Source of the DNA: Planctomycetota bacterium
GTDB lineage: Bacteria; Planctomycetota; Planctomycetia; Planctomycetales; Planctomycetaceae
DNA: 64,000 nt
Assembly (NCBI GenBank): GCA_030836185.1
Contig: JAURQH010000031.1
Span: 124,001-188,000, forward strand
Direction of reading: 5' to 3'
Position numbers and translations under genes: made by a program. The notes below the pieces were generated by a model. It was given only the letters and a program-made list of their open reading frames with translations, made no database searches and had not been told where the DNA came from. Position 1 is the stretch's first letter, and each line of letters begins with the position of its first letter. Of this stretch, positions 1-64,000 are shown piece by piece.

Positions 1-40
1 TGGCGTTTTCGCTGTTTGAACTGTTTTCTGAGTCGCTCAT
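1..40 (-). CDS. Possible 5' end of a gene cut by the window edge
   Basis: On the minus strand an ATG at 38-40 opens a frame without stops to base 1, reading MSDSENSSNSENA. Only 13 codons are visible, all polar, and the Shine-Dalgarno region is weak (a GAAAG about 9 bases upstream). The terminator-like hairpin at 163-196 lies between this start and the YTV-type gene, which fits a separate downstream gene. No function can be given. Confidence 0.3.
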   Translation of the reverse strand, partial: MSDSENSSNSENA

Positions 41-162
41 CAAGATTGCTTTCAGGGTATGTCAATATGTGTGAGATCTGAGAAATACGTGAAAATCAGA
101 CGAAAAGCAAGCATTTGCTCGGGGGAATTCGAGGAAAGCGAGCAGACTGGTCACCGCGCAGC

Positions 163-196
163 AAAAAGCCCGAATGAGTGATGACTCATCCGGGCT
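163..196 (-). terminator. Rho-independent terminator of the YTV-type gene
   Basis: The arms AGCCCGaATGAGT (167-179) and ACTCATcCGGGCT (184-196) pair over 12 of 13 positions around a GATG loop. Read on the minus strand the hairpin is followed by a T run (A run at 163-167 on the plus strand). It lies about 30 bases past the stop codon of the cysteine-rich gene. Confidence 0.8.
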
Positions 197-223
197 CAAA
201 TCTTAAGTGTCTGAGCTATAGAC

Positions 224-1570
224 CTAGTGGCCGCAGGTGCTGCAATGTCCGCATGCAGATTCACAAGTTGAGACACAGACCTTTTTGGTACGAGTCTCGG
301 GAACCATTTTGCAAACTTTGACTTCCACCTGTTTTTCGACGGTATAAGGAACCATCACAGTGCAGGTTTCAGTGACATCCTCAGCGACACAGTCGTAAAC
401 ACAAACTTCGTATTCGACCGTTTCGGTATGAGGAATGGCAACACAGTATTCGACAGTGCGCGTTGCTTCAGAGGTTTCGTAATCGGTTACGGAGCAAGTC
501 CGTTCACGTTCTTCACAAACCCATTCACAAACTTCGTACTCACACTCGACCTGGCTTTCTTCGTAGTGACAGACTTTGACAGTTTTCTTGTGCATTTCAG
601 GCTTACAAACAGTGACCTGATACTCACAAGGTTCTTCGTACGTTTCGTAACTGCATTCCTGCACAGTTTTCTTGCGCATTTCTGGTTTGCAGACCGTCAC
701 TTCGTACTCATAAGTTTCTGTGTGACATTTCTGCTCGTAAGCGGTGTACTCTTTTTCTTTGGTGACGATTTTTGGCACCCAGACTTTGCAGACTTTTGTA
801 CAGACGGGAGCACACGAGTTACAGCCACCACACTTGGAGTCACATGGGTCGCAGCCAGTGCTACAAGGTTTCGCAGCGATTTGACGCTCTTCCCAATGGC
901 CTTCATCAACACAAACAGTGCAGGTTTTGGGAACAGCTACACATTCTGTGACAACACGTGTGCCGGTGCGTGTTTCGGTGTGAGGAACCATGATGCAGTA
1001 TTCGACTTCACGTTCTGTGGTGACTGGTTTGCACATGACGCGAGTTCCCTTGCGGGTTTCGGTATGTGGAACCATGACACAGTATTCGACCTCTTTCTGG
1101 GTCCAGACTGGTGTGCAGACCGTTTTGGTCCCTTTGACAGTCTTGGTGTGAGGGACAGCAACCATGTACTTTTCAGTCACTTCGCGAGTCACAGGAGTGC
1201 AGACTGTATAAGTCTCTTCACGAGTCCGTGTTTCGGTTGTGTAAGTGGTACACTCGCGAGTTTTCTTTTCCATTCGTGGAACCATTTTATGAACGGTTCG
1301 AGTGTAAGTCTTCTCTTCAGGTTTGTACTCGGTGCAGTGAACCGTTTTTGTGACAGTTTCCCATGTAGGGACCATCACGGTACATTCCACTTCCTGGTAA
1401 ACAGGCTCGCATTTGACGGGAGCACAGCAGGTGGCAGGGGCCGCTTCTACGACACAGGGTGCCGGTTGGCAACATTTACTCTTTTTGGCGTGTCCGCAGA
1501 AAAGACCCGCGGATGCCTGGGTTCCGATCATGGCAGTCAGTGCCACGATCACAAAGCTCAGCTTCTTCAT
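224..1570 (-). CDS. Exported cysteine-rich YTV-type repeat protein
   Basis: A 448-residue exported protein. The chosen ATG at 1570 gives a clear signal peptide (MKKLSFVIVALTAMIGTQASA) and has AGGA about 10 bases upstream; an earlier in-frame start at 1681 would add 37 polar residues and bury the signal. The mature protein is nearly all imperfect repeats of about 20-30 residues rich in Cys, Thr, Val, Tyr and Glu, for example VPHTETRKGTRV, VPHTETRTGTRV, VTVCKPEMRKKTV and VTVCKPEMHKKTV. A Cys/Gly/Pro-rich insert near the middle (CDPCDSKCGGC) and a final CESACGHCSTCGH add further cysteines. Proteins of this kind in planctomycetes have been described as YTV-domain cell-wall proteins; a cross-linked wall role here is inferred from that. 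It is transcribed divergently from the neighbouring oxidoreductase gene. Confidence 0.8.
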   Translation of the reverse strand: MKKLSFVIVALTAMIGTQASAGLFCGHAKKSKCCQPAPCVVEAAPATCCAPVKCEPVYQEVECTVMVPTWETVTKTVHCTEYKPEEKTYTRTVHKMVPRMEKKTRECTTYTTETRTREETYTVCTPVTREVTEKYMVAVPHTKTVKGTKTVCTPVWTQKEVEYCVMVPHTETRKGTRVMCKPVTTEREVEYCIMVPHTETRTGTRVVTECVAVPKTCTVCVDEGHWEERQIAAKPCSTGCDPCDSKCGGCNSCAPVCTKVCKVWVPKIVTKEKEYTAYEQKCHTETYEYEVTVCKPEMRKKTVQECSYETYEEPCEYQVTVCKPEMHKKTVKVCHYEESQVECEYEVCEWVCEERERTCSVTDYETSEATRTVEYCVAIPHTETVEYEVCVYDCVAEDVTETCTVMVPYTVEKQVEVKVCKMVPETRTKKVCVSTCESACGHCSTCGH

Positions 1571-1860
1571 GTGATGTTCCTTCAAAAGATGATTGAAATC
1601 GAGGTGATGAGAGTCGAAATTCGGGTGATTGTCGCGGGAGTGTGATGGCTGTATCCGGTTGACTTCTATAATAGCGTTCAACTTGAGAATTAAAATGCGA
1701 TATCTGGATAAAATGGGATGAGATGGCGAATGAACACAAATTTAACGGTGAGATCGATTGGTGGAGGTCTAAATGCAGACTTTTGCTTGCATCCTGTCGA
1801 GAGTACCCTGTATTTTAAGCCTCTCCTTCAAATTGGCGAATCCGAACTACTTAACTCATT
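1571..1860. other. Divergent intergenic region, no gene seen
   Basis: About 290 bases separate the divergent YTV-type and oxidoreductase genes and must hold both promoters. The only frames in it are upstream extensions of the flanking genes. I could not fix a convincing -35/-10 pair. Confidence 0.5.
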
Positions 1861-2919
1861 ATGAACTTGGAAGATATGACTCATCAAAGCGTGAAATTTG
1901 GACTGATTGGATTCGGAGCGTGGGGTGGCTGTCATGCGAACGCCATCAATGTGACAGAGGGGGCTGAGATTGTCGCAATTGCCGTCCGTTCTGAGGAATC
2001 ACAATCCAAAGCTCGGGAAGCGTATCCCGACGCTCAGGTTTATGGAGATTACAGAGAACTACTGGCCAACGAAGAAATCGAGGCCGTCGATATTGTTCTG
2101 CCCAGTTTCTTGCATCACGAAGTCGCCAAAGATGCGTTGGAAGCGGGTAAGCATCTGCTGCTAGAAAAACCAATGACACTCACTGTGGAAGACTGCCGGG
2201 AACTGGTCGAGATTGCTCAAAGCCAAAATGTGAATCTGGCGATTGGTCACGAACTGCGGTTATCGTCTCTTTGGGCTCGTGCCAAAGAAATGATTGATGA
2301 GGGAGTGATCGGAGATCCTCAATACGTCCTTGTGGAACTTTCCCGCCGTCCTTATCGTCCCGGAGCTTCCGGCTGGCGGTTTGATCTGGATCGTGTCGGC
2401 AACTGGATTCTTGAGGAACCAATTCACTTCTTCGACTTGGCACGTTGGTATCTCAGTAGTGCGGGTGAGCCAGAGACAGTCTACGCAAAAGCCAACTCGC
2501 GAGATCCCGAACATCCTGAGTTACAGGACAATTTCAGTGCCATCATGAATTGGTCTGGCGGTCAATATGCAGTCGTGACGCAAACGCTCTCTGCGTTTGA
2601 GCATCATCAGACGGCAAAAATTACGGGCACAAAGGGAGCTATCTGGGCCAGTTGGAGCGGAGCGATGGATCGCACGCGGCATCCGACGTTCTTCCTGAAG
2701 GCATTTGATGGTGAGGAAGTTCAGGAAATTAAGCTCGAACGAAGTCCGGGTGAATTGTTCGAGCTAGAGGATCAGATTGCGATGTTAGTAAATGCAATCC
2801 GTAATGAGGGGCCAATTGCCTGTCCGGGTGAGGATGGCATGTGGTCTGTCGCGATGTGCTTGGCGGCTCAGAAATCGGTCGATGAAAATCGGCCAATCAA
2901 GCTGGAAGAAGTGCTTTAG
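1861..2919 (+). CDS. Gfo/Idh/MocA family NAD(P)-dependent oxidoreductase
   Basis: A 352-residue protein. The N-terminal Rossmann domain opens with FGLIGFGAWGG (dinucleotide-binding GxGxxG) and has the family motif EKPM at about residues 100-103. The C-terminal part is the alpha/beta substrate domain (HFFDLARWYL, KITGTKGAIW). Members oxidise or reduce sugars, inositols and related polyols; the substrate cannot be told from sequence. The start may be the ATG at 1861 or the one at 1876, which gives MTHQSVKFG and has GGAAG just upstream. Its stop codon overlaps the stop of the convergent glycosyltransferase gene by four bases (2916-2919). Confidence 0.85.
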   Translation: MNLEDMTHQSVKFGLIGFGAWGGCHANAINVTEGAEIVAIAVRSEESQSKAREAYPDAQVYGDYRELLANEEIEAVDIVLPSFLHHEVAKDALEAGKHLLLEKPMTLTVEDCRELVEIAQSQNVNLAIGHELRLSSLWARAKEMIDEGVIGDPQYVLVELSRRPYRPGASGWRFDLDRVGNWILEEPIHFFDLARWYLSSAGEPETVYAKANSRDPEHPELQDNFSAIMNWSGGQYAVVTQTLSAFEHHQTAKITGTKGAIWASWSGAMDRTRHPTFFLKAFDGEEVQEIKLERSPGELFELEDQIAMLVNAIRNEGPIACPGEDGMWSVAMCLAAQKSVDENRPIKLEEVL

Positions 2920-4019
2920 GCTGCATCTGACTGCGCGAGAGCATTTTTTGCGACACATGCATTGAACGCCGACCAAACTCGTTCGACATCAAGTTCTTCT
3001 AGGCATGCCATGTGTGCCTTACCCGTGCAAGGACACTGTTTTTTGTAGCTGGCGCGACATTCAACAGTCGTTGAGACCAGTGCGTGTTGAGATCCCGGTG
3101 GTCCCGAACGGTTGGAATCGGTGCAGAGAAATACGCCGACTACCGGAGTCCCCAAGCCAGCGGCGAGATGCATGGGACCGGAGTCATTGGTTAACATCAG
3201 GTCGGTTCGCTTGAGAATAGCCGAGAGTTGCTTGAGGGTTGTTTGTCCCGCCAGATTGACCAGTGAAAGATTGGGAACCAGTTCGCGCAGTCGTGACTCC
3301 AAAGGATCACACAGTTCTCGTTCGTTGTGGCCACCAATGAGGCAGACACCCATCTGATATTTTTGCACGGCACGAGCGGCCACCTCTGCATATTTTTCGA
3401 TAGGCCAGCGTTTAGTGATCCATTGCGCCCCGGGAGAGACTGTCAAAACCGGTCTCTGCAAGTCGGACAGCGTTTCCTCTGCCCAGTCTTGGTCTTCCTT
3501 GCTGATAAAAATCTTCGTTTCTTTAGGACTCTCCGCATATCCTAGAAGTTCTGCAAGTCGCCAATTGCGTGCATGAGCGGGGACATCTCGTGTTGTCTCT
3601 GGGATGGTGCCGTTCACTGTTAGGTGAGACCCTTCACGGGCCGTCTCTAAGCCGATTCGTGTCTTGGCTCCGGTTGCGAGAGTCATGATGCCTGTGCGCA
3701 AGAGACCTTGGAGATCGATGACCAAATCGAACTGAGACGCTCGAAGCTGCTTCAGCAGTCTTCCCCAACTCGACCATGTTCCGCGACGGTCGAAGATCAA
3801 TAAGTTGTCGATGAGCGGATGGTCTTCCAGGAGATTGGCGAATCCTTTGTTGATCACCCAACTGATTTCCGCATCGGGATAGCAATCCTTCAGGATGGGA
3901 AGTAGAGGAAGAGTCTGCACAATATCACCCAGCGCACTCGGCTTAATGATGCAAATACGCCGAGGACTCAATGATTTCAGAGATTCAGTCGAATTCCGGC
4001 TCATCAGTGCGGACTCCAT
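2916..4019 (-). CDS. Glycosyltransferase family 9 (heptosyltransferase-like)
   Basis: A 367-residue GT-B fold transferase of the ADP-heptose:LPS heptosyltransferase family. Visible signatures are KPSALGDIVQTLP at the N-terminus, VSPGAQWITKRWP at the start of the C-terminal domain, and NDSGPMHLAAGLGTPVVG, the nucleotide-sugar binding loop. It probably adds a sugar to lipopolysaccharide core or another envelope glycan. The C-terminal region has several cysteines (ECRASYKKQCPC). An in-frame ATG at 4004 has a better-placed GGAG than the one at 4019, so the protein may start five residues later. It ends tail to tail with the oxidoreductase gene. Confidence 0.85.
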   Translation of the reverse strand: MESALMSRNSTESLKSLSPRRICIIKPSALGDIVQTLPLLPILKDCYPDAEISWVINKGFANLLEDHPLIDNLLIFDRRGTWSSWGRLLKQLRASQFDLVIDLQGLLRTGIMTLATGAKTRIGLETAREGSHLTVNGTIPETTRDVPAHARNWRLAELLGYAESPKETKIFISKEDQDWAEETLSDLQRPVLTVSPGAQWITKRWPIEKYAEVAARAVQKYQMGVCLIGGHNERELCDPLESRLRELVPNLSLVNLAGQTTLKQLSAILKRTDLMLTNDSGPMHLAAGLGTPVVGVFLCTDSNRSGPPGSQHALVSTTVECRASYKKQCPCTGKAHMACLEELDVERVWSAFNACVAKNALAQSDAA

Positions 4020-4193
4020 TCCTGTCTGAGATTGAAGGAAGGAAGAATAGCGATGATTGGGGATTATTAGAACCCCACATTTGGAGCGAAACAGACTGAG
4101 AACAAAGAACTTCGGTCATAAATGGGGTGACATTGGAAGGGCTCACTGGTAGTCTGGGCAGAGTTCAAAACCTTTGATTGGGAACCGAGTCTT

Positions 4194-5015
4194 ATGCCAC
4201 TGGAATTGACCCTTAAACAGGAAGTTTCGATCCCCTTGGAGGTCGATCCCATTCGCCTGGAAACGGTGCGCGAACTGAGTGTCGATCAGATCCAAAAACT
4301 GACCATTTTTCATGGAAACAAGCAGCCTGAAGTGGGCGAGTTTTTTGACGTGAAAGGGTCGGCTGATGATAATGAAATGGTCTGGGTGGGAGATTGCTCC
4401 AAGGTCAAGTTGATCGGGACACATCTATCCGAAGGAACAGTTCGTGTGGAAGGCAATGTCGGCATGCATGTCGGGGCCGAAATGACGGGTGGTCAGGTCA
4501 TCATCAATGGCAACGCTGCCGATTGGGTGGGGGCTGAAATGCACGGTGGATGTATTCACGTCAAAGGAAATGCCGGCCATCTTGTGGGAGCCGTCTATCG
4601 TGGCGGTCGTCGTGGCATGACGGGTGGTGAGATTTTGATTGACGGCAATGTCGGGAACGAAATTGGGCATACGATGCGCCGCGGTTTGATTGCCATCAAA
4701 GGCGATGCGGGTGACGGAGTCGGTTTCAATATGATCGCCGGAACCATTCTGGTTTTTGGTTCGTCCGGGATTCGTCACGGCGCGGGAATGCGACGTGGGA
4801 CGATCGGTTTGCTGGGAGGAGATTCGAAACCGGATATCTTGCCTACCTTCAGGCATGCAGGCAGAACTTCGCCTTTGTTTTTGAAGTTGTATTTCAAACA
4901 TTTAGCCGATGTCGGATTTGATGTTTCGTCAGTGGCTGCTGAATTTGAAAAGTATGCCGGAGATTTTCTGGAATTGGGAAAAGGCGAAATTCTCACCCCT
5001 CGATTCGCTGTCTAA
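4194..5015 (+). CDS. fhcC: Formylmethanofuran dehydrogenase / formyltransferase-hydrolase subunit C
   Basis: A 273-residue protein made mostly of a right-handed beta-helix with repeated G-x-x-G...G units: VGMHVGAEMTGG, AADWVGAEMHGG, AGHLVGAVYRGG, VGNEIGHTMRRG, AGDGVGFNMIAG. This is the FwdC/FhcC pattern, including GGRRGMTGG. In bacteria with tetrahydromethanopterin-linked C1 metabolism, Fhc subunits convert formyl-H4MPT to formate. The glutamate synthase alpha C-terminal domain shares the fold, but here it stands alone at FhcC length. fhcA, fhcB and fhcD are not in the window. The next gene, oleC, starts 42 bases downstream, so the genes may be co-transcribed, although the functions are not obviously linked. 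Confidence 0.8.
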   Translation: MPLELTLKQEVSIPLEVDPIRLETVRELSVDQIQKLTIFHGNKQPEVGEFFDVKGSADDNEMVWVGDCSKVKLIGTHLSEGTVRVEGNVGMHVGAEMTGGQVIINGNAADWVGAEMHGGCIHVKGNAGHLVGAVYRGGRRGMTGGEILIDGNVGNEIGHTMRRGLIAIKGDAGDGVGFNMIAGTILVFGSSGIRHGAGMRRGTIGLLGGDSKPDILPTFRHAGRTSPLFLKLYFKHLADVGFDVSSVAAEFEKYAGDFLELGKGEILTPRFAV

Positions 5016-5057
5016 AGTTTTCTTCCCGCTCGGCGGGATTGATGAGAATGATTTGTG

Positions 5058-6731
5058 ATGTCTCCGTCTGCCAATATTGCCACTAGACTCTCAGAGTTTG
5101 CACAACAGATTCCCGATAATCCAGCAGTCGTTCAGTGCCATCGCGGTAAAGATGGCCGCATGCAATACGATCAGATCACCATCGCTGAGCTTGACCGGCA
5201 GAGTGACCAACTTGCGAAAGCATTGCGAAAATGTGGCCTGAAGTCGGGGCAAAAAATTGTGCTCATGGTTCCTCCGGGGCTTCAGTTTTTTAGTCTGACT
5301 TTTGCATTGTTCAAGGCGGGGGCGACTGTTGTTCTGATCGATCCCGGTATGGGGCGTTCGCGTATCTTTGATTGTCTTGAAGAGATTAACCCTGACGGCT
5401 TTATCGGCATTCCCTTAGTGCAGATTGTTCGCTGCCTGAACCGTAAGAGGTTTCCGAATGCAGCCATGAATGTGACTGTAGGACGCCGATGGCTTTGGGG
5501 AGGTTCGACGTTTGAGCAGCTTTTAAGAGTCGATACATCAGGGGTTCAGTTGCCCGTTGTTTCGGGTTCCGATTCTGCGGCTATCATTTTCACGAGTGGT
5601 AGTACGGGGCCTCCCAAGGGAGTTCTGTACGAGCATGGAATGTTCAATTCGCAAGTTGAACAACTGCAAGAGTTCTTTCAGGTCGTGCCGGGAGAAGTCG
5701 ACTTGGCAGCATTTCCTTTATTTGCACTATTTGATGCCGGCATGGGGGTGACTTCGGTCATTCCCGATATGAATCCCACGCGGCCTGCGGATGTCGAGCC
5801 CGAAAATATTCTCGATCCAATTCGCGATTTTCGAATCACACAAGCGTTTGGTTCACCCGCCCTCTGGAATCGGGTGGGGAAGTATTGTGTGGAAAAATCT
5901 ATCACAATCCCGCATCTCAAACGAATTACGAGTGCCGGAGCACCGCTACCGTTACCTATCCTCAATCGAATGCACTCCGTCTTGGAAGAACCGACGGCCG
6001 ATATGTATCCGCCGTACGGCGCCACCGAGTCGCTGCCGATTGCCTGTCTCGCGGGGCGAGAAATGGTGGGGAGAATCGGTGAACGAACGGCCGCCGGCGC
6101 GGGGACATGTGTCGGGCGGCCTTTCGAGAAAATCGATGTTCGTATTATTCGTGTGGTTGATGGTCCGATTGATTCCCCTGCCGACATGCAGGTTTTAGCT
6201 GCGGGAGAGATCGGAGAAATTACCGTTTCGGGTGAAGTTGTCACGAAAGAGTATTTCAATCGCCCTGAGGCAACTCGCTTGGGGAAAATCAGAAGCGAAA
6301 CAGAGTTGTGGCATCGTGTGGGGGATGTCGGGTATCTCGACGAAGAAGGGCTGCTGTGGTTTTGCGGTCGGAAAGCCCATATTGTCTCGACGGCAAGCGG
6401 TCCTCTTTATACCGAACAATGCGAACCGATCTTTAATGAGCATCCACAGGTCTACCGGACAGCATTGGTTGGAGTCGGGGTAAAGGGAAATCAGCAACCG
6501 GTGATTGTTGTGGAACGCGAACCCGGCTACTTGTCACAATCAAAGGGTGATCAGGGGCAATTGGTTGCCGACTTGCGGGAGATAAGTATGCGTCATGCAC
6601 ACACAGCGAGTGTGGAAACTTTTTTGTTTCATCCTGCTTTGCCAGTCGATATCAGGCACAATGTGAAGATCAATCGCGAGGAGCTTGCCGTCTGGGCATC
6701 ACTACAACTTGCCGAAGGAGAGATCGTTTGA
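5058..6731 (+). CDS. oleC: OleC-like beta-lactone synthetase (AMP-dependent ligase family)
   Basis: A 557-residue adenylate-forming enzyme. It carries the AMP-binding loop [14 protein letters not shown], the OleC-like [14 protein letters not shown] segment near residue 95, [11 protein letters not shown] and [10 protein letters not shown]. Sequence pattern and partner gene fit OleC, which in head-to-head olefin synthesis turns a 2-alkyl-3-hydroxy acid into a beta-lactone with ATP. A general fatty-acyl-CoA ligase is the alternative. ATG at 5058 is preferred over the GTG codon just before it. It overlaps oleD by four bases. No OleA thiolase or OleB hydrolase lies in the window. Confidence 0.75.
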
Positions 6732-7741
6732 AAGCTCTGGTCACGGGGGGAGGCGGTTTTCTCGGTCGTTATCTTGTTGAGCAACTGCTTGACCGAGGTG
6801 ATCAGGTGCGTGTGCTTTGTCGTGGTGAGTATTCGTTTTTGAAAGAAATGGATGTCGAATGTGTACGCGGGGATGTCCGTAACCAAGATGACGTGAAACT
6901 TGCCTGTGCAGGGATTGATACGGTTTTTCACACGGCTGCAGTTCCCGGCATTTGGGGACCGTGGGAGCGATATCACTCGATCAACACACAAGGGACGTTG
7001 AATCTTCTGGAGTCAGCACAAGAGCAAGGTGTGATGCGTTTCTTGTACACGAGTTCTCCCAGTGTGATTTTTGACAACGTGAATCACCTTCAAGCCGATG
7101 AAAGCCTGCCATACCCAGACTCGTATCTTTGCCACTATCCTCATTCGAAGGCTTTGGCGGAACAGGCTGTTTTGAAAGCGAACGGCAATTCGGGGATGGC
7201 GACATGTTCGATTCGTCCTCATTTGATGTGGGGGCCAAGAGACAATCATTTGGTCCCGCGTTTGTTACAACGAGCAAAAGCAGGGCGGCTCATACAAGTG
7301 GGGGATGGTTCGAATCTCATATCGGTGATTTATGTGGAAAATGCGGCAGCCGCCCATTTGCAGGCCGCCGACAAATTAACTTTGGATTCTCCCGTGGCTG
7401 GACAAGCTTATTTCATCAATGAGAAAGGGCCGGTTCAGCTTTGGGCCTGGATCCATGAAATTCTGGAACTGGCCGGTTTGCCTCCGGTGAAAAGGAAAAT
7501 CTCCCATCGCACTGCATACACGGTGGGTACGTTGTTGGAGTGGATAAATACGGTGTTTCGACTGAAATCAGAACCGACGATGTGTCGTTTTTTGGCGAAC
7601 CAACTTTCTTTGTCGCATACCTATAAGATCGGTAAAGCAGAGCGAGATTTCGGTTATCACCCTCTTGTGACGTTTGAAGAGGGGATGCAGCGACTGAAAG
7701 CCGATATGCCCAGAATCTTGGAGACTCCGACTCACAACTGA
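6728..7741 (+). CDS. oleD: OleD-like 2-alkyl-3-oxoalkanoate reductase (NAD-dependent epimerase / 3-beta-HSD family)
   Basis: A 337-residue short-chain reductase of the extended type. It begins [20 protein letters not shown], with a GxxGxxG NAD(P) motif, and has the catalytic YPHSKALAE (Tyr-x-x-x-Lys) near residues 138-142. In the Ole pathway OleD reduces the beta-keto acid made by OleA before OleC closes the lactone. The start codon is TTG at 6728, overlapping the TGA stop of oleC as TTGA, which implies translational coupling. A sterol dehydrogenase-like role is the alternative, but the pairing favours OleD. Confidence 0.75.
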
Positions 7742-8072
7742 GCCGAAAGGTGAAGGTGTTCCGAATGTCGGGGGTGTGGCGAGAACGTGTTTCGCGCGGA
7801 ATAGGGAAACGAATCGTCGTCGTCAGCTAGTACATGATTTACGTGATCCGAATAATCCGGTTATCGATGCTTAAAATAACTTGATAGTCGGGGCGAAATC
7901 GCTCCATATAAGTGGTGTGTGTCACACTTAATAGTCTGTTGATAGATGGATTCGCAGCAGAATTGAGTTTTTCAACGGGCCGTTCATAGCAAACTTATCA
8001 GAAAATGCCCCTTGTTCCCCTGATTGGGAAGCTAACAATGTATGAAACCGATGATTAGGAGAGGGGCTTTCG
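7742..8072. other. Intergenic region with a dyad and a candidate promoter
   Basis: About 330 bases without a credible gene. TTGATA (7881-7886) followed after 18 bases by CATATA (7905-7910) is a weak promoter candidate. Directly after it lies an inverted repeat, TAAGTG (7909-7914) and CACTTA (7925-7930), which could be an operator. A strong ribosome site, GGAGAGG, sits at about 8058-8064 ahead of the next gene. Confidence 0.35.
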
Positions 8073-8759
8073 ATGAAGAAGATCAGTTTGATTCTATTAA
8101 CACTCGTGACCTCAATTACGGTTGGCAATGACCGTGCTTTTGCACAGATGAAAGTTACTCCCCTTTCCAAGCCTAAAGTGAAAATAGTCGATCAAGACGA
8201 GAAAGACGACGCTCCCGTCGTCGTCGAAGAAGGGGAGAGTCTTGACGTTTCTGAGATGCTTGCTCAGACGAAAGGTTATCAAGCGGGGGATCCGCTTACC
8301 TGGGAGATGGTGTCTCCTGTTATTGAAAAACTCCGCGAGCAAAGTTTATCTCTCCCGAAAAATTCAGAGTTGCAGCCGATTTTTCTAAGTGAGGGGGAAA
8401 TTTTTTATAAAATGGTTTCGACTCGCAAGGGGCAGTCGTTCTTCAAGGATCTTTCCAAATCTCCTGCCTCTATTGATCGGGCAGAACGCTACCTGAGTCT
8501 GCCAAACGGTCAAAAAGAGCTTCAGTTTATTATGACTCGTCAGGGTGGTGCGGAATTTTTTACAGATATGGTGAGCAATCAGAATGGTCGAGCGACCGCT
8601 CGCATGATCTCTTCGAGTTCTGGAGTTCGAAAATTCGATCAGCCAACCGGAAAGATTTATCTGGAGTCTCAGCTCATGGATTATTTGACGAATCGTTCGG
8701 TACTTGCTAATTCCTCTCATCAACCGGTTGAACCACCGCGTCCTCGGAAGTATGACTGA
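8073..8759 (+). CDS. Exported protein of unknown function
   Basis: A 228-residue protein with a typical signal peptide (MKKISLILLTLVTSITVG, likely cut after DRAFA) and a good GGAGAGG ribosome site. After an acidic, low-complexity stretch (KIVDQDEKDDAPVVVEEGE) there is a mainly helical region of about 120 residues, then a Pro/Arg-rich tail. I recognise no family. It is followed after 51 bases by another exported protein in the same direction, so the two may be expressed together. Confidence 0.7.
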   Translation: MKKISLILLTLVTSITVGNDRAFAQMKVTPLSKPKVKIVDQDEKDDAPVVVEEGESLDVSEMLAQTKGYQAGDPLTWEMVSPVIEKLREQSLSLPKNSELQPIFLSEGEIFYKMVSTRKGQSFFKDLSKSPASIDRAERYLSLPNGQKELQFIMTRQGGAEFFTDMVSNQNGRATARMISSSSGVRKFDQPTGKIYLESQLMDYLTNRSVLANSSHQPVEPPRPRKYD

Positions 8760-8810
8760 TGACAGCGATTCTTTGCGCCAGTATGCTTATCGACATTATG
8801 AAAGAATTTT

Positions 8811-10535
8811 ATGTTTTCACTTTTGACTTCACGTCTCCCGCTAATGGGTTCGTTCCTTGGTTGTCTGCTGGTCGTCAGTTCTCTATCGGCTGAGGATAAA
8901 ATTCCGGCAGAGCAAGTGCTGCCTCGAAACACGATGGCCATGATTTCTGTTCCCAGCATTCAGGAATTCAAGGTGCGATACGACGACACCGTTTGGGAGG
9001 ATCTCTTTTCGAATCCCGACATGGCTCCTTTCTGGAGTTCACTTTCCGAGCCTGTGATGACAAACCTCGATGAGTTGGGCACAGAGTATGGGGTTGACTG
9101 GAAAGAGCTTGCCGAAATTCCCACAGGAGAAGTCACTGTGAGCATTACTCGTGTGAAACGAGGCGTGATTGGAGTGACGTTGTCCTTGGAGTATGGTGAG
9201 GCGGTTGATGCTGTTGAAAAGCTATTGACGAGCGTTGAAGAAAATTTGGAGAAGGCAGAAAAAACTCGTCAAACAATCGAATTTGAAGAGACAGAGGTCA
9301 TCTCGTACTCTCTCTCTCCCCCGGGGGCTAAACCCCAAGAGCAGCATTCGCTTGCCTGGTTTCAGAAAGATGGATTTCTGGTGATCTCCAGTCAGCTTGG
9401 TGCGTTGGAAGCGATTCTGTTGCGCTGGGATGGAGAAAACACTGACGTTTTGTCGGAGAAAGATGATTTCAAATACATTCGTGAGCGCTGCCGTGTTGAG
9501 GACTCGGAACCGGTGATGTATTGGTATATAGACCCGTTGTTCGTCGTTCGTACCGGTTTGGAAACTCAAGGGGCCACTCAGCAAGCCTTGTTTCAAACAT
9601 TTCTGCCGCGATTTGGATTGGATAAACTCAAATCAATGGGTGGCTCTGTCGATTTGGCGACTGAACGGTTTGAAAGCGTTTCCCAGGTTGTCGTCTATGC
9701 AGATTCGCCGCAAGCGGGCGTCATGAAATTGTTTCAGGCAGAGGCGACGGCGATTTCTCCTCCTGATTGGGTGTCTGCAAATATTCAGTCATTCATGGTT
9801 TATCACTGGAAGTTAGAGGAAGCCTTATCGGCGGCACGAACTCTCGTTGATACGTTCCAGCCGGGTTCCTTTGATCGTATGATGGACGGGTTGGCGGAAC
9901 ATCCCGGCGCTCAAGGGCTTCATCCGCAGAAGGATTTCCTCGATCTACTCAAGGGAACAATCGCAGTTGAAGTGACGGTTCCTCCTTCCGGCGATGCCGC
10001 TGACGGCACGATCACTCTTATGGCTGCGGAGTTGAAGGACCGCCAACGCATGGAGGATGTGTTAGCCAAAGTTCAAAAAATGGACAACGCCGCCATCAAG
10101 GTGCGAAACTTTCAAGGTTCAACGATCTATCAGTTTCCATTGGCGAATGAGGCGAGCTTGGAATTGACGATCTCTCAGGACACTTTATTCGTAACCGATC
10201 ATGCCACTCGTATCGAAAAACTGTTGCGAGGTGGTGAAAGCATGCAGAGATTGAAAGACTCTCCCCAGTTTCTCAAACTGGCGGCGGAAGCTCCCGAAGC
10301 CGCCGGCATGTGGGGGATTGATCAAACTCATTTGCAAGTCGAACGTATGTCCCAAGAAATTAGTGATCTATTGAATCAGCTTCCACAAAACGAGAATTCG
10401 GAGGAAGCGCGAAAAGTGTTTCAAAGTTTCCCAGAGGCCGATGTCCTGAAAAAATACTTCCCAGACACATTCTTCTATGTGACAGAAGATGAGCGCGGGG
10501 TGTACTGGAAATCCTATTCCCTTCGTAAAAACTAA
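8811..10535 (+). CDS. Large exported protein, possibly DUF3352-like
   Basis: A 574-residue protein with an N-terminal signal (LPLMGSFLGCLLVVSSLSA). The mature part starts EDKIPAEQVLPRNTMAMISVPS and continues as an alternation of beta-rich and helical segments with no obvious catalytic motif and no later membrane segment. The opening 'LPxxTxAxISVPS' and the overall plan resemble the large secreted planctomycete proteins annotated DUF3352; this assignment is from memory of the pattern and is uncertain. It lies between two other exported proteins. Confidence 0.65.
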   Translation: MFSLLTSRLPLMGSFLGCLLVVSSLSAEDKIPAEQVLPRNTMAMISVPSIQEFKVRYDDTVWEDLFSNPDMAPFWSSLSEPVMTNLDELGTEYGVDWKELAEIPTGEVTVSITRVKRGVIGVTLSLEYGEAVDAVEKLLTSVEENLEKAEKTRQTIEFEETEVISYSLSPPGAKPQEQHSLAWFQKDGFLVISSQLGALEAILLRWDGENTDVLSEKDDFKYIRERCRVEDSEPVMYWYIDPLFVVRTGLETQGATQQALFQTFLPRFGLDKLKSMGGSVDLATERFESVSQVVVYADSPQAGVMKLFQAEATAISPPDWVSANIQSFMVYHWKLEEALSAARTLVDTFQPGSFDRMMDGLAEHPGAQGLHPQKDFLDLLKGTIAVEVTVPPSGDAADGTITLMAAELKDRQRMEDVLAKVQKMDNAAIKVRNFQGSTIYQFPLANEASLELTISQDTLFVTDHATRIEKLLRGGESMQRLKDSPQFLKLAAEAPEAAGMWGIDQTHLQVERMSQEISDLLNQLPQNENSEEARKVFQSFPEADVLKKYFPDTFFYVTEDERGVYWKSYSLRKN

Positions 10536-10653
10536 CTTTACTCACAGATATTGCTGATGAAACACCGAAACTTTGCGAGTGATGCCGGGTTTTATAAAGG
10601 AGAGGCACTGAATTGTCAGGTGCGTCAAATTGCTCAACTTAGGAAAGTCGATT

Positions 10654-11916
10654 ATGAGGAATCCACTATTTCTGTCTTGTCTGTTTATTTTGGCAACGTC
10701 GATTTGTTCTGCTCAACAAGGCGTCAACCCAAGTGAGACTTTCTTCAAAACACTCGACAAAAACAGTGACGGGCTGCTGACTCGCGAAGAATTGGGGGCC
10801 GAAAAAGAGGCTCTCTTTAATCGACTGGTGACTCTCGCTGACAAGAATGAAGATGGCAAACTGACTCGGGATGAATTTCTGGCCGGTGTGAGTCCCAAGT
10901 CTGTTGAGAGTTCTGCCCCCCAAGGGCGTCCGCAAGCTCGTCTCGGTGACCGTCAACAGTTTCCTGGACCTGAGCAGATGTTTGAGCGATTGGATCGAGA
11001 CAAAAATGGCAAGCTGACAAAAGAAGAAATGCCGGAACCTTTTCGAGAGCGGTTTGCTCCCATTTTTGAAAAGCTCAATAAAGAATCGCTCAATGCCGAA
11101 GAGTTCTCGACGGCGCTCTCAATCTTAATGGAGCGACCTAACACACAGCGCGGTTTACCCGATGAGGGACAGTTCTTTGAACGTCTCGACCGGAATCAGG
11201 ATGGCAAGGTCACTCTTGATGAAGTCCCCGAAGAAATTCGTGAACGTGTTAAACCGATGTTTGATCGTTTAGGAAAATCGGCGATCACAAAAGATGACTT
11301 TGCCAAGTTGCGAGGAATGCAACCGGATGATCGTCCCAAGTCGGGCCGTCCAGATGATGGTCGTCCTCAGACTGGAGAGCGTCCTGATTTTATGCGTCGT
11401 CCAGATGAGGATGGGCCTCCTTCGCGTGGTCCTGCTTTTTTTGCAATTCTCGATACGGACCGCGATGGAATGCTTTCCGCGAGCGAGCTTTCCAGTGCTT
11501 CTCAACTCGTGGCAAAACTTGATCGAAACGAAGATCGCAAACTTGACCCGGCCGAAATGATGGGTTTCAGTCGCGGTTCTGGTAGTCCCGTACGGAGACC
11601 CGAGATGCGAGGAACGGGAGAATCTGACCGTCCTCGTCGTCCTGAAATGGCAGAGACTCAACAACCGGCTGGACGTACTCGCGATGAAAGTCGTCCCAAA
11701 AAACGCGATGCAGGTGCCTTGAGTGAGGCCTCAAACACTGATTTTGCGAAAAGTTTCTTCAGTCGATTTGATCAGAATGAGGATGGCAAAATCTCAAAAG
11801 AAGAAACCCCGGAACGAATGCAGCAGAATTTCGGTCGGCTCGATTCTAACGAGGATGGCAGTATCAGCCAACAAGAACTCTCGCAGGCATTATCGCGTCG
11901 CGATCAGGGAAAGTGA
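10654..11916 (+). CDS. Exported protein with eight EF-hand calcium loops
   Basis: A 420-residue exported protein. ATG 10654 is preferred over an upstream TTG at 10630, because it has AGGAAAG seven bases upstream and starts a signal peptide (MRNPLFLSCLFILATSICSAQ). EF-hand loops of the DxNxDGxL/I type occur at about residues 35 (DKNSDG), 63 (DKNEDG), 114 (DRDKNG), 179 (DRNQDG), 267 (DTDRDG), 290 (DRNEDR, lacking the usual glycine), 373 (DQNEDG) and 398 (DSNEDG). They are separated by Arg/Pro/Asp-rich linkers, such as RPDDGRPQTGERP. Calcium binding outside the cytoplasm is likely; the partner is unknown. Confidence 0.8.
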   Translation: MRNPLFLSCLFILATSICSAQQGVNPSETFFKTLDKNSDGLLTREELGAEKEALFNRLVTLADKNEDGKLTRDEFLAGVSPKSVESSAPQGRPQARLGDRQQFPGPEQMFERLDRDKNGKLTKEEMPEPFRERFAPIFEKLNKESLNAEEFSTALSILMERPNTQRGLPDEGQFFERLDRNQDGKVTLDEVPEEIRERVKPMFDRLGKSAITKDDFAKLRGMQPDDRPKSGRPDDGRPQTGERPDFMRRPDEDGPPSRGPAFFAILDTDRDGMLSASELSSASQLVAKLDRNEDRKLDPAEMMGFSRGSGSPVRRPEMRGTGESDRPRRPEMAETQQPAGRTRDESRPKKRDAGALSEASNTDFAKSFFSRFDQNEDGKISKEETPERMQQNFGRLDSNEDGSISQQELSQALSRRDQGK

Positions 11917-12027
11917 GCATCGGCTTTCTCGATGTTTGAAGGCTTCCCTTCGCGAATTGATGCCGAGCCGTTAGACTGGGAGATCAAGTAATTCTGACTC
12001 CCAAACTTCTGGTGGCCGCCAATTCGC

Positions 12028-12960
12028 ATGTTATCTCTCGACGGATTTGATGCTCCCGATGCTTACCGCGGATGTGTGGTGGCGATCGGGAACTTTGACG
12101 GCGTTCACCGCGGCCATCAAGTCATGCTTGATCGGTTGAAGTTCCATGCCAGAAAACTCGATGTTCCGGCAGTCGTCTTGACGTTCCATCCGCATCCGAT
12201 CACATTGCTGCGTCCCGAGCAGACACCACCTCCTCTCAGTACGTTGGAAAGGAAGTTGGAACTGCTCGAACGATACGGCATTGACGTTGTGATTGCCTAT
12301 CCCACAGATCGAGTGTTACTCGAACTATCCGCCGAAGATTTCTTCCAACAGATTGTCTGCAATCAATTGAAGGCTTGTGGAATGGTGGAAGGGCCGAACT
12401 TCTTTTTTGGAAAAAACCGTTCAGGAACGGTGGAGCGACTCGCCGAACTCTGCGGTCAAAATGAGATGTTCCTTGATATCGTTCAACCGGAAAATGTTGA
12501 TGGATTGATGATTTCTTCCAGCCGCATCCGTGAACTCGTCCGCAGAGGAAAATTGGGGGAAGCGCGCGAGTTGCTAGGGCATCCTTACCAAATCAGTGGG
12601 CAGGTGGTGAAGGGGGCAGGGCGTGGTCGAGAATTGGGTTTCCCAACGGCCAACTTGTCGGAGATTACGACCTTGTTACCTCCTACGGGTGTTTATGGAG
12701 GAATTGGAGGTTTTGGGACAACAGTGTCTCCCGCGGCGATTCATATTGGACCGAATCCCACATTCTCGGAGGAGGGATCGAAGGTCGAAATACACCTGAT
12801 CGGCTGTGAGTCTGATTTCTACGGAAAAACTTTGAAAGTCGACTTTTTAGATGGGATACGAGATGTGCGTAAGTTTGCCAATGCTGAAGAGTTAAAAGAA
12901 CAGTTGGAAATCGATCTTCACGCCGTTCAAAGTCTGGTTTCGAGCTACCTTCCACGCTAA
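12028..12960 (+). CDS. ribF: Bifunctional riboflavin kinase / FAD synthetase
   Basis: A 310-residue cytoplasmic enzyme that makes FMN from riboflavin and then FAD. The N-terminal adenylyltransferase half has IGNFDGVHRGHQ, TFHPHP and SSSRIREL (residues 17-170), and the C-terminal kinase half has GRELGFPTANL followed by the GVYGGIGG strand. Length and order match RibF. The DHH phosphoesterase gene starts 12 bases after its stop, so the two are likely one transcript. No FMN riboswitch is visible upstream. Confidence 0.95.
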   Translation: MLSLDGFDAPDAYRGCVVAIGNFDGVHRGHQVMLDRLKFHARKLDVPAVVLTFHPHPITLLRPEQTPPPLSTLERKLELLERYGIDVVIAYPTDRVLLELSAEDFFQQIVCNQLKACGMVEGPNFFFGKNRSGTVERLAELCGQNEMFLDIVQPENVDGLMISSSRIRELVRRGKLGEARELLGHPYQISGQVVKGAGRGRELGFPTANLSEITTLLPPTGVYGGIGGFGTTVSPAAIHIGPNPTFSEEGSKVEIHLIGCESDFYGKTLKVDFLDGIRDVRKFANAEELKEQLEIDLHAVQSLVSSYLPR

Positions 12961-12972
12961 CATGGGTTCGCT

Positions 12973-13986
12973 ATGCCTGATTGGAGTGAACTCAAAAAGA
13001 TTGTCGATGCGCATCAGACGTTTGTGCTGACCTGTCACGTACGTCCCGATGCCGATGCGCTCGGTTCAGAACTCGCTTTGGCTTGCTTGCTTCAAGATCT
13101 TGGCAAAGATGTTCGTATTGCCAATCCTTCGAATGCTCCTAACACCCTCGAATTTTTGAATAACGACGAACTGGTGAGTGTTCTTGGTCAGGGAATCAAG
13201 TCGGAAGAAGTCTTGTCAGCCGATGTCCACATTATCTTGGATACCTCGGCATGGTCTCAACTCCAAGGGGTTGGAGAGGTCTTTCGAAAGACAGATGCGG
13301 TCAAAGTTGTGATCGACCATCATGTCTCTTCCGATGACCTGGATGCTCACGATTTCAAAGATACCAGTGCCGAAGCGACGGGGGCGTTAATTTATCGATT
13401 TGCCAAAGAATGTGGGCTTCCCGTGTCAGAGAAGGCTGCATTTTATATGTTCTGTGCAATTGCCACGGACACTGGCTGGTTTCGATTCCCTTCTGTCAGC
13501 TCCCAGACATACCGAGATATTGCAGAAATGATTGACTTAGGGGTCAAGCCGCATCTAGTGTATGGAGAGTTGTACGAACGTAGCAGTTTAGCACGACACC
13601 ATTTGTCGGGACGCATTCTACAACGCATTACAACAATTGAAAAAGGCTTGGTCTCATGGACTTGGGTGGCCCGCGAGGACTTTCGCGAAACAGGAGCCAA
13701 ACCCGTCGATACAGAAGATCTGGTCAATGAATGTTTAAGAGTTGAAGGAACCAAAGTGGCGTTTATCGCTGTCGAACAGGAAAATGGACAGGTGAAGTTC
13801 AGTTTTCGTGCTCGGCTTGGTTCCAATGTGGCAATCATTGCCGAGCAGTTTGGTGGTGGCGGTCACACTTTGGCGGCCGGTGCGATGTTGCCCGGCCCGT
13901 TAGAAAAAGCAAAGCAACAAGTCTTGGAGGCGGTCATCAAATCGGTGGCTGAGCAAGAAGGTTTGTCCGCCTCAAACCCTGCCTGA
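12973..13986 (+). CDS. DHH/DHHA1 phosphoesterase (NrnA-like oligoribonuclease / pAp phosphatase)
   Basis: A 337-residue protein. The DHH domain shows HVRPDADALGSEL (metal-binding DAD) near residue 22, a VIDHHVSSDD motif near residue 115 and ATDTGWFRF; the DHHA1 domain ends with the RNA-binding GGGGHTLAAGA near residue 295. NrnA enzymes degrade very short RNAs and dephosphorylate 3'-phosphoadenosine 5'-phosphate. It follows ribF closely; a terminator is found downstream. Confidence 0.85.
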   Translation: MPDWSELKKIVDAHQTFVLTCHVRPDADALGSELALACLLQDLGKDVRIANPSNAPNTLEFLNNDELVSVLGQGIKSEEVLSADVHIILDTSAWSQLQGVGEVFRKTDAVKVVIDHHVSSDDLDAHDFKDTSAEATGALIYRFAKECGLPVSEKAAFYMFCAIATDTGWFRFPSVSSQTYRDIAEMIDLGVKPHLVYGELYERSSLARHHLSGRILQRITTIEKGLVSWTWVAREDFRETGAKPVDTEDLVNECLRVEGTKVAFIAVEQENGQVKFSFRARLGSNVAIIAEQFGGGGHTLAAGAMLPGPLEKAKQQVLEAVIKSVAEQEGLSASNPA

Positions 13987-14051
13987 ATATTTCCCACCTG
14001 TTTTTGAGTTTCCCAACTTCCAATCTACGAGAACTGAACCACGGATAAAAT

Positions 14052-14071
14052 CCGAGCGTTCCTCGGTTTTT
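14052..14071 (+). terminator. Short rho-independent terminator after the DHH phosphoesterase gene
   Basis: CCGAG (14052-14056) pairs with CTCGG (14062-14066) around CGTTC and is followed by five T residues; weaker A-T pairs extend the stem. It separates ribF and the phosphoesterase from the Rieske/cytochrome genes. Confidence 0.6.
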
Positions 14072-14095
14072 CTTGTGAATTGATGGAGCACAATC

Positions 14096-14680
14096 ATGAA
14101 CGAACAACCTCAGAACAAGCCCGCTGAAGAAGGTGTTTCACGGCGTAACTTCATGACAAAATTCTGGTCAGTCGTGATCGGCGGAATTGTCTCTCTTACG
14201 CCCGTGGTGGTGGGACTGACATTCTTTCTCGATCCGATTCTCCGCAAGAGGAAAGTGGCAGGAGGCGAGTCTGCGGGTAGCCCCGGAGAAGGGTTTCTCA
14301 AAGTCAGTAGCGAGGCGGCTCTTCCGGCAGATGGAACTCCCGTGTTTCAGCAAATCCGAAAAAATGTGATTGATGCCTGGAATACCTACATCGATCAGCC
14401 CGTCGGTTCGGTCTATTTACGGAAAACTGAAGAAGGGGGCGTTTCTGCATTCAATAGTGAATGCCCTCACCTTGGTTGCACTGTGAGTTATGTGGACAGT
14501 TCCAAACAATACAAATGCCCCTGCCACGATAGTAAGTTTGAGTTGGACGGCGAACGAACCAACGAGATTCCCCCTCGACCGATGGATGAGTTGGATGTGA
14601 AGGTGGATGAAAGCGGTGATATTTGGGTGAAATTTCAAAGCTATAAGATTGGCGTTTCAGAACAGATTCCAAAGAATTGA
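14096..14680 (+). CDS. qcrA: Rieske 2Fe-2S subunit of cytochrome bc complex
   Basis: A 194-residue membrane-anchored iron-sulfur protein. A twin-arginine type signal-anchor (SRRNFMTKFW followed by a hydrophobic segment) precedes the Rieske domain. Cluster ligands are in CPHLGC (Cys123, His125) and CPCHDSKF (Cys141, His144). It accepts electrons from quinol at the Qo site of cytochrome b and passes them to a c-type heme. Its stop overlaps a possible TTG start of the cytochrome b gene, and the likely ATG start of that gene lies two bases beyond the stop, so the two are one operon. Confidence 0.9.
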   Translation: MNEQPQNKPAEEGVSRRNFMTKFWSVVIGGIVSLTPVVVGLTFFLDPILRKRKVAGGESAGSPGEGFLKVSSEAALPADGTPVFQQIRKNVIDAWNTYIDQPVGSVYLRKTEEGGVSAFNSECPHLGCTVSYVDSSKQYKCPCHDSKFELDGERTNEIPPRPMDELDVKVDESGDIWVKFQSYKIGVSEQIPKN

Positions 14681-14682
14681 TC

Positions 14683-16623
14683 ATGAAAAAATTACTCAAT
14701 TGGTTGGACGACCGAACTGGATATCGTGAAGTCGTCAACGATGCCCTTTACGAAAGCATCCCGGGTGGCGCTCGCTGGCGTTACGTCTGGGGGAGCACTT
14801 TAGTGTTTACTTTCTTTTTGCAGGTGATCACCGGCATCTTTCTGTGGACTGCGTATGCACCCAGCACGCAGACTGCTTGGGAAAGTGTCTATTACATCCA
14901 GAATGAGATGACTTTAGGCTGGTTGGTTCGCGGGATTCACCATTTCGCGGCTCAAGCGATGGTTGTGCTGTTGGTGATTCATCTTTTGCAGGTCATTATC
15001 GATGGTGCTTATAAAGCTCCAAGAGAAGTCAATTTCTGGCTGGGGATTGTCTTGATGGGCATTGTTTTAGGACTCTCGCTCACCGGCTATCTTCTTCCCT
15101 GGGATCAAAAAGGTTATTACGCCACGAAAGTGGCGACCAACATTATGGGAGTCACACCGGCTGTGGGGACGGAAGTTCAGCAGATTGTTCAAGGAGGTAG
15201 TGACTACGGCCACCATACGCTCACACGGTTCTTTGCGCTTCACGCGGGCATTTTACCGGGACTGCTCATCGCGTTTCTGGGTTTGCATATTGCCGTCTTT
15301 CGTCGCCACGGAATCCATGCGAAAGATCCGTCTCATGCCCCGGAAGGAATGTTTTGGCCCGATCAAATTCTCAAAGATGCCGTTGCCTGTTTGGCGGTCT
15401 TGGCAACGGTGTTACTTTTATCCATCTACAAAGGTGCCGAGTTGAGTGCTCCGGCCGATCCGTCAACTCCTTACGATGCGGCTCGTCCTGAATGGTATTT
15501 CCTGTTTTTGTTTCGGTTCCTCAAGTTTGAGTTCATCGATAAATTTGGCTTGGCCTTCGGCGCGATTTATATTCCCGGAGCGTTGATGTTATTTCTGGTG
15601 ATGATGCCAATCGTGGCCATCTGGCGGTTTGGCCATCAGTTGAATGTCGCTGTGACGATGATTTTGACCGCGTGCATTGTTGGGCTGACAGGACTTGCGC
15701 TTTATGAAGACTGGTATAGCGATAGCGAAGCCTCCGTGAAGTTTCGTAATGATGTGGCAGCCGCTCATCACGATGCCGCACGTGTGAGAGAGTTGGCCCA
15801 GGGGCCGGCGGGAATCCCTTCGTCGGGTGCCGTTTCACTGTTGAGAAACGATCCCCTCACGCAAGGTCCCAAAATCTTCGCTGCTCGATGTGCCAGTTGC
15901 CATCGATTCAATGGGCATGACGGCACCGGGCATATCGTGATGGTTGAGGGAGAAGAGGCACCGGCGACCGCAGCCGATCTGGGGGGATTTGGTTCGCGAC
16001 AATGGGTCGAAGATATTCTTGTCAACTATCAGGAAGTCTTTGCTCCCACTCGTAATACCACGAAGGAAGGAACCAATCTTGGTGAGTTGTTCCTCGATGA
16101 TGAATATAACATGGCAGGCTGGGTGAAAGAACACAAAGAGACGCTCTTGATGCCTGAAAATCAGGAAGCTCTGAATGGTTTGATCGAGTTTCTGGTGGCT
16201 CAGTCGGGCCGAGAAGATTTCGCTCCTTACGATGAAGCCCTCGTGGCCAAAGGTCGCGATGTCTTTGAAAATGGGACTCTTGCCAAGGGAGAGTTTTCCT
16301 CCAATTGTCTTGATTGTCACGATGTCAAAGTTCGCGGAGAGGAAGAGGCACTCGGGTTTCCCGGCACGGCTCCTGTGTTGACCGGCTATGCCGGACGGGA
16401 ATGGTTGAAAAGCTTTATCTCGAATCCGGCAACGGAACAGCATTATGGATATGGAGACAAGAATGCCATGCCGGCGTTCGAAGATTCGTTACCTGAACGC
16501 GAGCTCGATTTGTTAGTTCGTTGGATGTTGAACGACTATTATGTCTCTGCGGAAAAGAGTTCGCATTCAGAGGATTCGGATCATCAATCGTCCACGGACG
16601 AAAGTGAAACAGAAGACCCTTAA
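14683..16623 (+). CDS. Cytochrome b fused to a C-terminal diheme cytochrome c region
   Basis: A 646-residue membrane protein. Residues 1 to about 360 form a full cytochrome b: amphipathic N-terminus, about eight membrane segments, heme-ligating histidines in GIHHFAAQ and HLLQV and later HHTLTRFFALHAG and LHIAVFRRH, and the Qo-site PEWY at 269-272. The remainder is hydrophilic with two heme c sites, CASCH (403-407) and CLDCH (542-546), and a Ser/Asp-rich tail. In many bacteria these are separate proteins. The chosen start is the ATG at 14683; a TTG at 14677 overlapping the Rieske stop is possible. With the Rieske protein this makes a quinol:cytochrome c reductase of mixed b6f/bc1 style. Confidence 0.88.
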   Translation: MKKLLNWLDDRTGYREVVNDALYESIPGGARWRYVWGSTLVFTFFLQVITGIFLWTAYAPSTQTAWESVYYIQNEMTLGWLVRGIHHFAAQAMVVLLVIHLLQVIIDGAYKAPREVNFWLGIVLMGIVLGLSLTGYLLPWDQKGYYATKVATNIMGVTPAVGTEVQQIVQGGSDYGHHTLTRFFALHAGILPGLLIAFLGLHIAVFRRHGIHAKDPSHAPEGMFWPDQILKDAVACLAVLATVLLLSIYKGAELSAPADPSTPYDAARPEWYFLFLFRFLKFEFIDKFGLAFGAIYIPGALMLFLVMMPIVAIWRFGHQLNVAVTMILTACIVGLTGLALYEDWYSDSEASVKFRNDVAAAHHDAARVRELAQGPAGIPSSGAVSLLRNDPLTQGPKIFAARCASCHRFNGHDGTGHIVMVEGEEAPATAADLGGFGSRQWVEDILVNYQEVFAPTRNTTKEGTNLGELFLDDEYNMAGWVKEHKETLLMPENQEALNGLIEFLVAQSGREDFAPYDEALVAKGRDVFENGTLAKGEFSSNCLDCHDVKVRGEEEALGFPGTAPVLTGYAGREWLKSFISNPATEQHYGYGDKNAMPAFEDSLPERELDLLVRWMLNDYYVSAEKSSHSEDSDHQSSTDESETEDP

Positions 16624-16670
16624 AATCGTCCATCAGAAGCAATCCAGAATTGAGCCCCCGTCAAGGCTCT

Positions 16671-16701
16671 CGCCCCAGTTTCGCGACCGGGGCGTTTTTT
16701 T
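16671..16701 (+). terminator. Rho-independent terminator after the cytochrome b/c gene
   Basis: CGCCCC (16671-16676) pairs with GGGGCG (16689-16694), followed by seven T residues. It lies inside an in-frame 5' extension of the decarboxylase gene, which argues against the longer reading of that gene and for the start at 16812. Confidence 0.75.
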
Positions 16702-16811
16702 ATTGCGCAAAATCGAACGACATTTTGCAATTCCGGTTTGCCGATGCGAACCTCTTTGAGAGAATGGGACTCCAGATAGATCACAGAGTTCCATTCAGGA
16801 CAGGGCGGTAC

Positions 16812-18329
16812 ATGTCATCTTATGCTTCGCAGGCGGACGAAATCGAACAGGCTCGACAGAGAATCGCATCAGCCTACGATCCTCGATTGCTGGAGTCAGC
16901 CGGTCACGAAATGATTGATCTGCTGGTCTCTCAGCTCGAAAGTTGTCAACAATCTGTCGGCAATGTTTTGAACTGGAATTCTCCTGGCGAAAACGTGGCG
17001 GAAGCCGCCCGACTACTTGCGACCGGCAAGAATGATGGAGAAGAAAAATCATTGTCGGATCGAGTTCGATTGCTTGCCGAAACGATGCTTGCTCGCGGTC
17101 AGAATTTACAAGATCCGCGGTATATTGGTCATCAAGTTCCTGCCTCTGTCCCATTGGCGGGTCTGTTTGATGCCATTGGTGCCGTCACGAACTCGGTCAT
17201 GGCTGTGTATGAAATGGGGCCTTGGGCAACCGCGTGTGAAATTTCTTTAGTGGAAGAAATTGGAAAGCTGATAGGGTATGAGGAAGGAGCCTTCTCGGGA
17301 TTTATTACGCATGGAGGATCTCTCGCTAATCTGACGGCATTGCTGACGGCGCGAAATGTTGCATTGGGGGAGAGTTGGAAAGAGGGGGTTTCGGGAACAG
17401 ATCCTCGACCCGTCATTATTGCTCATGGTGCCGCTCATTATTGCATCGAACGCTCGGCGGGAATTCTGGGCATCGGAACGGATCAATGTTTGAAGGCGTC
17501 ATTGGATGATAGAGGGCGCATTGACGTAGAAAAGCTCGAAGCATTGATCATTGAGGTGCAGTCTAAAGGACATCCGATTATTGCGGTCTGCGCGTCTGCT
17601 TGTGCGACACCGATCGGTGCTTTTGATCCACTTCACGAAATTGCCGACCTCTGTGAAAAATATGAGGTTTGGATGCATGTGGACGCCGCTCACGGTGGTG
17701 CTGCCTGTTTCAGTGATCGCTATCGCGATCTGATTTCTGGTTTGGAGCGTGCCGACAGCATGATTTGCGATGCTCATAAAATGATGTTCGTGCCAGCATT
17801 ATGTGCCTTCGTCTTTTATAAAAACCGAGAACACCGGTTCGAAGCGTTCCAGCAGAATGCTCCCTACCTTTTTGATCCCTCCGCCCCCGATATCATGGAA
17901 TACGATAGTGGGTTAAAAACGATTGAATGTACGAAACGTGCGGCGGCGTTCGGTCTTTGGGGATTGTGGAGTGCGTTTGGAAAAGAGCTGTTCGCTGATC
18001 TTGTCGATGTCACATTTTCGATGGGGCAGGTTTTTTACGAAAAATTGAGAGCTGCTTCCGACTTTCAGGTGCTTCACAAACCGGAGTGCAACATTGTCGT
18101 GTTTCGATATTTACCAGAGGGATTAGCCGAGCGAGGGGCTGATCAGATTGGAGAATTTCAACTCAGGTTGCGTCGAAAGCTGATCGAGTCGGGTGAGTTC
18201 TACATTGTTCCCACCAGCTTCGAGGGAGTGGCAGCCTTGCGTTGCACCGTGATTAACCCGCTGACGACACCCGAGCACCTCGATGAGTTGATGAATGCGC
18301 TACGGGAACAGGGGAGAGATTTGCTCTGA
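16812..18329 (+). CDS. Group II PLP-dependent amino-acid decarboxylase
   Basis: A 505-residue enzyme. The start at 16812 (MSSYASQADE) is chosen because a terminator precedes it within the longer frame. The PLP fold shows GGSLANLTAL, HVDAAHGGA with the ring-contacting Asp (about 291), and DAHKMMFVP with the Schiff-base lysine (about 323). The family includes glutamate, aspartate, 2,4-diaminobutyrate and aromatic amino acid decarboxylases; substrate cannot be fixed from the sequence. It stands alone between terminators, so no pathway can be read from its neighbours. Confidence 0.85.
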   Translation: MSSYASQADEIEQARQRIASAYDPRLLESAGHEMIDLLVSQLESCQQSVGNVLNWNSPGENVAEAARLLATGKNDGEEKSLSDRVRLLAETMLARGQNLQDPRYIGHQVPASVPLAGLFDAIGAVTNSVMAVYEMGPWATACEISLVEEIGKLIGYEEGAFSGFITHGGSLANLTALLTARNVALGESWKEGVSGTDPRPVIIAHGAAHYCIERSAGILGIGTDQCLKASLDDRGRIDVEKLEALIIEVQSKGHPIIAVCASACATPIGAFDPLHEIADLCEKYEVWMHVDAAHGGAACFSDRYRDLISGLERADSMICDAHKMMFVPALCAFVFYKNREHRFEAFQQNAPYLFDPSAPDIMEYDSGLKTIECTKRAAAFGLWGLWSAFGKELFADLVDVTFSMGQVFYEKLRAASDFQVLHKPECNIVVFRYLPEGLAERGADQIGEFQLRLRRKLIESGEFYIVPTSFEGVAALRCTVINPLTTPEHLDELMNALREQGRDLL

Positions 18330-18340
18330 AAGGAGCGCAT

Positions 18341-18430
18341 AAAAATAGCCCGGCCAATCTGGTCCCCTCAGCAGCAAGCTACTGCCCAAATCAACCGGGC
18401 TGAATTCAGCTCAAAAACGAGCTTTGTATT
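18341..18430. terminator. Probable bidirectional termination region between convergent genes
   Basis: AGCCCGG (18347-18353) and CCGGGCT (18395-18401) form an inverted repeat; on the minus strand it is followed by ATTTTT and could end the uppS-cdsA transcript. Just beyond, AGCTC (18408-18412) and GAGCT (18419-18423) followed by TTGTATTTT could end the decarboxylase transcript on the plus strand. The first loop is long (41 bases), so support is moderate. Confidence 0.45.
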
Positions 18431-18598
18431 TTCAGGCAATCCTTAATTGGTATTATAGCTTCCCGATCAAGATCGACATCGTCTCACTCTGTCTCTGTTC
18501 TCCTTTTTTTCTGAAAACATCAGTGCATTTAGTCCATATTTGAGGGTTTTTACCGCATTTTGATCAATTCAACAGGTTCGAATTTATTTTGAATAAAC

Positions 18599-19498
18599 TC
18601 AAAGCCAGGTGGTTAATGGCAAGATCATCCACAGTAAATAGGCAATTGGGCCCGCAAAGATGATGCTGTCAAGGAGATCCAGCAATCCTCCAAATCCGGG
18701 CATGAGCTTGGCGGCATCTTTTTGCCCAGTGTCACGTTTGATCAATGATTCACACAGATCTCCTACCATGCCGGCAACTGCCAGGATGAGGCCGTAGCAA
18801 AGTGTCCACTGGATTGGTGGTGGAGTCCATTCCGAGGAAAACAGTCGAATTCCGAATTGGAGCCAGAGAGCCGCGCCCAGCATGGAGCCGCAGATCCCAC
18901 CGATTGCTCCCATCCATGTTTTTCCGGGGCTAAGTATCGGGGCCATCTTCTTTTTTCCCCACAGCCTGCCAAAAGTATAAGCGCCGACATCTCCCAGTTT
19001 CACACAAATCACAAGTGAGGCAAGTGTGAAGTATCCCGCTTGTGTACCGGCAACCCAGCGGAGTTGGGCGGTGAATGTCAGTAAGAGGCCGACATAAACA
19101 ACAATCAGAAGATGCGCTCCCATTGTCTCGAGGCTTCGTCCTGGCTCTCGGAACTTGAAGGCTTCGTACGTGAATAGTCCCAATACAATCATCCCGAAGG
19201 CAAACATTGGTTTGGACAGAGTGAGTAAACTTTCACAGCCTGTGCCGTTTTGGCCAGAAGCTCTTCCCCACCACAAGCAGGCAATCAGAGAGATCGAACA
19301 AACTGACGTGACCCACCATTCTGGAGCCAGGTTACGGACACGCATCAAGTCGCACATCTCGTAGCAGCAACGAACAGCCAGCCCGACACAAAGTGCCAGC
19401 AAAATCCAGGCATCGTCCCCCATACGATGGTCGAGGGTACACAAACCAACGAATGCGGGAATGAGAATCGTGGAAACTAAAAGTCGAGAACCAAGCAT
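18599..19498 (-). CDS. cdsA: Phosphatidate cytidylyltransferase
   Basis: A 299-residue polytopic membrane enzyme making CDP-diacylglycerol from phosphatidate and CTP. The start at 19498 (MLGSRLLVSTILIPAF) is seven bases after the uppS stop; a longer frame would overlap uppS without reason. Hydrophobic segments run through the protein, and the C-terminal signature SLIKRDTGQKDAAKLMPGFGG is followed by DLLD, where the classic CdsA pattern has HGG and DRxD. The variation looks like a lineage trait, not damage. The product feeds PgsA, encoded elsewhere in the window. Confidence 0.88.
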   Translation of the reverse strand: MLGSRLLVSTILIPAFVGLCTLDHRMGDDAWILLALCVGLAVRCCYEMCDLMRVRNLAPEWWVTSVCSISLIACLWWGRASGQNGTGCESLLTLSKPMFAFGMIVLGLFTYEAFKFREPGRSLETMGAHLLIVVYVGLLLTFTAQLRWVAGTQAGYFTLASLVICVKLGDVGAYTFGRLWGKKKMAPILSPGKTWMGAIGGICGSMLGAALWLQFGIRLFSSEWTPPPIQWTLCYGLILAVAGMVGDLCESLIKRDTGQKDAAKLMPGFGGLLDLLDSIIFAGPIAYLLWMILPLTTWL

Positions 19499-19505
19499 AA
19501 TCGTT

Positions 19506-20240
19506 CTACTGGGATGCCGGGATCCCACCAAAGCGGCGTTCGCGAGACGCATAATCCCGCAACGCCTCGTAAAGTGTTTCGAGACCAAAATCGGGCCAGC
19601 AAGTGGGAGTGACCCAAATTTCCGCGTAACTGATCTGCCAGAGTAAATAGTTGCTGACGCGCATCTCTCCCGCAGTGCGAATGACAAGGTCGGGATCGGG
19701 CATGCCAGCCGTATAGAGATTCTCAGAGATTGTTTCTTCCTGAATCGACTCGGGGTTTAATTCCCCTCGTTGGACGGCACGGGCAATATTGCGGCAGGCG
19801 TCTGTCATCTCGCCACGACTGCCATAATTGACGGCGAGGCAGAGTCTCATCCCCTGGTGATGTTGGGCAATGGATTCTGTTTGAGCGACTTCGCGCAAGA
19901 CACCTTCAGTGAGCCCTTCGCGTCGTCCGATGACAGAAAACTTAAGATCCTGACGAATGATTTCTTCCCGTTCCGAAATCAGATAGTCCTCGAAGAGTTG
20001 TAAGAGAAGTTCGAGTTCAGATTTTGGTCGTTTCCAGTTTTCGCTGCTGAGGCAATACAGCGTCAATTGCTTCAAGCCGAGCCGAGCTGATTCTTCCACG
20101 ATTGTACGGACTGAGTCGACACCACGACGGTGACCTTCAATTCGTGGCATACCGCGCTCGGAGGCCCAACGGCCATTTCCGTCCATGATAATTGCGACAT
20201 GCTCAGGAAGACGGCTGGGTTCAAGTCCCAACGAAGTCAT
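19506..20240 (-). CDS. uppS: Undecaprenyl (isoprenyl) diphosphate synthase
   Basis: A 244-residue cis-prenyltransferase that elongates farnesyl diphosphate to the lipid carrier of peptidoglycan and glycan synthesis. Motifs are IIMDGNGRWA near the start (catalytic Asp), HRRGVDSVR, LYCLSSENWKRP and RTAGEMRVSNYLLWQ (usual RTSGE with Ala for Ser). The ATG at 20240 is preferred; a TTG at 20300 would add 20 residues. It precedes cdsA by seven bases, a common bacterial pairing, and follows a CsrA-like gene. Confidence 0.92.
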   Translation of the reverse strand: MTSLGLEPSRLPEHVAIIMDGNGRWASERGMPRIEGHRRGVDSVRTIVEESARLGLKQLTLYCLSSENWKRPKSELELLLQLFEDYLISEREEIIRQDLKFSVIGRREGLTEGVLREVAQTESIAQHHQGMRLCLAVNYGSRGEMTDACRNIARAVQRGELNPESIQEETISENLYTAGMPDPDLVIRTAGEMRVSNYLLWQISYAEIWVTPTCWPDFGLETLYEALRDYASRERRFGGIPASQ

Positions 20241-20330
20241 CTCAGCCGTGTTATATTTTTCCGTAGCAGCCAACTGGGGGCCTCTTTTTGAAAACAGCAA
20301 GGTTTGGCTTGCCGATCAAAGGAGCCGCGA

Positions 20331-20519
20331 TTACAGCGACATCATTTCAGTCAGGCAGCGAGATTCCTCGCAGGCAAGCTCTTGTTCCCAATAGTACGGA
20401 CTGACGGTCTCGGAACGTATAGAGATTTTGACAGAATCGTCATTGATTTCCATGATTTCTATTTCAAATTCGCCGTCAATGATCAAACGCTGATGAACAG
20501 TCAGGGAAATTTCACGCAT
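20331..20519 (-). CDS. Divergent CsrA-like small protein
   Basis: A 62-residue protein starting MREISLTVHQRLIIDGEF. The stretch LTVHQRLIIDG...EIEIMEINDDSVKISI follows the CsrA/RsmA pattern of beta strands (compare E-x-I-x-IGD, V-V-x-I and V-R-L-GI), but the canonical MLVLSRK opening is changed and the AP-x-E-x-x-V-x-R segment is replaced by an unusual PYYWEQEL tail with two cysteines. CsrA proteins bind GGA in RNA hairpin loops and control translation. GGAG lies 11 bases before the ATG. The open frame can be extended to 20630 but the added residues look random. It is encoded upstream of uppS on the same strand, about 90 bases away. Confidence 0.55.
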   Translation of the reverse strand: MREISLTVHQRLIIDGEFEIEIMEINDDSVKISIRSETVSPYYWEQELACEESRCLTEMMSL

Positions 20520-20636
20520 CGGATAAAGGACTCCAAATAATGGTGGAGGGGAACTGAGCGACTCTCGGCTGAAACCGAATCGGTTTGAGCTCCATCGCCT
20601 GGAAAATAATAAGCTTTTAATCAGGAGCAATTCTTA

Positions 20637-20680
20637 CCGACGAACTCCGTCGGAACAAGAGGAGTCTTGTTTCTTTTATT
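20637..20680 (+). promoter_or_regulatory. Two adjacent hairpins, one with a GGAG loop
   Basis: CCGACG (20637-20642) pairs with CGTCGG (20648-20653), and AACAAGA (20654-20660) with TCTTGTT (20665-20671) around a GGAG loop, followed by a T-rich stretch. On the plus strand the second could be a weak terminator or part of the leader of the lipoprotein gene about 150 bases downstream. A GGA in a hairpin loop is also the CsrA-type RNA target. Confidence 0.35.
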
Positions 20681-20832
20681 GATAATTATGACACTCAGGT
20701 TTCTGCCAGTTTGAGGGTTGACTTTTACGTGAAGCAGAACGCTGAAATCCTTGCAAAACCGCTCTCGGATAATGGTGAGAGTTTGTTATACTCATAATCT
20801 GGTTTAATCCTCCCCTCTCATAAGGTTGGGCT

Positions 20833-21813
20833 ATGCGAATCTCGTTTCTTACATTGTGCTGTGCTTTCGGGTTGATGAGTGCAATCGGGTGCTCCTCGGA
20901 ATCTACGGAAACAGCGACCTCAGACGATCCTTCTCAGACAACAGAGACTTCCGCAGATTCGACGGTTTCTGTCCCCGATCAAACAGAACCAATGCAAGAT
21001 TCTCAAACTTCGGGATCTGAAATTGTTCGTCGCGGCCCTGTTGTTCTGGGGGGGGCAAGCGAGTCGAACCAGAGTCTACCTGCGAGTGGTGCTGATCGTT
21101 CCGCATCTGTGACGACTCAGGACGTTTCACGCGAGACGGTTTTTGATGCGGTGAAACCTTTGCAAATTCTGATGGGGACTTGGGAAGGAAAAACTCAAAA
21201 GCAATTTGGGCAATTTTCGGCTGTGGACGAACCGGAATGGGTTTGGGACTTTTTAACCAATAAGAAGCAGCCCGCTTTAGTCATGACATCTGATAAAAGT
21301 CCCTACTTTGAAAAACTTCGACTCACCTATGATCCCTCTGAGCAGCAATATTTGATGATGGCCGCTCATAAGGATTATGGGACGCGTGAATTTGTCGGCA
21401 AGTTTTCGCAAGACATCGAGGATGTTCCCGGTGATGACAAAAAACTGCACCGCACTTACAAGTTAGAGTTCACTCAGGTTTCACCAGTGGATGATGACGA
21501 GAAGTGGCAGATTGTGATCAATCAGAAGGATAACAACCGATACCTGATGGAGATGTCGAAAAAGCGTGGGACGGCTCCTCGATTCACTCGGTTTGATACA
21601 GTCGCTTCGCAGCGACAGGGGACTTCGTTCGCGCTGAGTGATTCTGACTATGGCGACAAAACCTGTATTGTTTCAGGCGGGTTGGGGACTTCAACCGTCA
21701 GCTTTGCTGGCAAGACTTACTACGTTTGTTGCAGCGGCTGCTCGGCTGCTTTCAATGAAGAACCTGAACGCTGGATTGCCAAAGCACTCGAAGACTCCAA
21801 AATGCAGAAATGA
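20833..21813 (+). CDS. Lipoprotein with C-terminal Cys-rich metal-site (YHS/TRASH-like) segment
   Basis: A 326-residue lipoprotein: the signal MRISFLTLCCAFGLMSAIGC ends in a lipobox with Cys20. A Ser/Thr-rich linker (about residues 20-100) leads to a middle domain of about 140 residues containing GTWEGKTQKQFGQF and FLTNKKQPALVM, which reads like a lipocalin-type beta-barrel. The last 60 residues have SGGLGTSTVSFAGKTYYVCCSGCSAAF, a pattern close to YHS or heavy-metal binding domains (CCxxC). A role in binding a metal or ligand at the membrane is inference. It converges with sufS. Confidence 0.7.
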   Translation: MRISFLTLCCAFGLMSAIGCSSESTETATSDDPSQTTETSADSTVSVPDQTEPMQDSQTSGSEIVRRGPVVLGGASESNQSLPASGADRSASVTTQDVSRETVFDAVKPLQILMGTWEGKTQKQFGQFSAVDEPEWVWDFLTNKKQPALVMTSDKSPYFEKLRLTYDPSEQQYLMMAAHKDYGTREFVGKFSQDIEDVPGDDKKLHRTYKLEFTQVSPVDDDEKWQIVINQKDNNRYLMEMSKKRGTAPRFTRFDTVASQRQGTSFALSDSDYGDKTCIVSGGLGTSTVSFAGKTYYVCCSGCSAAFNEEPERWIAKALEDSKMQK

Positions 21814-21831
21814 ATCATTTCTGACGAGCAA

Positions 21832-23085
21832 TTAGATCAGCTTGTGTTTTTGGAGAGTATATTCCAAGCCTTCGCAAAGTGCATCAATATCGCTGTGGTT
21901 GTTGTAGAGTCCGAAGCTGGCACGTGTTGAGGCGTGGATATTCAAGTGTTCGTGAAGCGGCATGGTGCAATGGTGTCCGGCTCTCACGGCGACTCCCGTT
22001 CGGTCGAGCCAGTCTGCAATATCGTGAGGATGCAATCCTTCAATTGTGAAGCTGGTGATGGCCCCCTTGTGTTTGATCGATGGGCCAAGAATTTGGAGTC
22101 CGGGAAGCGTTGTCAGCTTGTCATGAGCGTACTCGAGTAGTAAGCGTTCATGCGTTTCAATCTGATGTAGACCGATGTTTTGGATGTATTCAATGGCTTT
22201 CCCCAATCCAATGATGGGGGCAATTGGTAAAGTGCCGGCTTCAAATTTGGCAGGTAACGCGGCCCACGTGGAATGGTCCTGAAAGACCTGGTCGATCATG
22301 TGGCCGCCACCAAGCATTGGATCCATTTGGTCCAGTAGATTTTCTTTGCCATAAAGAACTCCCACCCCGGATGGGCCATACAGTTTGTGGCCTGAAAAAG
22401 TGAGGAAGTCGATATCAAGTTCGGTGACATTCACATCGGTATGGGGGACGAGTTGTGCTCCATCGACGAGTACTAAGGTGTTATTTGCGTGACATGTTGA
22501 GATGATCGACTTCAGGTCGGGGAGAGTTCCCAGGACATTCGACATTCCGGTGACAGCCAACATTTTGGTTTTCTCTGTCAGCAGATTTGGAAGTTGATCG
22601 AGATCGAGTTGTCCATCAGCAGTCAGTGGCAAATATTTCAGGATTGCGCCAGTTTCTTGGGCAATCATCTGCCAGGGGACCAGATTGGCGTGATGTTCGA
22701 GGACATTCAGTATGATTTCATCACCGGCTGATAACGATTTTCGTCCCCAACCTTGAGCCACCATGTTGATGGACATCGTCGTTCCAGCCGTGAAGACGAT
22801 CTCGTGTGCCGATTTCGCATTCAGCAGATTGCGAACTTGTTCGCGAGCATTTTCCAATTCTTCATCGATTCGAGCCCCAAAGTAATACACGCCGCGGTAG
22901 GCGTTTGCGTAATACTCTGAATAACAACGGCTGACGGCATCAATGACGCACTGAGGTTTTTGAGCGGATGCTCCGCTGTCGAGATAGACGACGGGATTGC
23001 CATTCGGGTGTGTTTGATGCAATGCCGGAAAGTCACTCCGGTATTGCTCCAGCGAAGATGTCACTGGGTCGGTGTGTGTGGACAT
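21832..23085 (-). CDS. sufS: Cysteine desulfurase SufS
   Basis: A 417-residue class V aminotransferase-fold enzyme that takes sulfur from cysteine for Fe-S cluster assembly. It shows YLDSGASAQKP near the N-terminus, the PLP-lysine motif TFSGHKLYGPSGVG, and the persulfide-forming Cys in RAGHHCTMPLHEHL near residue 365. It lies 31 bases downstream of sufU, which activates SufS in systems without SufE. No sufBCD is present in the window. Confidence 0.92.
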   Translation of the reverse strand: MSTHTDPVTSSLEQYRSDFPALHQTHPNGNPVVYLDSGASAQKPQCVIDAVSRCYSEYYANAYRGVYYFGARIDEELENAREQVRNLLNAKSAHEIVFTAGTTMSINMVAQGWGRKSLSAGDEIILNVLEHHANLVPWQMIAQETGAILKYLPLTADGQLDLDQLPNLLTEKTKMLAVTGMSNVLGTLPDLKSIISTCHANNTLVLVDGAQLVPHTDVNVTELDIDFLTFSGHKLYGPSGVGVLYGKENLLDQMDPMLGGGHMIDQVFQDHSTWAALPAKFEAGTLPIAPIIGLGKAIEYIQNIGLHQIETHERLLLEYAHDKLTTLPGLQILGPSIKHKGAITSFTIEGLHPHDIADWLDRTGVAVRAGHHCTMPLHEHLNIHASTRASFGLYNNHSDIDALCEGLEYTLQKHKLI

Positions 23086-23116
23086 GAGGTTTCCTGATCG
23101 TAGAAGCTGCAGACTG

Positions 23117-23524
23117 TTATTCCGTATGAGCTTCTTCAGTGTCGCGAGAGTAAAGCAATGTTTTGAGAACTTTGAATCCCAGCAGGCCGCAGCGTTGGCG
23201 AGTCGCAGTGAGCGGGACTTTCAAGAGCTCCAACATCTGTTCCGCGGAAAACTGCTCTAACTCAGGGACCGTTTTTCCCTCAATTTTTTCACACAGAATC
23301 GAAGCTCCCGCTTGACTGATGGCACAGCCGTTACCGCTGAAATAAGCCTTTTCGATAACGTCATTCTCGCCGATCATGAGTTGGAGCGTCACTGTATCAC
23401 CGCAAAGAGGGTTTCTGGCGGAATGCTCACAACTTGCACAATTGATCTCTTCTTTGTGGTACGGATCTTCAAAGTGCGGCAGTATGTAGTCTTCGTAAAG
23501 TTCTTCGTATTGATCTGTCGACAC
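23117..23524 (-). CDS. sufU: SufU-type zinc-dependent sulfurtransferase / Fe-S scaffold
   Basis: A 135-residue IscU-like protein. Ligand cysteines occur in NPLCGD, GNGCAIS and RQRCGLLG, with the conserved Asp after the first. The spacing between second and third Cys is long, as in SufU, and the protein lacks the IscU co-chaperone motif. SufU accepts sulfur from SufS. Its first 35 residues include an extra CASC pair. The long region before it must hold its promoter. Confidence 0.9.
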   Translation of the reverse strand: MSTDQYEELYEDYILPHFEDPYHKEEINCASCEHSARNPLCGDTVTLQLMIGENDVIEKAYFSGNGCAISQAGASILCEKIEGKTVPELEQFSAEQMLELLKVPLTATRQRCGLLGFKVLKTLLYSRDTEEAHTE

Positions 23525-24186
23525 GAGAAGCCTTTATGATCGAGGTGTCTTTAAGCCGAATCGGATACGCAGGTTGACTCTGTGGCTAAGTATTGTTGAT
23601 GTCTTATTTTAGACTCAATTACCGGGAAACCAACCAGTTTAGAGATGATTATTGCTGAAATCTGTCTACAAGATGAAGTTGAGTCCTGTCGTAGGGATAT
23701 CGGTATCACTGGCTCTCAGTACGCTGTCGCTTACCCACGGATCTCGATCACACTTGCTCCTACACATTTTAACAGCCAATTGGTGAAATGACAGTCAGAG
23801 GGTAGGTGGATCCACCAGTAGGCGTCTGAGAGGTGGGAATGGTCTGGACCGGAATGACTAATGTGTGGGCTGAATGAACGTAAGGCGTTAATTCATATGT
23901 AGATTCCGTCAATTTGCTTGACTCACAGGTCTCGGATCCTCAGAATTTAACTCCCGACGGAAACTAAGGGGCTTCAATTCTGTATTCGTGTTCGATTAGG
24001 TCAACATCAACACCTGATCCCGGGTACGATGAGCACTTCCGAAGTCATACTTACTCATAGAGATATTTCGAATTTGAACTTCTCATCTTTTGATTGGCGG
24101 CTGTCGATTGAGGCTGGTGAGAAGGCAGGTTCGCCGACAGATTCAAGACTTTATTAAACCTGGCAATAATCGAGGTAATCACCGCT
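23525..24186. other. Long divergent intergenic region, no gene seen
   Basis: About 660 bases lie between sufU (-) and the first GspE/PilB gene (+). I see no open frame with a ribosome site, and no tRNA-like structure. TTGACT (23918-23923), 17 bases, then CAGAAT (23941-23946) is a possible promoter for the ATPase gene, about 240 bases upstream of its start. A long leader or an unrecognised small RNA remains possible. Confidence 0.35.
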
Positions 24187-25884
24187 ATGGCGGAAGACTG
24201 GCTACAACAATTGGTGGATGAAGGGACGATCTCTCCAGATCAGCTTCAGGAAGCGCTCTCGCTGGCATCCAGCCACGGGATTTCTGCGGAAGAAGCTCTC
24301 AATAAACTGGGATATGTTTCTGCCGAGGATATTGCAGCAAAGCAGGCTGCGCAATTTGGTTACGAGTTTGTCGATTTGGAAGGTCGTGAAATTCCCTCCA
24401 GCATCATCGGGCTTGTGCCAGAATCGGTGGCTCGTGAGAACATCGTGATCCCATTGGATCGTGATGAGGAATCGCTGACGATTGTCATTCATGATCCCAT
24501 GAAATACGAAGTTCTCGATAAACTCCGATTTATCCTGAATTGCGAAATCAAAGTGACTTTGTCCGGCAAAGAGGCCATTCAAGCCGCCATCAACCGCCAC
24601 TATGGGCAAGATGAAACGGAATCTGTCGACTCGATGATTACGGAGTTCACGGAAACGGCCATCGACTTCACCGCGGTTGAAGCGGCTGAGGCGATGCAGG
24701 TTGCGGAAGAAGATGATAGCGCTCCTGTCATTCGGCTGGTCAATCTGGTGATCAGTGAAGCCGTCAACATGCGGGCTTCCGATATTCATATCGAGCCGTT
24801 TGAAGACCGAATTCGAGTACGTTATCGAATTGACGGCGTTTTGATCGAACGTGACTCACCTCCACGACGCTTATTGGGAGCGATTGTTTCACGTATCAAA
24901 ATTATGGCACGGGTGGATATCTCTGAGAAGCGTCGCCCGCAGGACGGACGCATCAAAACGACGATCAACGGTAAGGATTATGACCTTCGTCTCTCTATTA
25001 TGCCCACCAATCATGGCCAAGCCGTGGTCATGCGTATTCTGGACCGTGAGAGCATCAAAATCGGGATTAAAAATCTCGGGTTCGGAGACGAGAACTACAG
25101 AAACTTCCAGAATTTGATCAGACGTCCCAATGGGATTTTCCTTGTGACGGGGCCAACCGGATCAGGGAAGACGACCACTTTGTATAGTGCGCTGGGCGAG
25201 CTGAATCGCCCGGATCGTAAAATTATTACCGCGGAAGACCCGGTGGAATACTACTTGGCGGGTATCAACCAGGTTCAGGTGAAGGCCGACATTGGACTGG
25301 ACTTTGCTCGAATTATTCGTGCGATGTTGCGACAGGCTCCCAATGTGATTCTGGTTGGTGAGATTCGCGATAACGAAACTGCCGACATGGCAATTCAAGC
25401 ATCTTTAACTGGACACTTAGTATTCAGCACACTTCATACGAACGATGCGCCCGGTTCTGTGACACGTCTTATCGATATGGGCGTACAGCCATTTTTGGTC
25501 GCATCTTCGGTGATGGCGATTATGGCACAGCGTCTGGTGCGGGTCTCTTGTGCAAAATGCAAGGCTCCTTACACACCCGATCCGAGCGAATTGCAACACT
25601 TTGATATTACCGATGCGGAAGCAGCGGAAGCGGTCTTCATGCGGGGTAAGGGGTGTAATACCTGTCAGCATAGTGGGTTTAAGGGGCGAAACGCGGTCTT
25701 TGAGTTGATGGTGATGAATCCCACACTCCGTGAGATGACGTTCAAGAGCGAATCGACACAAAACATTCGCCGGCAAGCCCGGCTCTTCGGCATGAAGACT
25801 CTGGTTGAAGATGCGAAAGAGAAGGCTATGAAAGGTGTTACGACTCTTTCTGAGGTCTATAAACTGGCGACGAGTCGAGATTAA
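24187..25884 (+). CDS. GspE/PilB-type assembly ATPase (first copy)
   Basis: A 565-residue secretion/pilus motor. An N-terminal MshEN-like region (residues 1-150) with LVDEGTISPDQLQEAL precedes the hexameric ATPase: Walker A GPTGSGKTTT at 322-331, Walker B VGEIRDNETADMA, a His box GHLVFSTLHTNDAPGS, and a C-terminal zinc tetracysteine motif (CAKC...CNTC). ATP hydrolysis drives addition of pilin-like subunits. It is separated from pilT by 613 bases and therefore probably has its own transcript. Confidence 0.9.
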   Translation: MAEDWLQQLVDEGTISPDQLQEALSLASSHGISAEEALNKLGYVSAEDIAAKQAAQFGYEFVDLEGREIPSSIIGLVPESVARENIVIPLDRDEESLTIVIHDPMKYEVLDKLRFILNCEIKVTLSGKEAIQAAINRHYGQDETESVDSMITEFTETAIDFTAVEAAEAMQVAEEDDSAPVIRLVNLVISEAVNMRASDIHIEPFEDRIRVRYRIDGVLIERDSPPRRLLGAIVSRIKIMARVDISEKRRPQDGRIKTTINGKDYDLRLSIMPTNHGQAVVMRILDRESIKIGIKNLGFGDENYRNFQNLIRRPNGIFLVTGPTGSGKTTTLYSALGELNRPDRKIITAEDPVEYYLAGINQVQVKADIGLDFARIIRAMLRQAPNVILVGEIRDNETADMAIQASLTGHLVFSTLHTNDAPGSVTRLIDMGVQPFLVASSVMAIMAQRLVRVSCAKCKAPYTPDPSELQHFDITDAEAAEAVFMRGKGCNTCQHSGFKGRNAVFELMVMNPTLREMTFKSESTQNIRRQARLFGMKTLVEDAKEKAMKGVTTLSEVYKLATSRD

Positions 25885-26497
25885 AATGCCCGATTATATT
25901 TTCAGTTAGGTTGATTTCTCGACGGTTTCTCTTCGGTCAAGTGGTCTTTACATTCATTAACTCAAGTCTCAGTAATGAGATGTGGCAAATTTAAATCTGG
26001 ATTGCAGTGTTTTGTTTGGTGGACGGTTTTGGCTTTGGAGGACAGGTATAGCGAAACTTGAGTGTTTTATTATGCAACACTATTTTGAGGCATGTTTAAC
26101 GACACAAATCAGGAGTTGTCGTGATGGGAAGTTGCCACTTGGGGAGTTTCCCGATCATCGACAGGGAGAACATAAATCGGTCATTTTTTTGAATTGCAGG
26201 TTCCGACCGCGAATAATCGAAGTGCTGCCCGGATGATGTCTTTCATTGGGCGGTTGCCAATCGGCAAAGTTTCACGTTCATCTCATTGCAAGAATTCGAA
26301 AGTAGTTCATTGATTCCTTTCTGATGATTTTGCATTGAGTATCTGGTGTCTGTGCATTGGATGGAAACAAATCGCGATCGTGGTCAAGGAGCAAAGCTGT
26401 TCAATCAAAAACCATGAAGGAAAAGCTGGTAACCCACTTACGTCAATTGACGTTTATTACAGCAGTGATTGACTTGTTTTGACGAGAAAGAGATCGC
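25885..26497. other. Intergenic region with two perfect inverted repeats
   Basis: About 613 bases between the first GspE/PilB gene and pilT. An 84-codon frame from a GTG at 25982 looks like chance. Two inverted repeats stand out: TTGCC-AATC-GGCAA at 26254-26267, and the 14-base palindrome ACGTCAATTGACGT at 26441-26454, which lies 43 bases before the pilT start. Either may be a regulator site; no regulator is encoded nearby. Confidence 0.4.
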
Positions 26498-27616
26498 ATG
26501 GCACATGTTCAAATTGACAAATTGCTCGAAACTGTGGTGAAAGAGTCCGTCTCGGACCTTCACATCACGACCGGGCAACCTCCGGTGGTACGTTCGGGTG
26601 GCCGTATGCTGAGGCTCGAGACAAAAACTCTTGAGCCCGAAGATACTGTCGCTCTGATGAAGTCGATTACTCCTGAGCGAAATCAGCAAGAACTTCAAGA
26701 GGTTGGAGGAACCGACTTCGGGTTTGCCTTTGGAGATAAAGCCCGCTTTCGTGTGGCCGTGTTCAAGCAACGCGGTCAAATCGGGATGGTGCTGCGGCGT
26801 ATTCCCAATGAGTTCCTGACCTTTGAGCAGTTGGGGCTTCCGCCGGTTATTGAAGATATGATTAAACGACCTCGTGGGCTGTTTCTCGTGACGGGGCCAA
26901 CGGGTAGCGGTAAGACAACCAGTTTGGCGAGTATGATTAACTGGATGAACGATAATCTCGATCATCATATTATCACACTCGAAGACCCGATTGAGTATTA
27001 CCACGACCATAAAAAATCAACAATCAACCAACGCGAGATTGGTGTTGATGTTCCCGACTTCCCCGAAGCATTGCGTCGGGCGTTGCGTATGGACCCCGAT
27101 GTGATTCTCGTGGGGGAGATGCGAGACCTCGACACGATTTCGGCGGCGATTACGGCTGCGGAAACCGGACACGTCGTTTTTGGAACACTCCACACGACCG
27201 GGGCTCAAGGAACGGTTGACCGTATTATCGACGTGTTTCCGACAAGCCAGCAAGAGCAGATTCGAACTCAATTATCAGTGGCGATCATCGGGATTCTGTC
27301 ACAGGCATTGTTGCCCAAAAAGATCAAGGGGTTGGTGGCTGCCTACGAACTCCTCGTGGTGACGCCGGCGATTGCCAACCTGATTCGTGAAGGGAAGACG
27401 TTCCGAATTAACTCATCCATTCAGACCGGAAAAAAATACGGCATGCAGTTGTTGGATGATGCGTTGTATGACCTTTGGAAGAATGACATCGTCGAAAAAG
27501 ATGATGTTCTGATGAAGTCCAATGTGCCGGGCGAATTGAAGGCCCGCATTCAACGTGCAGAAATGGGAATACTTGAGGACGAGGATGAAGAGGATGATGA
27601 CGACTTCGAGGATTGA
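26498..27616 (+). CDS. pilT: PilT-type retraction ATPase
   Basis: A 372-residue ATPase. It lacks the large N-terminal domain of PilB and starts with the PilT-type VSDLHITTGQPP segment. Walker A GPTGSGKTTS is at 133-142, followed by Walker B LVGEMRDLDTIS and the His box GHVVFGTLHTTGA. The usual AIRNLIRE-type helix is close to ATPAIANLIREGK. An unusual acidic tail (DEDEEDDDDFED) ends the protein. PilT disassembles type IV pili to power retraction; it lies 90 bases ahead of the second GspE/PilB gene. Confidence 0.92.
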   Translation: MAHVQIDKLLETVVKESVSDLHITTGQPPVVRSGGRMLRLETKTLEPEDTVALMKSITPERNQQELQEVGGTDFGFAFGDKARFRVAVFKQRGQIGMVLRRIPNEFLTFEQLGLPPVIEDMIKRPRGLFLVTGPTGSGKTTSLASMINWMNDNLDHHIITLEDPIEYYHDHKKSTINQREIGVDVPDFPEALRRALRMDPDVILVGEMRDLDTISAAITAAETGHVVFGTLHTTGAQGTVDRIIDVFPTSQQEQIRTQLSVAIIGILSQALLPKKIKGLVAAYELLVVTPAIANLIREGKTFRINSSIQTGKKYGMQLLDDALYDLWKNDIVEKDDVLMKSNVPGELKARIQRAEMGILEDEDEEDDDDFED

Positions 27617-27706
27617 TATTTCGTGAAGCAGTTTTCATTCGTTTTCAAATTGAAACCTGTCAGTTGTGTTGCACGACTGGCAAAAAAATAACCAAGGTAG
27701 AAAATC

Positions 27707-29410
27707 ATGGCCCAGCGTAAATTGGGACAAATTCTGGTCGATCTGGGATACCTCTCTGAGGATCAGCTTTGGGATGTGCTTGAAGAACAAAAGCAAAGCC
27801 CAGGCGAAGTCATCGGGCAGGTTGCGATCCGCATGGGGCTCGTCACTGATGATCAAGTGGCTGAGGCATTAGCCGAGCAATGGGGCATGCCGGTCATCAG
27901 TTTGTTGGAAACAACCATTCCGCCGAAGGTTCTGGAACTTGTTCCGCAGACGATGTCCGAAATCTATAAGATCATGCCGATTTCGTTGAAGGACTCTGTT
28001 CTGACGGTCGCCATGTCAGAGCCGCAGAATCTGGAAGCTCTGGACGATCTGAGGAACTTTCTTGGTTATGAAGTCCGCGGTGCGGTTTCGAATGCCAAAG
28101 ATGTCGAAACAGCGATCAGTCGATACTACGCCGACCGTCAAGACAGTATTGAGGATGTGATTGGTCAGTTAGAGGATGACGATCTCGATAATGCAGAGCA
28201 CGGCTACGATTTGTCCTCTGATGAAGAAATGGCCGACGCCGCGCCGATTCGCAAGTTGCTCAATATGGTTTTGCTGCTGGCGATTCGCGATCAGGCGAGC
28301 GACATTCATTTCGAGCCGTTTGAAGACGAGTTCAAAATTCGAGTTCGTGCAGACGGCGTCTTGTACGAAATGGTTCCCCCGCCACGCCACTTGGCAAATG
28401 CGTTGGTTTCCCGTGTTAAGATTATGGCCGATCTCGATATTGCCGAACGTCGTCTGCCGCAAGATGGTCGTATCGAACTCAATGTGGGGGGGAATCCGGT
28501 CGACTTGCGTGTCAGCATCTTGCCGACACTTAATGGTGAAGCGGTCGTCATGCGTGTTCTCGACCGCACCGTGGTGCAGCTCGATCTCAGTAAGATCGGG
28601 ATGGACCCGAATACGCTGACTCGATTTCGAACAGCCATCAAGCGACCGAACGGGATTGTTCTGGTGACGGGGCCAACCGGTTCCGGGAAAACCACGACGC
28701 TCTATTCTGCGTTGCAGGAACTCAACGATATTGAGTCGAAGTTGATTACCACAGAAGACCCGATTGAATACGACATTGACGGTATTATCCAGGTGCCGGT
28801 GAACCCTGATATTCAGGTCACTTTCGCGAATGTGCTGCGAGCGATTTTGCGTCATGACCCTGACCGAATTCTGGTCGGAGAAATTCGAGACTACGAGACG
28901 GGTGAGATTGCTGTGCAAAGTGCTCTCACCGGGCATCTGGTGTTTAGCACATTGCACACGAACGATGCTCCGACGGCCATTACACGTCTGCGCGACATGG
29001 GCGTTCCTCCGTTTCTGATCACGGCGACCGTGGAAGCGATTCTTGCTCAGCGACTGTTGAGGAAAATTTGCACGGAATGTCGGACGGAGTTCGACCCCAG
29101 TGACGAGTTGTTGATGGAATTACAATTACCGATCGAACAGGCACGTAAGTACAAGTTCTATTATGGCAAAGGCTGCAGTCGCTGTAATAACTCGGGCTAC
29201 AAAGGTCGTACAGGAATTTATGAGTTCATGGAAGTGACGGATGAAATTCGCGACATGATTGTTGCGGATGCGTCGGTGGACGACATTCGAAGCTTTGCCA
29301 GAACTCAAGGGATGACAACATTGCGTGAAGCAGGACTCAAATTGATCTTTGACGGCATTACCACAATCGACGAATTGGTTCGTGAGACCGTCGTCGAAGA
29401 AATCGGATAA
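27707..29410 (+). CDS. GspE/PilB-type assembly ATPase (second copy)
   Basis: A 567-residue paralogue of the gene at 24187. N-terminal MshEN-like region (LGQILVDLGYLSEDQLWDVL), then Walker A GPTGSGKTTT at 322-331, the same residue number as the first copy, Walker B VGEIRDYETGEIA, GHLVFSTLHTNDAP and a zinc tetracysteine motif (CTEC...CSRC). It lies just before the platform gene gspF/pilC, so it is the better candidate motor for the pseudopilins encoded downstream. Confidence 0.9.
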   Translation: MAQRKLGQILVDLGYLSEDQLWDVLEEQKQSPGEVIGQVAIRMGLVTDDQVAEALAEQWGMPVISLLETTIPPKVLELVPQTMSEIYKIMPISLKDSVLTVAMSEPQNLEALDDLRNFLGYEVRGAVSNAKDVETAISRYYADRQDSIEDVIGQLEDDDLDNAEHGYDLSSDEEMADAAPIRKLLNMVLLLAIRDQASDIHFEPFEDEFKIRVRADGVLYEMVPPPRHLANALVSRVKIMADLDIAERRLPQDGRIELNVGGNPVDLRVSILPTLNGEAVVMRVLDRTVVQLDLSKIGMDPNTLTRFRTAIKRPNGIVLVTGPTGSGKTTTLYSALQELNDIESKLITTEDPIEYDIDGIIQVPVNPDIQVTFANVLRAILRHDPDRILVGEIRDYETGEIAVQSALTGHLVFSTLHTNDAPTAITRLRDMGVPPFLITATVEAILAQRLLRKICTECRTEFDPSDELLMELQLPIEQARKYKFYYGKGCSRCNNSGYKGRTGIYEFMEVTDEIRDMIVADASVDDIRSFARTQGMTTLREAGLKLIFDGITTIDELVRETVVEEIG

Positions 29411-29488
29411 CAGGCTTCACTCGTGTGGTGAAGTGACATTTATAACAGAAACAATTGGGCCTTAGTTTAGACCAACAGGAGATGATCC

Positions 29489-30733
29489 ATGCCAGTATTT
29501 CAGTATGAGGCGATGGACAATAACGGGATGGAAGTCAAAGACTCCATCGAAGCACCGACAGAGGCCGATGCCCAGTCGATGATTCGAGAGCAGGGGTACT
29601 TTGTAACTCGAATCGCCGAAAAGCGTGCCAAGAAAAAGAAGACCGTCGAGAAGAAAGGGAAAGCGGCCGCGAAAAAGAAACGCGGCTTTTCCATGGGGAA
29701 GGTCAAAGGGAAGCACCTTTGTACTTTCACTCGTCAGCTCTCGACGCTCCAGGATGCCGGTTTGCCGATTCTGCGTTCATTGAGAATTCTGGAAGGTCAG
29801 GCGAAACCGGGGCCGTTAAAGAACTCTTTGATGGGGGTGATCGAAGACATTGAGTCAGGAAGTACTCTTTCTGAAGCCATGTCGAAGCAGCCTAAAGCGT
29901 TCGATAACCTCTACTGTAATATGGTGAAAGCCGGTGAAGCCGGTGGTGCGTTGGAAATTATCCTTCAGCGCTTGGCCGAGTTCAAAGAACGGGCTCAATC
30001 GCTCAAACGAAAAGTCCAGGGAGCCATGATTTATCCGGCGGCTGTGATCTCGGTCGCCACCTTGATTGTGTTCGGGATTATGAAATGGATCATTCCGAAG
30101 TTCAAAGAGATTTTCCTGGGCTTCGATACCGAGTTGCCCGAAATGACCGTCATGCTGATAACGATGTCTGACTACATCAGTAAGTATTGGTACTTGCTCC
30201 CGGCGGGGCCCATCGTGTTCTTTCTGCTGATCAAAATTATCAAGAAGAACAAGACGGGAGAGTTTGCCGTCGACTGGCTATCGCTGAGGATACCGCTGCT
30301 CGGGAATATTCTTGAGAAGACCTGCGTAGCGAGGACGGCGAGAACCTTGGGGACGCTCATTGCGTCCGGGGTGCCGATTCTGGAGGCCATTGTGATTGCC
30401 CGCGATACGGCGGGCAACGCGGTATTTCGGCGTGCGTTCGATAAAATTTACGCCGCGATTCGCGAAGGGGAACCAATTGCGGTTCCTCTAAAAGAAGCCC
30501 GTATTGTCGACGATATGGTCGTCAATATGGTGGACGTGGGAGAAGAAACCGGTGCTCTCGATACGATGTTGTACAAAGTCGCCGATGTGTACGACGAAGA
30601 AGTGTCGGTGCTGGTGGAAGCGCTCGTGAACCTGCTCGAACCGATCATGGTTGTCGTGCTCGGTGTGATCGTCGGTTTCATCGTGATCGCACTCTTCCTG
30701 CCGTTGATCAAACTGCTCAACGACCTGTCCTGA
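29489..30733 (+). CDS. GspF/PilC inner-membrane platform protein
   Basis: A 414-residue membrane protein with the two-repeat T2SSF architecture: TRQLSTLQDAGLPILRSL opens the first repeat and ARTARTLGTLIASGVPILEAI the second, each followed by a long hydrophobic helix; the last membrane helix lies near the C-terminus. The N-terminal strand region (MPVFQYEAMDNNG) is joined by an unusually lysine-rich linker (about residues 45-75, KKKKTVEKK and AAAKKKRG). It transmits motor movement to the growing pseudopilus. Confidence 0.92.
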   Translation: MPVFQYEAMDNNGMEVKDSIEAPTEADAQSMIREQGYFVTRIAEKRAKKKKTVEKKGKAAAKKKRGFSMGKVKGKHLCTFTRQLSTLQDAGLPILRSLRILEGQAKPGPLKNSLMGVIEDIESGSTLSEAMSKQPKAFDNLYCNMVKAGEAGGALEIILQRLAEFKERAQSLKRKVQGAMIYPAAVISVATLIVFGIMKWIIPKFKEIFLGFDTELPEMTVMLITMSDYISKYWYLLPAGPIVFFLLIKIIKKNKTGEFAVDWLSLRIPLLGNILEKTCVARTARTLGTLIASGVPILEAIVIARDTAGNAVFRRAFDKIYAAIREGEPIAVPLKEARIVDDMVVNMVDVGEETGALDTMLYKVADVYDEEVSVLVEALVNLLEPIMVVVLGVIVGFIVIALFLPLIKLLNDLS

Positions 30734-30805
30734 CCTCGAATCGACTTGAAGACTTCACAATTTGAAAACCTCACAACATAAACGCGTTCCACAGGAGTTG
30801 GAATC

Positions 30806-31738
30806 ATGAAACACTATCAAAACTCACCGACCCGCCACCGCCCTCGCGGCGGCTTTACCCTGATCGAATTGATCATGGTCATCGCCATCATCGCGACACT
30901 GGCTGCCTTGATCTTTCCCGCGATCAACAGTGTGAGAAGCGGAGTGAAGGTGACCGAAGTTCGGCAGGAGATAAGCGGATTGGAATCGGCGATCGCCGAC
31001 TTCAAATTGAAATTTGGTCAAGCCCCGCCGAGTCGGATTACGCTTCACGAGCAATGGACGAATGGTTGGGCGACAGATCGGCAATCACGTGCAATCATTC
31101 GCGGTTTGTGGCCTAAGTTTAATTTTGGGGATGGTACGGGGTCCCCCGCCGATTTGAATACACGTATAGATTTTAACAACAATTCGTATACAACAGATTC
31201 CTTTACGCTCAAAGGCGACCAGTGTCTGGTCTTCTTCTTGGGGGGTTTCTGGAACCCCAATGATGGCTTTCGTGGATTCTCTCCGATACCGACAAAACCC
31301 TTTGCTGCGGCATTAGGAACCACGGGCCCATCATCGGCCGTGGGGCCATTTTTCGATTTTGATCTCTCGCGGGTGAAGGATGAAGATGGCGATGTGCCGG
31401 GGGCCGATTACGCAGCCACCAATGCGTCGCTGGCATATTTTCCGGTCTATTTCGATCCGATTCCCGATCAACAACGTCCCTATATTTACTCCAGTTCCTA
31501 TGAGGGGACCGGGTATGATGTTGCAGATGTCCAGACACCTGCCGCTCCTGCATTCAATGGATACACCGTCAACGCCAACGGGTTGGGGTGGAAATCCAAA
31601 ACCTTTCAGATTATCTCGGCTGGATTCGATGGTGATTACGGAACGGGTGGCCTCTACGATCCTGATGCCAACCCGGCGATTGATGCTGCCGGGAAAGACA
31701 ACATCACCAATTTCACCACCGGCATGTTGGATCAATAA
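30806..31738 (+). CDS. Type II secretion-like major pseudopilin candidate (GspG-like)
   Basis: A 310-residue prepilin-like protein. The cleavage motif is RGG^FTLIELIMV with Gly16 and Glu at position +5 of the mature chain, followed by one hydrophobic helix (IAIIATLAALIFPAI). It is about twice the size of GspG; the globular domain ends in FQIISAGFDGDYGTGG, a segment typical of planctomycete pseudopilins. First of six pilin-like genes in a row, with a strong ribosome site (CAGGAG) upstream. Confidence 0.82.
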   Translation: MKHYQNSPTRHRPRGGFTLIELIMVIAIIATLAALIFPAINSVRSGVKVTEVRQEISGLESAIADFKLKFGQAPPSRITLHEQWTNGWATDRQSRAIIRGLWPKFNFGDGTGSPADLNTRIDFNNNSYTTDSFTLKGDQCLVFFLGGFWNPNDGFRGFSPIPTKPFAAALGTTGPSSAVGPFFDFDLSRVKDEDGDVPGADYAATNASLAYFPVYFDPIPDQQRPYIYSSSYEGTGYDVADVQTPAAPAFNGYTVNANGLGWKSKTFQIISAGFDGDYGTGGLYDPDANPAIDAAGKDNITNFTTGMLDQ

Positions 31739-31781
31739 GCGAGAGTCTTAGCGTGTTATCACTTTTTGAAAGAAGCGTCGC

Positions 31782-32897
31782 ATGAAGAATTCCACACAGC
31801 GACAATTAGAAATGCAGCTTCGCAGCGGCTTCACGCTGATCGAATTGATGGTGGTTACGGGGATCATTGCCGTCCTCGTCGGTTTGGTGATCGTGGCATT
31901 GCCGGCTTTTATCACGAACTCGCGTCAAGCCGCCACAGAAACGGTCATCAAAAAAGTCGATGCCATGCTGCAGGATCGCATGTCGGCGATGGAGTTGTAT
32001 TTCGAGGAATCGAATCGTCGGGCGACAGCCAAAGATGGTACGACTCGTATCAAGCCTCCTTCTTACGTGGATCGAACATCGAATCCCAATATTCGGGCAA
32101 AGTACCGAGCACTGATTGGGGATACAGCCAACGCTAATATTCTCGATGATTGGGAAATTGTGTCGAAGAAGTTCTTGAAGCAGAAGCATTTTCCGATGAC
32201 GTTTCTGGAAGCGGATGGCGACTACGACGAATCCGATGATTCGTCCTTGGTGACGTTCGATGATGGTTCTCGCGTCGTTCCGTCCAATCTTTCATCATTA
32301 GGCCACACCGCCGAGACCGAGTCTGCGGAAGTGCTCTATTGGTTTTTGACCAATGGGACTCAGTTCGGTGCCGAGCCGGTGGGGACGGGGGATTTTGCTC
32401 CCAACGAAATCGCCGACACCGACGGCGATGGACTGTTAGAAATTGTCGATGCCTGGGGAGAGCCGCTTCGTTTCTATCGTTGGCCAACACGGATGGTCAG
32501 GCCGCAACTCTCCGGGGATGAGACAGACCCCATCAATCCGAATACCATTCCCATTAACACATCGATTGCTGCCGAGTTTCTGGTTGGTAATCTGCCGCCC
32601 ATCGAGATTCTTCGTCACGATCCGGAAGACCCGCTCGATGACTTACGGCGTAACCAATTGGGAGGGACTGCAGCGGCTCCGACTCAGTTAACAGAACAGC
32701 AACTCGAACCTCTTTTCCACACCATGCGAACCTGGCATGCTCCGCTGATTCTTTCTGCCGGTGAAGATCGTTCCCTTGGCTTGCTCGAACCTAATGATTC
32801 ATCGAACTATGGGCATCTTGGGCAACCCGATTACAGCAATCTCGAAGGCTTATATGACAATGTTTCCAATCTGCTCCTGAGAACAGGAGGCAAATAA
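31782..32897 (+). CDS. Pseudopilin with GspG-type DAWG motif
   Basis: A 371-residue prepilin-like protein with cleavage motif RSG^FTLIELMVV (Gly16, Glu+5). The globular part includes DTDGDGLLEIVDAWGEPLRF: a calcium-type loop next to a DxWG-x-P-x-x-Y/F segment, which is the hallmark of GspG folds. It ends SNLLLRTGGK. Its TAA overlaps the ATG of the following gene (TAATG), so the genes are translationally coupled. Confidence 0.8.
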   Translation: MKNSTQRQLEMQLRSGFTLIELMVVTGIIAVLVGLVIVALPAFITNSRQAATETVIKKVDAMLQDRMSAMELYFEESNRRATAKDGTTRIKPPSYVDRTSNPNIRAKYRALIGDTANANILDDWEIVSKKFLKQKHFPMTFLEADGDYDESDDSSLVTFDDGSRVVPSNLSSLGHTAETESAEVLYWFLTNGTQFGAEPVGTGDFAPNEIADTDGDGLLEIVDAWGEPLRFYRWPTRMVRPQLSGDETDPINPNTIPINTSIAAEFLVGNLPPIEILRHDPEDPLDDLRRNQLGGTAAAPTQLTEQQLEPLFHTMRTWHAPLILSAGEDRSLGLLEPNDSSNYGHLGQPDYSNLEGLYDNVSNLLLRTGGK

Positions 32898-34033
32898 TGA
32901 ACAAGACTCAAAAAACAGAACGACATTCAGGTTCAGTGCTTGCCAGCAATCGTTCCGGTTTCACACTGGTGGAACTGCTGATCACCGTCAGTATCTTGCT
33001 TGTGTTGGCAGGCATTACCGTGACGACGCTCAATTATTCTGCCGAGAAAGAGAAGATCTCCAATGGTGCCCGCGACATTCAAACATATCTGAAAGGAGCC
33101 CGTGACCGCGCCATCTTTCGTCGTGCCGAGACTGGCGTTCGAATACTTCTCGATCAAAACGGTCCGGTAAATGGAGCGGGTAATCCGCGATGTGCTGCCA
33201 GCATGGTTTACATCGGTGTTCCTGAACCGAGAACTGGAACGATTTCCATTGAGTTTGATACCAACAATCCGGCCAATCATCTGAGGCGATTGAGATTCTG
33301 GTCACCAGGACCAGATATGCTGCCAGGTACGGCTATGGCAGATGACAATACTGATACATTAGTTGATAATACAAGTGAATTCAGTCCTGATACCGCAACT
33401 GACGATATAGAAAATACGGCTTTACGCGACGAATTCACACGTCTCAACAATCTAGGCCTACTAGGGCCAGGCTCGGAAATTACCCTGTTGCCCGGTGGTA
33501 GTACGGAATTGACTTACACGCTTGCAGGTGGTCCTGGAGACTGGCGGCTTTCATCGAACTATGTAGCCGGAAACGTCTCTGGCTGTATGGATATCAATTT
33601 TAGAGTTAAATTGTTGCCGTCTGTTTTGCCGAATCAGCAAGCCCGTGAACTCCCGAAAGGGGTGGTTATCGATCTGGAAGCGTGCCGACGAGCGGGGACG
33701 ATCCCGTCCAACTGGTTCAACAGTACCAACAATCGATACAGCAATTACATGGACATACTCTTCTCGCCTCGTGGTGTCGGGGCAGGAACTTGGTCGGCTG
33801 AAGGTCAAATTCAACTACTGCTCGCGGATGTGGCAGATGTCGAAAAAGGAGCCTTCGACCCGACCAGTGACCCCTACACGAACCGCACAAATATTGGCCG
33901 GGAGCGTGTGATCTCGATCAATGCTCTCTCGGGCAATATCTCGCTCACTTCGCTGAATCCCGCTGACAGCGATGGAAACAACATTCTCGATGATCCATTT
34001 CTTTACGCTGAAACGGGGGTCCGCGCACCATGA
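32897..34033 (+). CDS. Minor pseudopilin (GspH/FimT-like)
   Basis: A 378-residue protein with cleavage motif RSG^FTLVELLITV (Gly21) and a hydrophobic helix followed by DIQTYLKGARDRAIFRRAETGVRI, as in GspH/FimT minor pilins. The rest is a large globular domain with Asn/Asp-rich loops and the ending NPADSDGNNILDDPFLY. Its stop overlaps the ATG of the next gene (ATGA). A role at the pseudopilus tip is inference from the family. Confidence 0.75.
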   Translation: MNKTQKTERHSGSVLASNRSGFTLVELLITVSILLVLAGITVTTLNYSAEKEKISNGARDIQTYLKGARDRAIFRRAETGVRILLDQNGPVNGAGNPRCAASMVYIGVPEPRTGTISIEFDTNNPANHLRRLRFWSPGPDMLPGTAMADDNTDTLVDNTSEFSPDTATDDIENTALRDEFTRLNNLGLLGPGSEITLLPGGSTELTYTLAGGPGDWRLSSNYVAGNVSGCMDINFRVKLLPSVLPNQQARELPKGVVIDLEACRRAGTIPSNWFNSTNNRYSNYMDILFSPRGVGAGTWSAEGQIQLLLADVADVEKGAFDPTSDPYTNRTNIGRERVISINALSGNISLTSLNPADSDGNNILDDPFLYAETGVRAP

Positions 34034-35487
34034 GAAAATCCACCCCCTTTCAAATTAATTCATATTCGGGCCACCGCAAAGGCTCGACACTCTCCGAAGT
34101 GTTGATCTCGGTTCTCGTGTTGGGGATCGGCGTGATCTCGGTCGCGACGCTGTTTCCGCTGTCGGTGTTGCGGGCGCTGCGTGCCAATCAATTCACACAA
34201 GCCACCGTGCTACGGCACAACGCAGAAGCTAGCATTGGGGCTCTCGATCTGGCTAATAAGTATCAATTCTTCGGCCCCGATAATCGCCCCGGTCAGTCTG
34301 ATGTCAACGACAATAGTGCCAATGGTACAGACGCGACAGGTTGGCATCCCGGTCCAGATGGTTTCCCCGGAGACTCAGGGGTCGATGATGATGGAATCAA
34401 TGGGGTGGATGATGCTGGAGAACTCGGTTTTGCGAATACCGACGACTATCGAATCTGGGATAATGACGAACTGTTTTCGCCTGGTTCGGATGACGTCAAT
34501 CGTGTGCTGATTGATCCCATCGGCTACCACCTGATGGGTGACTTGAGCGGAAACTGGAACCGATCCTTCGGCAACACCGCCGATCCGAGTTCTCCAGGTC
34601 AGCCGCTATTACGCCGTGTGAGTGGTGGTCATCCCGGCAACAACGGGAACAGTGGCTTAAGTTTCAATTTCACACGAGCAGAAGCCAACGCATTGGCCAC
34701 ATTGCAGGATCAATTTACCACGTTGTTTGATGCTGAAGTGGCATCCTCAAATACGATCGGTACTCCCGCCAGAATTAATAGGATTACATTGCCAACTCGC
34801 GTTGATGGCGGAACGGGGGATGAGTTGGCGGCTATCGTGCAAAGTGGTGGAGCAGTCAATGTGACAGTATTCGCCAACGGAGCCGGTTTCGTTCGGCAGT
34901 TACTCGCGGAAGACTCAAACGGTAATGATAAGCTCGATTCGGGCGAAGATGTCAACGGTAACGTTACGCTCGAAGAAACTCAGACTCGTACTCTCTTTTT
35001 TGATCCTCCATTACCGGCTTCCATCGGGACCACAGCAGTCGAACGTGTGGTTGTTCAATCACTCAGCGAAGACTTCACCTGGATGATTTCTGCTCGTCTT
35101 GAATCACGCGATTTGGAAGTGGATATGGATGTGGTGGTCTTTCATAAACGCCGTTTCGAGGATGATGACGAACGAGTTTTCAATTGCATCGTCAGAGATA
35201 CCGATCCGGGTGCTGATAGCATTTACGACGAAATCGTCGTCGATTACTCATCCGGTAATGGAAATCGCCCCTTTGCCAAAGCGGGGGACTGGATGCTCGA
35301 TGTCAGCAATAACTATTGGTATCGCGTGCAATCGATTCGCAGCGAAGGGCAGGATACGGATGGTGACGGCAACCTGGAGATGGTCTTGCGGATTGATCGC
35401 TCGCTGCTCGATTTGGACCGCAATCAGGAAATTCAGGCGGCGTTTATACGAGGTGTTGTTGAAGTCTATCCGATCGGGAGGCAATAA
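34030..35487 (+). CDS. Minor pseudopilin (GspI/PilV-like)
   Basis: A 485-residue protein with cleavage motif RKG^STLSEVLISVLVLGIG (Gly18, Glu+5). The hydrophobic helix is of PilV/GspI type. The globular part holds several Asp/Gly calcium-loop-like motifs (GVDDDGINGVDDAGELG, DSNGNDKLDSGEDVNG, DTDGDGNLE). GspI proteins are near 120 residues, so this is strongly enlarged. It is coupled at both ends: ATGA overlap upstream and no gap before the next ATG at 35488. Confidence 0.75.
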   Translation: MRKSTPFQINSYSGHRKGSTLSEVLISVLVLGIGVISVATLFPLSVLRALRANQFTQATVLRHNAEASIGALDLANKYQFFGPDNRPGQSDVNDNSANGTDATGWHPGPDGFPGDSGVDDDGINGVDDAGELGFANTDDYRIWDNDELFSPGSDDVNRVLIDPIGYHLMGDLSGNWNRSFGNTADPSSPGQPLLRRVSGGHPGNNGNSGLSFNFTRAEANALATLQDQFTTLFDAEVASSNTIGTPARINRITLPTRVDGGTGDELAAIVQSGGAVNVTVFANGAGFVRQLLAEDSNGNDKLDSGEDVNGNVTLEETQTRTLFFDPPLPASIGTTAVERVVVQSLSEDFTWMISARLESRDLEVDMDVVVFHKRRFEDDDERVFNCIVRDTDPGADSIYDEIVVDYSSGNGNRPFAKAGDWMLDVSNNYWYRVQSIRSEGQDTDGDGNLEMVLRIDRSLLDLDRNQEIQAAFIRGVVEVYPIGRQ

Positions 35488-37323
35488 ATGAAACAGTCAC
35501 ACAATCAAATTCAGTTCAGGCAAATTCGATTCAGAAAAACCCGATTCTGGAATGACACTCGCTACGGTTTTACCTTGGTCGAGATGCTGGTCTCCGTCTC
35601 GCTGGTCCTGATTATCATGTTGCTGCTGGCCAATGTATTTGGCTTGGCCGCCAATACGGTCGAAAAACAAAAAGGGACGGCAGAAAACGATCAGCAGGCA
35701 CGCACCTTCGTGACGATTGTCAAAGGAGATTTGTGCTCGCGGTCGTTTCGTTTCGTCTATCCGTTTAGCGAAAATGCACCCGCAGTTGATGCGGCTCTCG
35801 TTAGCGATGTCACTAAAATGCGCAAAGGATACTTTTCGATTTCCGAAAATAACCCCGATGATCATACCGACGACGTGCTGAGTCTGACGGTGGACTATTC
35901 TGCGGCGACCCCTCATTCTTGCGTCGACAATAATCAATCGCCTGTGTACGGGCAATCGACTGTGCTAACTGATGGCACGGCTGCAGCTAACGCTGCCCCG
36001 GGGGCCTATTTGCGAGCCAATCGCAATCAGCCAGAATTCGACGACGGTAATCCTGTGACCAACGATCAAGCTCGATCACGGTATGCCGAGGTCATCTATT
36101 TTCTGCGGAACGGTAACCTGTATCGTCGCGTACTCTTGATTCGTGAACCTGCAGTGGAGACATCTGATCCAGATTTTGGGAGCCCGAATTATCTGCTGAA
36201 TAATGAGATCAATGGCGATTATCCGGGAATGTCAGGCACTGAATATGCTCCATTGGGGGGCGATGGTACCGGCCCCGATCTTGGAACGGGTGAATTTAAT
36301 CGCGACCTGGATTTCTCTGCGATCTATAATTTTAATGCAACGACACCACAGCCAGTGATTTTGGCAGCAGAGCCAGGAGTTTCTGCAACTCCGGCTTATG
36401 CAGCATTTAATAATATCTATCGCGATCCCAATTCCGCATTTACAGGTACTGAAATAGAAATACCGATACAAAACTTAACACCCTCGGGGCAAGGGTTTGT
36501 GCATGCTTCACTCGGAATTCCCCATTTCCGGTTTGGTCATGACATGACCGACGGTCGGGGACGAGCCCGAGAGTATCTTCAGGCATATACCTACCCCGAT
36601 CCAGGCCCCAATAATGCAAACTCGGGAGAGTTCTTCGGACGTTTTCTACTGCAGGAAACCGCTGATAGCGGTTTCAATTATCCCGGAGCTCCCGATGTGA
36701 ACAGTCGGAATCCCTACAGTTTGGTCGATTATCCCAATCACTCGGTCGATGCGAATACGCAATTGATTACGCCCTACCATAATGAAACTTTTCGCCGGGG
36801 AGACGATATTCTGCTCTCCGGGGTCCTCGAATTCGATGTCAAAGTCTGGGATGAAGTCAGACGCGAGTTTGTCGATCTGGGAAACAACGATGGAGGCCAG
36901 TACGACATTTCCAACAACAACAACACCAATTATGGCAATTGTTACGACACTTGGCATCCAAGTTTGGCGACACCCCCTCCCTATCGACCGACCTCCGTCG
37001 GTGCCGATGGTGAGCCGGGAGACGCGGGAGTCGACGGCGACGACGGCGGCGATGACGACGACGACGGCAAGAAGGGCAAGAATAAGGTCAAGATCTGCCA
37101 CAATGGCAAGACCCTGGAAGTGAATGAGTCGGCCGTGAAGGCCCACCTGGCTCATGGGGACACGCTCGGAGAGTGCGACGACGACGACACGGGAATTGGT
37201 TGGCCGGGAACTGATGATGAAGAAGCCTCCCGGCTGAAAGCCATACAAATTATTGTCCGTTTTGTTGACCCGCAAAGCTCGCTGGTGCGACAAGTGACCT
37301 TTATCGAATCGCTGGTAGACTAG
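35488..37323 (+). CDS. Minor pseudopilin (GspJ/PilW-like) with inserted Cys/His module
   Basis: A 611-residue protein with cleavage motif RYG^FTLVEMLVSVSLVLIIM (Gly27) and a following EKQKGTAENDQQARTF helix typical of GspJ/PilW. Near the C-terminus (about residues 505-570) a GC-rich, Asp/Gly/Lys-rich stretch carries the segment VKICHNGKTLEV...AHLAHGDTLGEC with Cys537 and Cys563; outside it the chain continues RLKAIQIIVRFVDPQSSLVRQVTFI, the expected final GspJ strand. So the module is inserted just before the conserved end of the domain. Confidence 0.75.
   Translation: MKQSHNQIQFRQIRFRKTRFWNDTRYGFTLVEMLVSVSLVLIIMLLLANVFGLAANTVEKQKGTAENDQQARTFVTIVKGDLCSRSFRFVYPFSENAPAVDAALVSDVTKMRKGYFSISENNPDDHTDDVLSLTVDYSAATPHSCVDNNQSPVYGQSTVLTDGTAAANAAPGAYLRANRNQPEFDDGNPVTNDQARSRYAEVIYFLRNGNLYRRVLLIREPAVETSDPDFGSPNYLLNNEINGDYPGMSGTEYAPLGGDGTGPDLGTGEFNRDLDFSAIYNFNATTPQPVILAAEPGVSATPAYAAFNNIYRDPNSAFTGTEIEIPIQNLTPSGQGFVHASLGIPHFRFGHDMTDGRGRAREYLQAYTYPDPGPNNANSGEFFGRFLLQETADSGFNYPGAPDVNSRNPYSLVDYPNHSVDANTQLITPYHNETFRRGDDILLSGVLEFDVKVWDEVRREFVDLGNNDGGQYDISNNNNTNYGNCYDTWHPSLATPPPYRPTSVGADGEPGDAGVDGDDGGDDDDDGKKGKNKVKICHNGKTLEVNESAVKAHLAHGDTLGECDDDDTGIGWPGTDDEEASRLKAIQIIVRFVDPQSSLVRQVTFIESLVD
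36999..37200 (+). other. GC-rich inserted cassette inside a pseudopilin gene
   Basis: Bases 37021-37200 have 111 G/C out of 180 by my count, and all seven lysine codons of the Cys/His module are AAG, unlike the AAA-rich codon use of most neighbouring genes. The encoded order is a collagen-like Gly/Asp run (GDAGVDGDDGGDDDDDG), a Lys-rich linker, the CHNGKT...HLAHGD...C module, and a DDDD end. It looks like a module acquired by the gene, in frame. Confidence 0.6.
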
Positions 37324-37450
37324 AAATTTTAGATTTTAGATTTGGGATTTTCAATTTTGGAAACGACTGAAAACTGAACACTTCAAACTAAAAACTTTTT
37401 TTTGTTCCTGAGTCGTTCGGGCCACGACCGACATTTCAGGAGGACAAGTT
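37324..37450. other. AT-rich spacer with short direct repeats
   Basis: The spacer has tandem AT-rich words (TTTTAGATTTTAGATTT at 37328-37344) and an A-rich ACTGAAAACTGAA stretch, then an AGGAGGA ribosome site just before the next start. This is the only sizeable gap among the pseudopilin genes; it may be a site of past insertion or deletion. Confidence 0.4.
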
Positions 37451-40400
37451 ATGAAACGCGTCAAACAGAATTTCAAAAAACGAATTATCAAAAAACGCCG
37501 AATGTTGATCGACGAAGATCGACGGGGATCCATCATCATCGTGGTGATCACCCTGCTGTCGACGTTGATGCTGCTCGGCTTCTTCCTGTTTGCTCAAACT
37601 CAGCAAGAGGTGCAAAACGCCGAGTTCTTTGCACAGGCCGCAAAAAGATATGAGCCGTTGGATGTGGACCCCAACACGATTTTCGATGCCTATCTCCGGC
37701 AGTTGATCTTGGGTGCCGACCCCGATACCGAATACAACAGTGGTTTTTACGGCGGCTACAATTCGTTGTTGCCGCGCATGCTGGGCAGCGACTTCGCCCC
37801 TCATTCGGGTGAAGGCGTGAATGTCGTCTGGGGGGACGGTGATACGAATTTGGAATCAGTTGAAACTCCCCAACCGGATCTCGATTATGATGGAACCCCT
37901 GATGCGCCCGGAGCGATCGATTATCTGGCCATTAATCAGTCTCCCTCTGGCGTCGGTAACGTCCAGAATTACGGCAACTTACCTCAACCCGATGTCGATT
38001 ATTCCTACCCCGACCATAACTCGCCTTACTTGACCTATTATGGTTATGTCCCCGTGCTTAATCAGACCACAGGCCAACCAACCGGGGCCAAGCAATTGGT
38101 GGTGATTCCTGCGTTTCACCGTCCCGCATATATTCGAAATGCGGGAGGAGCGGGACTCCCCGCAGCAGGAAACTGGTACACTGATGCGAGTACCAGGGAT
38201 CGCGTACTTCGTCCTCACCAGAGCCATTCAGCCTTTGATGCAACGGGTACTGCCAATGGGGTCCGATTTCCGACGACGACAGTGGGTTCTTTGACAACAA
38301 CATTCTGGGGATCTGTACCGACACCGGATGACGGGCACTGGGGCGATAGTAATCTGGATGGGAACTATCAATATGACGCCGACCCAACCGGTCGCGGTTG
38401 GAATGATGCCGTCTATATGGATATTGGCTACCCGGTACAAGTCGATGCGACGACTGGCCGTCTGTTTGTCCCTTTGGTGGCGGCGACAATTTTGGACGCT
38501 GAGGCGTTGATGAATCTGAATGTTCACGGCAATTCCTCGAAGTACATTGTGCAAGGGGGGACAGGTATTAATGTTGCTCCGTTTGGAGATCCGGGTGGAG
38601 CGGGCGATTTTCTCAGTAGCTCGAATTTCGGTATCACCCGCTCTGAAATTAACCCGGGATGGGTGTTGAGTTCTGGCCCCGGTGAAGCGGCTGGAACAGC
38701 CACTGAACAGCACGAGTATTTGTTTGGCCACACGCCTGCAGGTTGGGGAGAACTCTCCAACATGGAATTGTGGAATCTGTTACATGGTCGCCCCGAATTT
38801 GGTGGTGGGTCACCGATCCCCGCTGGTCTGGGTGACAAAATTGCCCAATACGCAGGACGGCATGGCGAGGAAATCGCCTTCGATCAGGCTGCGTTATACA
38901 CCACACGCAACTCCTCAAACTTCCCCTGGCCGGGAACGACGGGAACTGATGACAACACAAACCAACTGACAGGAGTGAGTGGTGCGAATCCAGAGTTTTG
39001 GAATCCCTCGTTCGGACATCCACTCGACATCTTTGCGACCGGCACCAATGTGAATGGTGGAAATGGTCGAGTTCGGTTGCTACATACCGACACTGGTGGA
39101 CGGAATATCTTTCCGGCCTTTGGAAATGTTGCGTCCAACAGTAACGTCGCCTGGACTTCGTTGCTTGGCTCGAATCTGATGCCGAGCGGATTTGTTCGCA
39201 ACTATTTCGATGAAGCCTTGGAATCGGTTGTTGACCCCGAACTTGCGAGTTCTCAGGTGGATGATTCAATATTTGAAGTCTCGGAAAGTGCCTTGATGCA
39301 GCTTTCGAGATTTGATCTTGGTGCAACGGGAACAACCGGGCGTTTGCTCAATCTGGCATCATTCAACTTTGTCGATGGTGCCCGAGAAGAAAAGATTCGA
39401 TCAAAATTCACGACACTTTCCAGCGATTTGAAAGCGTACTCGCGCACCTATTATGGTCTCGGGCCGGCGGTAGCACGTCCTTGGGAATTTGGTGATGCCG
39501 ATACGGATGGGATCCCCGATTTTCCACCGACGCTCACAGCGATACCTCTGACTGACAATCGTCAACCGTTTCGACCCGCTTTACGCGAGTTGCTGTTTCA
39601 GGAAGTGACCGACAAAAATGCGAATGACTTTCGCAAACTCCAAAGGAAGTTGCAGGTCAATGGCGTGCTCGATTTTGATTCCATCAACGACCTTGCCTTT
39701 CGCCCGTTGACTCCACATCCCACAACTGGTGTCGGTGCAACGGCAGTTGTCAGTCAGTCCGGTTTTCGTTCCAGTCGATTTACCAATCTCCCCGGCTTTC
39801 CAACATTGCCGAGTACCAGCCCGGCGGCTCAGGAAATCTTGGCACGAATTGATCGCCAGAAATTGGCACGCGACATTTATACGATGTTATATGTCTTGGG
39901 GGGTGGAACCGATGGCACGAATTATCTAACGACGTCGAATAATCCCACACGTAACCTCTACTCACTGACTCAATGTCGCGAGATGGCACAAATCGCCGTC
40001 AATATGGTCGATTACATGGACCCCGATCACGTGATGACCAAGTTCGAATATGACATCAATCTGGCCGATGGCTGGAATCTGGACGACTACCCTTACGCGG
40101 GGACCGGATTCGGTTCAACCGATACCACGGACATTGATGCGGGTGGTCAACGGGGAGTTGTTTACGGTGTGGAAGAACAGTTGCTGGCATTAAGTGAAGG
40201 GACTGCGATTTACACTGATGTTGTCGAGGATAGTTCCAATAATCCCGTGGATCATGAAGCGACCGAATGGGATGACACCAGACGTCACCAGTTCTTTTTT
40301 CTGGAGTTAGAGAATGTTTCGGCATTCGATTTTGGAAGTGCTGGCAATCAATTCAATATTAACAATGATATTTTTCAGATTGTGGTACGTCCACAAGAAT

Positions 40401-42364
40401 GGGCAACTGGATTGGACCCCTTAGTTGATGCACCTACTACCACATTTAATGAGCGTCGTCTCACACTTCAATCAGGTGCATTGAATGGTTTAGGCACTGG
40501 AAATGATCGCCGTTTGACGATTGGTTCTGTTTCAGAACTATCAGCAAATTCTTCGTCTGCGAGCAATAACAATGTTGCCCCCGTTTTTCCGGCATCCTCA
40601 TTTCTGGAAGGGACTCAGGCACCCGCCGACGGCTCGACTCCTGGACCAGCGCGGTTTATGATTTCTCAAAACTATTCAGGCGGATCCAGCATTGGTCCCG
40701 TGAAAGTCTATCCATTTGATATTGGTGTTGGCAGTGCCGATTATCTGGACTTGCTCAATGCGACGGGTGACTTTCGGTTATTTGAAGATCCCGCTGCAGC
40801 AACTGACTACGAGGATGGTTCCGAGGTGACTGGCGCTTCGAAAGGTGCTGAAATTTTGGATTTGCCGGACCCTGCAACATTCACGCCCGCGAGCACTCGC
40901 CTTGTCGAAGTCGTACTTCGTCGGCGAGCCAATCCAAATCGCGCATTGACTGATCCAGAAGATGGCGGCCAGGCAGAAGATAATCCCTGGGTTGTCGTCG
41001 ATCGAATGCAGTTTCCTCTCGAGTATTTTGGCATCGATGACGAAATGGATGATCAAACTCGCATCGTGAATTTTCTCCAGAACTTTGGTACGAATGGACG
41101 ATTTCAACCGTTGTTTGGAGGCACTGAAGACACGGATATGGATGGTGTCTCCGATTCAATGAGCACGACCCCCTGGGACAGTTCAACCTATCAAACAAAT
41201 ACTTTAGGTGGGCTGAATGACTCCGCAACCAATCCGTTTACGATTTGGCACCATCATGCCAATCGAGATTATGTGAGCTTGGCAGAATTATTCAATATTC
41301 CGCTTTATGGGCCAGATGACCTGAATGGTCCAGATGCCCCCAATGCTCCTCTCGATGCCTCTACGGGGCGGGGACCATGGCGCGGTCTTGTTGTGAATCT
41401 TGGAGAGGACCTCAGCACAACTCCCGGCACACCTGATGTAAAGATGACAGGCACTAAAACATTTGGTCATGGTGTGCTTCATCCTGAAGGGCCGGATGGT
41501 GATCCCAATTTGACCGCGGACAACAATCGTTGGCATCGCGTGTTGGAATTTCTCGAAGTTCCCACGCGTCAAAATATCCCCGGTTTCACCGAAACGGTCG
41601 GTCGCGTTGCTGATGGAGGTCAAGACTCAATCTATCGCGACTATGGGCCATTGAATTTGAATACCATTCGCAACCCCGAAGTGTACGGCGGCATGCTGGA
41701 TGCCTTCGACATCATGAATTTCACCAATCGGACCACGGACTTTCCGGGCTTACCGGATCGTTTGGGGGATGATCACCGTTCCGATTGGTGGGCGTCATTT
41801 GCGGCCTCTCGTGATCAATATGATCCTGTGCTGTTCAATGGTGGAACAGGAACATTTGCCGCGATTCCCGGTATTCCCGGTGTGTCACGTCCGTTTCGTT
41901 CGTTGTCATTCAATGGTGGTGGAGTCGATAGTGTGCAGAGCACAATTTTAAGAGACATGCCGTTTGATACTGAGAACCGTCACTTGCTGCAAATTGGTGC
42001 TGTGAATGCCGGATCAACACTCAATGATCCTGCTGACTACACGGTCGATTATGACCTCAAAAACAAACTACTTGGTAAGGTGATGAATCATTCGACCACG
42101 CAGAGCAACACATTCTTTGTGTTCTTGCAGGTTGATTACTTTGAAGCCACGGTGGTCAACGGCATCACTCGTGTCGGTGGGAAGCTCCCCGACTCGCCCG
42201 GCTATCGTGGGTTCTATGTGGTTGATCGTGCCAAAGCTTTGGAAACTTTGACCGGTGACGATTTGCCACCAACTGTCGACAACAACACCATGCAACCGAC
42301 ATTTTCCTTCAATCAAAACTTCAATTGGCGGGCGTTGGTGTTGCACAGACAGCGTCTTAACTGA
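37451..42364 (+). CDS. Giant GspK-like minor pseudopilin candidate
   Basis: A 1637-residue protein. The N-terminus is a basic stretch, then DRRG^SIIIVVITLLSTLMLLGFFLF (Gly26) with no Glu at +5, as in GspK. The helix continues AQTQQEVQNAEFFAQAA, the GspK-type pattern. The rest is a very large extracytoplasmic region with many Asn/Gly-rich loops, Ca-type motifs (DADTDGIPD, EDTDMDGVSD) and a late PLNLNTIRNPEVYGGML segment like the 'NxNTA' helix of GspK. Usual GspK proteins have about 330 residues. No later membrane segment or catalytic motif is visible. Confidence 0.65.
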   Translation: MKRVKQNFKKRIIKKRRMLIDEDRRGSIIIVVITLLSTLMLLGFFLFAQTQQEVQNAEFFAQAAKRYEPLDVDPNTIFDAYLRQLILGADPDTEYNSGFYGGYNSLLPRMLGSDFAPHSGEGVNVVWGDGDTNLESVETPQPDLDYDGTPDAPGAIDYLAINQSPSGVGNVQNYGNLPQPDVDYSYPDHNSPYLTYYGYVPVLNQTTGQPTGAKQLVVIPAFHRPAYIRNAGGAGLPAAGNWYTDASTRDRVLRPHQSHSAFDATGTANGVRFPTTTVGSLTTTFWGSVPTPDDGHWGDSNLDGNYQYDADPTGRGWNDAVYMDIGYPVQVDATTGRLFVPLVAATILDAEALMNLNVHGNSSKYIVQGGTGINVAPFGDPGGAGDFLSSSNFGITRSEINPGWVLSSGPGEAAGTATEQHEYLFGHTPAGWGELSNMELWNLLHGRPEFGGGSPIPAGLGDKIAQYAGRHGEEIAFDQAALYTTRNSSNFPWPGTTGTDDNTNQLTGVSGANPEFWNPSFGHPLDIFATGTNVNGGNGRVRLLHTDTGGRNIFPAFGNVASNSNVAWTSLLGSNLMPSGFVRNYFDEALESVVDPELASSQVDDSIFEVSESALMQLSRFDLGATGTTGRLLNLASFNFVDGAREEKIRSKFTTLSSDLKAYSRTYYGLGPAVARPWEFGDADTDGIPDFPPTLTAIPLTDNRQPFRPALRELLFQEVTDKNANDFRKLQRKLQVNGVLDFDSINDLAFRPLTPHPTTGVGATAVVSQSGFRSSRFTNLPGFPTLPSTSPAAQEILARIDRQKLARDIYTMLYVLGGGTDGTNYLTTSNNPTRNLYSLTQCREMAQIAVNMVDYMDPDHVMTKFEYDINLADGWNLDDYPYAGTGFGSTDTTDIDAGGQRGVVYGVEEQLLALSEGTAIYTDVVEDSSNNPVDHEATEWDDTRRHQFFFLELENVSAFDFGSAGNQFNINNDIFQIVVRPQEWATGLDPLVDAPTTTFNERRLTLQSGALNGLGTGNDRRLTIGSVSELSANSSSASNNNVAPVFPASSFLEGTQAPADGSTPGPARFMISQNYSGGSSIGPVKVYPFDIGVGSADYLDLLNATGDFRLFEDPAAATDYEDGSEVTGASKGAEILDLPDPATFTPASTRLVEVVLRRRANPNRALTDPEDGGQAEDNPWVVVDRMQFPLEYFGIDDEMDDQTRIVNFLQNFGTNGRFQPLFGGTEDTDMDGVSDSMSTTPWDSSTYQTNTLGGLNDSATNPFTIWHHHANRDYVSLAELFNIPLYGPDDLNGPDAPNAPLDASTGRGPWRGLVVNLGEDLSTTPGTPDVKMTGTKTFGHGVLHPEGPDGDPNLTADNNRWHRVLEFLEVPTRQNIPGFTETVGRVADGGQDSIYRDYGPLNLNTIRNPEVYGGMLDAFDIMNFTNRTTDFPGLPDRLGDDHRSDWWASFAASRDQYDPVLFNGGTGTFAAIPGIPGVSRPFRSLSFNGGGVDSVQSTILRDMPFDTENRHLLQIGAVNAGSTLNDPADYTVDYDLKNKLLGKVMNHSTTQSNTFFVFLQVDYFEATVVNGITRVGGKLPDSPGYRGFYVVDRAKALETLTGDDLPPTVDNNTMQPTFSFNQNFNWRALVLHRQRLN

Positions 42365-42648
42365 TTGAAGAGCAACGGTTTCGAAAAAAATACTTGTTCA
42401 GGGATGACGATTATCCCGTTTTTATCAAAAAATCAGGAATTATTGGATTAGGGAGACTTATATGAAACGAACGATCTTGTTTGGAGGCCGAGAGCGGGTA
42501 TCATAGAAGTAACTATTCTTTACGCAATTCATGCACGTTAATCCCTTTTTAGAGTTAAGTTTGTCGCGGAGGCAGGGCCATGCACGCGACGCCGTGGGGC
42601 GTAGCCCACATCCGACACCAAATATCACACGATCACATGGAGATCCAC
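42365..42648. other. Intergenic region with an aborted start and GC-rich palindromes
   Basis: GGGAGA (42451-42456) and ATG at 42462 open a frame, MKRTILFGGRERVS, which stops after 14 codons at 42506. Beyond it are two overlapping hairpin-forming words, ACGCC-gtgg-GGCGT and GTGGG-gcgtag-CCCAC, around 42588-42610. They are far more GC-rich than the surroundings and look like a small interspersed repeat. Neither is expected to make a functional protein. Confidence 0.4.
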
Positions 42649-43788
42649 ATGCGTCACATTCAAACACGTCGGCCCCTGCCGAAGAAACGAGAAGGCTTTA
42701 CTTTGATCGAGTTGTTAGTGGTGATTTCGATCATCGCTACCCTGGTCGCGTTGATTACCCCTGCTGTTCAATCGGCTCGTGAAGCCGCCCGCCGAACACA
42801 GTGCATCAACAACCTGAAAAACTTGGCATTAGCAATCAAAAACTTTGCCAGCCAGTCCGATGGGAAATTTCCTCTGGCACATGATCAATACAGCAATGGG
42901 AATGGGACTCGCGTTCAAAATTTTGGTTGGCCAGTTCGACTGTTGCCACTACTCGATAATGCCGCGATTTACGACAGAATTTCTTCAACTGCCCAACTTC
43001 CAAACTCTGCTGGTGGAATGGCTTCCACAAATACACCGGGCCTTGTTCTTAATGTCTTTATCTGCCCGGATGATATCGATAAGGACGGAATTGGTGGTGG
43101 TTTGAGCTATGTCGGTAATCTTGGATATGTCAGCAGCGCCATCTGGGGAGTGACCAACCAGGGAAGTAACAGTGCAGGAGTTGACATTACAACGGATGCA
43201 CACAACATTCAGAATGCCATTGATTGGGACGGCGATGGGACTTTTGAAGGGTCCGAGCGTTCGACGACCCGAAATACTGGTGTTTTCATGTGTCGTGTTG
43301 GAGATCCTGGGACTGCGGGATTTGATGCAGTTCCGATGACGGAAGATGCGGTGAGCCGTGCAGATGGTCTCGGCAACACGCTGATGTTGGCAGAGAATCT
43401 GCAAGCCAATAACTGGGCTTCACCATACTATGGACATATTGGCTTTGGTTTGGGCGTAACAACCTCTTCGGGTGCTCCCACCCGAACAAATGGACCGGGT
43501 GATATCGGCACCGGAAATGCAACGAACCTTCGCTTACAAGCAGATTTCTCTTTGAAAGATCCCTCTGCTTCAAATCCTGATAATCGAATGAATACGGATT
43601 TAACTGCGGGGCAACAGGGTCGCTGGCGTCCCGCTTCAAACCATCCGGGAATTGTAATTGTTGCGTTCTGTGATGGACGTGCCAAGTCTTTGAATCAAGG
43701 GATTGACGACTTTGTGTATGCCCGGCTCATTACTCCTGCAGGTTCGCGGCGACATAGTCAACTACTGATTGGGGATTCTTCTTACTAA
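42649..43788 (+). CDS. DUF1559-type prepilin-like protein
   Basis: A 379-residue protein of the planctomycete-typical DUF1559 family. ATG 42649 has GGAG seven bases upstream and gives the cleavage motif REG^FTLIELLVVISIIATLVALI (Gly16), followed by SAREAARRTQCINNLKNLALA, the family signature. The C-terminus has the expected H-x9-DG type ending (VIVAFCDGRAKSLNQGID). Planctomycetes carry many copies of such genes; role unknown, probably surface located. A strong terminator follows. Confidence 0.9.
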   Translation: MRHIQTRRPLPKKREGFTLIELLVVISIIATLVALITPAVQSAREAARRTQCINNLKNLALAIKNFASQSDGKFPLAHDQYSNGNGTRVQNFGWPVRLLPLLDNAAIYDRISSTAQLPNSAGGMASTNTPGLVLNVFICPDDIDKDGIGGGLSYVGNLGYVSSAIWGVTNQGSNSAGVDITTDAHNIQNAIDWDGDGTFEGSERSTTRNTGVFMCRVGDPGTAGFDAVPMTEDAVSRADGLGNTLMLAENLQANNWASPYYGHIGFGLGVTTSSGAPTRTNGPGDIGTGNATNLRLQADFSLKDPSASNPDNRMNTDLTAGQQGRWRPASNHPGIVIVAFCDGRAKSLNQGIDDFVYARLITPAGSRRHSQLLIGDSSY

Positions 43789-43835
43789 TCGCAAGAGGAT
43801 TTTGGGTTGATCTTTAGAGAACATGTTATGCAAGA

Positions 43836-43866
43836 CGGGAAGAGCAAATTGCTCTTCCCGTTTTTT
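43836..43866 (+). terminator. Strong rho-independent terminator closing the pilin-like locus
   Basis: CGGGAAGAGCAA (43836-43847) is complementary to TTGCTCTTCCCG (43849-43860) and is followed by six T residues. It is the clearest terminator on the plus strand since 16701, and ends transcription ahead of the convergent cobA-hemD gene. Confidence 0.9.
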
Positions 43867-43906
43867 ATGCGCTGTCAGAATGCTTCGGGGATGGTTGTTT
43901 TGTATC

Positions 43907-45427
43907 TCAATGAGAGTGGTCACTGGCAATCGCGTCAAAAATTCCTTCCCAAGTATGACTCTTGGCTACCAGATTAACTGGTAGCCCGGCTTCTTCGGCG
44001 GCTTGAGCCGTGATAGGGCTAATGGCGACGATATTGGTATTCTTCCCGAGGAATGCTTTGGCTGACTCGGGAAGTAAACGGGCCACACCACGAGCTATCG
44101 AAGGACTCGAAAGCGGTAGCCAGTCGATGGCGCCGGAGGTCAATTGAGCGATTGCTTCTTGTGACCAATCGAGAACATCGGCATTTCGATAAACGGTCAA
44201 TTTTCTGAATTGAGCCGCATGAGGGGCCAGCTCATTTTGCAGGACTTCTCGACCACGGTCTGCACCACACCACAGGATATTTTGTCCTTGAATCGAATCA
44301 ATTAAGGCAGCCGCGAGTCCCTCCGCATGGTAAGTTTCGGGCATGAGATCGGCGTTCAGATGAAACTGGTTTAAGGCTTCTGCCGTTGCCGATCCGATCA
44401 CGGCAAGTTTGACATGTCCCAGTTGCCTCAAATCATAGCCGAGTTCAAAAAAGCGGTTCAGAAAATATATGACGCCATTTCGGCTGGTGAAAATCAACCA
44501 GTCCTGATGTGCGATCTGATCAATGGCCTCATCAATCTCGTCCCAAGACTCGGGAGGTTGAATCTCGATTGTCGGCAAAAGAATTGGGGTGGCTCCGTAT
44601 TCTATTGCCAGGTCGGCTGTTTCGTAGGCCTGTTCCAGTGGTCTTGTAATGGCAATCGATTGCCCAAACAGAGGGCGATCTTCAAACCATTTCAGTTCGT
44701 CCCGTAGCTCGACACAGTGCCCAATCATGATCAGTGATGGGGCCGATATGCCCTCTTTTTTCGCCTGCGATGCCAGTGTTTCGACAGTACCACTGACGAT
44801 ACGCTGGCTGCCAAGCGTGCCGTGACTAATGATGCAGGAGGGAGTCTCTGGTGAGAGTCCATGATCAATCAATGAGGCAGTGATTTGTGAAATTCGACGA
44901 AGTCCCATATAGAATACGAGTGTCCCAGAAAAACGAGCAAGGTTTTCGTAGTCGAGAGACGATTCCAATTTGGTGGGGTCTTCATGTCCTGTCACAAATG
45001 CAACCGCAGACGCATAGTTGCGGTGTGTGACGGAAATTCCCGCATACTCTGCTGCTGCGACGGCTGCGGTGATACCGGGGACGATTTCATATTCGATACT
45101 AGCCTCCCGAAGTGCGGCGGCTTCCTCGCTTCCTCTTCCAAAGACAAACGGGTCTCCTCCTTTCAGCCTGACAACCGTTTTTCCTTCACGTGCAGATTGA
45201 ATCAACAATAAATTGATTTCACCTTGCGGGACTTGTTTTCCCTCGTCGCTTATCTGCCGACTGGTTCTTTCGCAACGACCAGATGTGTGTTTGAGCAAGA
45301 GTGGGTTGGCGAGTCCGTCGTAATAAACAATGTCTGCTCGTTGTAGGCACTGTTGTCCACGGAGAGACAATAAACCCGGGTCTCCCGGTCCCGCACCGAC
45401 GAGATACACTTTTCCGAGATGGGTCAT
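43907..45427 (-). CDS. cobA-hemD: Fused uroporphyrinogen-III methyltransferase / uroporphyrinogen-III synthase
   Basis: A 506-residue two-domain enzyme of tetrapyrrole synthesis. Residues 1-245 are a SAM-dependent methyltransferase: VGAGPGDPGLLSLRG at the start, VRLKGGDPFVFGRGSEE near residue 83, and a SAM loop VPGITAAVAAAEYAGI. Residues about 250-506 match uroporphyrinogen-III synthase (IAITRPLEQAYETADLA, WLIFTSRNGVIYFLNRF). One polypeptide thus makes uroporphyrinogen III and methylates it toward siroheme or cobalamin. It starts three bases after a small Cys protein gene. Confidence 0.92.
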   Translation of the reverse strand: MTHLGKVYLVGAGPGDPGLLSLRGQQCLQRADIVYYDGLANPLLLKHTSGRCERTSRQISDEGKQVPQGEINLLLIQSAREGKTVVRLKGGDPFVFGRGSEEAAALREASIEYEIVPGITAAVAAAEYAGISVTHRNYASAVAFVTGHEDPTKLESSLDYENLARFSGTLVFYMGLRRISQITASLIDHGLSPETPSCIISHGTLGSQRIVSGTVETLASQAKKEGISAPSLIMIGHCVELRDELKWFEDRPLFGQSIAITRPLEQAYETADLAIEYGATPILLPTIEIQPPESWDEIDEAIDQIAHQDWLIFTSRNGVIYFLNRFFELGYDLRQLGHVKLAVIGSATAEALNQFHLNADLMPETYHAEGLAAALIDSIQGQNILWCGADRGREVLQNELAPHAAQFRKLTVYRNADVLDWSQEAIAQLTSGAIDWLPLSSPSIARGVARLLPESAKAFLGKNTNIVAISPITAQAAEEAGLPVNLVAKSHTWEGIFDAIASDHSH

Positions 45428-45430
45428 GAT

Positions 45431-45838
45431 TCAACTCTTATCCTGCTGATTCAAAAATCCGGCTGAGGACTCAAATATCTGACGCCTGCGTTGCTGGTCA
45501 CTCGTTGAGTGAGCGGCTTGTTTGAGATCCTCATCGTTGGCTTGGCAAATGGGACAACCGACGATTTCTATGTGGAATTTAATATAATCTGAAGCCTCGG
45601 GGGAGAGATGTCCGAGTTGGTGCTGCTGAAGTTCTGGACGACTGGGGCAACTGAGCCGATTTCGTCTCCAGATTTCTCCGACGGAGTGAATCTGGTTTTC
45701 ATTTTTCAGGATTTCAATACGTTCTCTCAACTCACGGTTTGAACGCAGATCCGCCTCAAGGCGAGTCAATTCACTTTTAGGGAGATTGTCATCCAAGTAG
45801 GAAAGCAGTTTCTCTTTGGACCAGTGTTCACAGTTCAT
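45431..45838 (-). CDS. Small Cys-containing protein upstream of cobA-hemD, unknown function
   Basis: A 135-residue soluble protein. It begins with MNCEHWSKEKLLSYLDDNLP, like the N-terminus of anti-sigma-type zinc domains, and has a second part CPSRPEL...HLSPEASDYIKFHIEIVGCPICQAN, a CxxC-containing pattern that I recall from other planctomycete proteins. A regulatory, metal-binding role is only inference. Close spacing (three bases) implies co-transcription with cobA-hemD, but the functional link is unknown. Confidence 0.65.
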   Translation of the reverse strand: MNCEHWSKEKLLSYLDDNLPKSELTRLEADLRSNRELRERIEILKNENQIHSVGEIWRRNRLSCPSRPELQQHQLGHLSPEASDYIKFHIEIVGCPICQANDEDLKQAAHSTSDQQRRRQIFESSAGFLNQQDKS

Positions 45839-46075
45839 ATTTGATGAATATTCATAATATGTCGCAGGGATTGAGATAGGGACATCGTATTCAAGTTGCG
45901 GACTGCTTGCCAGAGGTTGTCAGGATCGTTAGCATGTTCGGACGGCAGAAGGGAATCCTGTTGAGGATTCTCTGTCGCTCTTTGCGCCTATATCGGGAAG
46001 AGTATGACGACTGTTTTGCCGATTAAAAAGCATAAAACAAGCCGATTGATACGACTCTGATAGAGAGGATTTACC

Positions 46076-46918
46076 GTGGCTTTGGAAGCAATCAAGCTGA
46101 GTCAGGACGAGATGCTCGCGAAAGCGAAGGATCTCCGCAAACATATCATCAATATGACAACCGCCGCTGCCAGCGGACACCCCAGCAGCAGTCTTTCCGC
46201 TGTGGAAATTGTGACGGGTCTCTATTTTGGAGGTCATTTGCGGCTCGATCCCGAGAATCCGGGCGACCCTAATCGTGATCGTTTTGTGTTGAGCAAAGGG
46301 CATGCAGTTCCCGTTCTTTATGCCGCCATGGCAGAACGCGGATTTTTCTCTGTTGAAGAGACCATGTCTCTGCGGAAATTGGGAAGCCCGTTTGAAGGGC
46401 ACCCAAACCTGAAGCGGATGCCGGGTATCGAAGCATCTACTGGATCTTTGGGACAAGGTCTCTCCATTGGAGTCGGACAAGCTCTTGGCCTCAGGCTGGA
46501 TGGCAAAGACAGTAATGTTTTCGTCATGATCGGTGATGGTGAAATGGGCGAAGGGCAAGTTTGGGAAGCGATTGCCGCCGCTGCCAAATACAAGCTTGGT
46601 AACTTGATCGCGATCATTGATCAAAATGGTTATCAGCAGACAGGTGCCACAAAGGATGTGCTCGATCTCAAGCCGTTTGCCGACAAAATTGCTCCATTCG
46701 GTTGGCACACGCAAACAATCAATGGCAACGATCTTGGCGAAGCTTTGGAGGCGTTGAGTGTTGCTGCCAGCGTGACTGATCAGCCTTCCGTGATTGTCTC
46801 TCAAACTCAAAAAGGATTCGGTATCCTTCCTGTCCTTGAAGAAACGGGCGACCTGAATTACCACGGTAAACCGCTTTCCCGCGAATTGGCCGAAAAAGCC
46901 TTAGCTCACATTGGCTAA
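46076..46918 (+). CDS. Transketolase, N-terminal (ThDP-binding) subunit
   Basis: A 280-residue protein equal to the first half of transketolase. It has ASGHPSSSLSAVEIVTGLYF, SKGHAVPVLYAAMAERG and the thiamine diphosphate motif GDGEMGEGQVWEA near residue 150. Start is GTG at 46076, supported by AGAGAGGA about six bases upstream. With the next gene it forms a split transketolase that moves two-carbon units between sugars in the pentose phosphate pathway; a split C-terminal partner is common in many bacteria and archaea. Confidence 0.92.
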   Translation: MALEAIKLSQDEMLAKAKDLRKHIINMTTAAASGHPSSSLSAVEIVTGLYFGGHLRLDPENPGDPNRDRFVLSKGHAVPVLYAAMAERGFFSVEETMSLRKLGSPFEGHPNLKRMPGIEASTGSLGQGLSIGVGQALGLRLDGKDSNVFVMIGDGEMGEGQVWEAIAAAAKYKLGNLIAIIDQNGYQQTGATKDVLDLKPFADKIAPFGWHTQTINGNDLGEALEALSVAASVTDQPSVIVSQTQKGFGILPVLEETGDLNYHGKPLSRELAEKALAHIG

Positions 46919-47005
46919 GTCGCTGGGTGGCTCAATGTGTGGGCTTTGAGGTTGTTAAATAATTATTCGATAAATACAGATAGCATTTGAACGAAAGATC
47001 GAACT

Positions 47006-47965
47006 ATGGCGATCGGAGAGTTAAGCGGATATCAAATGGGGCAGGCCACTCGTGATGCGTTTGGAGACGCTTTGGCAGCTTTGGGAGATGAGTTTCCCGC
47101 CCTCGTGACTGTTGATGGCGATGTTGGAAACTCGACTCGTACAGAACCCTTTGCACTGAAGTACCCCGAGCGCGGCTTCAACGTCGGTATTGCCGAAAGC
47201 AATATGGTGAGTGTTGCGGGTGGGTTGGCCGGTGCCGGGAAAATTCCGGTTGTCGCAAGCTTTGCATGTTTTCTGCTCAACAATGCGTTTGATCAGATTC
47301 GCATGTCGGTCGCTTTTCCAAATCAAAACGTCAAATTGGTTGGTACTCACGCTGGCATCTCGATTGGTGAAGACGGTCCTTCGCAAATGGGAATCGAAGA
47401 TGTTGCCTTGGCATGTTCCATGCCCGGTGTGGCTGTGATGGTTCCTGCTGATGCTGTGACAGCGAAAAAAGCGACCCGGGCGATGGTCGAACATCAGGGC
47501 CCAACTTACCTGCGCCTGGGACGCCCTAATGTTCCTGCCTTGTATGACGATAGTGTCGATTTTCAGATTGGAAAATCAATCACCCTCAAAGAGGGCAGTG
47601 ATGCGACAATTATTGCCAATGGACTTATGGTTTCGATTGCGGCGGATGCTGCCAAGATCCTGAGTGATGAAGGAATCAATGTTCGTGTTATTGATATGCA
47701 CACCGTGAAACCGATTGATCGTGAAGCTGTTGTGTCAGCCGCCAAGGAGACGGGTTGTATCGTCGTTGCAGAAGAACATTTGCATCATGGTGGACTCGGT
47801 TCGGCTGTGGCTCAGGTGGTGAGTGAAGAACATCCAGTCCCTATGGGATATGTCAATGTCGGTGATTGTTACGCCGAGAGTGGTGACCCGATGGGGCTTT
47901 TGGAAAAATATGGATTAACGGCAGAGAAAATTGCCTCTACCGTCAAAGCCGTAAAGGCTCGCTGA
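47006..47965 (+). CDS. Transketolase, C-terminal (pyrimidine-binding) subunit
   Basis: A 319-residue protein matching the second half of transketolase. It shows GNSTRTEPFALKYPERGFNVGIAE, the GISIGEDGPSQMGIEDVAL loop with the acidic residues that contact thiamine, and a C-terminal swivelling domain (VRVIDMHTVKPID, VVAEEHLHHGGLGSAV). It lies 87 bases after the first subunit gene and completes the enzyme. Confidence 0.92.
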   Translation: MAIGELSGYQMGQATRDAFGDALAALGDEFPALVTVDGDVGNSTRTEPFALKYPERGFNVGIAESNMVSVAGGLAGAGKIPVVASFACFLLNNAFDQIRMSVAFPNQNVKLVGTHAGISIGEDGPSQMGIEDVALACSMPGVAVMVPADAVTAKKATRAMVEHQGPTYLRLGRPNVPALYDDSVDFQIGKSITLKEGSDATIIANGLMVSIAADAAKILSDEGINVRVIDMHTVKPIDREAVVSAAKETGCIVVAEEHLHHGGLGSAVAQVVSEEHPVPMGYVNVGDCYAESGDPMGLLEKYGLTAEKIASTVKAVKAR

Positions 47966-48049
47966 ATTCCGAAGTTGGTTGACAGCGTTACATTCTCGTT
48001 CGAATGAGTTGGCGTCCCCTTTCGCCTTGTGGAAATGTGGTAAGATTTC

Positions 48050-49138
48050 GTGATTTCGTATCGGTCGTTTCGGAATACCGACCCTCCCCGATTGGTCAAG
48101 CTCTGGCATGAATGTCAGCTCGGTCGGGGAGCCGCTGACGGTCTTCGTTCAGACGCCTTTGAAGCAGTCAATTTCCATAAAACGTATTTTGACGCGCAGG
48201 GGCTCATTCTGGCTTTCGATGAAGATACGGGTGAGGCCATTGGCTTTGTCCATGCAGGATTTGGCACTCAGGAAGATGGGACAGCTCTTGATTATCGAGT
48301 CGGTGTTGTTTGCGTCATCATGGTGCATCCCGAATATCGCCGAAAAGGTGTCGGACGAGAGTTGTTGAGACGTGCCGAGTCTTATCTCATTGTGAAAGGT
48401 GCGACAGAAATACGAGCGGGTTCCGCTCCACCTCACGACCCGTTTTACATGGGGCTCTATGGTGGAACAAAACCTGCAGGTTTCCTGGAGTCTGATCCCG
48501 AGTCGAGACCTTTTATTGAAGCTTGCGGGTACGCGGAACACGAGCAACGAAACATTTTCTTCCGGGATTCAGAAAATAGCTCTGCTCCCATGAATATGAA
48601 GATCATGGATCTTCGCCGACGTATGCAGCTCGCAGTGACTGATCGTCTCCCAGACAGATCGTGGCGTAATGCGATTCGATACGGGAATCTGGATTATATT
48701 CGTTTTCTGTTACAGCCAAAAAACGGAGAATCTCCGGTCGCTGGTGTGACTATTATCGGGTTGGATTTCTATCTCCCGAAGTGGAACAGGCGCGTTGTCG
48801 GGATGACAGATGTGTTTGTTGTCGACGACCATCGAAAGCAATCGGTTGGCCAGACGTTAATTACCGAGGTGTGCAAGCGACTGAAAGATGAATTGATCAC
48901 AGGCGCGGAAGCTCATGTTCGCGCTCTGGATGAAGCGGGCAACAAACTCCTGAAATCGGCGGGTTTCTATCAGGTTGATACGGGAATCGTCTTTCATCGA
49001 AAGATTGACGAGTTCGAGAGTTCAACCGTGAAACATCTTGTGGAAAGCGAGCAGGCGAACGAAGCGACTGAAAAGCCAGAGCGTTCAGTGTCTGATACAA
49101 CTTTTGAAATGGATGCCTACAATCCAGACGACTTATGA
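48050..49138 (+). CDS. Tandem GNAT-domain acetyltransferase
   Basis: A 362-residue protein with two GNAT folds. The first has the acetyl-CoA loop VHPEYRRKGVGRELLRRAE near residue 90. The second has VFVVDDHRKQSVGQTLITEV near residue 265, where Q replaces one of the usual R/G residues, so it may be weaker. Two-domain plans like this occur in mycothiol-synthase-like proteins. The substrate is unknown. Start is a GTG at 48050 with weak ribosome site, so the exact N-terminus is uncertain. The last 40 residues are polar and probably disordered. Confidence 0.75.
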   Translation: MISYRSFRNTDPPRLVKLWHECQLGRGAADGLRSDAFEAVNFHKTYFDAQGLILAFDEDTGEAIGFVHAGFGTQEDGTALDYRVGVVCVIMVHPEYRRKGVGRELLRRAESYLIVKGATEIRAGSAPPHDPFYMGLYGGTKPAGFLESDPESRPFIEACGYAEHEQRNIFFRDSENSSAPMNMKIMDLRRRMQLAVTDRLPDRSWRNAIRYGNLDYIRFLLQPKNGESPVAGVTIIGLDFYLPKWNRRVVGMTDVFVVDDHRKQSVGQTLITEVCKRLKDELITGAEAHVRALDEAGNKLLKSAGFYQVDTGIVFHRKIDEFESSTVKHLVESEQANEATEKPERSVSDTTFEMDAYNPDDL

Positions 49139-49157
49139 TGTCCTTCACAGAGACTTG

Positions 49158-49625
49158 TTAATCAACAACTTCCTGTACCCAGCGGATTTGCGATTTGTCG
49201 AGTTTGCTTTCTTGGAGAGCTTCCTCGAGTGCTCTTTCTGCTGAGAATAGAGAGGATCGTTTTCTCGATACTTGAACGAGAATACCGTCTTCGTTTCCGG
49301 CCATGTTGGGGGCGGTGTCCGAGATTTCGTCCAGTGTCATTGGCGATCTCTTTCCATCTTGCTGCGTTACCAGGTAGGTTTCTCCATCAATTACGATATC
49401 AAGAATTCCTTGAGTGCTCGTTGTGTTCGATGAAGTTGTGAGGTTGTTTGGTGAATTCTCTGAGGCGGCGTTGATCTCTATGTCTGATATGCCGTCTCCA
49501 TCGCCGTCACCGTTTCCAAATCCGGGGAACAAACCGCCGATCATCGAGAGTAATGCTCCGGCAGCAGCGATGATGACTCCACCTGCAATCAGTTTTCGAT
49601 TTGAGACCGCTTTATTGGCAGCCAT
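49158..49625 (-). CDS. Small membrane-anchored protein with ExbD-like C-terminal segment
   Basis: A 155-residue protein. A single membrane helix (KLIAGGVIIAAAGALLSMIGGLF) is followed by a Gly/Asp run (GNGDGDGDG), a Ser/Thr/Asn linker and a 75-residue domain (VIDGETYLV...MTLDEI...ILVQVSRKRSS...LEEALQESKLDKSQIRWVQEV). The strand-helix order resembles the periplasmic domain of ExbD/TolR-type proteins, but the proton-binding Asp of the helix is absent. Third gene of a unit with ExbD-like and ExbB-like genes, five bases after the stop of the former. Confidence 0.6.
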   Translation of the reverse strand: MAANKAVSNRKLIAGGVIIAAAGALLSMIGGLFPGFGNGDGDGDGISDIEINAASENSPNNLTTSSNTTSTQGILDIVIDGETYLVTQQDGKRSPMTLDEISDTAPNMAGNEDGILVQVSRKRSSLFSAERALEEALQESKLDKSQIRWVQEVVD

Positions 49626-49630
49626 GATTT

Positions 49631-50455
49631 TTACTCCTGTGATTCGAGAGAGAGTTTGAGTTCTCCCAGATAGCCGAGATCTCGATGGTAGTATCTTGTT
49701 TGACCACCCGATTCGAGTGTGAGTTCGCGAAAAACGTCATCAAGTAAAACGCGAAAATCATCACGTTGTCCACGGGTGAGTTGTTCGTCAATAAACCCAG
49801 ACAGAACAATGACCAGGCTTTTGGGTTGTGGACGAGAACGAAGATATGCCTTTAGTTCTCGCTGAAAGTTCTCAATTTTATTGATCGTCCATTCCTGTCG
49901 ATCTTCGTTGGCCCGGAAAACGACATTGGAAGAAATGCTTCCTGCCGCATCGTCGAGGAAAAATTCCCAAATGTCACAGCGTTTGAGCAGCTCATGATAG
50001 GAGACGGCGTGTTGAATGGCTTCTCCGCTCGACTGCTCCCGGAGTTCTTCGATAGCTTTTCGGAAGTTATCATCCTTGGCCAGTTCACTTTTAGAAATCA
50101 TCTGGTCCACCATCTCTGGTGAGACTTTCAATGCCTGATTGATAAATTCCGCGAGAAGCTGCCGTTGAGTCTTTAGGTCTTGTAGAAGTTGGTCATTTAC
50201 GTTTTGAGCTTGTTGCAGAGATTCGATTTGAGTCTCTGCCAGCGCGAGTTCCATTTCGACCTTCTGTCGGCGTGCAAGTTCTGCGTCAGCCGTCGAGGTC
50301 GCTTCTTGTTGGATTTGTCGTGCTTCTTTGTCGAACCATGCCTCCTGTTTTGCGCCAGCTTGTCGGACTTCCATATATTGCGCAAAAATAATGATCAGTA
50401 ATAAGTCGAGCAGAGGGGTCAGTTGAAAGACCGTACGGCGAGATCGTAAGCTCAT
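49631..50455 (-). CDS. ExbD/TolR/MotB-like protein with coiled coil
   Basis: A 274-residue protein. The N-terminal motif VFQLTPLLDLLLIIIFAQY carries the transmembrane Asp expected for proton flow in ExbD, TolR and MotB proteins. Residues about 35-105 form a likely coiled coil (Glu/Gln/Leu-rich, ETQIESLQQAQNVNDQLLQDL). The C-terminal domain has SLVIVLSGFIDEQLTRGQRDD, of unclear family, not the OmpA-type peptidoglycan domain. Its ATG overlaps the stop of the ExbB-like gene (ATGA), so they are coupled. It probably works as the stator partner of the ExbB-like channel. Confidence 0.7.
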   Translation of the reverse strand: MSLRSRRTVFQLTPLLDLLLIIIFAQYMEVRQAGAKQEAWFDKEARQIQQEATSTADAELARRQKVEMELALAETQIESLQQAQNVNDQLLQDLKTQRQLLAEFINQALKVSPEMVDQMISKSELAKDDNFRKAIEELREQSSGEAIQHAVSYHELLKRCDIWEFFLDDAAGSISSNVVFRANEDRQEWTINKIENFQRELKAYLRSRPQPKSLVIVLSGFIDEQLTRGQRDDFRVLLDDVFRELTLESGGQTRYYHRDLGYLGELKLSLESQE

Positions 50456-51123
50456 GCGGTCTCCTTGTCACTACTTAAGATTAGTTCGTGTTTGACTCGC
50501 GAAACCATTTCTCGAACTTGAAAGCGATTCTCTGACACTCTAAAAAATGCCGGCTCGACCAGGCTGTTGACGAACATCAGCAAAATGCCGCAGACAAGTC
50601 CGGCAAACGTGGACCAAATGGCTTCGCCAAAACGACCAACAATTGCTTCCACGCCTGTGATCGTTGCGGCTGCATCGGCCGGTTGCTGAAGAGCAGCGCC
50701 AATGGCCAAGATTGTGCCGAGTACTCCAAGGAGTGGGTAGGCATCGATCATGTTTCTGGCCATGTTATAATTCGTTTCAAAAAACATCGAATGTAAATAC
50801 GAGCGTTTCTCGTCGAGGACATTGATGCGTTGTTTGAGACTCTCACGTTCAGCACTTTGGTCGGAGTGTCGTAAAATATCATTCACATCAGACAGAAAAG
50901 CATCCGCTTGTTCGGTCAAATGACCTCGCCGGTCGAGAACACTGCGATGTTTCAGCCCACGGGTGAAGTCATCGAGTGTACCGACAATTCCGTGTAGGTC
51001 GCGTCTTGACCAGATACGCAGGACGAGAAACAGAAACAGATGCGCTGCGAATAAACCACCGATAATCTGTGTTGAGAGACCGGAAATTTGATTGATCAGG
51101 TCATTCATATCGTCATCGATCAT
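50452..51123 (-). CDS. MotA/TolQ/ExbB-type proton channel protein
   Basis: A 223-residue membrane protein. The first helix (IIGGLFAAHLFLFLVLRIW) is followed by a cytoplasmic helical loop, then the signature region AYPLLGVLGTILAIGAALQQP and IWSTFAGLVCGILLMFVNSLVEP, typical of the ExbB/TolQ pair of membrane helices with a GxLGT-type motif and a conserved Thr. It would form a proton-driven motor with the ExbD-like protein. No TonB or OmpA-type partner lies in the window. The start may be five residues later (MNDLINQ). Confidence 0.8.
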   Translation of the reverse strand: MIDDDMNDLINQISGLSTQIIGGLFAAHLFLFLVLRIWSRRDLHGIVGTLDDFTRGLKHRSVLDRRGHLTEQADAFLSDVNDILRHSDQSAERESLKQRINVLDEKRSYLHSMFFETNYNMARNMIDAYPLLGVLGTILAIGAALQQPADAAATITGVEAIVGRFGEAIWSTFAGLVCGILLMFVNSLVEPAFFRVSENRFQVREMVSRVKHELILSSDKETA

Positions 51124-51227
51124 AAATGTGTGAAATTGCGCATGTTCTCAGTCATCATACACGCTGGATGAGAGGGCTGTGTGATGTACTTGTTCTTACG
51201 AGAGAAAACGGAGATAAGATGAGGCTA

Positions 51228-51881
51228 TTATACGACTGTTGCCGGTTTTTCATTTCTTTCAACCACAAAAAAACCGCTTTCCGCCCTGATATTGGCCAGC
51301 CAAGCACGTTCGACCGCATTTCCTCGAATGATGGGCATTTCTTTCAGAATATGAAGCCCTAGCTCGTCCACCAGATCGCGGAAGTCATACAGTGACATAA
51401 AGTGCAGATTGGGAGTGTTGTACCAAGCATATGGGAATGCATTGGTGACAGGCGTTCGCCCTGATTTCAAAATTTGAAGGCGAATCTTCCAGTTGGCAAA
51501 ATTGGGGACCACAATGATCGCTCGACGGGCAATCCGCATCATCTCGGTGAGGAGCTTGTTTGGATGCCGCACTTCCTGCAAAGTTTCTGAAAGAATCGCC
51601 CACTCAAAACTGTCATCGGGAACATCGCTCAAGTTTTCATCCAGATCGATGTTGAGCATCGGCAAGCCTCGGCTGAGTCCGGTGGTAAAGTTTTGGTAAT
51701 CGAGTTCGACCCCGAGAACTGAACAGTCGAGGTCATCGCGGAGTTTTGACAGCAAACGACCATTTCCGCATCCGAGATCGATCACGCGACTGTTACGTGG
51801 AATCTCGCGCAGGATGATCTCATCGACGAAGACGTCGGCAGGATCTGGCATGGCGTAGCGTCGCGAAGCAGCCACGGTCAC
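51228..51881 (-). CDS. metW: MetW-like SAM-dependent methyltransferase
   Basis: A 217-residue class I methyltransferase-fold protein. It has VIDLGCGNGRLLSKL (SAM loop), VLGVELD, DSFEWAILSETLQEVRHP and the MetW-type VPNFANWKIRLQIL...GRTPVTNAFPYAWYNTPNLHF pattern. MetW acts with MetX in methionine synthesis in several bacteria; metX is not in this window, so the role is inferred from similarity. Its start is a GTG at 51881 that overlaps the pgsA stop (GTGA); an internal ATG (MPDPADVF) is an alternative. Confidence 0.8.
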   Translation of the reverse strand: MTVAASRRYAMPDPADVFVDEIILREIPRNSRVIDLGCGNGRLLSKLRDDLDCSVLGVELDYQNFTTGLSRGLPMLNIDLDENLSDVPDDSFEWAILSETLQEVRHPNKLLTEMMRIARRAIIVVPNFANWKIRLQILKSGRTPVTNAFPYAWYNTPNLHFMSLYDFRDLVDELGLHILKEMPIIRGNAVERAWLANIRAESGFFVVERNEKPATVV

Positions 51882-52543
51882 TGATCTCCTTGAGAGTTTT
51901 CGACAGATGCACTTGCAGAGTTGGCCTGTTGGGAAGCGGCTTTGGCCAATTCCTGAGCAGCTCGAAGGACATAGGAGAGACCGCTCCAGGCTGTGAACAG
52001 CGTGACTCCCCAGAGAATGACGTCTCTGGCGAGGATCAGGTTCGTGGCGGTTTGAAGAACTTCAGGCAGTGCCAGAAATCCAAGAGCCGTCGTGACGGCA
52101 ACGCATTGGCCGATCATTTTGATTTTACCGACCCAGTTTGCCGAAAAATCGAGTCCCATTTGCTCCATGAGTCCGCGTAAGGTTGAGACGAACATTTCTC
52201 GTCCAACCACAATGGTGGCCATCCAGGCATTGACGCCGGAAGTTGGTTCACCGATGAGGAAAATGAAAGATCCACAGACGATAATTTTATCGACGAACGG
52301 ATCAAGAATTCGACCGAGGATTGTAATTTGCCCAAGCTTGCGTGCGTAGTAACCATCCAGAAAGTCAGTGGAAGCCGCGACAACAAACAGGATTGTGGAT
52401 GTCCACCATAGCCCGCCCCAATAGATCAAGCCGAACAGCACCACTGACAGGATCAAGCGTGTCAACGTGATGAAGTTGGGGAGATTGAGAGCCTCGCGAT
52501 CCAGAAAACCGGTTGGCGGTGGCGTGGAACTGCTTGTTGACAT
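51878..52543 (-). CDS. pgsA: CDP-diacylglycerol-glycerol-3-phosphate 3-phosphatidyltransferase
   Basis: A 221-residue membrane enzyme of phosphatidylglycerol synthesis. The CDP-alcohol phosphatidyltransferase signature is complete: DFLDGYYARKLGQ...GRILDPFVDK near residues 60-85, with the metal-binding aspartates. Several membrane helices follow. It starts directly after the rimO stop (TAGATG), and its CDP-diacylglycerol substrate is the product of CdsA encoded at 18.6-19.5 kb. Confidence 0.92.
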   Translation of the reverse strand: MSTSSSTPPPTGFLDREALNLPNFITLTRLILSVVLFGLIYWGGLWWTSTILFVVAASTDFLDGYYARKLGQITILGRILDPFVDKIIVCGSFIFLIGEPTSGVNAWMATIVVGREMFVSTLRGLMEQMGLDFSANWVGKIKMIGQCVAVTTALGFLALPEVLQTATNLILARDVILWGVTLFTAWSGLSYVLRAAQELAKAASQQANSASASVENSQGDQ

Positions 52544-53983
52544 CTAGGCAAAATCCTCTGCATCTGGCTCGACATCATCATCGAGGGAGACAGTCGCGAT
52601 GAGGTCATAATCTTCGAAACCGACAATCTCTGCGGAAACCATCTGTCCCGGTTGTAAATTCTCGCCGTGTAAATAGACAACGCCGTCAATTTCAGGGGCG
52701 TCCGCATAGGTGCGGCCAACCCAGACACCTTCTTCATCGGTCGCTTCATCGATGATCACGTCGAGTTCATAACCGACCAGCGATTCGCCAAATTCGAACG
52801 CGATGGATTGTTGCAGTTCCATCAACCGCTCACGGCGTTCTTCTTTAATGTCTTCAGGAATATGATCTTCAAGTTTGACGGCAGGGGTGCCAGGTTCGAC
52901 TGAGTAAGAGAAGACTCCCATCCGTTGAAAACGTGTTTCTTCGACGAACTGACACAGTTCTTCAAATTGCTCGTCGGTTTCTCCGGGGAAACCTGTGATA
53001 AATGTGGTTCGTAACACCAGATTCGGAACGCGTTCACGAAGTTTGTCGACAAGCTCACGTGTTTGTTGGCCATTGACCCGACGTTGCATTCGCTTCAGCA
53101 TGGTGCCATTGATGTGTTGCAGCGGCATATCGAGGTAGGGAATGATTTTGCTGGATGAGGCAATGGTGTCGATTAAATGGTCGGAGAAATTAACCGGGTA
53201 AAGATACATCAGGCGAATCCAGTCAATTCCCTCCACCTGTTCCAGTTCTTTGAGCAATTCCACCAAACGGACTTCCCCGTACAGATCGAGTCCGTAGTAG
53301 GTTGTGTCTTGTGCCACGAGAATTAATTCACGTACTCCATCGGCAACAAGTTCTTTCGCTTCTTCAATGACCATCTCGATCGGTTTTGTGATGTGCTTGC
53401 CACGCATTTTGGGGATTGCACAAAACGTGCATGTGCGGTCGCAGCCTTCGGAGATCTTCAAGTAGGCGAAGTGTTCGGGAGTGATTCTCAACCGAGCACG
53501 GTCGTCCATTGCCTTAACTGGGGCAGGTCGGAAAAGTTCGCGCTGTTCGTTGAGTCCGCCAATGAGACGGTCGGCCACTTTGTTAATCTCATCACGGCTG
53601 AAGACGCCCAAAATATGGTCGATTTCTGGGATTTCGTCCCTGAGACTTGGCCCCATGCGTTCAGGGAGACAGCCGGCTACAATGACACCTCTTGTTTTGC
53701 CTTGTCGTTTCAGTTCCAGCATGTCATGAATCACAGATTTAGATTCCTGACGAGAACTTTCAATGAATCCGCACGTATTGACAATGACGAAGTCCGCCCC
53801 TTCGGGATCGGAAACGAGTGTGTATCCGTCAATCGCAAGCGTTCCCAGCATTTTTTCGCTGTCAACGAGATTTTTAGGACACCCGAGGCTTACAAATGCG
53901 TAAGTACCACGAGAATTCTCGGGAGCTTCCGGCATTTGCAGGGTCGGCTCGGCGGTGTCAGAGATGATGGGAAGTTGCGTCAT
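52544..53983 (-). CDS. rimO: Ribosomal protein S12 methylthiotransferase RimO
   Basis: A 479-residue radical-SAM enzyme that adds a methylthio group to Asp in ribosomal protein S12. It has the N-terminal MTTase domain (VSLGCPKNLVDSE, NTCGFIESSRQES), the radical-SAM cysteines CDRTCTFCAIPKMRG near residue 181, and a C-terminal TRAM domain. Start could be at 53983 or 16 residues later. It heads the rimO-pgsA-metW run. Confidence 0.93.
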   Translation of the reverse strand: MTQLPIISDTAEPTLQMPEAPENSRGTYAFVSLGCPKNLVDSEKMLGTLAIDGYTLVSDPEGADFVIVNTCGFIESSRQESKSVIHDMLELKRQGKTRGVIVAGCLPERMGPSLRDEIPEIDHILGVFSRDEINKVADRLIGGLNEQRELFRPAPVKAMDDRARLRITPEHFAYLKISEGCDRTCTFCAIPKMRGKHITKPIEMVIEEAKELVADGVRELILVAQDTTYYGLDLYGEVRLVELLKELEQVEGIDWIRLMYLYPVNFSDHLIDTIASSSKIIPYLDMPLQHINGTMLKRMQRRVNGQQTRELVDKLRERVPNLVLRTTFITGFPGETDEQFEELCQFVEETRFQRMGVFSYSVEPGTPAVKLEDHIPEDIKEERRERLMELQQSIAFEFGESLVGYELDVIIDEATDEEGVWVGRTYADAPEIDGVVYLHGENLQPGQMVSAEIVGFEDYDLIATVSLDDDVEPDAEDFA

Positions 53984-54104
53984 GATCGGGTGTTAGTGAA
54001 GGTAGGCGACTTGAAAATCGGGCGAATTTGGTCTCTCTCAATTCTAACCGACCAATTCCGTGATCGATAGGGAGATACACGATTGCAAAACTCAGTCGGC
54101 CCTA

Positions 54105-54134
54105 CAAAAAAAAGCGTGGCTTGTAAGCCACGCT
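54105..54134 (-). terminator. Rho-independent terminator of the Tyr/Gly-rich exported gene
   Basis: AGCGTGGCTT (54113-54122) pairs with AAGCCACGCT (54125-54134) across two bases. On the minus strand it is followed by a T run (A run at 54106-54112 on the plus strand). It lies 40 bases beyond the stop of the exported gene and separates it from rimO. Confidence 0.88.
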
Positions 54135-54173
54135 CTGTGTGTACTCTGAAATCGTCAATAATCGGTCTGCCGT

Positions 54174-55043
54174 TTACTTCACAGGCCGAGAGTCGCTGAC
54201 AATCGTTAATGATTGAGTGGGGACAACCCGGACTGTCCGTCGAACTACCAAAGGGCGACTCTTGGTAAGTTGTTGTCGCGAAGGGACTACAACGGGGGAA
54301 GATCGCCAAGTGATTTTCTGCTCGAGATGGCGTGTTGGTACAAACTGGGCACTGTTCCGTGGAGTGATTGGTTTTGGGAGGTCCAAGTTGAACTGATCGA
54401 TTGGCAGGGCTGCCGGATTGGCATCAAGCGGGACCAGTGGATTGGTTTCATTCGCGGGAGTCTCTCCTTCGGCGGGAGTTTTAAAGCTTTCAGTCCCCAG
54501 TCCGCCCGGAAATGAATCATCAACGCCTCCGTTGTCTGGGGGAACACTCGGACGAAATGCGGGATCATCCATTGGAGGCATATCGTTTTCGTCGTAAGTG
54601 CGTGGGACGTTTCCGTTGTCGGTCGGAGGTGTGTCGGGTGTTGGCTTGAGAGGTTGATTGGTGGTGACACCACAGTTGCCGGTCGCGCATCCGCTGTTCC
54701 CACAGGGGGAAGGGCAGCCGCAATTGTTGCCGTAGGGAGTATATGCGGCTCTGTATCTGTTCAATCGGAACGGGGCAAACAGATCGAAGCGAGGCCCGGG
54801 TACCAGAGGAGCAAACGGGTTGTTGCCGTAGCTGCCGCCGCCATAATACGATGTGTACGATCCGTTGCCGCAACAGGCCCCACCTGATGGTGCGTAGTTG
54901 GAATACCCACCGCCGTAATAGGATGTCGAGGGACCGTAAAAGGTCGTGTAACTGTTGGAATACCATTGAGCGTCACTGGTCACACCAAAGAAGGCGATCA
55001 GTGATGCAAAGGTTACCAGACTGAAGAATTTGTGGGAAAACAT
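54174..55043 (-). CDS. Exported Tyr/Gly-rich and Cys-containing protein of unknown function
   Basis: A 289-residue protein. The signal peptide is MFSHKFFSLVTFASLIAFFGVTSDA. The next 110 residues are low-complexity, rich in Tyr, Ser, Gly and Asn (TSYYGGGYSNYAPSGG, GSYTSYYGGGSYG), with a cysteine block (CGCPSPC, CATGNCG). The middle is Pro/Asp/Gly-rich, and the end is basic and Val-rich (VVRRTVRVVPTQSLTIV). It may be a structural surface or matrix protein; no family was recognised. It has its own terminator and a long upstream region. Confidence 0.7.
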   Translation of the reverse strand: MFSHKFFSLVTFASLIAFFGVTSDAQWYSNSYTTFYGPSTSYYGGGYSNYAPSGGACCGNGSYTSYYGGGSYGNNPFAPLVPGPRFDLFAPFRLNRYRAAYTPYGNNCGCPSPCGNSGCATGNCGVTTNQPLKPTPDTPPTDNGNVPRTYDENDMPPMDDPAFRPSVPPDNGGVDDSFPGGLGTESFKTPAEGETPANETNPLVPLDANPAALPIDQFNLDLPKPITPRNSAQFVPTRHLEQKITWRSSPVVVPSRQQLTKSRPLVVRRTVRVVPTQSLTIVSDSRPVK

Positions 55044-55654
55044 AGGTTTACCTCGTGATATCAGGTCATCTCAGGGTTGGCATCGGGAAAGAGGTTTCAG
55101 ATGTATCTATCTGACTCTGTTTGGTGGAGACTGTCAATAATTCCTCAGCGCGCGGAGAGAATCTGTCGAAGTCTCTCCCCAATCATAGCGATTGTTCGGG
55201 TTAGGTAGTTCTGGAGAACCACATTGAGAATGTTCACATGGTGTATTTGTGATTCTCATGAGGAGGAACTTTGCGTATCAGTATCGAGAATAAATCTTCT
55301 CAGTTGGTGTGCGTCTCTAAATGCTTACACCATAGTTATTATTACACTTTTGATGAGCGAAAAGTCGAACGCATACTGGTTGATTCCCAGTGCCAAGAAA
55401 AGATAAAAAGAGTCCCCTCCCGTTGCCTACCATTCTGCGCATTGGCGTGTAAGATAACCTCAGGAAGCAGTGATGATGTCGCGACTTCCGTCGGAAATTG
55501 TAACTTGGGATCTCTTGATGGGATTTCGGGTTGCACCTTGAATGGCGCTTTCGATATTCAATCCGACATTGGTGACCCGAATTAACACGGGTAAACTCAA
55601 GCCTTTACAGGCTTTATAATTATCTCCTCCGTTTCGAAGAGGAATCGGTTCGGA
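55044..55654. other. Long divergent intergenic region with a hairpin and candidate promoter
   Basis: About 610 bases between the Tyr/Gly-rich exported gene (-) and nqrA (+). An imperfect hairpin lies at 55225-55258: TGAGAAT...CACA pairs with TGTG-ATTCTCA around a nine-base loop and a three-base bulge. It is followed by AGGAGG. A perfect TATAAT at 55615-55620, 35 bases before nqrA, is a candidate -10 box; AAGCCT-ttac-AGGCTT (55599-55614) just before it is a small dyad. A 104-codon TTG-start frame from 55271 is doubtful. Confidence 0.4.
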
Positions 55655-57004
55655 ATGCACAGGATTAAAAAAGGGCTCAATCTTCCAATCAATGGAGAGC
55701 CCGTTCAAGAAATTGTGGCTGGGCCTGAAGTTTCGCAAGTTGCGATACTCGGTATTGACTATGTCGGTATGAAACCGACCATGGAAGTTCAGGTTGGTGA
55801 CAAAGTCAAAGCGGGCCAGTTGCTCTTCACGGATAAGAAGACGGAAGGCGTTCGTTATACCTCACCGGGTGCTGGTGAGGTGATGGCCGTCAATCGTGGT
55901 CAGAAACGTGTCTTTCAGTCTGTTGTCGTGCAACTTGACGGAAGCGATGACGCCGAAACATTCACTAGCTATGCCGATGCCAAGTTTGATGAGCTCACTC
56001 GCGAACAAGTTCGTGATTTGCTGGTCGAAGCGGGAATGTGGTCTGTTTTCCGCACTCGGCCTTTCAGCAAAGTCCCCGCAATTGACTCTGCTCCCAGTTC
56101 AATTTTTGTCACCGCCATCGATACGAACCCGTTAGCCGTGAATCCGGCAATTGTGATTCAGGAAGCGGAACGCGACTTTGATTATGGTTTGCAAATCATT
56201 CGTCATTTGACGGATGGTGCCGTTCATCTCTGCAAGGCCCCGGGAGTCAAGCTTCCCGGCGTGGACTTGCCATTTGTGACGGCTCATGAGTTTGAAGGCC
56301 CTCACCCGGCAGGCTTACCGGGGACTCATATTCATATGGTCGATCCTGTCGGGCCGAATAAGACGGTTTGGCATGTGAATTATCAGGACGTGATCGCCAT
56401 CGCTCGGCTGTTTCTCACAGGACAACTCAATTTTGAACGTGTGATTTCGATTGCTGGCCCGAATGCCAAAACCCCGAAGGTGATTCGCACACGAGCGGGA
56501 GCTTGTCTCGATGACCTCACAGATGGCGAACTCAACGGAGAAAACAATCGCATCATTTCTGGTTCGGTTTTGTCCGGGCGAAATGCCATTGCTCCCTTCA
56601 ACTTTTTAGGCCGATATCATTTGCAGGTCTCTGCGTTAGCCGAAGGGACAGAGCGTGAGTTTCTTGGCTGGCAAAAGCCGGGATTCAACAAGTTCTCCGT
56701 CAAAAAGATTTTTGCCTCGGCGTTTAATGGGAAGTCAGACAAATTTGATTTCACAACATCAACAGAAGGCAGTAAGCGGGCCATGGTCCCGATTGGCTCT
56801 TATGAGCAAGTGATGCCTCTCGATGTGGTGCCGACATTTTTACTGCGGTCTTTGATCGTGGAAGATACCGAACAATCTCAGGCACTTGGCTGCCTGGAGC
56901 TGGATGAAGAAGACTTGGCGCTTTGCACATTCGTTTGCCCCGGCAAATACGAATATGGCCCCATCCTGCGGAAAAACCTGACACGGATCGAAAAAGAAGG
57001 ATAA
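55655..57004 (+). CDS. nqrA: Na+-translocating NADH:quinone reductase subunit A
   Basis: A 449-residue subunit, the first gene of a complete nqrABCDEF set. NqrA is the peripheral subunit linked to ubiquinone binding. It shows [13 protein letters not shown] at the start, a biotinyl-lipoyl-like segment ([18 protein letters not shown]) and the family's [21 protein letters not shown]. The ribosome site region GAAGAGGAATC lies upstream. The complex couples electron transfer from NADH to quinone to sodium pumping across the membrane. Confidence 0.95.
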
Positions 57005-57019
57005 CGGGAACCGACCTCC

Positions 57020-58246
57020 ATGAAATTTCTGCGGCGTCTTCTCGACAGTCAACATTCCAAATTCGCCAAGGGAGGGAAACTTGAGAAGTTTTATCCTCTC
57101 TACGAAGCAGTCGATACGTTTCTCTACACACCGGGAGAAGTGACATCGAACGCATCGCATGTGCGCGACGGGATGGACCTGAAACGAATCATGAGCATGG
57201 TAATTGTTGCCTTGCTTCCATGCATCGCGATGGCCTTCTGGAATACCGGTTGTCAAGCCAATATTGCTCTCGCGGAAATGTCCGTCGAAGATGCGGTTGC
57301 CAATCAAGGATGGCGTGGGCCGATCTTTCAAGCTTTCGGCGGGACTTTTGATCAAGGTTCATTCTGGTCAAATGTGTTGCTCGGCGGCCTTTATTTTCTC
57401 CCTGCCTATCTGGTGACCATGACGGTCGGTGGATTGTGGGAACTGCTTTTTGCTACGGTTCGCAAACATGAAATCAACGAAGGTTTTCTGGTCACGGGAA
57501 TGTTGTTCCCGCTCACTTTGCCTCCTTCAATTCCACTTTGGCAAGTTGCCGTGGGTATCAGCTTCGGAGTGGTGATCGGTAAGGAAATATTTGGTGGAAC
57601 CGGACGCAACTTCCTGAATCCTGCACTCACTGCCCGTGCCTTTTTGTACTTTGCCTATCCAGGACAAATTAGTGGTGATTCCGTTTGGACGGCAGTTGAC
57701 GGATTGACCAGTGCTACGGCCTTGACGGCGTTGGGGACTGCTCCGGGAGCGGCTGGGATGGCTGCCGTAGATGTGACTTGGTGGGATTCCTTCATCGGGA
57801 TCATTCCCGGTTCAATGGGAGAAACATCAGCCTTGGCCTGTGTCATCGGTGCGGCCATTCTCATTGGATGTGGAATTGGCTCCTGGAGAATCATGGCAGG
57901 TGTGGTCATCGGTGCGATGGCTCTATCGACAATGCTTTGGGGAATCTCCAGTGATACGAATGCCGTCTTTTCATTGCCACCTTATTGGCATCTGGTGGTT
58001 GGCGGTTTTGCTTTCGGTACAGTTTTCATGGCGACTGACCCCGTTTCCGCTTCCATGACGGAGGGCGGGAAATGGTTTTATGGGGCTCTCATCGGAGCCA
58101 TGACCATTTTGATTCGTGTGATTAACCCCGCGTTCCCGGAAGGGATCATGTTGGCAATTCTGTTTGGTAATGTTTTTGCCCCGGTCATCGATTATGTCGT
58201 TGTCCAGGCGAATGTGAAAAGAAGGATGGCCCGCAATGTCGCGTGA
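57020..58246 (+). CDS. nqrB: Na+-translocating NADH:quinone reductase subunit B
   Basis: A 408-residue polytopic subunit. About ten membrane helices run from residue 55 to the end. The covalent FMN site is the [12 protein letters not shown] segment near residue 233-244 (S-x-T type attachment), and [17 protein letters not shown] is the typical NqrB/RnfD signature. It starts 15 bases after nqrA and overlaps nqrC by 11 bases. Confidence 0.95.
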
Positions 58247-59045
58247 ATCACCCATTCGTACAATTACTGTCGCGGCAACACTGTGTGTTGTCTGCTCGCT
58301 GATGGTGAGTGCGGCTGCTGTCTCTTTACGCAGTATGCAGGAAGCCAACAAATTGGCCTTGATGCAAAAAGAGATTCTCAAAGCGGCTGGAATTTTTGAT
58401 GAAACAAAAGGGGCACCTCCTGTCTCCGAACAGTTCAAAGTGATCGACTCAAAACTAATCGACCTTGACACGGGCTTGGAAGTCGATGATTCATTGGTCA
58501 ATCCAGAGACTTATGATTCACTTAAAGCCGCCAATGATCCCGAAATGTCTGTCGCAATTCCTTCCGACCAAGATGTTGCAGGAATTGGTCGACGTGAAAA
58601 ATACGCCTTTGTCTACTTTGTTCAAAACGAAAGTGGCGATGGGTTCAGCAAGGTTGTTTTGCCGATTTATGGCAAGGGACTGTGGTCAACGATGTACGGT
58701 TATTTGGCGTTAGAAAACGACCTCAAAACTGTCGCCGGCATCACATTCTACAAGCATGGCGAGACGCCGGGGCTGGGTGGAGAAGTCGACAACCCTGATT
58801 GGAAACAATCTTGGGTCGGTAAGCAGGCTCGCGAAGAAACGGATGGTGAACTTGTTCCCGCCATTAATGTCATTAAGGGAGGAGTGAATGAATCCTCTCC
58901 CGAAGCCGATCATCAGATCGATGCCCTCTCAGGAGCTACGATCACGTCGAATGGTGTTAAAAACACGATTGATTATTGGCTCGGCGATCACGCGTTCAAG
59001 ATTTATCTCAACAAGCGTTTGGGTTCTGAATTGGAGGCCAAATAA
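58236..59045 (+). CDS. nqrC: Na+-translocating NADH:quinone reductase subunit C
   Basis: A 269-residue subunit with an N-terminal membrane helix ([21 protein letters not shown]) and an extracytoplasmic FMN domain. The covalent FMN attachment motif is [13 protein letters not shown] near residue 230. ApbE encoded downstream would transfer FMN to that threonine. The start lies within the end of nqrB and its TAA overlaps the nqrD start (TAATG). Confidence 0.95.
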
Positions 59046-59689
59046 TGGCTGAAAAAAAAACAAAGGATGTGTTGTTTGATCCGGTTCTCAAGAACAACCC
59101 CATTGCCTTGCAGATCCTCGGGATTTGTTCGGCTCTGGCCGTGACTACTAAAATGTCGACAGCAATCACCATGGCCATTGCCGTGATTCTGGTAACGGCC
59201 GTGTCGAGTGCGTTTGTCTCGTTAATTCGGAATCACATCCCCAGCAGTATTCGCATCATTGTCCAAATGACAATTATCGCCTCGATGGTGATTCTGGTCG
59301 ATCAGGTGTTGCAGGCGTTCATGCCTGATATCTCTCGGCAGCTTTCCGTGTTTGTCGGATTGATTATCACCAACTGTATTGTGATGGGGCGAGCGGAAGG
59401 TTTCGCGATGAAAAACGATCCCAAGATGAGTTTTCTCGACGGCATCGGAAACGGTCTTGGTTACGGGCTGATTCTGATCGTGGTCGCACTCTTCCGAGAA
59501 ATATTTGGTACAGGAAAACTTTTTGCGGGAACAAGGCTAGAGATTGTATTAGGTGAAAGCGTCAAAAACGGTGGCTGGTATCAACCTAACGGATTGATGC
59601 TACTCGCTCCTTCAGCCTTTTTCCTCATCGGATTATTCATCTGGGGGCTGCGAACCATGTACCCCGATCAAGTGGAACAGGAAGGATAA
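59045..59689 (+). CDS. nqrD: Na+-translocating NADH:quinone reductase subunit D
   Basis: A 214-residue membrane subunit with about six helices and the typical NqrD/RnfE segments [19 protein letters not shown] and [16 protein letters not shown]. NqrD and NqrE together hold an intramembrane iron centre ligated by cysteines: NCIVMGR here is one such place (Cys in the loop after the hydrophobic stretch). It follows nqrC by overlap. Confidence 0.95.
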
Positions 59690-59692
59690 ATC

Positions 59693-60298
59693 ATGGAACA
59701 TTACCTCAGCCTGTTTGTAAAATCCATTTTTGTCGAGAATCTCGCGCTGGCATTCTTTCTGGGGATGTGTACATTTCTCGCCGTCTCAAAGAATGTGAAA
59801 ACTGCATGGGGATTGGGATGGGCGGTCATTGTGATTCAAACGATCACCGTGCCGTTGAACAACATTATTTATCAACACGTTCTCAAAGAAGGATCGTTGA
59901 GTGCGGTAGGGATCGATTTCGGACTCGAATATCTCGGCCTCATTTGCTACATCGGCACGATTGCCGCGATGGTGCAAATTCTCGAAATGACTTTGGACCG
60001 ATTCTTCCCGGCTCTGTACAACAGCCTCGGTATTTTCTTGCCGTTGATTACGGTGAACTGTGCAATTCTCGGAGGGACTCTCTTTATGGTCGAGCGTGAC
60101 TATAATTTTGCGGAGTCGGTGACATATGGAGTCGGATCGGGTGTCGGCTGGGCGATGGCCATTGTCGCGCTCGCCGGAATCCGTGAGAAAATGAAATACA
60201 GTGAAGTTCCTGAAGGCCTTCGAGGTCTGGGGATCACATTTATTACAGTAGGGTTGATGGCGTTGGCGTTCATGTCCTTTTCTGGAATCAAACTATGA
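59693..60298 (+). CDS. nqrE: Na+-translocating NADH:quinone reductase subunit E
   Basis: A 201-residue membrane subunit homologous to NqrD with inverted orientation. Landmarks are [24 protein letters not shown] at the start and [19 protein letters not shown], which contains the second conserved cysteine of the intramembrane iron site. It begins three bases after the nqrD stop. Confidence 0.95.
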
Positions 60299-60363
60299 TC
60301 GTACATTCCGCACGTCTGTAAACGAAACAGCGCGTCAGGAATTCACGAAAGAGCATTTACATC

Positions 60364-61596
60364 ATGGCTGAAATCTCTGAAATCATTACGGCAGTCTTGG
60401 TCTTTACCGGGGTCGTCGTCGGCCTCGTAGTGGTCATCCTTCAAGCCAAGAAGGTTCTTGTCCCCTCGGGTGAAGTCGAAATTCTGGTCAATGGACAGAA
60501 AGAGCTGCATGTTCCTGCGGGACAAAAACTGCTCGGTGCTCTCGCCAATGACGGTATCTTTGTCTCGTCAGCCTGTGGTGGTGGAGGAACTTGTGCCCAA
60601 TGTCTGGTGAAAGTCTTTGAGGGTGGCGGTGATATTCTGGAAACTGAAACTGGTCACATTAATAAGAAAGAAGCTCGAGAAGGTTACCGATTGTCGTGTC
60701 AGGTGGCTGTAAAGCAGGACATGAAAATCGAAGTCCCTCACGAAGCTTTTGAAACGAAAAAATGGGAATGCACGGTTCGCTCGAATCGAAACGTGGCCAC
60801 TTTCATTAAAGAACTCGTCCTTGAGTTGCCTGAAGGCGAGAATGTTGATTTCCGCTCAGGCGGCTACATTCAAATTGAAGCCCCCCCTCATCACCTCAAG
60901 TACAGCGATTTCAAAGTCGAAGAAAGGTTCCACGAGGATTGGGACAAGTTCGAGTTGTGGGACATCGAGTCGAAAGTCGATGAACCGGTGATTCGCGCCT
61001 ATTCGATGGCCAATTATCCAGGCGAAAAAGGGATTATCATGCTGAATGTTCGCGTGGCCACGCCGCCACCGCGAGCTCCTAAAGGGACTCCTCCCGGAAA
61101 AATGTCTTCCTACATCTTCGACCTGAAGGAGGGAGACAAGGTCACTATCTCTGGTCCCTACGGTGAGTTCTTTATCAAAGACACCGAAGCAGAGATGGTT
61201 TACATCGGTGGTGGTGCCGGAATGGCTCCGCTGCGATCTCACATCTTCGATCTCTTTAAGTTGCAAGATACAAAACGCAAAGTGAGTTACTGGTACGGTG
61301 GGCGAAGCGGTCGCGAACTGTTCTATCTGGATGAGTTTGAGAAGCTCGAAGAGGAAAACCCGAATTTCAAACTGAATATTGCCCTCTCCGACCCACTGCC
61401 CTCAGAAAATTGGGAAGGCTATAAAGGGTTTATTCATCAGGTTCTCCTCGATGAATATCTTAGCAAACATCCCTCTCCTGAGGATTGCGAGTATTATATC
61501 TGCGGACCTCCTATGATGTTACAAGCTGTGCTGAACATGCTTGATAATCTTGGTGTCGAGCCAGAAAACATCGCCTTCGACGACTTTGGTGGTTGA
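60364..61596 (+). CDS. nqrF: Na+-translocating NADH:quinone reductase subunit F
   Basis: A 410-residue subunit that takes electrons from NADH. It has an N-terminal membrane helix, a 2Fe-2S ferredoxin domain ([17 protein letters not shown] and a fourth Cys in RLSCQV), then FAD (RAYSMANYP) and NADH binding domains ([23 protein letters not shown]). The order matches NqrF exactly. The gap to nqrE is 65 bases, the longest in the operon. Confidence 0.95.
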
Positions 61597-61597
61597 T

Positions 61598-62665
61598 ATG
61601 CAGACCGAGTTCTACAAAATTTCACGGACACCTTTGGGTGTCCGTTTTTTTTGCATCAATCTTTTTTTGATTTCGATGATCGGTTTGGGGTGTGAGTCAT
61701 CTTCTGGTCCCGTCACCGTTAAGTTCTCTGGGCAGACGATGGGGACGACCTATTCTGTCTCCATTTCAAATCTCCCCGATGGCACGACATCCGAAATACT
61801 TCAGGAAGGAGTCTCTCGGGTGCTTGTGGAAGTCAATCAACAGATGTCGAACTGGATTGATGATTCTGAAATCAGTCGTTTCAATCGGTTAGAATCGACC
61901 GACTGGTTTGAGGTCTCTCCTGAAACGGCAAAGGTGATTGCAGAATCGATCCGCATCTCCCAAGACTCCAAAGGAGCGTTCGATGTGACTGTCGCGCCAC
62001 TGATTGATGCCTGGGGGTTTGGTCCTGTGGGGCGTGAAGTAGACCCACCCGACGAACAGCAACTTGAACGGTTAAAAGCCATCATTGGGTCGGAGAAGCT
62101 GGCCAGTCGTACGGAACCTGCGGCCATCAAGAAAACAGATGCAGAGGTGACTGTCAATCTTTCCGCAATTGCCAAAGGGGCTGGTGTTGATGCTGTCGCC
62201 GAGTATCTGGAGTCTCAAGGGGTGACTGCTTACTTGGTCGAAATTGGTGGGGAAATTCGTGTGGCCGGTCTGAAGCCAAATGGAGAGAAATGGCGTGTGG
62301 GTATCGAACGGCCGAATGAGACGGGACGGTCATTACAAAACGCGGTGTCATTGACCGACCAAGCAATGGCCACTTCGGGAGATTATCGAAACTTCATCGA
62401 ATATGAAGGGAAGAAATACTCACACACAATCGATCCACGAGAACTCAAGCCGATTACTCATGAACTGGCGTCGGTCACTGTCCTTGCCGCAAATTGCCTT
62501 CAAGCCGATGCTTGGGCTACCGCATTGATGGTGATGGGGCCAGCGAACGGCTATGATTGGGCAGAAGACCGAGGGATGGCTGTCTTAATGTTGATTCATG
62601 CTGGCGATGGATTTGAAGAACGGGCAACCACGACTTGGAAACAGCAAATAGGAGAGAAGCCATGA
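61598..62665 (+). CDS. apbE: FAD:protein FMN transferase (lipoprotein)
   Basis: A 355-residue flavin transferase that attaches FMN to NqrB and NqrC. The ATG at 61598 directly follows the nqrF stop. The signal ends in a lipobox (ISMIGLGC), consistent with a membrane-tethered lipoprotein. Motifs include MGTTYSVSI, LSAIAKGAGVDAVAEYL (FAD binding) and QAMATSGDYRN...SHTIDPRE, the catalytic His/Asp region. Its stop overlaps the nqrM start by ATGA. Confidence 0.93.
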   Translation: MQTEFYKISRTPLGVRFFCINLFLISMIGLGCESSSGPVTVKFSGQTMGTTYSVSISNLPDGTTSEILQEGVSRVLVEVNQQMSNWIDDSEISRFNRLESTDWFEVSPETAKVIAESIRISQDSKGAFDVTVAPLIDAWGFGPVGREVDPPDEQQLERLKAIIGSEKLASRTEPAAIKKTDAEVTVNLSAIAKGAGVDAVAEYLESQGVTAYLVEIGGEIRVAGLKPNGEKWRVGIERPNETGRSLQNAVSLTDQAMATSGDYRNFIEYEGKKYSHTIDPRELKPITHELASVTVLAANCLQADAWATALMVMGPANGYDWAEDRGMAVLMLIHAGDGFEERATTTWKQQIGEKP

Positions 62666-62910
62666 TGATCTTTCTGGTGACAACCGGAATATTTCTGATC
62701 GCCGTGGGGGGAATGTCGGTCGGCGTGATTATCTCGAACCGTCGCATTCAAGGTTCCTGTGGTGGTTTGGCCAATATGAAAGATTCAGACGGAAAAACGA
62801 TGTGCGAAGTGTGTGTTGATCCGGCTCCTGATTGCAGCGGAGATCCAGCCGCTGAAGATTGCCCGCCCGAGTTGTTAGCAGAAGGGCGTAATTCTTCCGC
62901 TGTCTCATGA
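62662..62910 (+). CDS. nqrM: NqrM maturation protein
   Basis: An 82-residue small membrane protein. One helix (IFLVTTGIFLIAVGGMSVGVII) is followed by SNRRIQGSCGGL and CEVC, the NqrM-type cysteine pattern. NqrM is required for NQR maturation, thought to be iron delivery to the NqrD/E site. The C-terminal tail adds CSGDPAAEDCP. ATG 62662 overlaps the apbE stop; the ATG at 62665 is equally possible. Confidence 0.88.
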   Translation: MMIFLVTTGIFLIAVGGMSVGVIISNRRIQGSCGGLANMKDSDGKTMCEVCVDPAPDCSGDPAAEDCPPELLAEGRNSSAVS

Positions 62911-62962
62911 TTTGTTTTTCGACGACTTATTCCTCCACAATCAGCATTCTGATTTTTCCAGT

Positions 62963-64000
62963 ATGAATAACTCGACTCCCATTTATGATGTCGCCATTGT
63001 GGGAGGGGGCATTGTTGGGTTAGCGACAGCGTGGCAGTTTCAGCAGAAGTATCCCGATCGCTCGATCGTGTTGCTCGAAAAAGAGTCTGAGGTGGGGTTT
63101 CATCAGACGGGGCGAAACTCGGGTGTTTTACATTCCGGTATCTATTACAAGCCGGGATCGATGCGAGCTATCAATTGTCGCGCAGGTAAACTTGCGATGG
63201 AGCGATTCTGTGAAGAGCAGGGGGTTCCTTATGATCTCTGCGGGAAAGTGATTGTCGCCGTCGATGAAAGCGAGCTCGAACGGCTTGAAGGTATCTATCA
63301 GCGAGGACAACAAAACGGTGTTCAGTGTGAAATGATTTCGGCAGAACGGTTGCGCGAAATTGAACCACATGTGGCCGGTGTCCGCGCGATTCATGTTCCC
63401 GAAGCGGGGATTGTTGATTACAAAGCCGTGTGTGTGAAACTTGCAGATGTCTTGATGAATGGTGGGGCGGTCATTCAATTCAATGCTCGCGTCTCGGCGA
63501 TTCGAAATACTTCCGACGAAATAATTGTCGAGAGTTCTGCCGGTGCAGTTCGGGCAAAGCAGATAATCACGTGTCCCGGTTTATATTCGGACCGTGTGGC
63601 GAGTCTCAGTGGGCATCATCCGCGAACGAAAATCGTACCCTTTCGCGGAGAATATTACGAACTTCTCCCACACGCCGAATCTCTCGTCAACGGGTTGATT
63701 TATCCGACACCCGATCCCAGATTTCCGTTTCTGGGTGTGCATTTCACTCGCATGATTCAAGGAGGCGTTGAGTGTGGCCCCAATGCCGTGCTGGCCTTCG
63801 CGCGGGAAGGGTACCGGATGCGCGATGTGAATCTTCGTGATATGTTCGAGGTGCTGACCTATCCCGGATTCCTCATGCTCGCCGCAAAATATTGGAAAAC
63901 GGGATTGGGAGAGATGTGGCGGTCGGTGAGCAAGCGGGCGTTTGTCAAAGCGCTCCAGCGACTCGTCCCGGAAATCACGACAAACGATTTGCACGCAGCA
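62963..64000 (+). CDS. lhgO: L-2-hydroxyglutarate oxidase, 3' end cut by window
   Basis: The frame opens at ATG 62963 (MNNSTPIYDVAIVGGGIVG) and stays open for 346 codons to the edge. The FAD motif GGGIVGLATAWQF and the LhgO-typical HQTGRNSGVLHSGIYYKPGS segment are clear, followed by the FAD-dependent oxidoreductase core. LhgO oxidises L-2-hydroxyglutarate to 2-oxoglutarate at the membrane. Known members have about 400 residues, so some 50 are missing. It lies 52 bases after nqrM and may be a separate transcript. Confidence 0.88.
   Translation, partial: MNNSTPIYDVAIVGGGIVGLATAWQFQQKYPDRSIVLLEKESEVGFHQTGRNSGVLHSGIYYKPGSMRAINCRAGKLAMERFCEEQGVPYDLCGKVIVAVDESELERLEGIYQRGQQNGVQCEMISAERLREIEPHVAGVRAIHVPEAGIVDYKAVCVKLADVLMNGGAVIQFNARVSAIRNTSDEIIVESSAGAVRAKQIITCPGLYSDRVASLSGHHPRTKIVPFRGEYYELLPHAESLVNGLIYPTPDPRFPFLGVHFTRMIQGGVECGPNAVLAFAREGYRMRDVNLRDMFEVLTYPGFLMLAAKYWKTGLGEMWRSVSKRAFVKALQRLVPEITTNDLHAA

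Follow-up and report, generated by a model that had tools for sequence, protein, structure and literature searches.

A small Cys/His module apparently grafted into a PilW-type minor pseudopilin of a Planctomycetota bacterium

The pilus operon and the host gene

The window analysed in this study, a stretch of 64,000 nucleotides from a Planctomycetota bacterium, contained a set of pilus machinery genes on the forward strand (24187–30733), encoding a PilB/GspE-like ATPase, PilT, a second PilB-like ATPase and PilC/GspF. PilT scored above its cut-off, and the matches of the PilB-like and PilC/GspF proteins were strong and slightly below the equivalog cut-offs. These assembly genes were adjacent to the pilin genes of the operon, and were followed in order by genes for GspG/H-like pseudopilins, a PilV-like minor pseudopilin (34030–35487, forward strand; TIGR02523 match of 6.4e-5, under its cut-off), the host protein of the module described below (35488–37323, forward strand) and a 1637-aa protein (37451–42364, forward strand). 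The last was assigned to the PilX/GspK position by gene order, and the Pfam and NCBIfam scans returned zero matches for it.

The host gene was an open reading frame for a protein of 611 aa, with orthologues across the family. Its product contained the prepilin-type N-terminal methylation motif (GFTLVEML...) at aa 26–47 (35563–35628, forward strand) and scored 23.8 bits with the Pfam N_methyl profile PF07963, whose cut-off is 21.2; in total, 51 N_methyl matches were found in the host genome. Judged by gene order, the protein is a minor pseudopilin at the PilW/GspJ position. It resembles GspJ/PilW of the GspI-J-K tip complex in the PilV-PilW-PilX/GspK-like gene order, the N-terminal pilin helix and the beta-rich head, but it is several times larger and none of the PilW/GspJ family profiles of Pfam and NCBIfam reached its cut-off on it. 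T2SSJ was found only at E 0.069, below the cut-off, in one orthologue. In the whole-protein Foldseek search the GspJ structures 3nje and 3ci0 were prominent by probability and not by E-value, and the match to XcpW (3nje_B) was weak (probability 0.30, E 0.65), with a model of mean pLDDT 66.

An Asp-rich spacer, GPDGxPGxAGxDDDxDGxxDDxSELGWPGSDD, was repeated in the neighbouring minor pseudopilins of the operon (34351–34446 and 33308–33382) and was placed at differing sites in the relatives. It is possibly a calcium-binding loop.

Layout and composition of the insert

The alignment of orthologues showed that nucleotides 37018–37188, in frame within the host gene, had no counterpart in the relatives. 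The insert lies directly upstream of the conserved C-terminal strands of the pilin, and the alignment thus confirmed an earlier reading of the sequence alone (hereafter the sequence-only reading) that a segment interrupts the pseudopilin just before its conserved end. It was found to contain a 22-residue Asp/Gly/Lys-rich linker (37018–37083, forward strand; G or C at 18 of the 22 third codon positions), followed by a 31-residue core, KVKICHNGKTLEVNESAVKAHLAHGDTLGEC (aa 533–563; 37084–37176, forward strand), and a right-hand Asp4 linker (37177–37195, forward strand). The latter belonged to a direct-repeat family, D1, of which (GAC)4 was present also at the left edge of the insert. The core was supported by its profile match and by AlphaFold2 models of a beta-beta-alpha fold. 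It contained, all on the forward strand, a Cys-His pair at the predicted hairpin tip (37096–37101; C11-H12 in model numbering), the H-L-A-H-G-D motif at the predicted helix end (37144–37161; H27, H30 and D32) and a second conserved Cys (37174–37176; C37).

The recount of G and C in 37021–37200 gave 111 of 180, exactly the value of about 62% stated in the sequence-only reading, and its remark that AAG is the sole lysine codon held as well (7/7 in the insert; Fisher p=0.001 against the operon). Aspartate was encoded by GAC in 13 of 14 cases (p=7e-6 against the operon). The GC content of 37018–37188 was 0.626 and its GC3 was 0.825, whereas same-length windows in the eight operon genes that served as the reference set had a mean GC3 of 0.514 and a maximum of 0.789, so that none equalled the insert. 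The excess does not merely reflect the Asp/Gly repeats, because it persisted after the Asp and Gly codons were removed (27/33 in the insert against 244/467 in the remaining gene). It was weaker in the 31-codon core alone, where 1.6% of windows were as high. The codon bias fits acquired DNA without proving the acquisition.

Orthologues and the origin of the insertion

Orthologues were searched for in 59 relatives and were found in most genomes of the family. Both genomes of the same genus (G001 and G002) carried the host gene without the module, the protein of G002 being 69% identical to the host protein. The corresponding loop consisted of an Asp-rich spacer, NDDADGNTDEADERGWIGTDD, in G001 and was shorter, with a PPPPP run, in G002. 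The module occurred in none of about 25 aligned family orthologues, and the profile search found it nowhere else in the listed family genomes. The comparison with orthologues that the sequence-only reading had proposed therefore came out on the side of an insertion. Between the flanking PPYRP and KAIQI motifs, the loop of the orthologues was empty, held an Asp-rich spacer or held a longer segment ending in WP..DGxVxWE; its length varied from almost nothing to more than 100 residues, with unrelated content. Since the module was absent from the congeners and the family and the loop was so variable, the insertion is lineage-specific and lies in a permissive, hypervariable loop. Judged from these alignments, the loop seems to serve as a general site for grafts. 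In nine of the PilW orthologues the same loop carried a recurrent segment ending in WP..DGxVxWEAVDN, for which zero Pfam matches were obtained in the orthologues scanned.

At the DNA level, an 84-nucleotide tract (37197–37280, forward strand) was identical to the G002 locus. It began at the right-hand edge of the insert and exceeded every other exact run in 4.4 kb; beyond it, identity stayed at about 90–96% across the intergenic region, compared with an overall value of 79%. The identity to G002 was mosaic, with short tracts of 95–100% at 34728–34890, 35448–35535, 37190–37460 and 38114–38217 on the background of 79%, one of the tracts being non-coding. The tract at the edge suggests recombination near the insert, although other high-identity tracts also occur in the operon, and the mosaic pattern suggests recombination between lineages.

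The module family

A single strict pattern, AHLAHGDx[LYV]G, was used to scan the species genomes; it yielded 205 confirmed relatives, and 79 loci were retained from these. The host core matched the family profile at E 5.5e-20, the profile including the host sequence, and independent relatives of the core were 74–76% identical to it. Chance similarity or low complexity was ruled out as an explanation, as the core scored strongly against relatives in many phyla. Weak matches to KPC beta-lactamase were set aside as chance AxxAHLxxGD-like similarity.

In the pattern scan, the carriers represented more than ten bacterial phyla. They belonged to Bacteroidota, Chloroflexota, Planctomycetota, Omnitrophota, Verrucomicrobiota, Fibrobacterota and Acidobacteriota, further to Myxococcota/Deltaproteobacteria, Zeta- and Gammaproteobacteria, Gemmatimonadota, Actinomycetota, Dadabacteria and Patescibacteria, and among the archaea to Pacearchaeota (DPANN). 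Plasmids of haloarchaea, Photobacterium and Rufibacter also carried the module. At E<=0.001 it was found in 15 of 392 sampled genomes of Planctomycetota; in the phylum of a Flavobacterium genome (G433) it was found in 15 of 148. All aligned rows shared the Cys-His pair and the last Cys, even though these residues lie outside the search pattern. For extraction, each row had to contain a C with an H, N, F or Y after it within range; CH was present in every one of the 81 rows. The family-invariant positions C-H, H27, H30, G31, D32, G35 and C37 were all intact in the host copy, eight residues in all.

Searches of Pfam, NCBIfam, PHROGs and PDB for a known domain returned zero credible matches, and the motif strings were not found in the literature searched. 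By these alignments, the family is real and widespread, and it is nameless in the resources searched. Among phage records there were zero matches. Sixteen IMG/VR contigs encoded the module, some of them longer than 100 kb; some are possibly misassigned bacterial DNA, and spread by phages is not claimed. A four-repeat query for a subfamily devoid of the His set found zero cases in viral contigs.

The module was found in two length forms, a short one with CHxGKT and a long one with CHxPPGNPxxxHT. The host copy was of the short form, nearest to the copies of Chloroflexota and Bacteroidota, whereas the other planctomycete pilin copies were mostly of the long form; the graftings therefore look independent. 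The occurrence of the module in pilins of other Planctomycetota could also be read as ancestry, the module having been present in the host pilin from the start and lost by its relatives. We give this reading hardly any weight, as neither of the two congeners and none of the other family genomes examined had the module, and the other planctomycete copies, mostly with CHxPPGNP or CHxPGT, sit in differently built pilins.

Many proteins of a deltaproteobacterial MAG (G436) carried the module, with 21 matches in total; some of these were 90–95% identical in DNA and in differing contexts, and they included tandem module pairs at C-termini. In the host genome, neither the sequence search nor the profile search found a second copy, so the idea of the sequence-only reading that the module is shared among the surface proteins of this bacterium fell away; this particular insertion is known as one copy in one species. 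The foreign-looking codon use, the Asp-codon repeats on both sides of the insert and the differing contexts of the near-identical G436 copies would be expected if a mobile DNA element encoded the module and inserted in frame into surface-protein genes in the manner of an exon. The single copy in the host genome, however, argues against such an element, the flanks hold only (GAC)n repeats and no inverted repeats, and many G436 copies share their flanks and look like ordinary gene or segment duplications. With neither the repeated copies nor the terminal repeats that are hallmarks of mobile elements, we consider this explanation very improbable. Of the movable exon-like module proposed in the sequence-only reading, domain shuffling across genomes and proteins is thus supported and mobility as DNA is not. 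Its proposal was to fall if all orthologues carried the segment with uniform codon use and no other copy occurred in the genome: orthologues devoid of the segment and the non-uniform codon use spoke for it, and the lack of a second genomic copy against it.

Proteins that carry the module

The 5' end was complete in 64 carriers, and by a crude rule 60 of these had a signal-peptide- or TM-like N-terminus; carriers often held the module on Asp/Gly-rich linkers. The association with other exported bacterial proteins and such linkers, which the sequence-only reading had drawn, was thus borne out. T9SS sorting tails were present in 27 of 82 carriers, with the module typically right before the tail. 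Other carrier domains included SprB, FecR, Ig-like, HYR, TSP3 and N_methyl, and lipoproteins were found as well. Some carriers, of about 80–100 aa, contained barely more than a signal peptide and the module. This distribution supports domain shuffling between genomes and proteins, as far as sequence comparison can tell.

In Planctomycetota, a carrier could be classified in 13 genomes besides that of the host, and 9 of these had a pilin-like one, the leader motifs being judged by eye; the entire host genome, for comparison, has the 51 N_methyl matches given above. The binomial probability of this count was about 1e-9 at an assumed base rate of 5%, and 5e-7 at 10%. These carriers were of three types, with four PilW-like proteins, four GspG-like proteins (two GspG-like cases with Asp and not Glu at position 5) and nine pilins of the H-X9-DG/DUF1559-like type, and there were two FecR-bearing pilins in addition. 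In two Omnitrophota loci the module was present in a PilW flanked by PilV and PilX, and one Dadabacteria locus had it in the PilX of a PilV-PilW-PilX-type cluster; by gene order, these carriers appear to occupy the same functional slot as the host pilin. In Planctomycetota and Omnitrophota, then, the carrier is very often a protein classified as a pilin. A separate, conserved family of about 460 aa (nine loci) contained the module near residue 100 and had the N-terminus MGGKAALLLVLGFS; its members had DUF4900 where scanned and, where inspected, adjoined small TM proteins resembling non-canonical pilins.

Predicted structure

The AlphaFold2 model of the module, built with 81 sequences, was a beta-beta-alpha unit with a mean pLDDT of 86.8 (strands 7–12 and 15–20, helix 21–29). 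The model of the full pilin (mean pLDDT 66) contained a long N-terminal helix and a beta-rich head, and within it the module had the same fold (strands 507–511 and 514–518, helix 520–528, mature numbering). It was flanked by low-confidence stretches (pLDDT <50) at 476–506, the left linker, and 533–550, followed by the last hairpin at 558–581. The module is thus predicted to be a separate domain that flexible linkers hold ahead of the last beta-hairpin. Taken together, its fold and its grafting are well supported by the models and the alignments.

An alternative is that the module is a neutral filler, functionless in the host protein, in a loop that accepts any soluble in-frame insert. The wide variation and unrelated content of the loop in the orthologues, including PPPPP in the nearest relative, are in keeping with this. 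Yet the host copy retains all eight family-invariant residues, the module is predicted to fold, and pilins were its hosts far above chance in Planctomycetota; we regard a filler as rather unlikely.

Foldseek searches of the module and of the pilin against PDB found nothing significant, and the nearest C2H2 zinc finger was at E 4.8. The module resembles C2H2 zinc fingers in its Cys/His beta-hairpin and the helix ending in HxxH, but it is exported, its spacing is CH, then HxxHxD, then C, and Pfam gave no match for it even at E 10. The best folds in the viral library included NUMOD3 and the beta-beta-alpha units of HNH/homing endonucleases, with an rmsd of about 1 Å and a similar hairpin-helix geometry in the predicted models. 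These matches might hint that the module binds nucleic acid, for example during DNA uptake by the pilus. None of them was significant (best E 0.087), however, and the topology is generic; the NUMOD/HNH units belong to intracellular nucleases, for which neither a Cys pair nor a His set is recorded, most carriers of the module are not pilins, and the host module is acidic at both ends. We therefore hold nucleic acid binding to be improbable.

Conserved residues and the putative binding site

In the planctomycete genome G271, nine pseudopilin paralogues carried the module at similar positions, some copies being intact and others degenerate. In five of them (L153–L156 and L158) both Cys were gone, C37 being lost jointly with C11, and the His were mostly retained. 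In L157 both Cys were retained and the His/Asp were replaced (VCRVPAGNPDGSQTLTVGASEVMGYLAEGGYLGRC). L083 and L159 contained tandem copies that likewise retained both Cys with altered His and Asp (CYKG..YLANGATLGSC). The residues of the HLAHGD motif co-varied with H12 in the paralogues and the tandem copies. This co-variation fits a disulfide and a separate His3/Asp ligand site, and a Cys11-Cys37 disulfide is likely. By topology and not by measured coordinates, C11-H12 at the end of strand 1, H27-H30-D32 at the helix end and C37 would cluster at the same end of the fold.

His-rich stretches adjoined the module in three carriers (L142, L149 and L100), which makes a metal plausible; whether the putative His3/Asp site holds one appears about an even matter. 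A metal site would not be universal, since some family members were devoid of the His set. In the two pilin and FecR proteins L142 and L149, the His-rich stretch, for example HSHWHAHANGERHRHEHPSQNNAHHGK, was located immediately before the module.

Discussion

Raynaud et al. (2021; PMC8179133) described modular type IV pilins, one of them being PilB of Streptococcus sanguinis, onto which a vWA module is grafted. By sequence criteria, the host protein of our study belongs with these modular pilins. It contains a class III leader with the N-terminal methylation motif; its module is also present in non-pilins such as T9SS cargo, lipoproteins and FecR proteins, among others; and its extra domain is, by prediction, structurally separate on a linker. 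As in the modular pilins, display at the tip would be expected, and ComZ and GspK are precedents for inserts in the beta-sheet region. Unlike them, the host module is tiny and without a database signature, and it lies within the protein, in the loop that precedes the last hairpin, and not at the C-terminus.

We somewhat favour the reading that the insert is an autonomous, disulfide-closed extracellular module grafted onto a PilW-type pilin of the pilus tip, where it would display a putative ligand-binding site. A small beta-beta-alpha domain of about 31–38 residues, closed by the Cys11-Cys37 disulfide, would have entered, in frame and carried on Asp/Gly/Lys linkers, the permissive loop that precedes the last beta-hairpin. 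The PilV-PilW-PilX gene position would place the host pilin in the tip complex, and thus the module at the tip. His12, His27, His30 and Asp32 may form the ligand site, with a divalent metal as the likeliest ligand, and the site may be used in adhesion or ligand capture. The module would then act in the way of the grafts on other modular pilins. More tentatively, and with rather less confidence than even, the CH/HxxHxD/C unit could represent an undescribed family of extracellular metal- or ligand-binding domains of bacteria and archaea, spread by domain shuffling and preferentially grafted onto minor pilins of the tip as a common, interchangeable binding head.

The genus studied here offers a pair of pilins with and without the module, and the grafting model of modular pilins would thus be directly testable within it. 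The module is widespread and small enough for synthesis, and the roles of its invariant Cys and His are open to simple mutation. The survey of Raynaud et al. (2021) expected undefined modules to be missed, and the module of this planctomycete pilin may be taken as one example of them.
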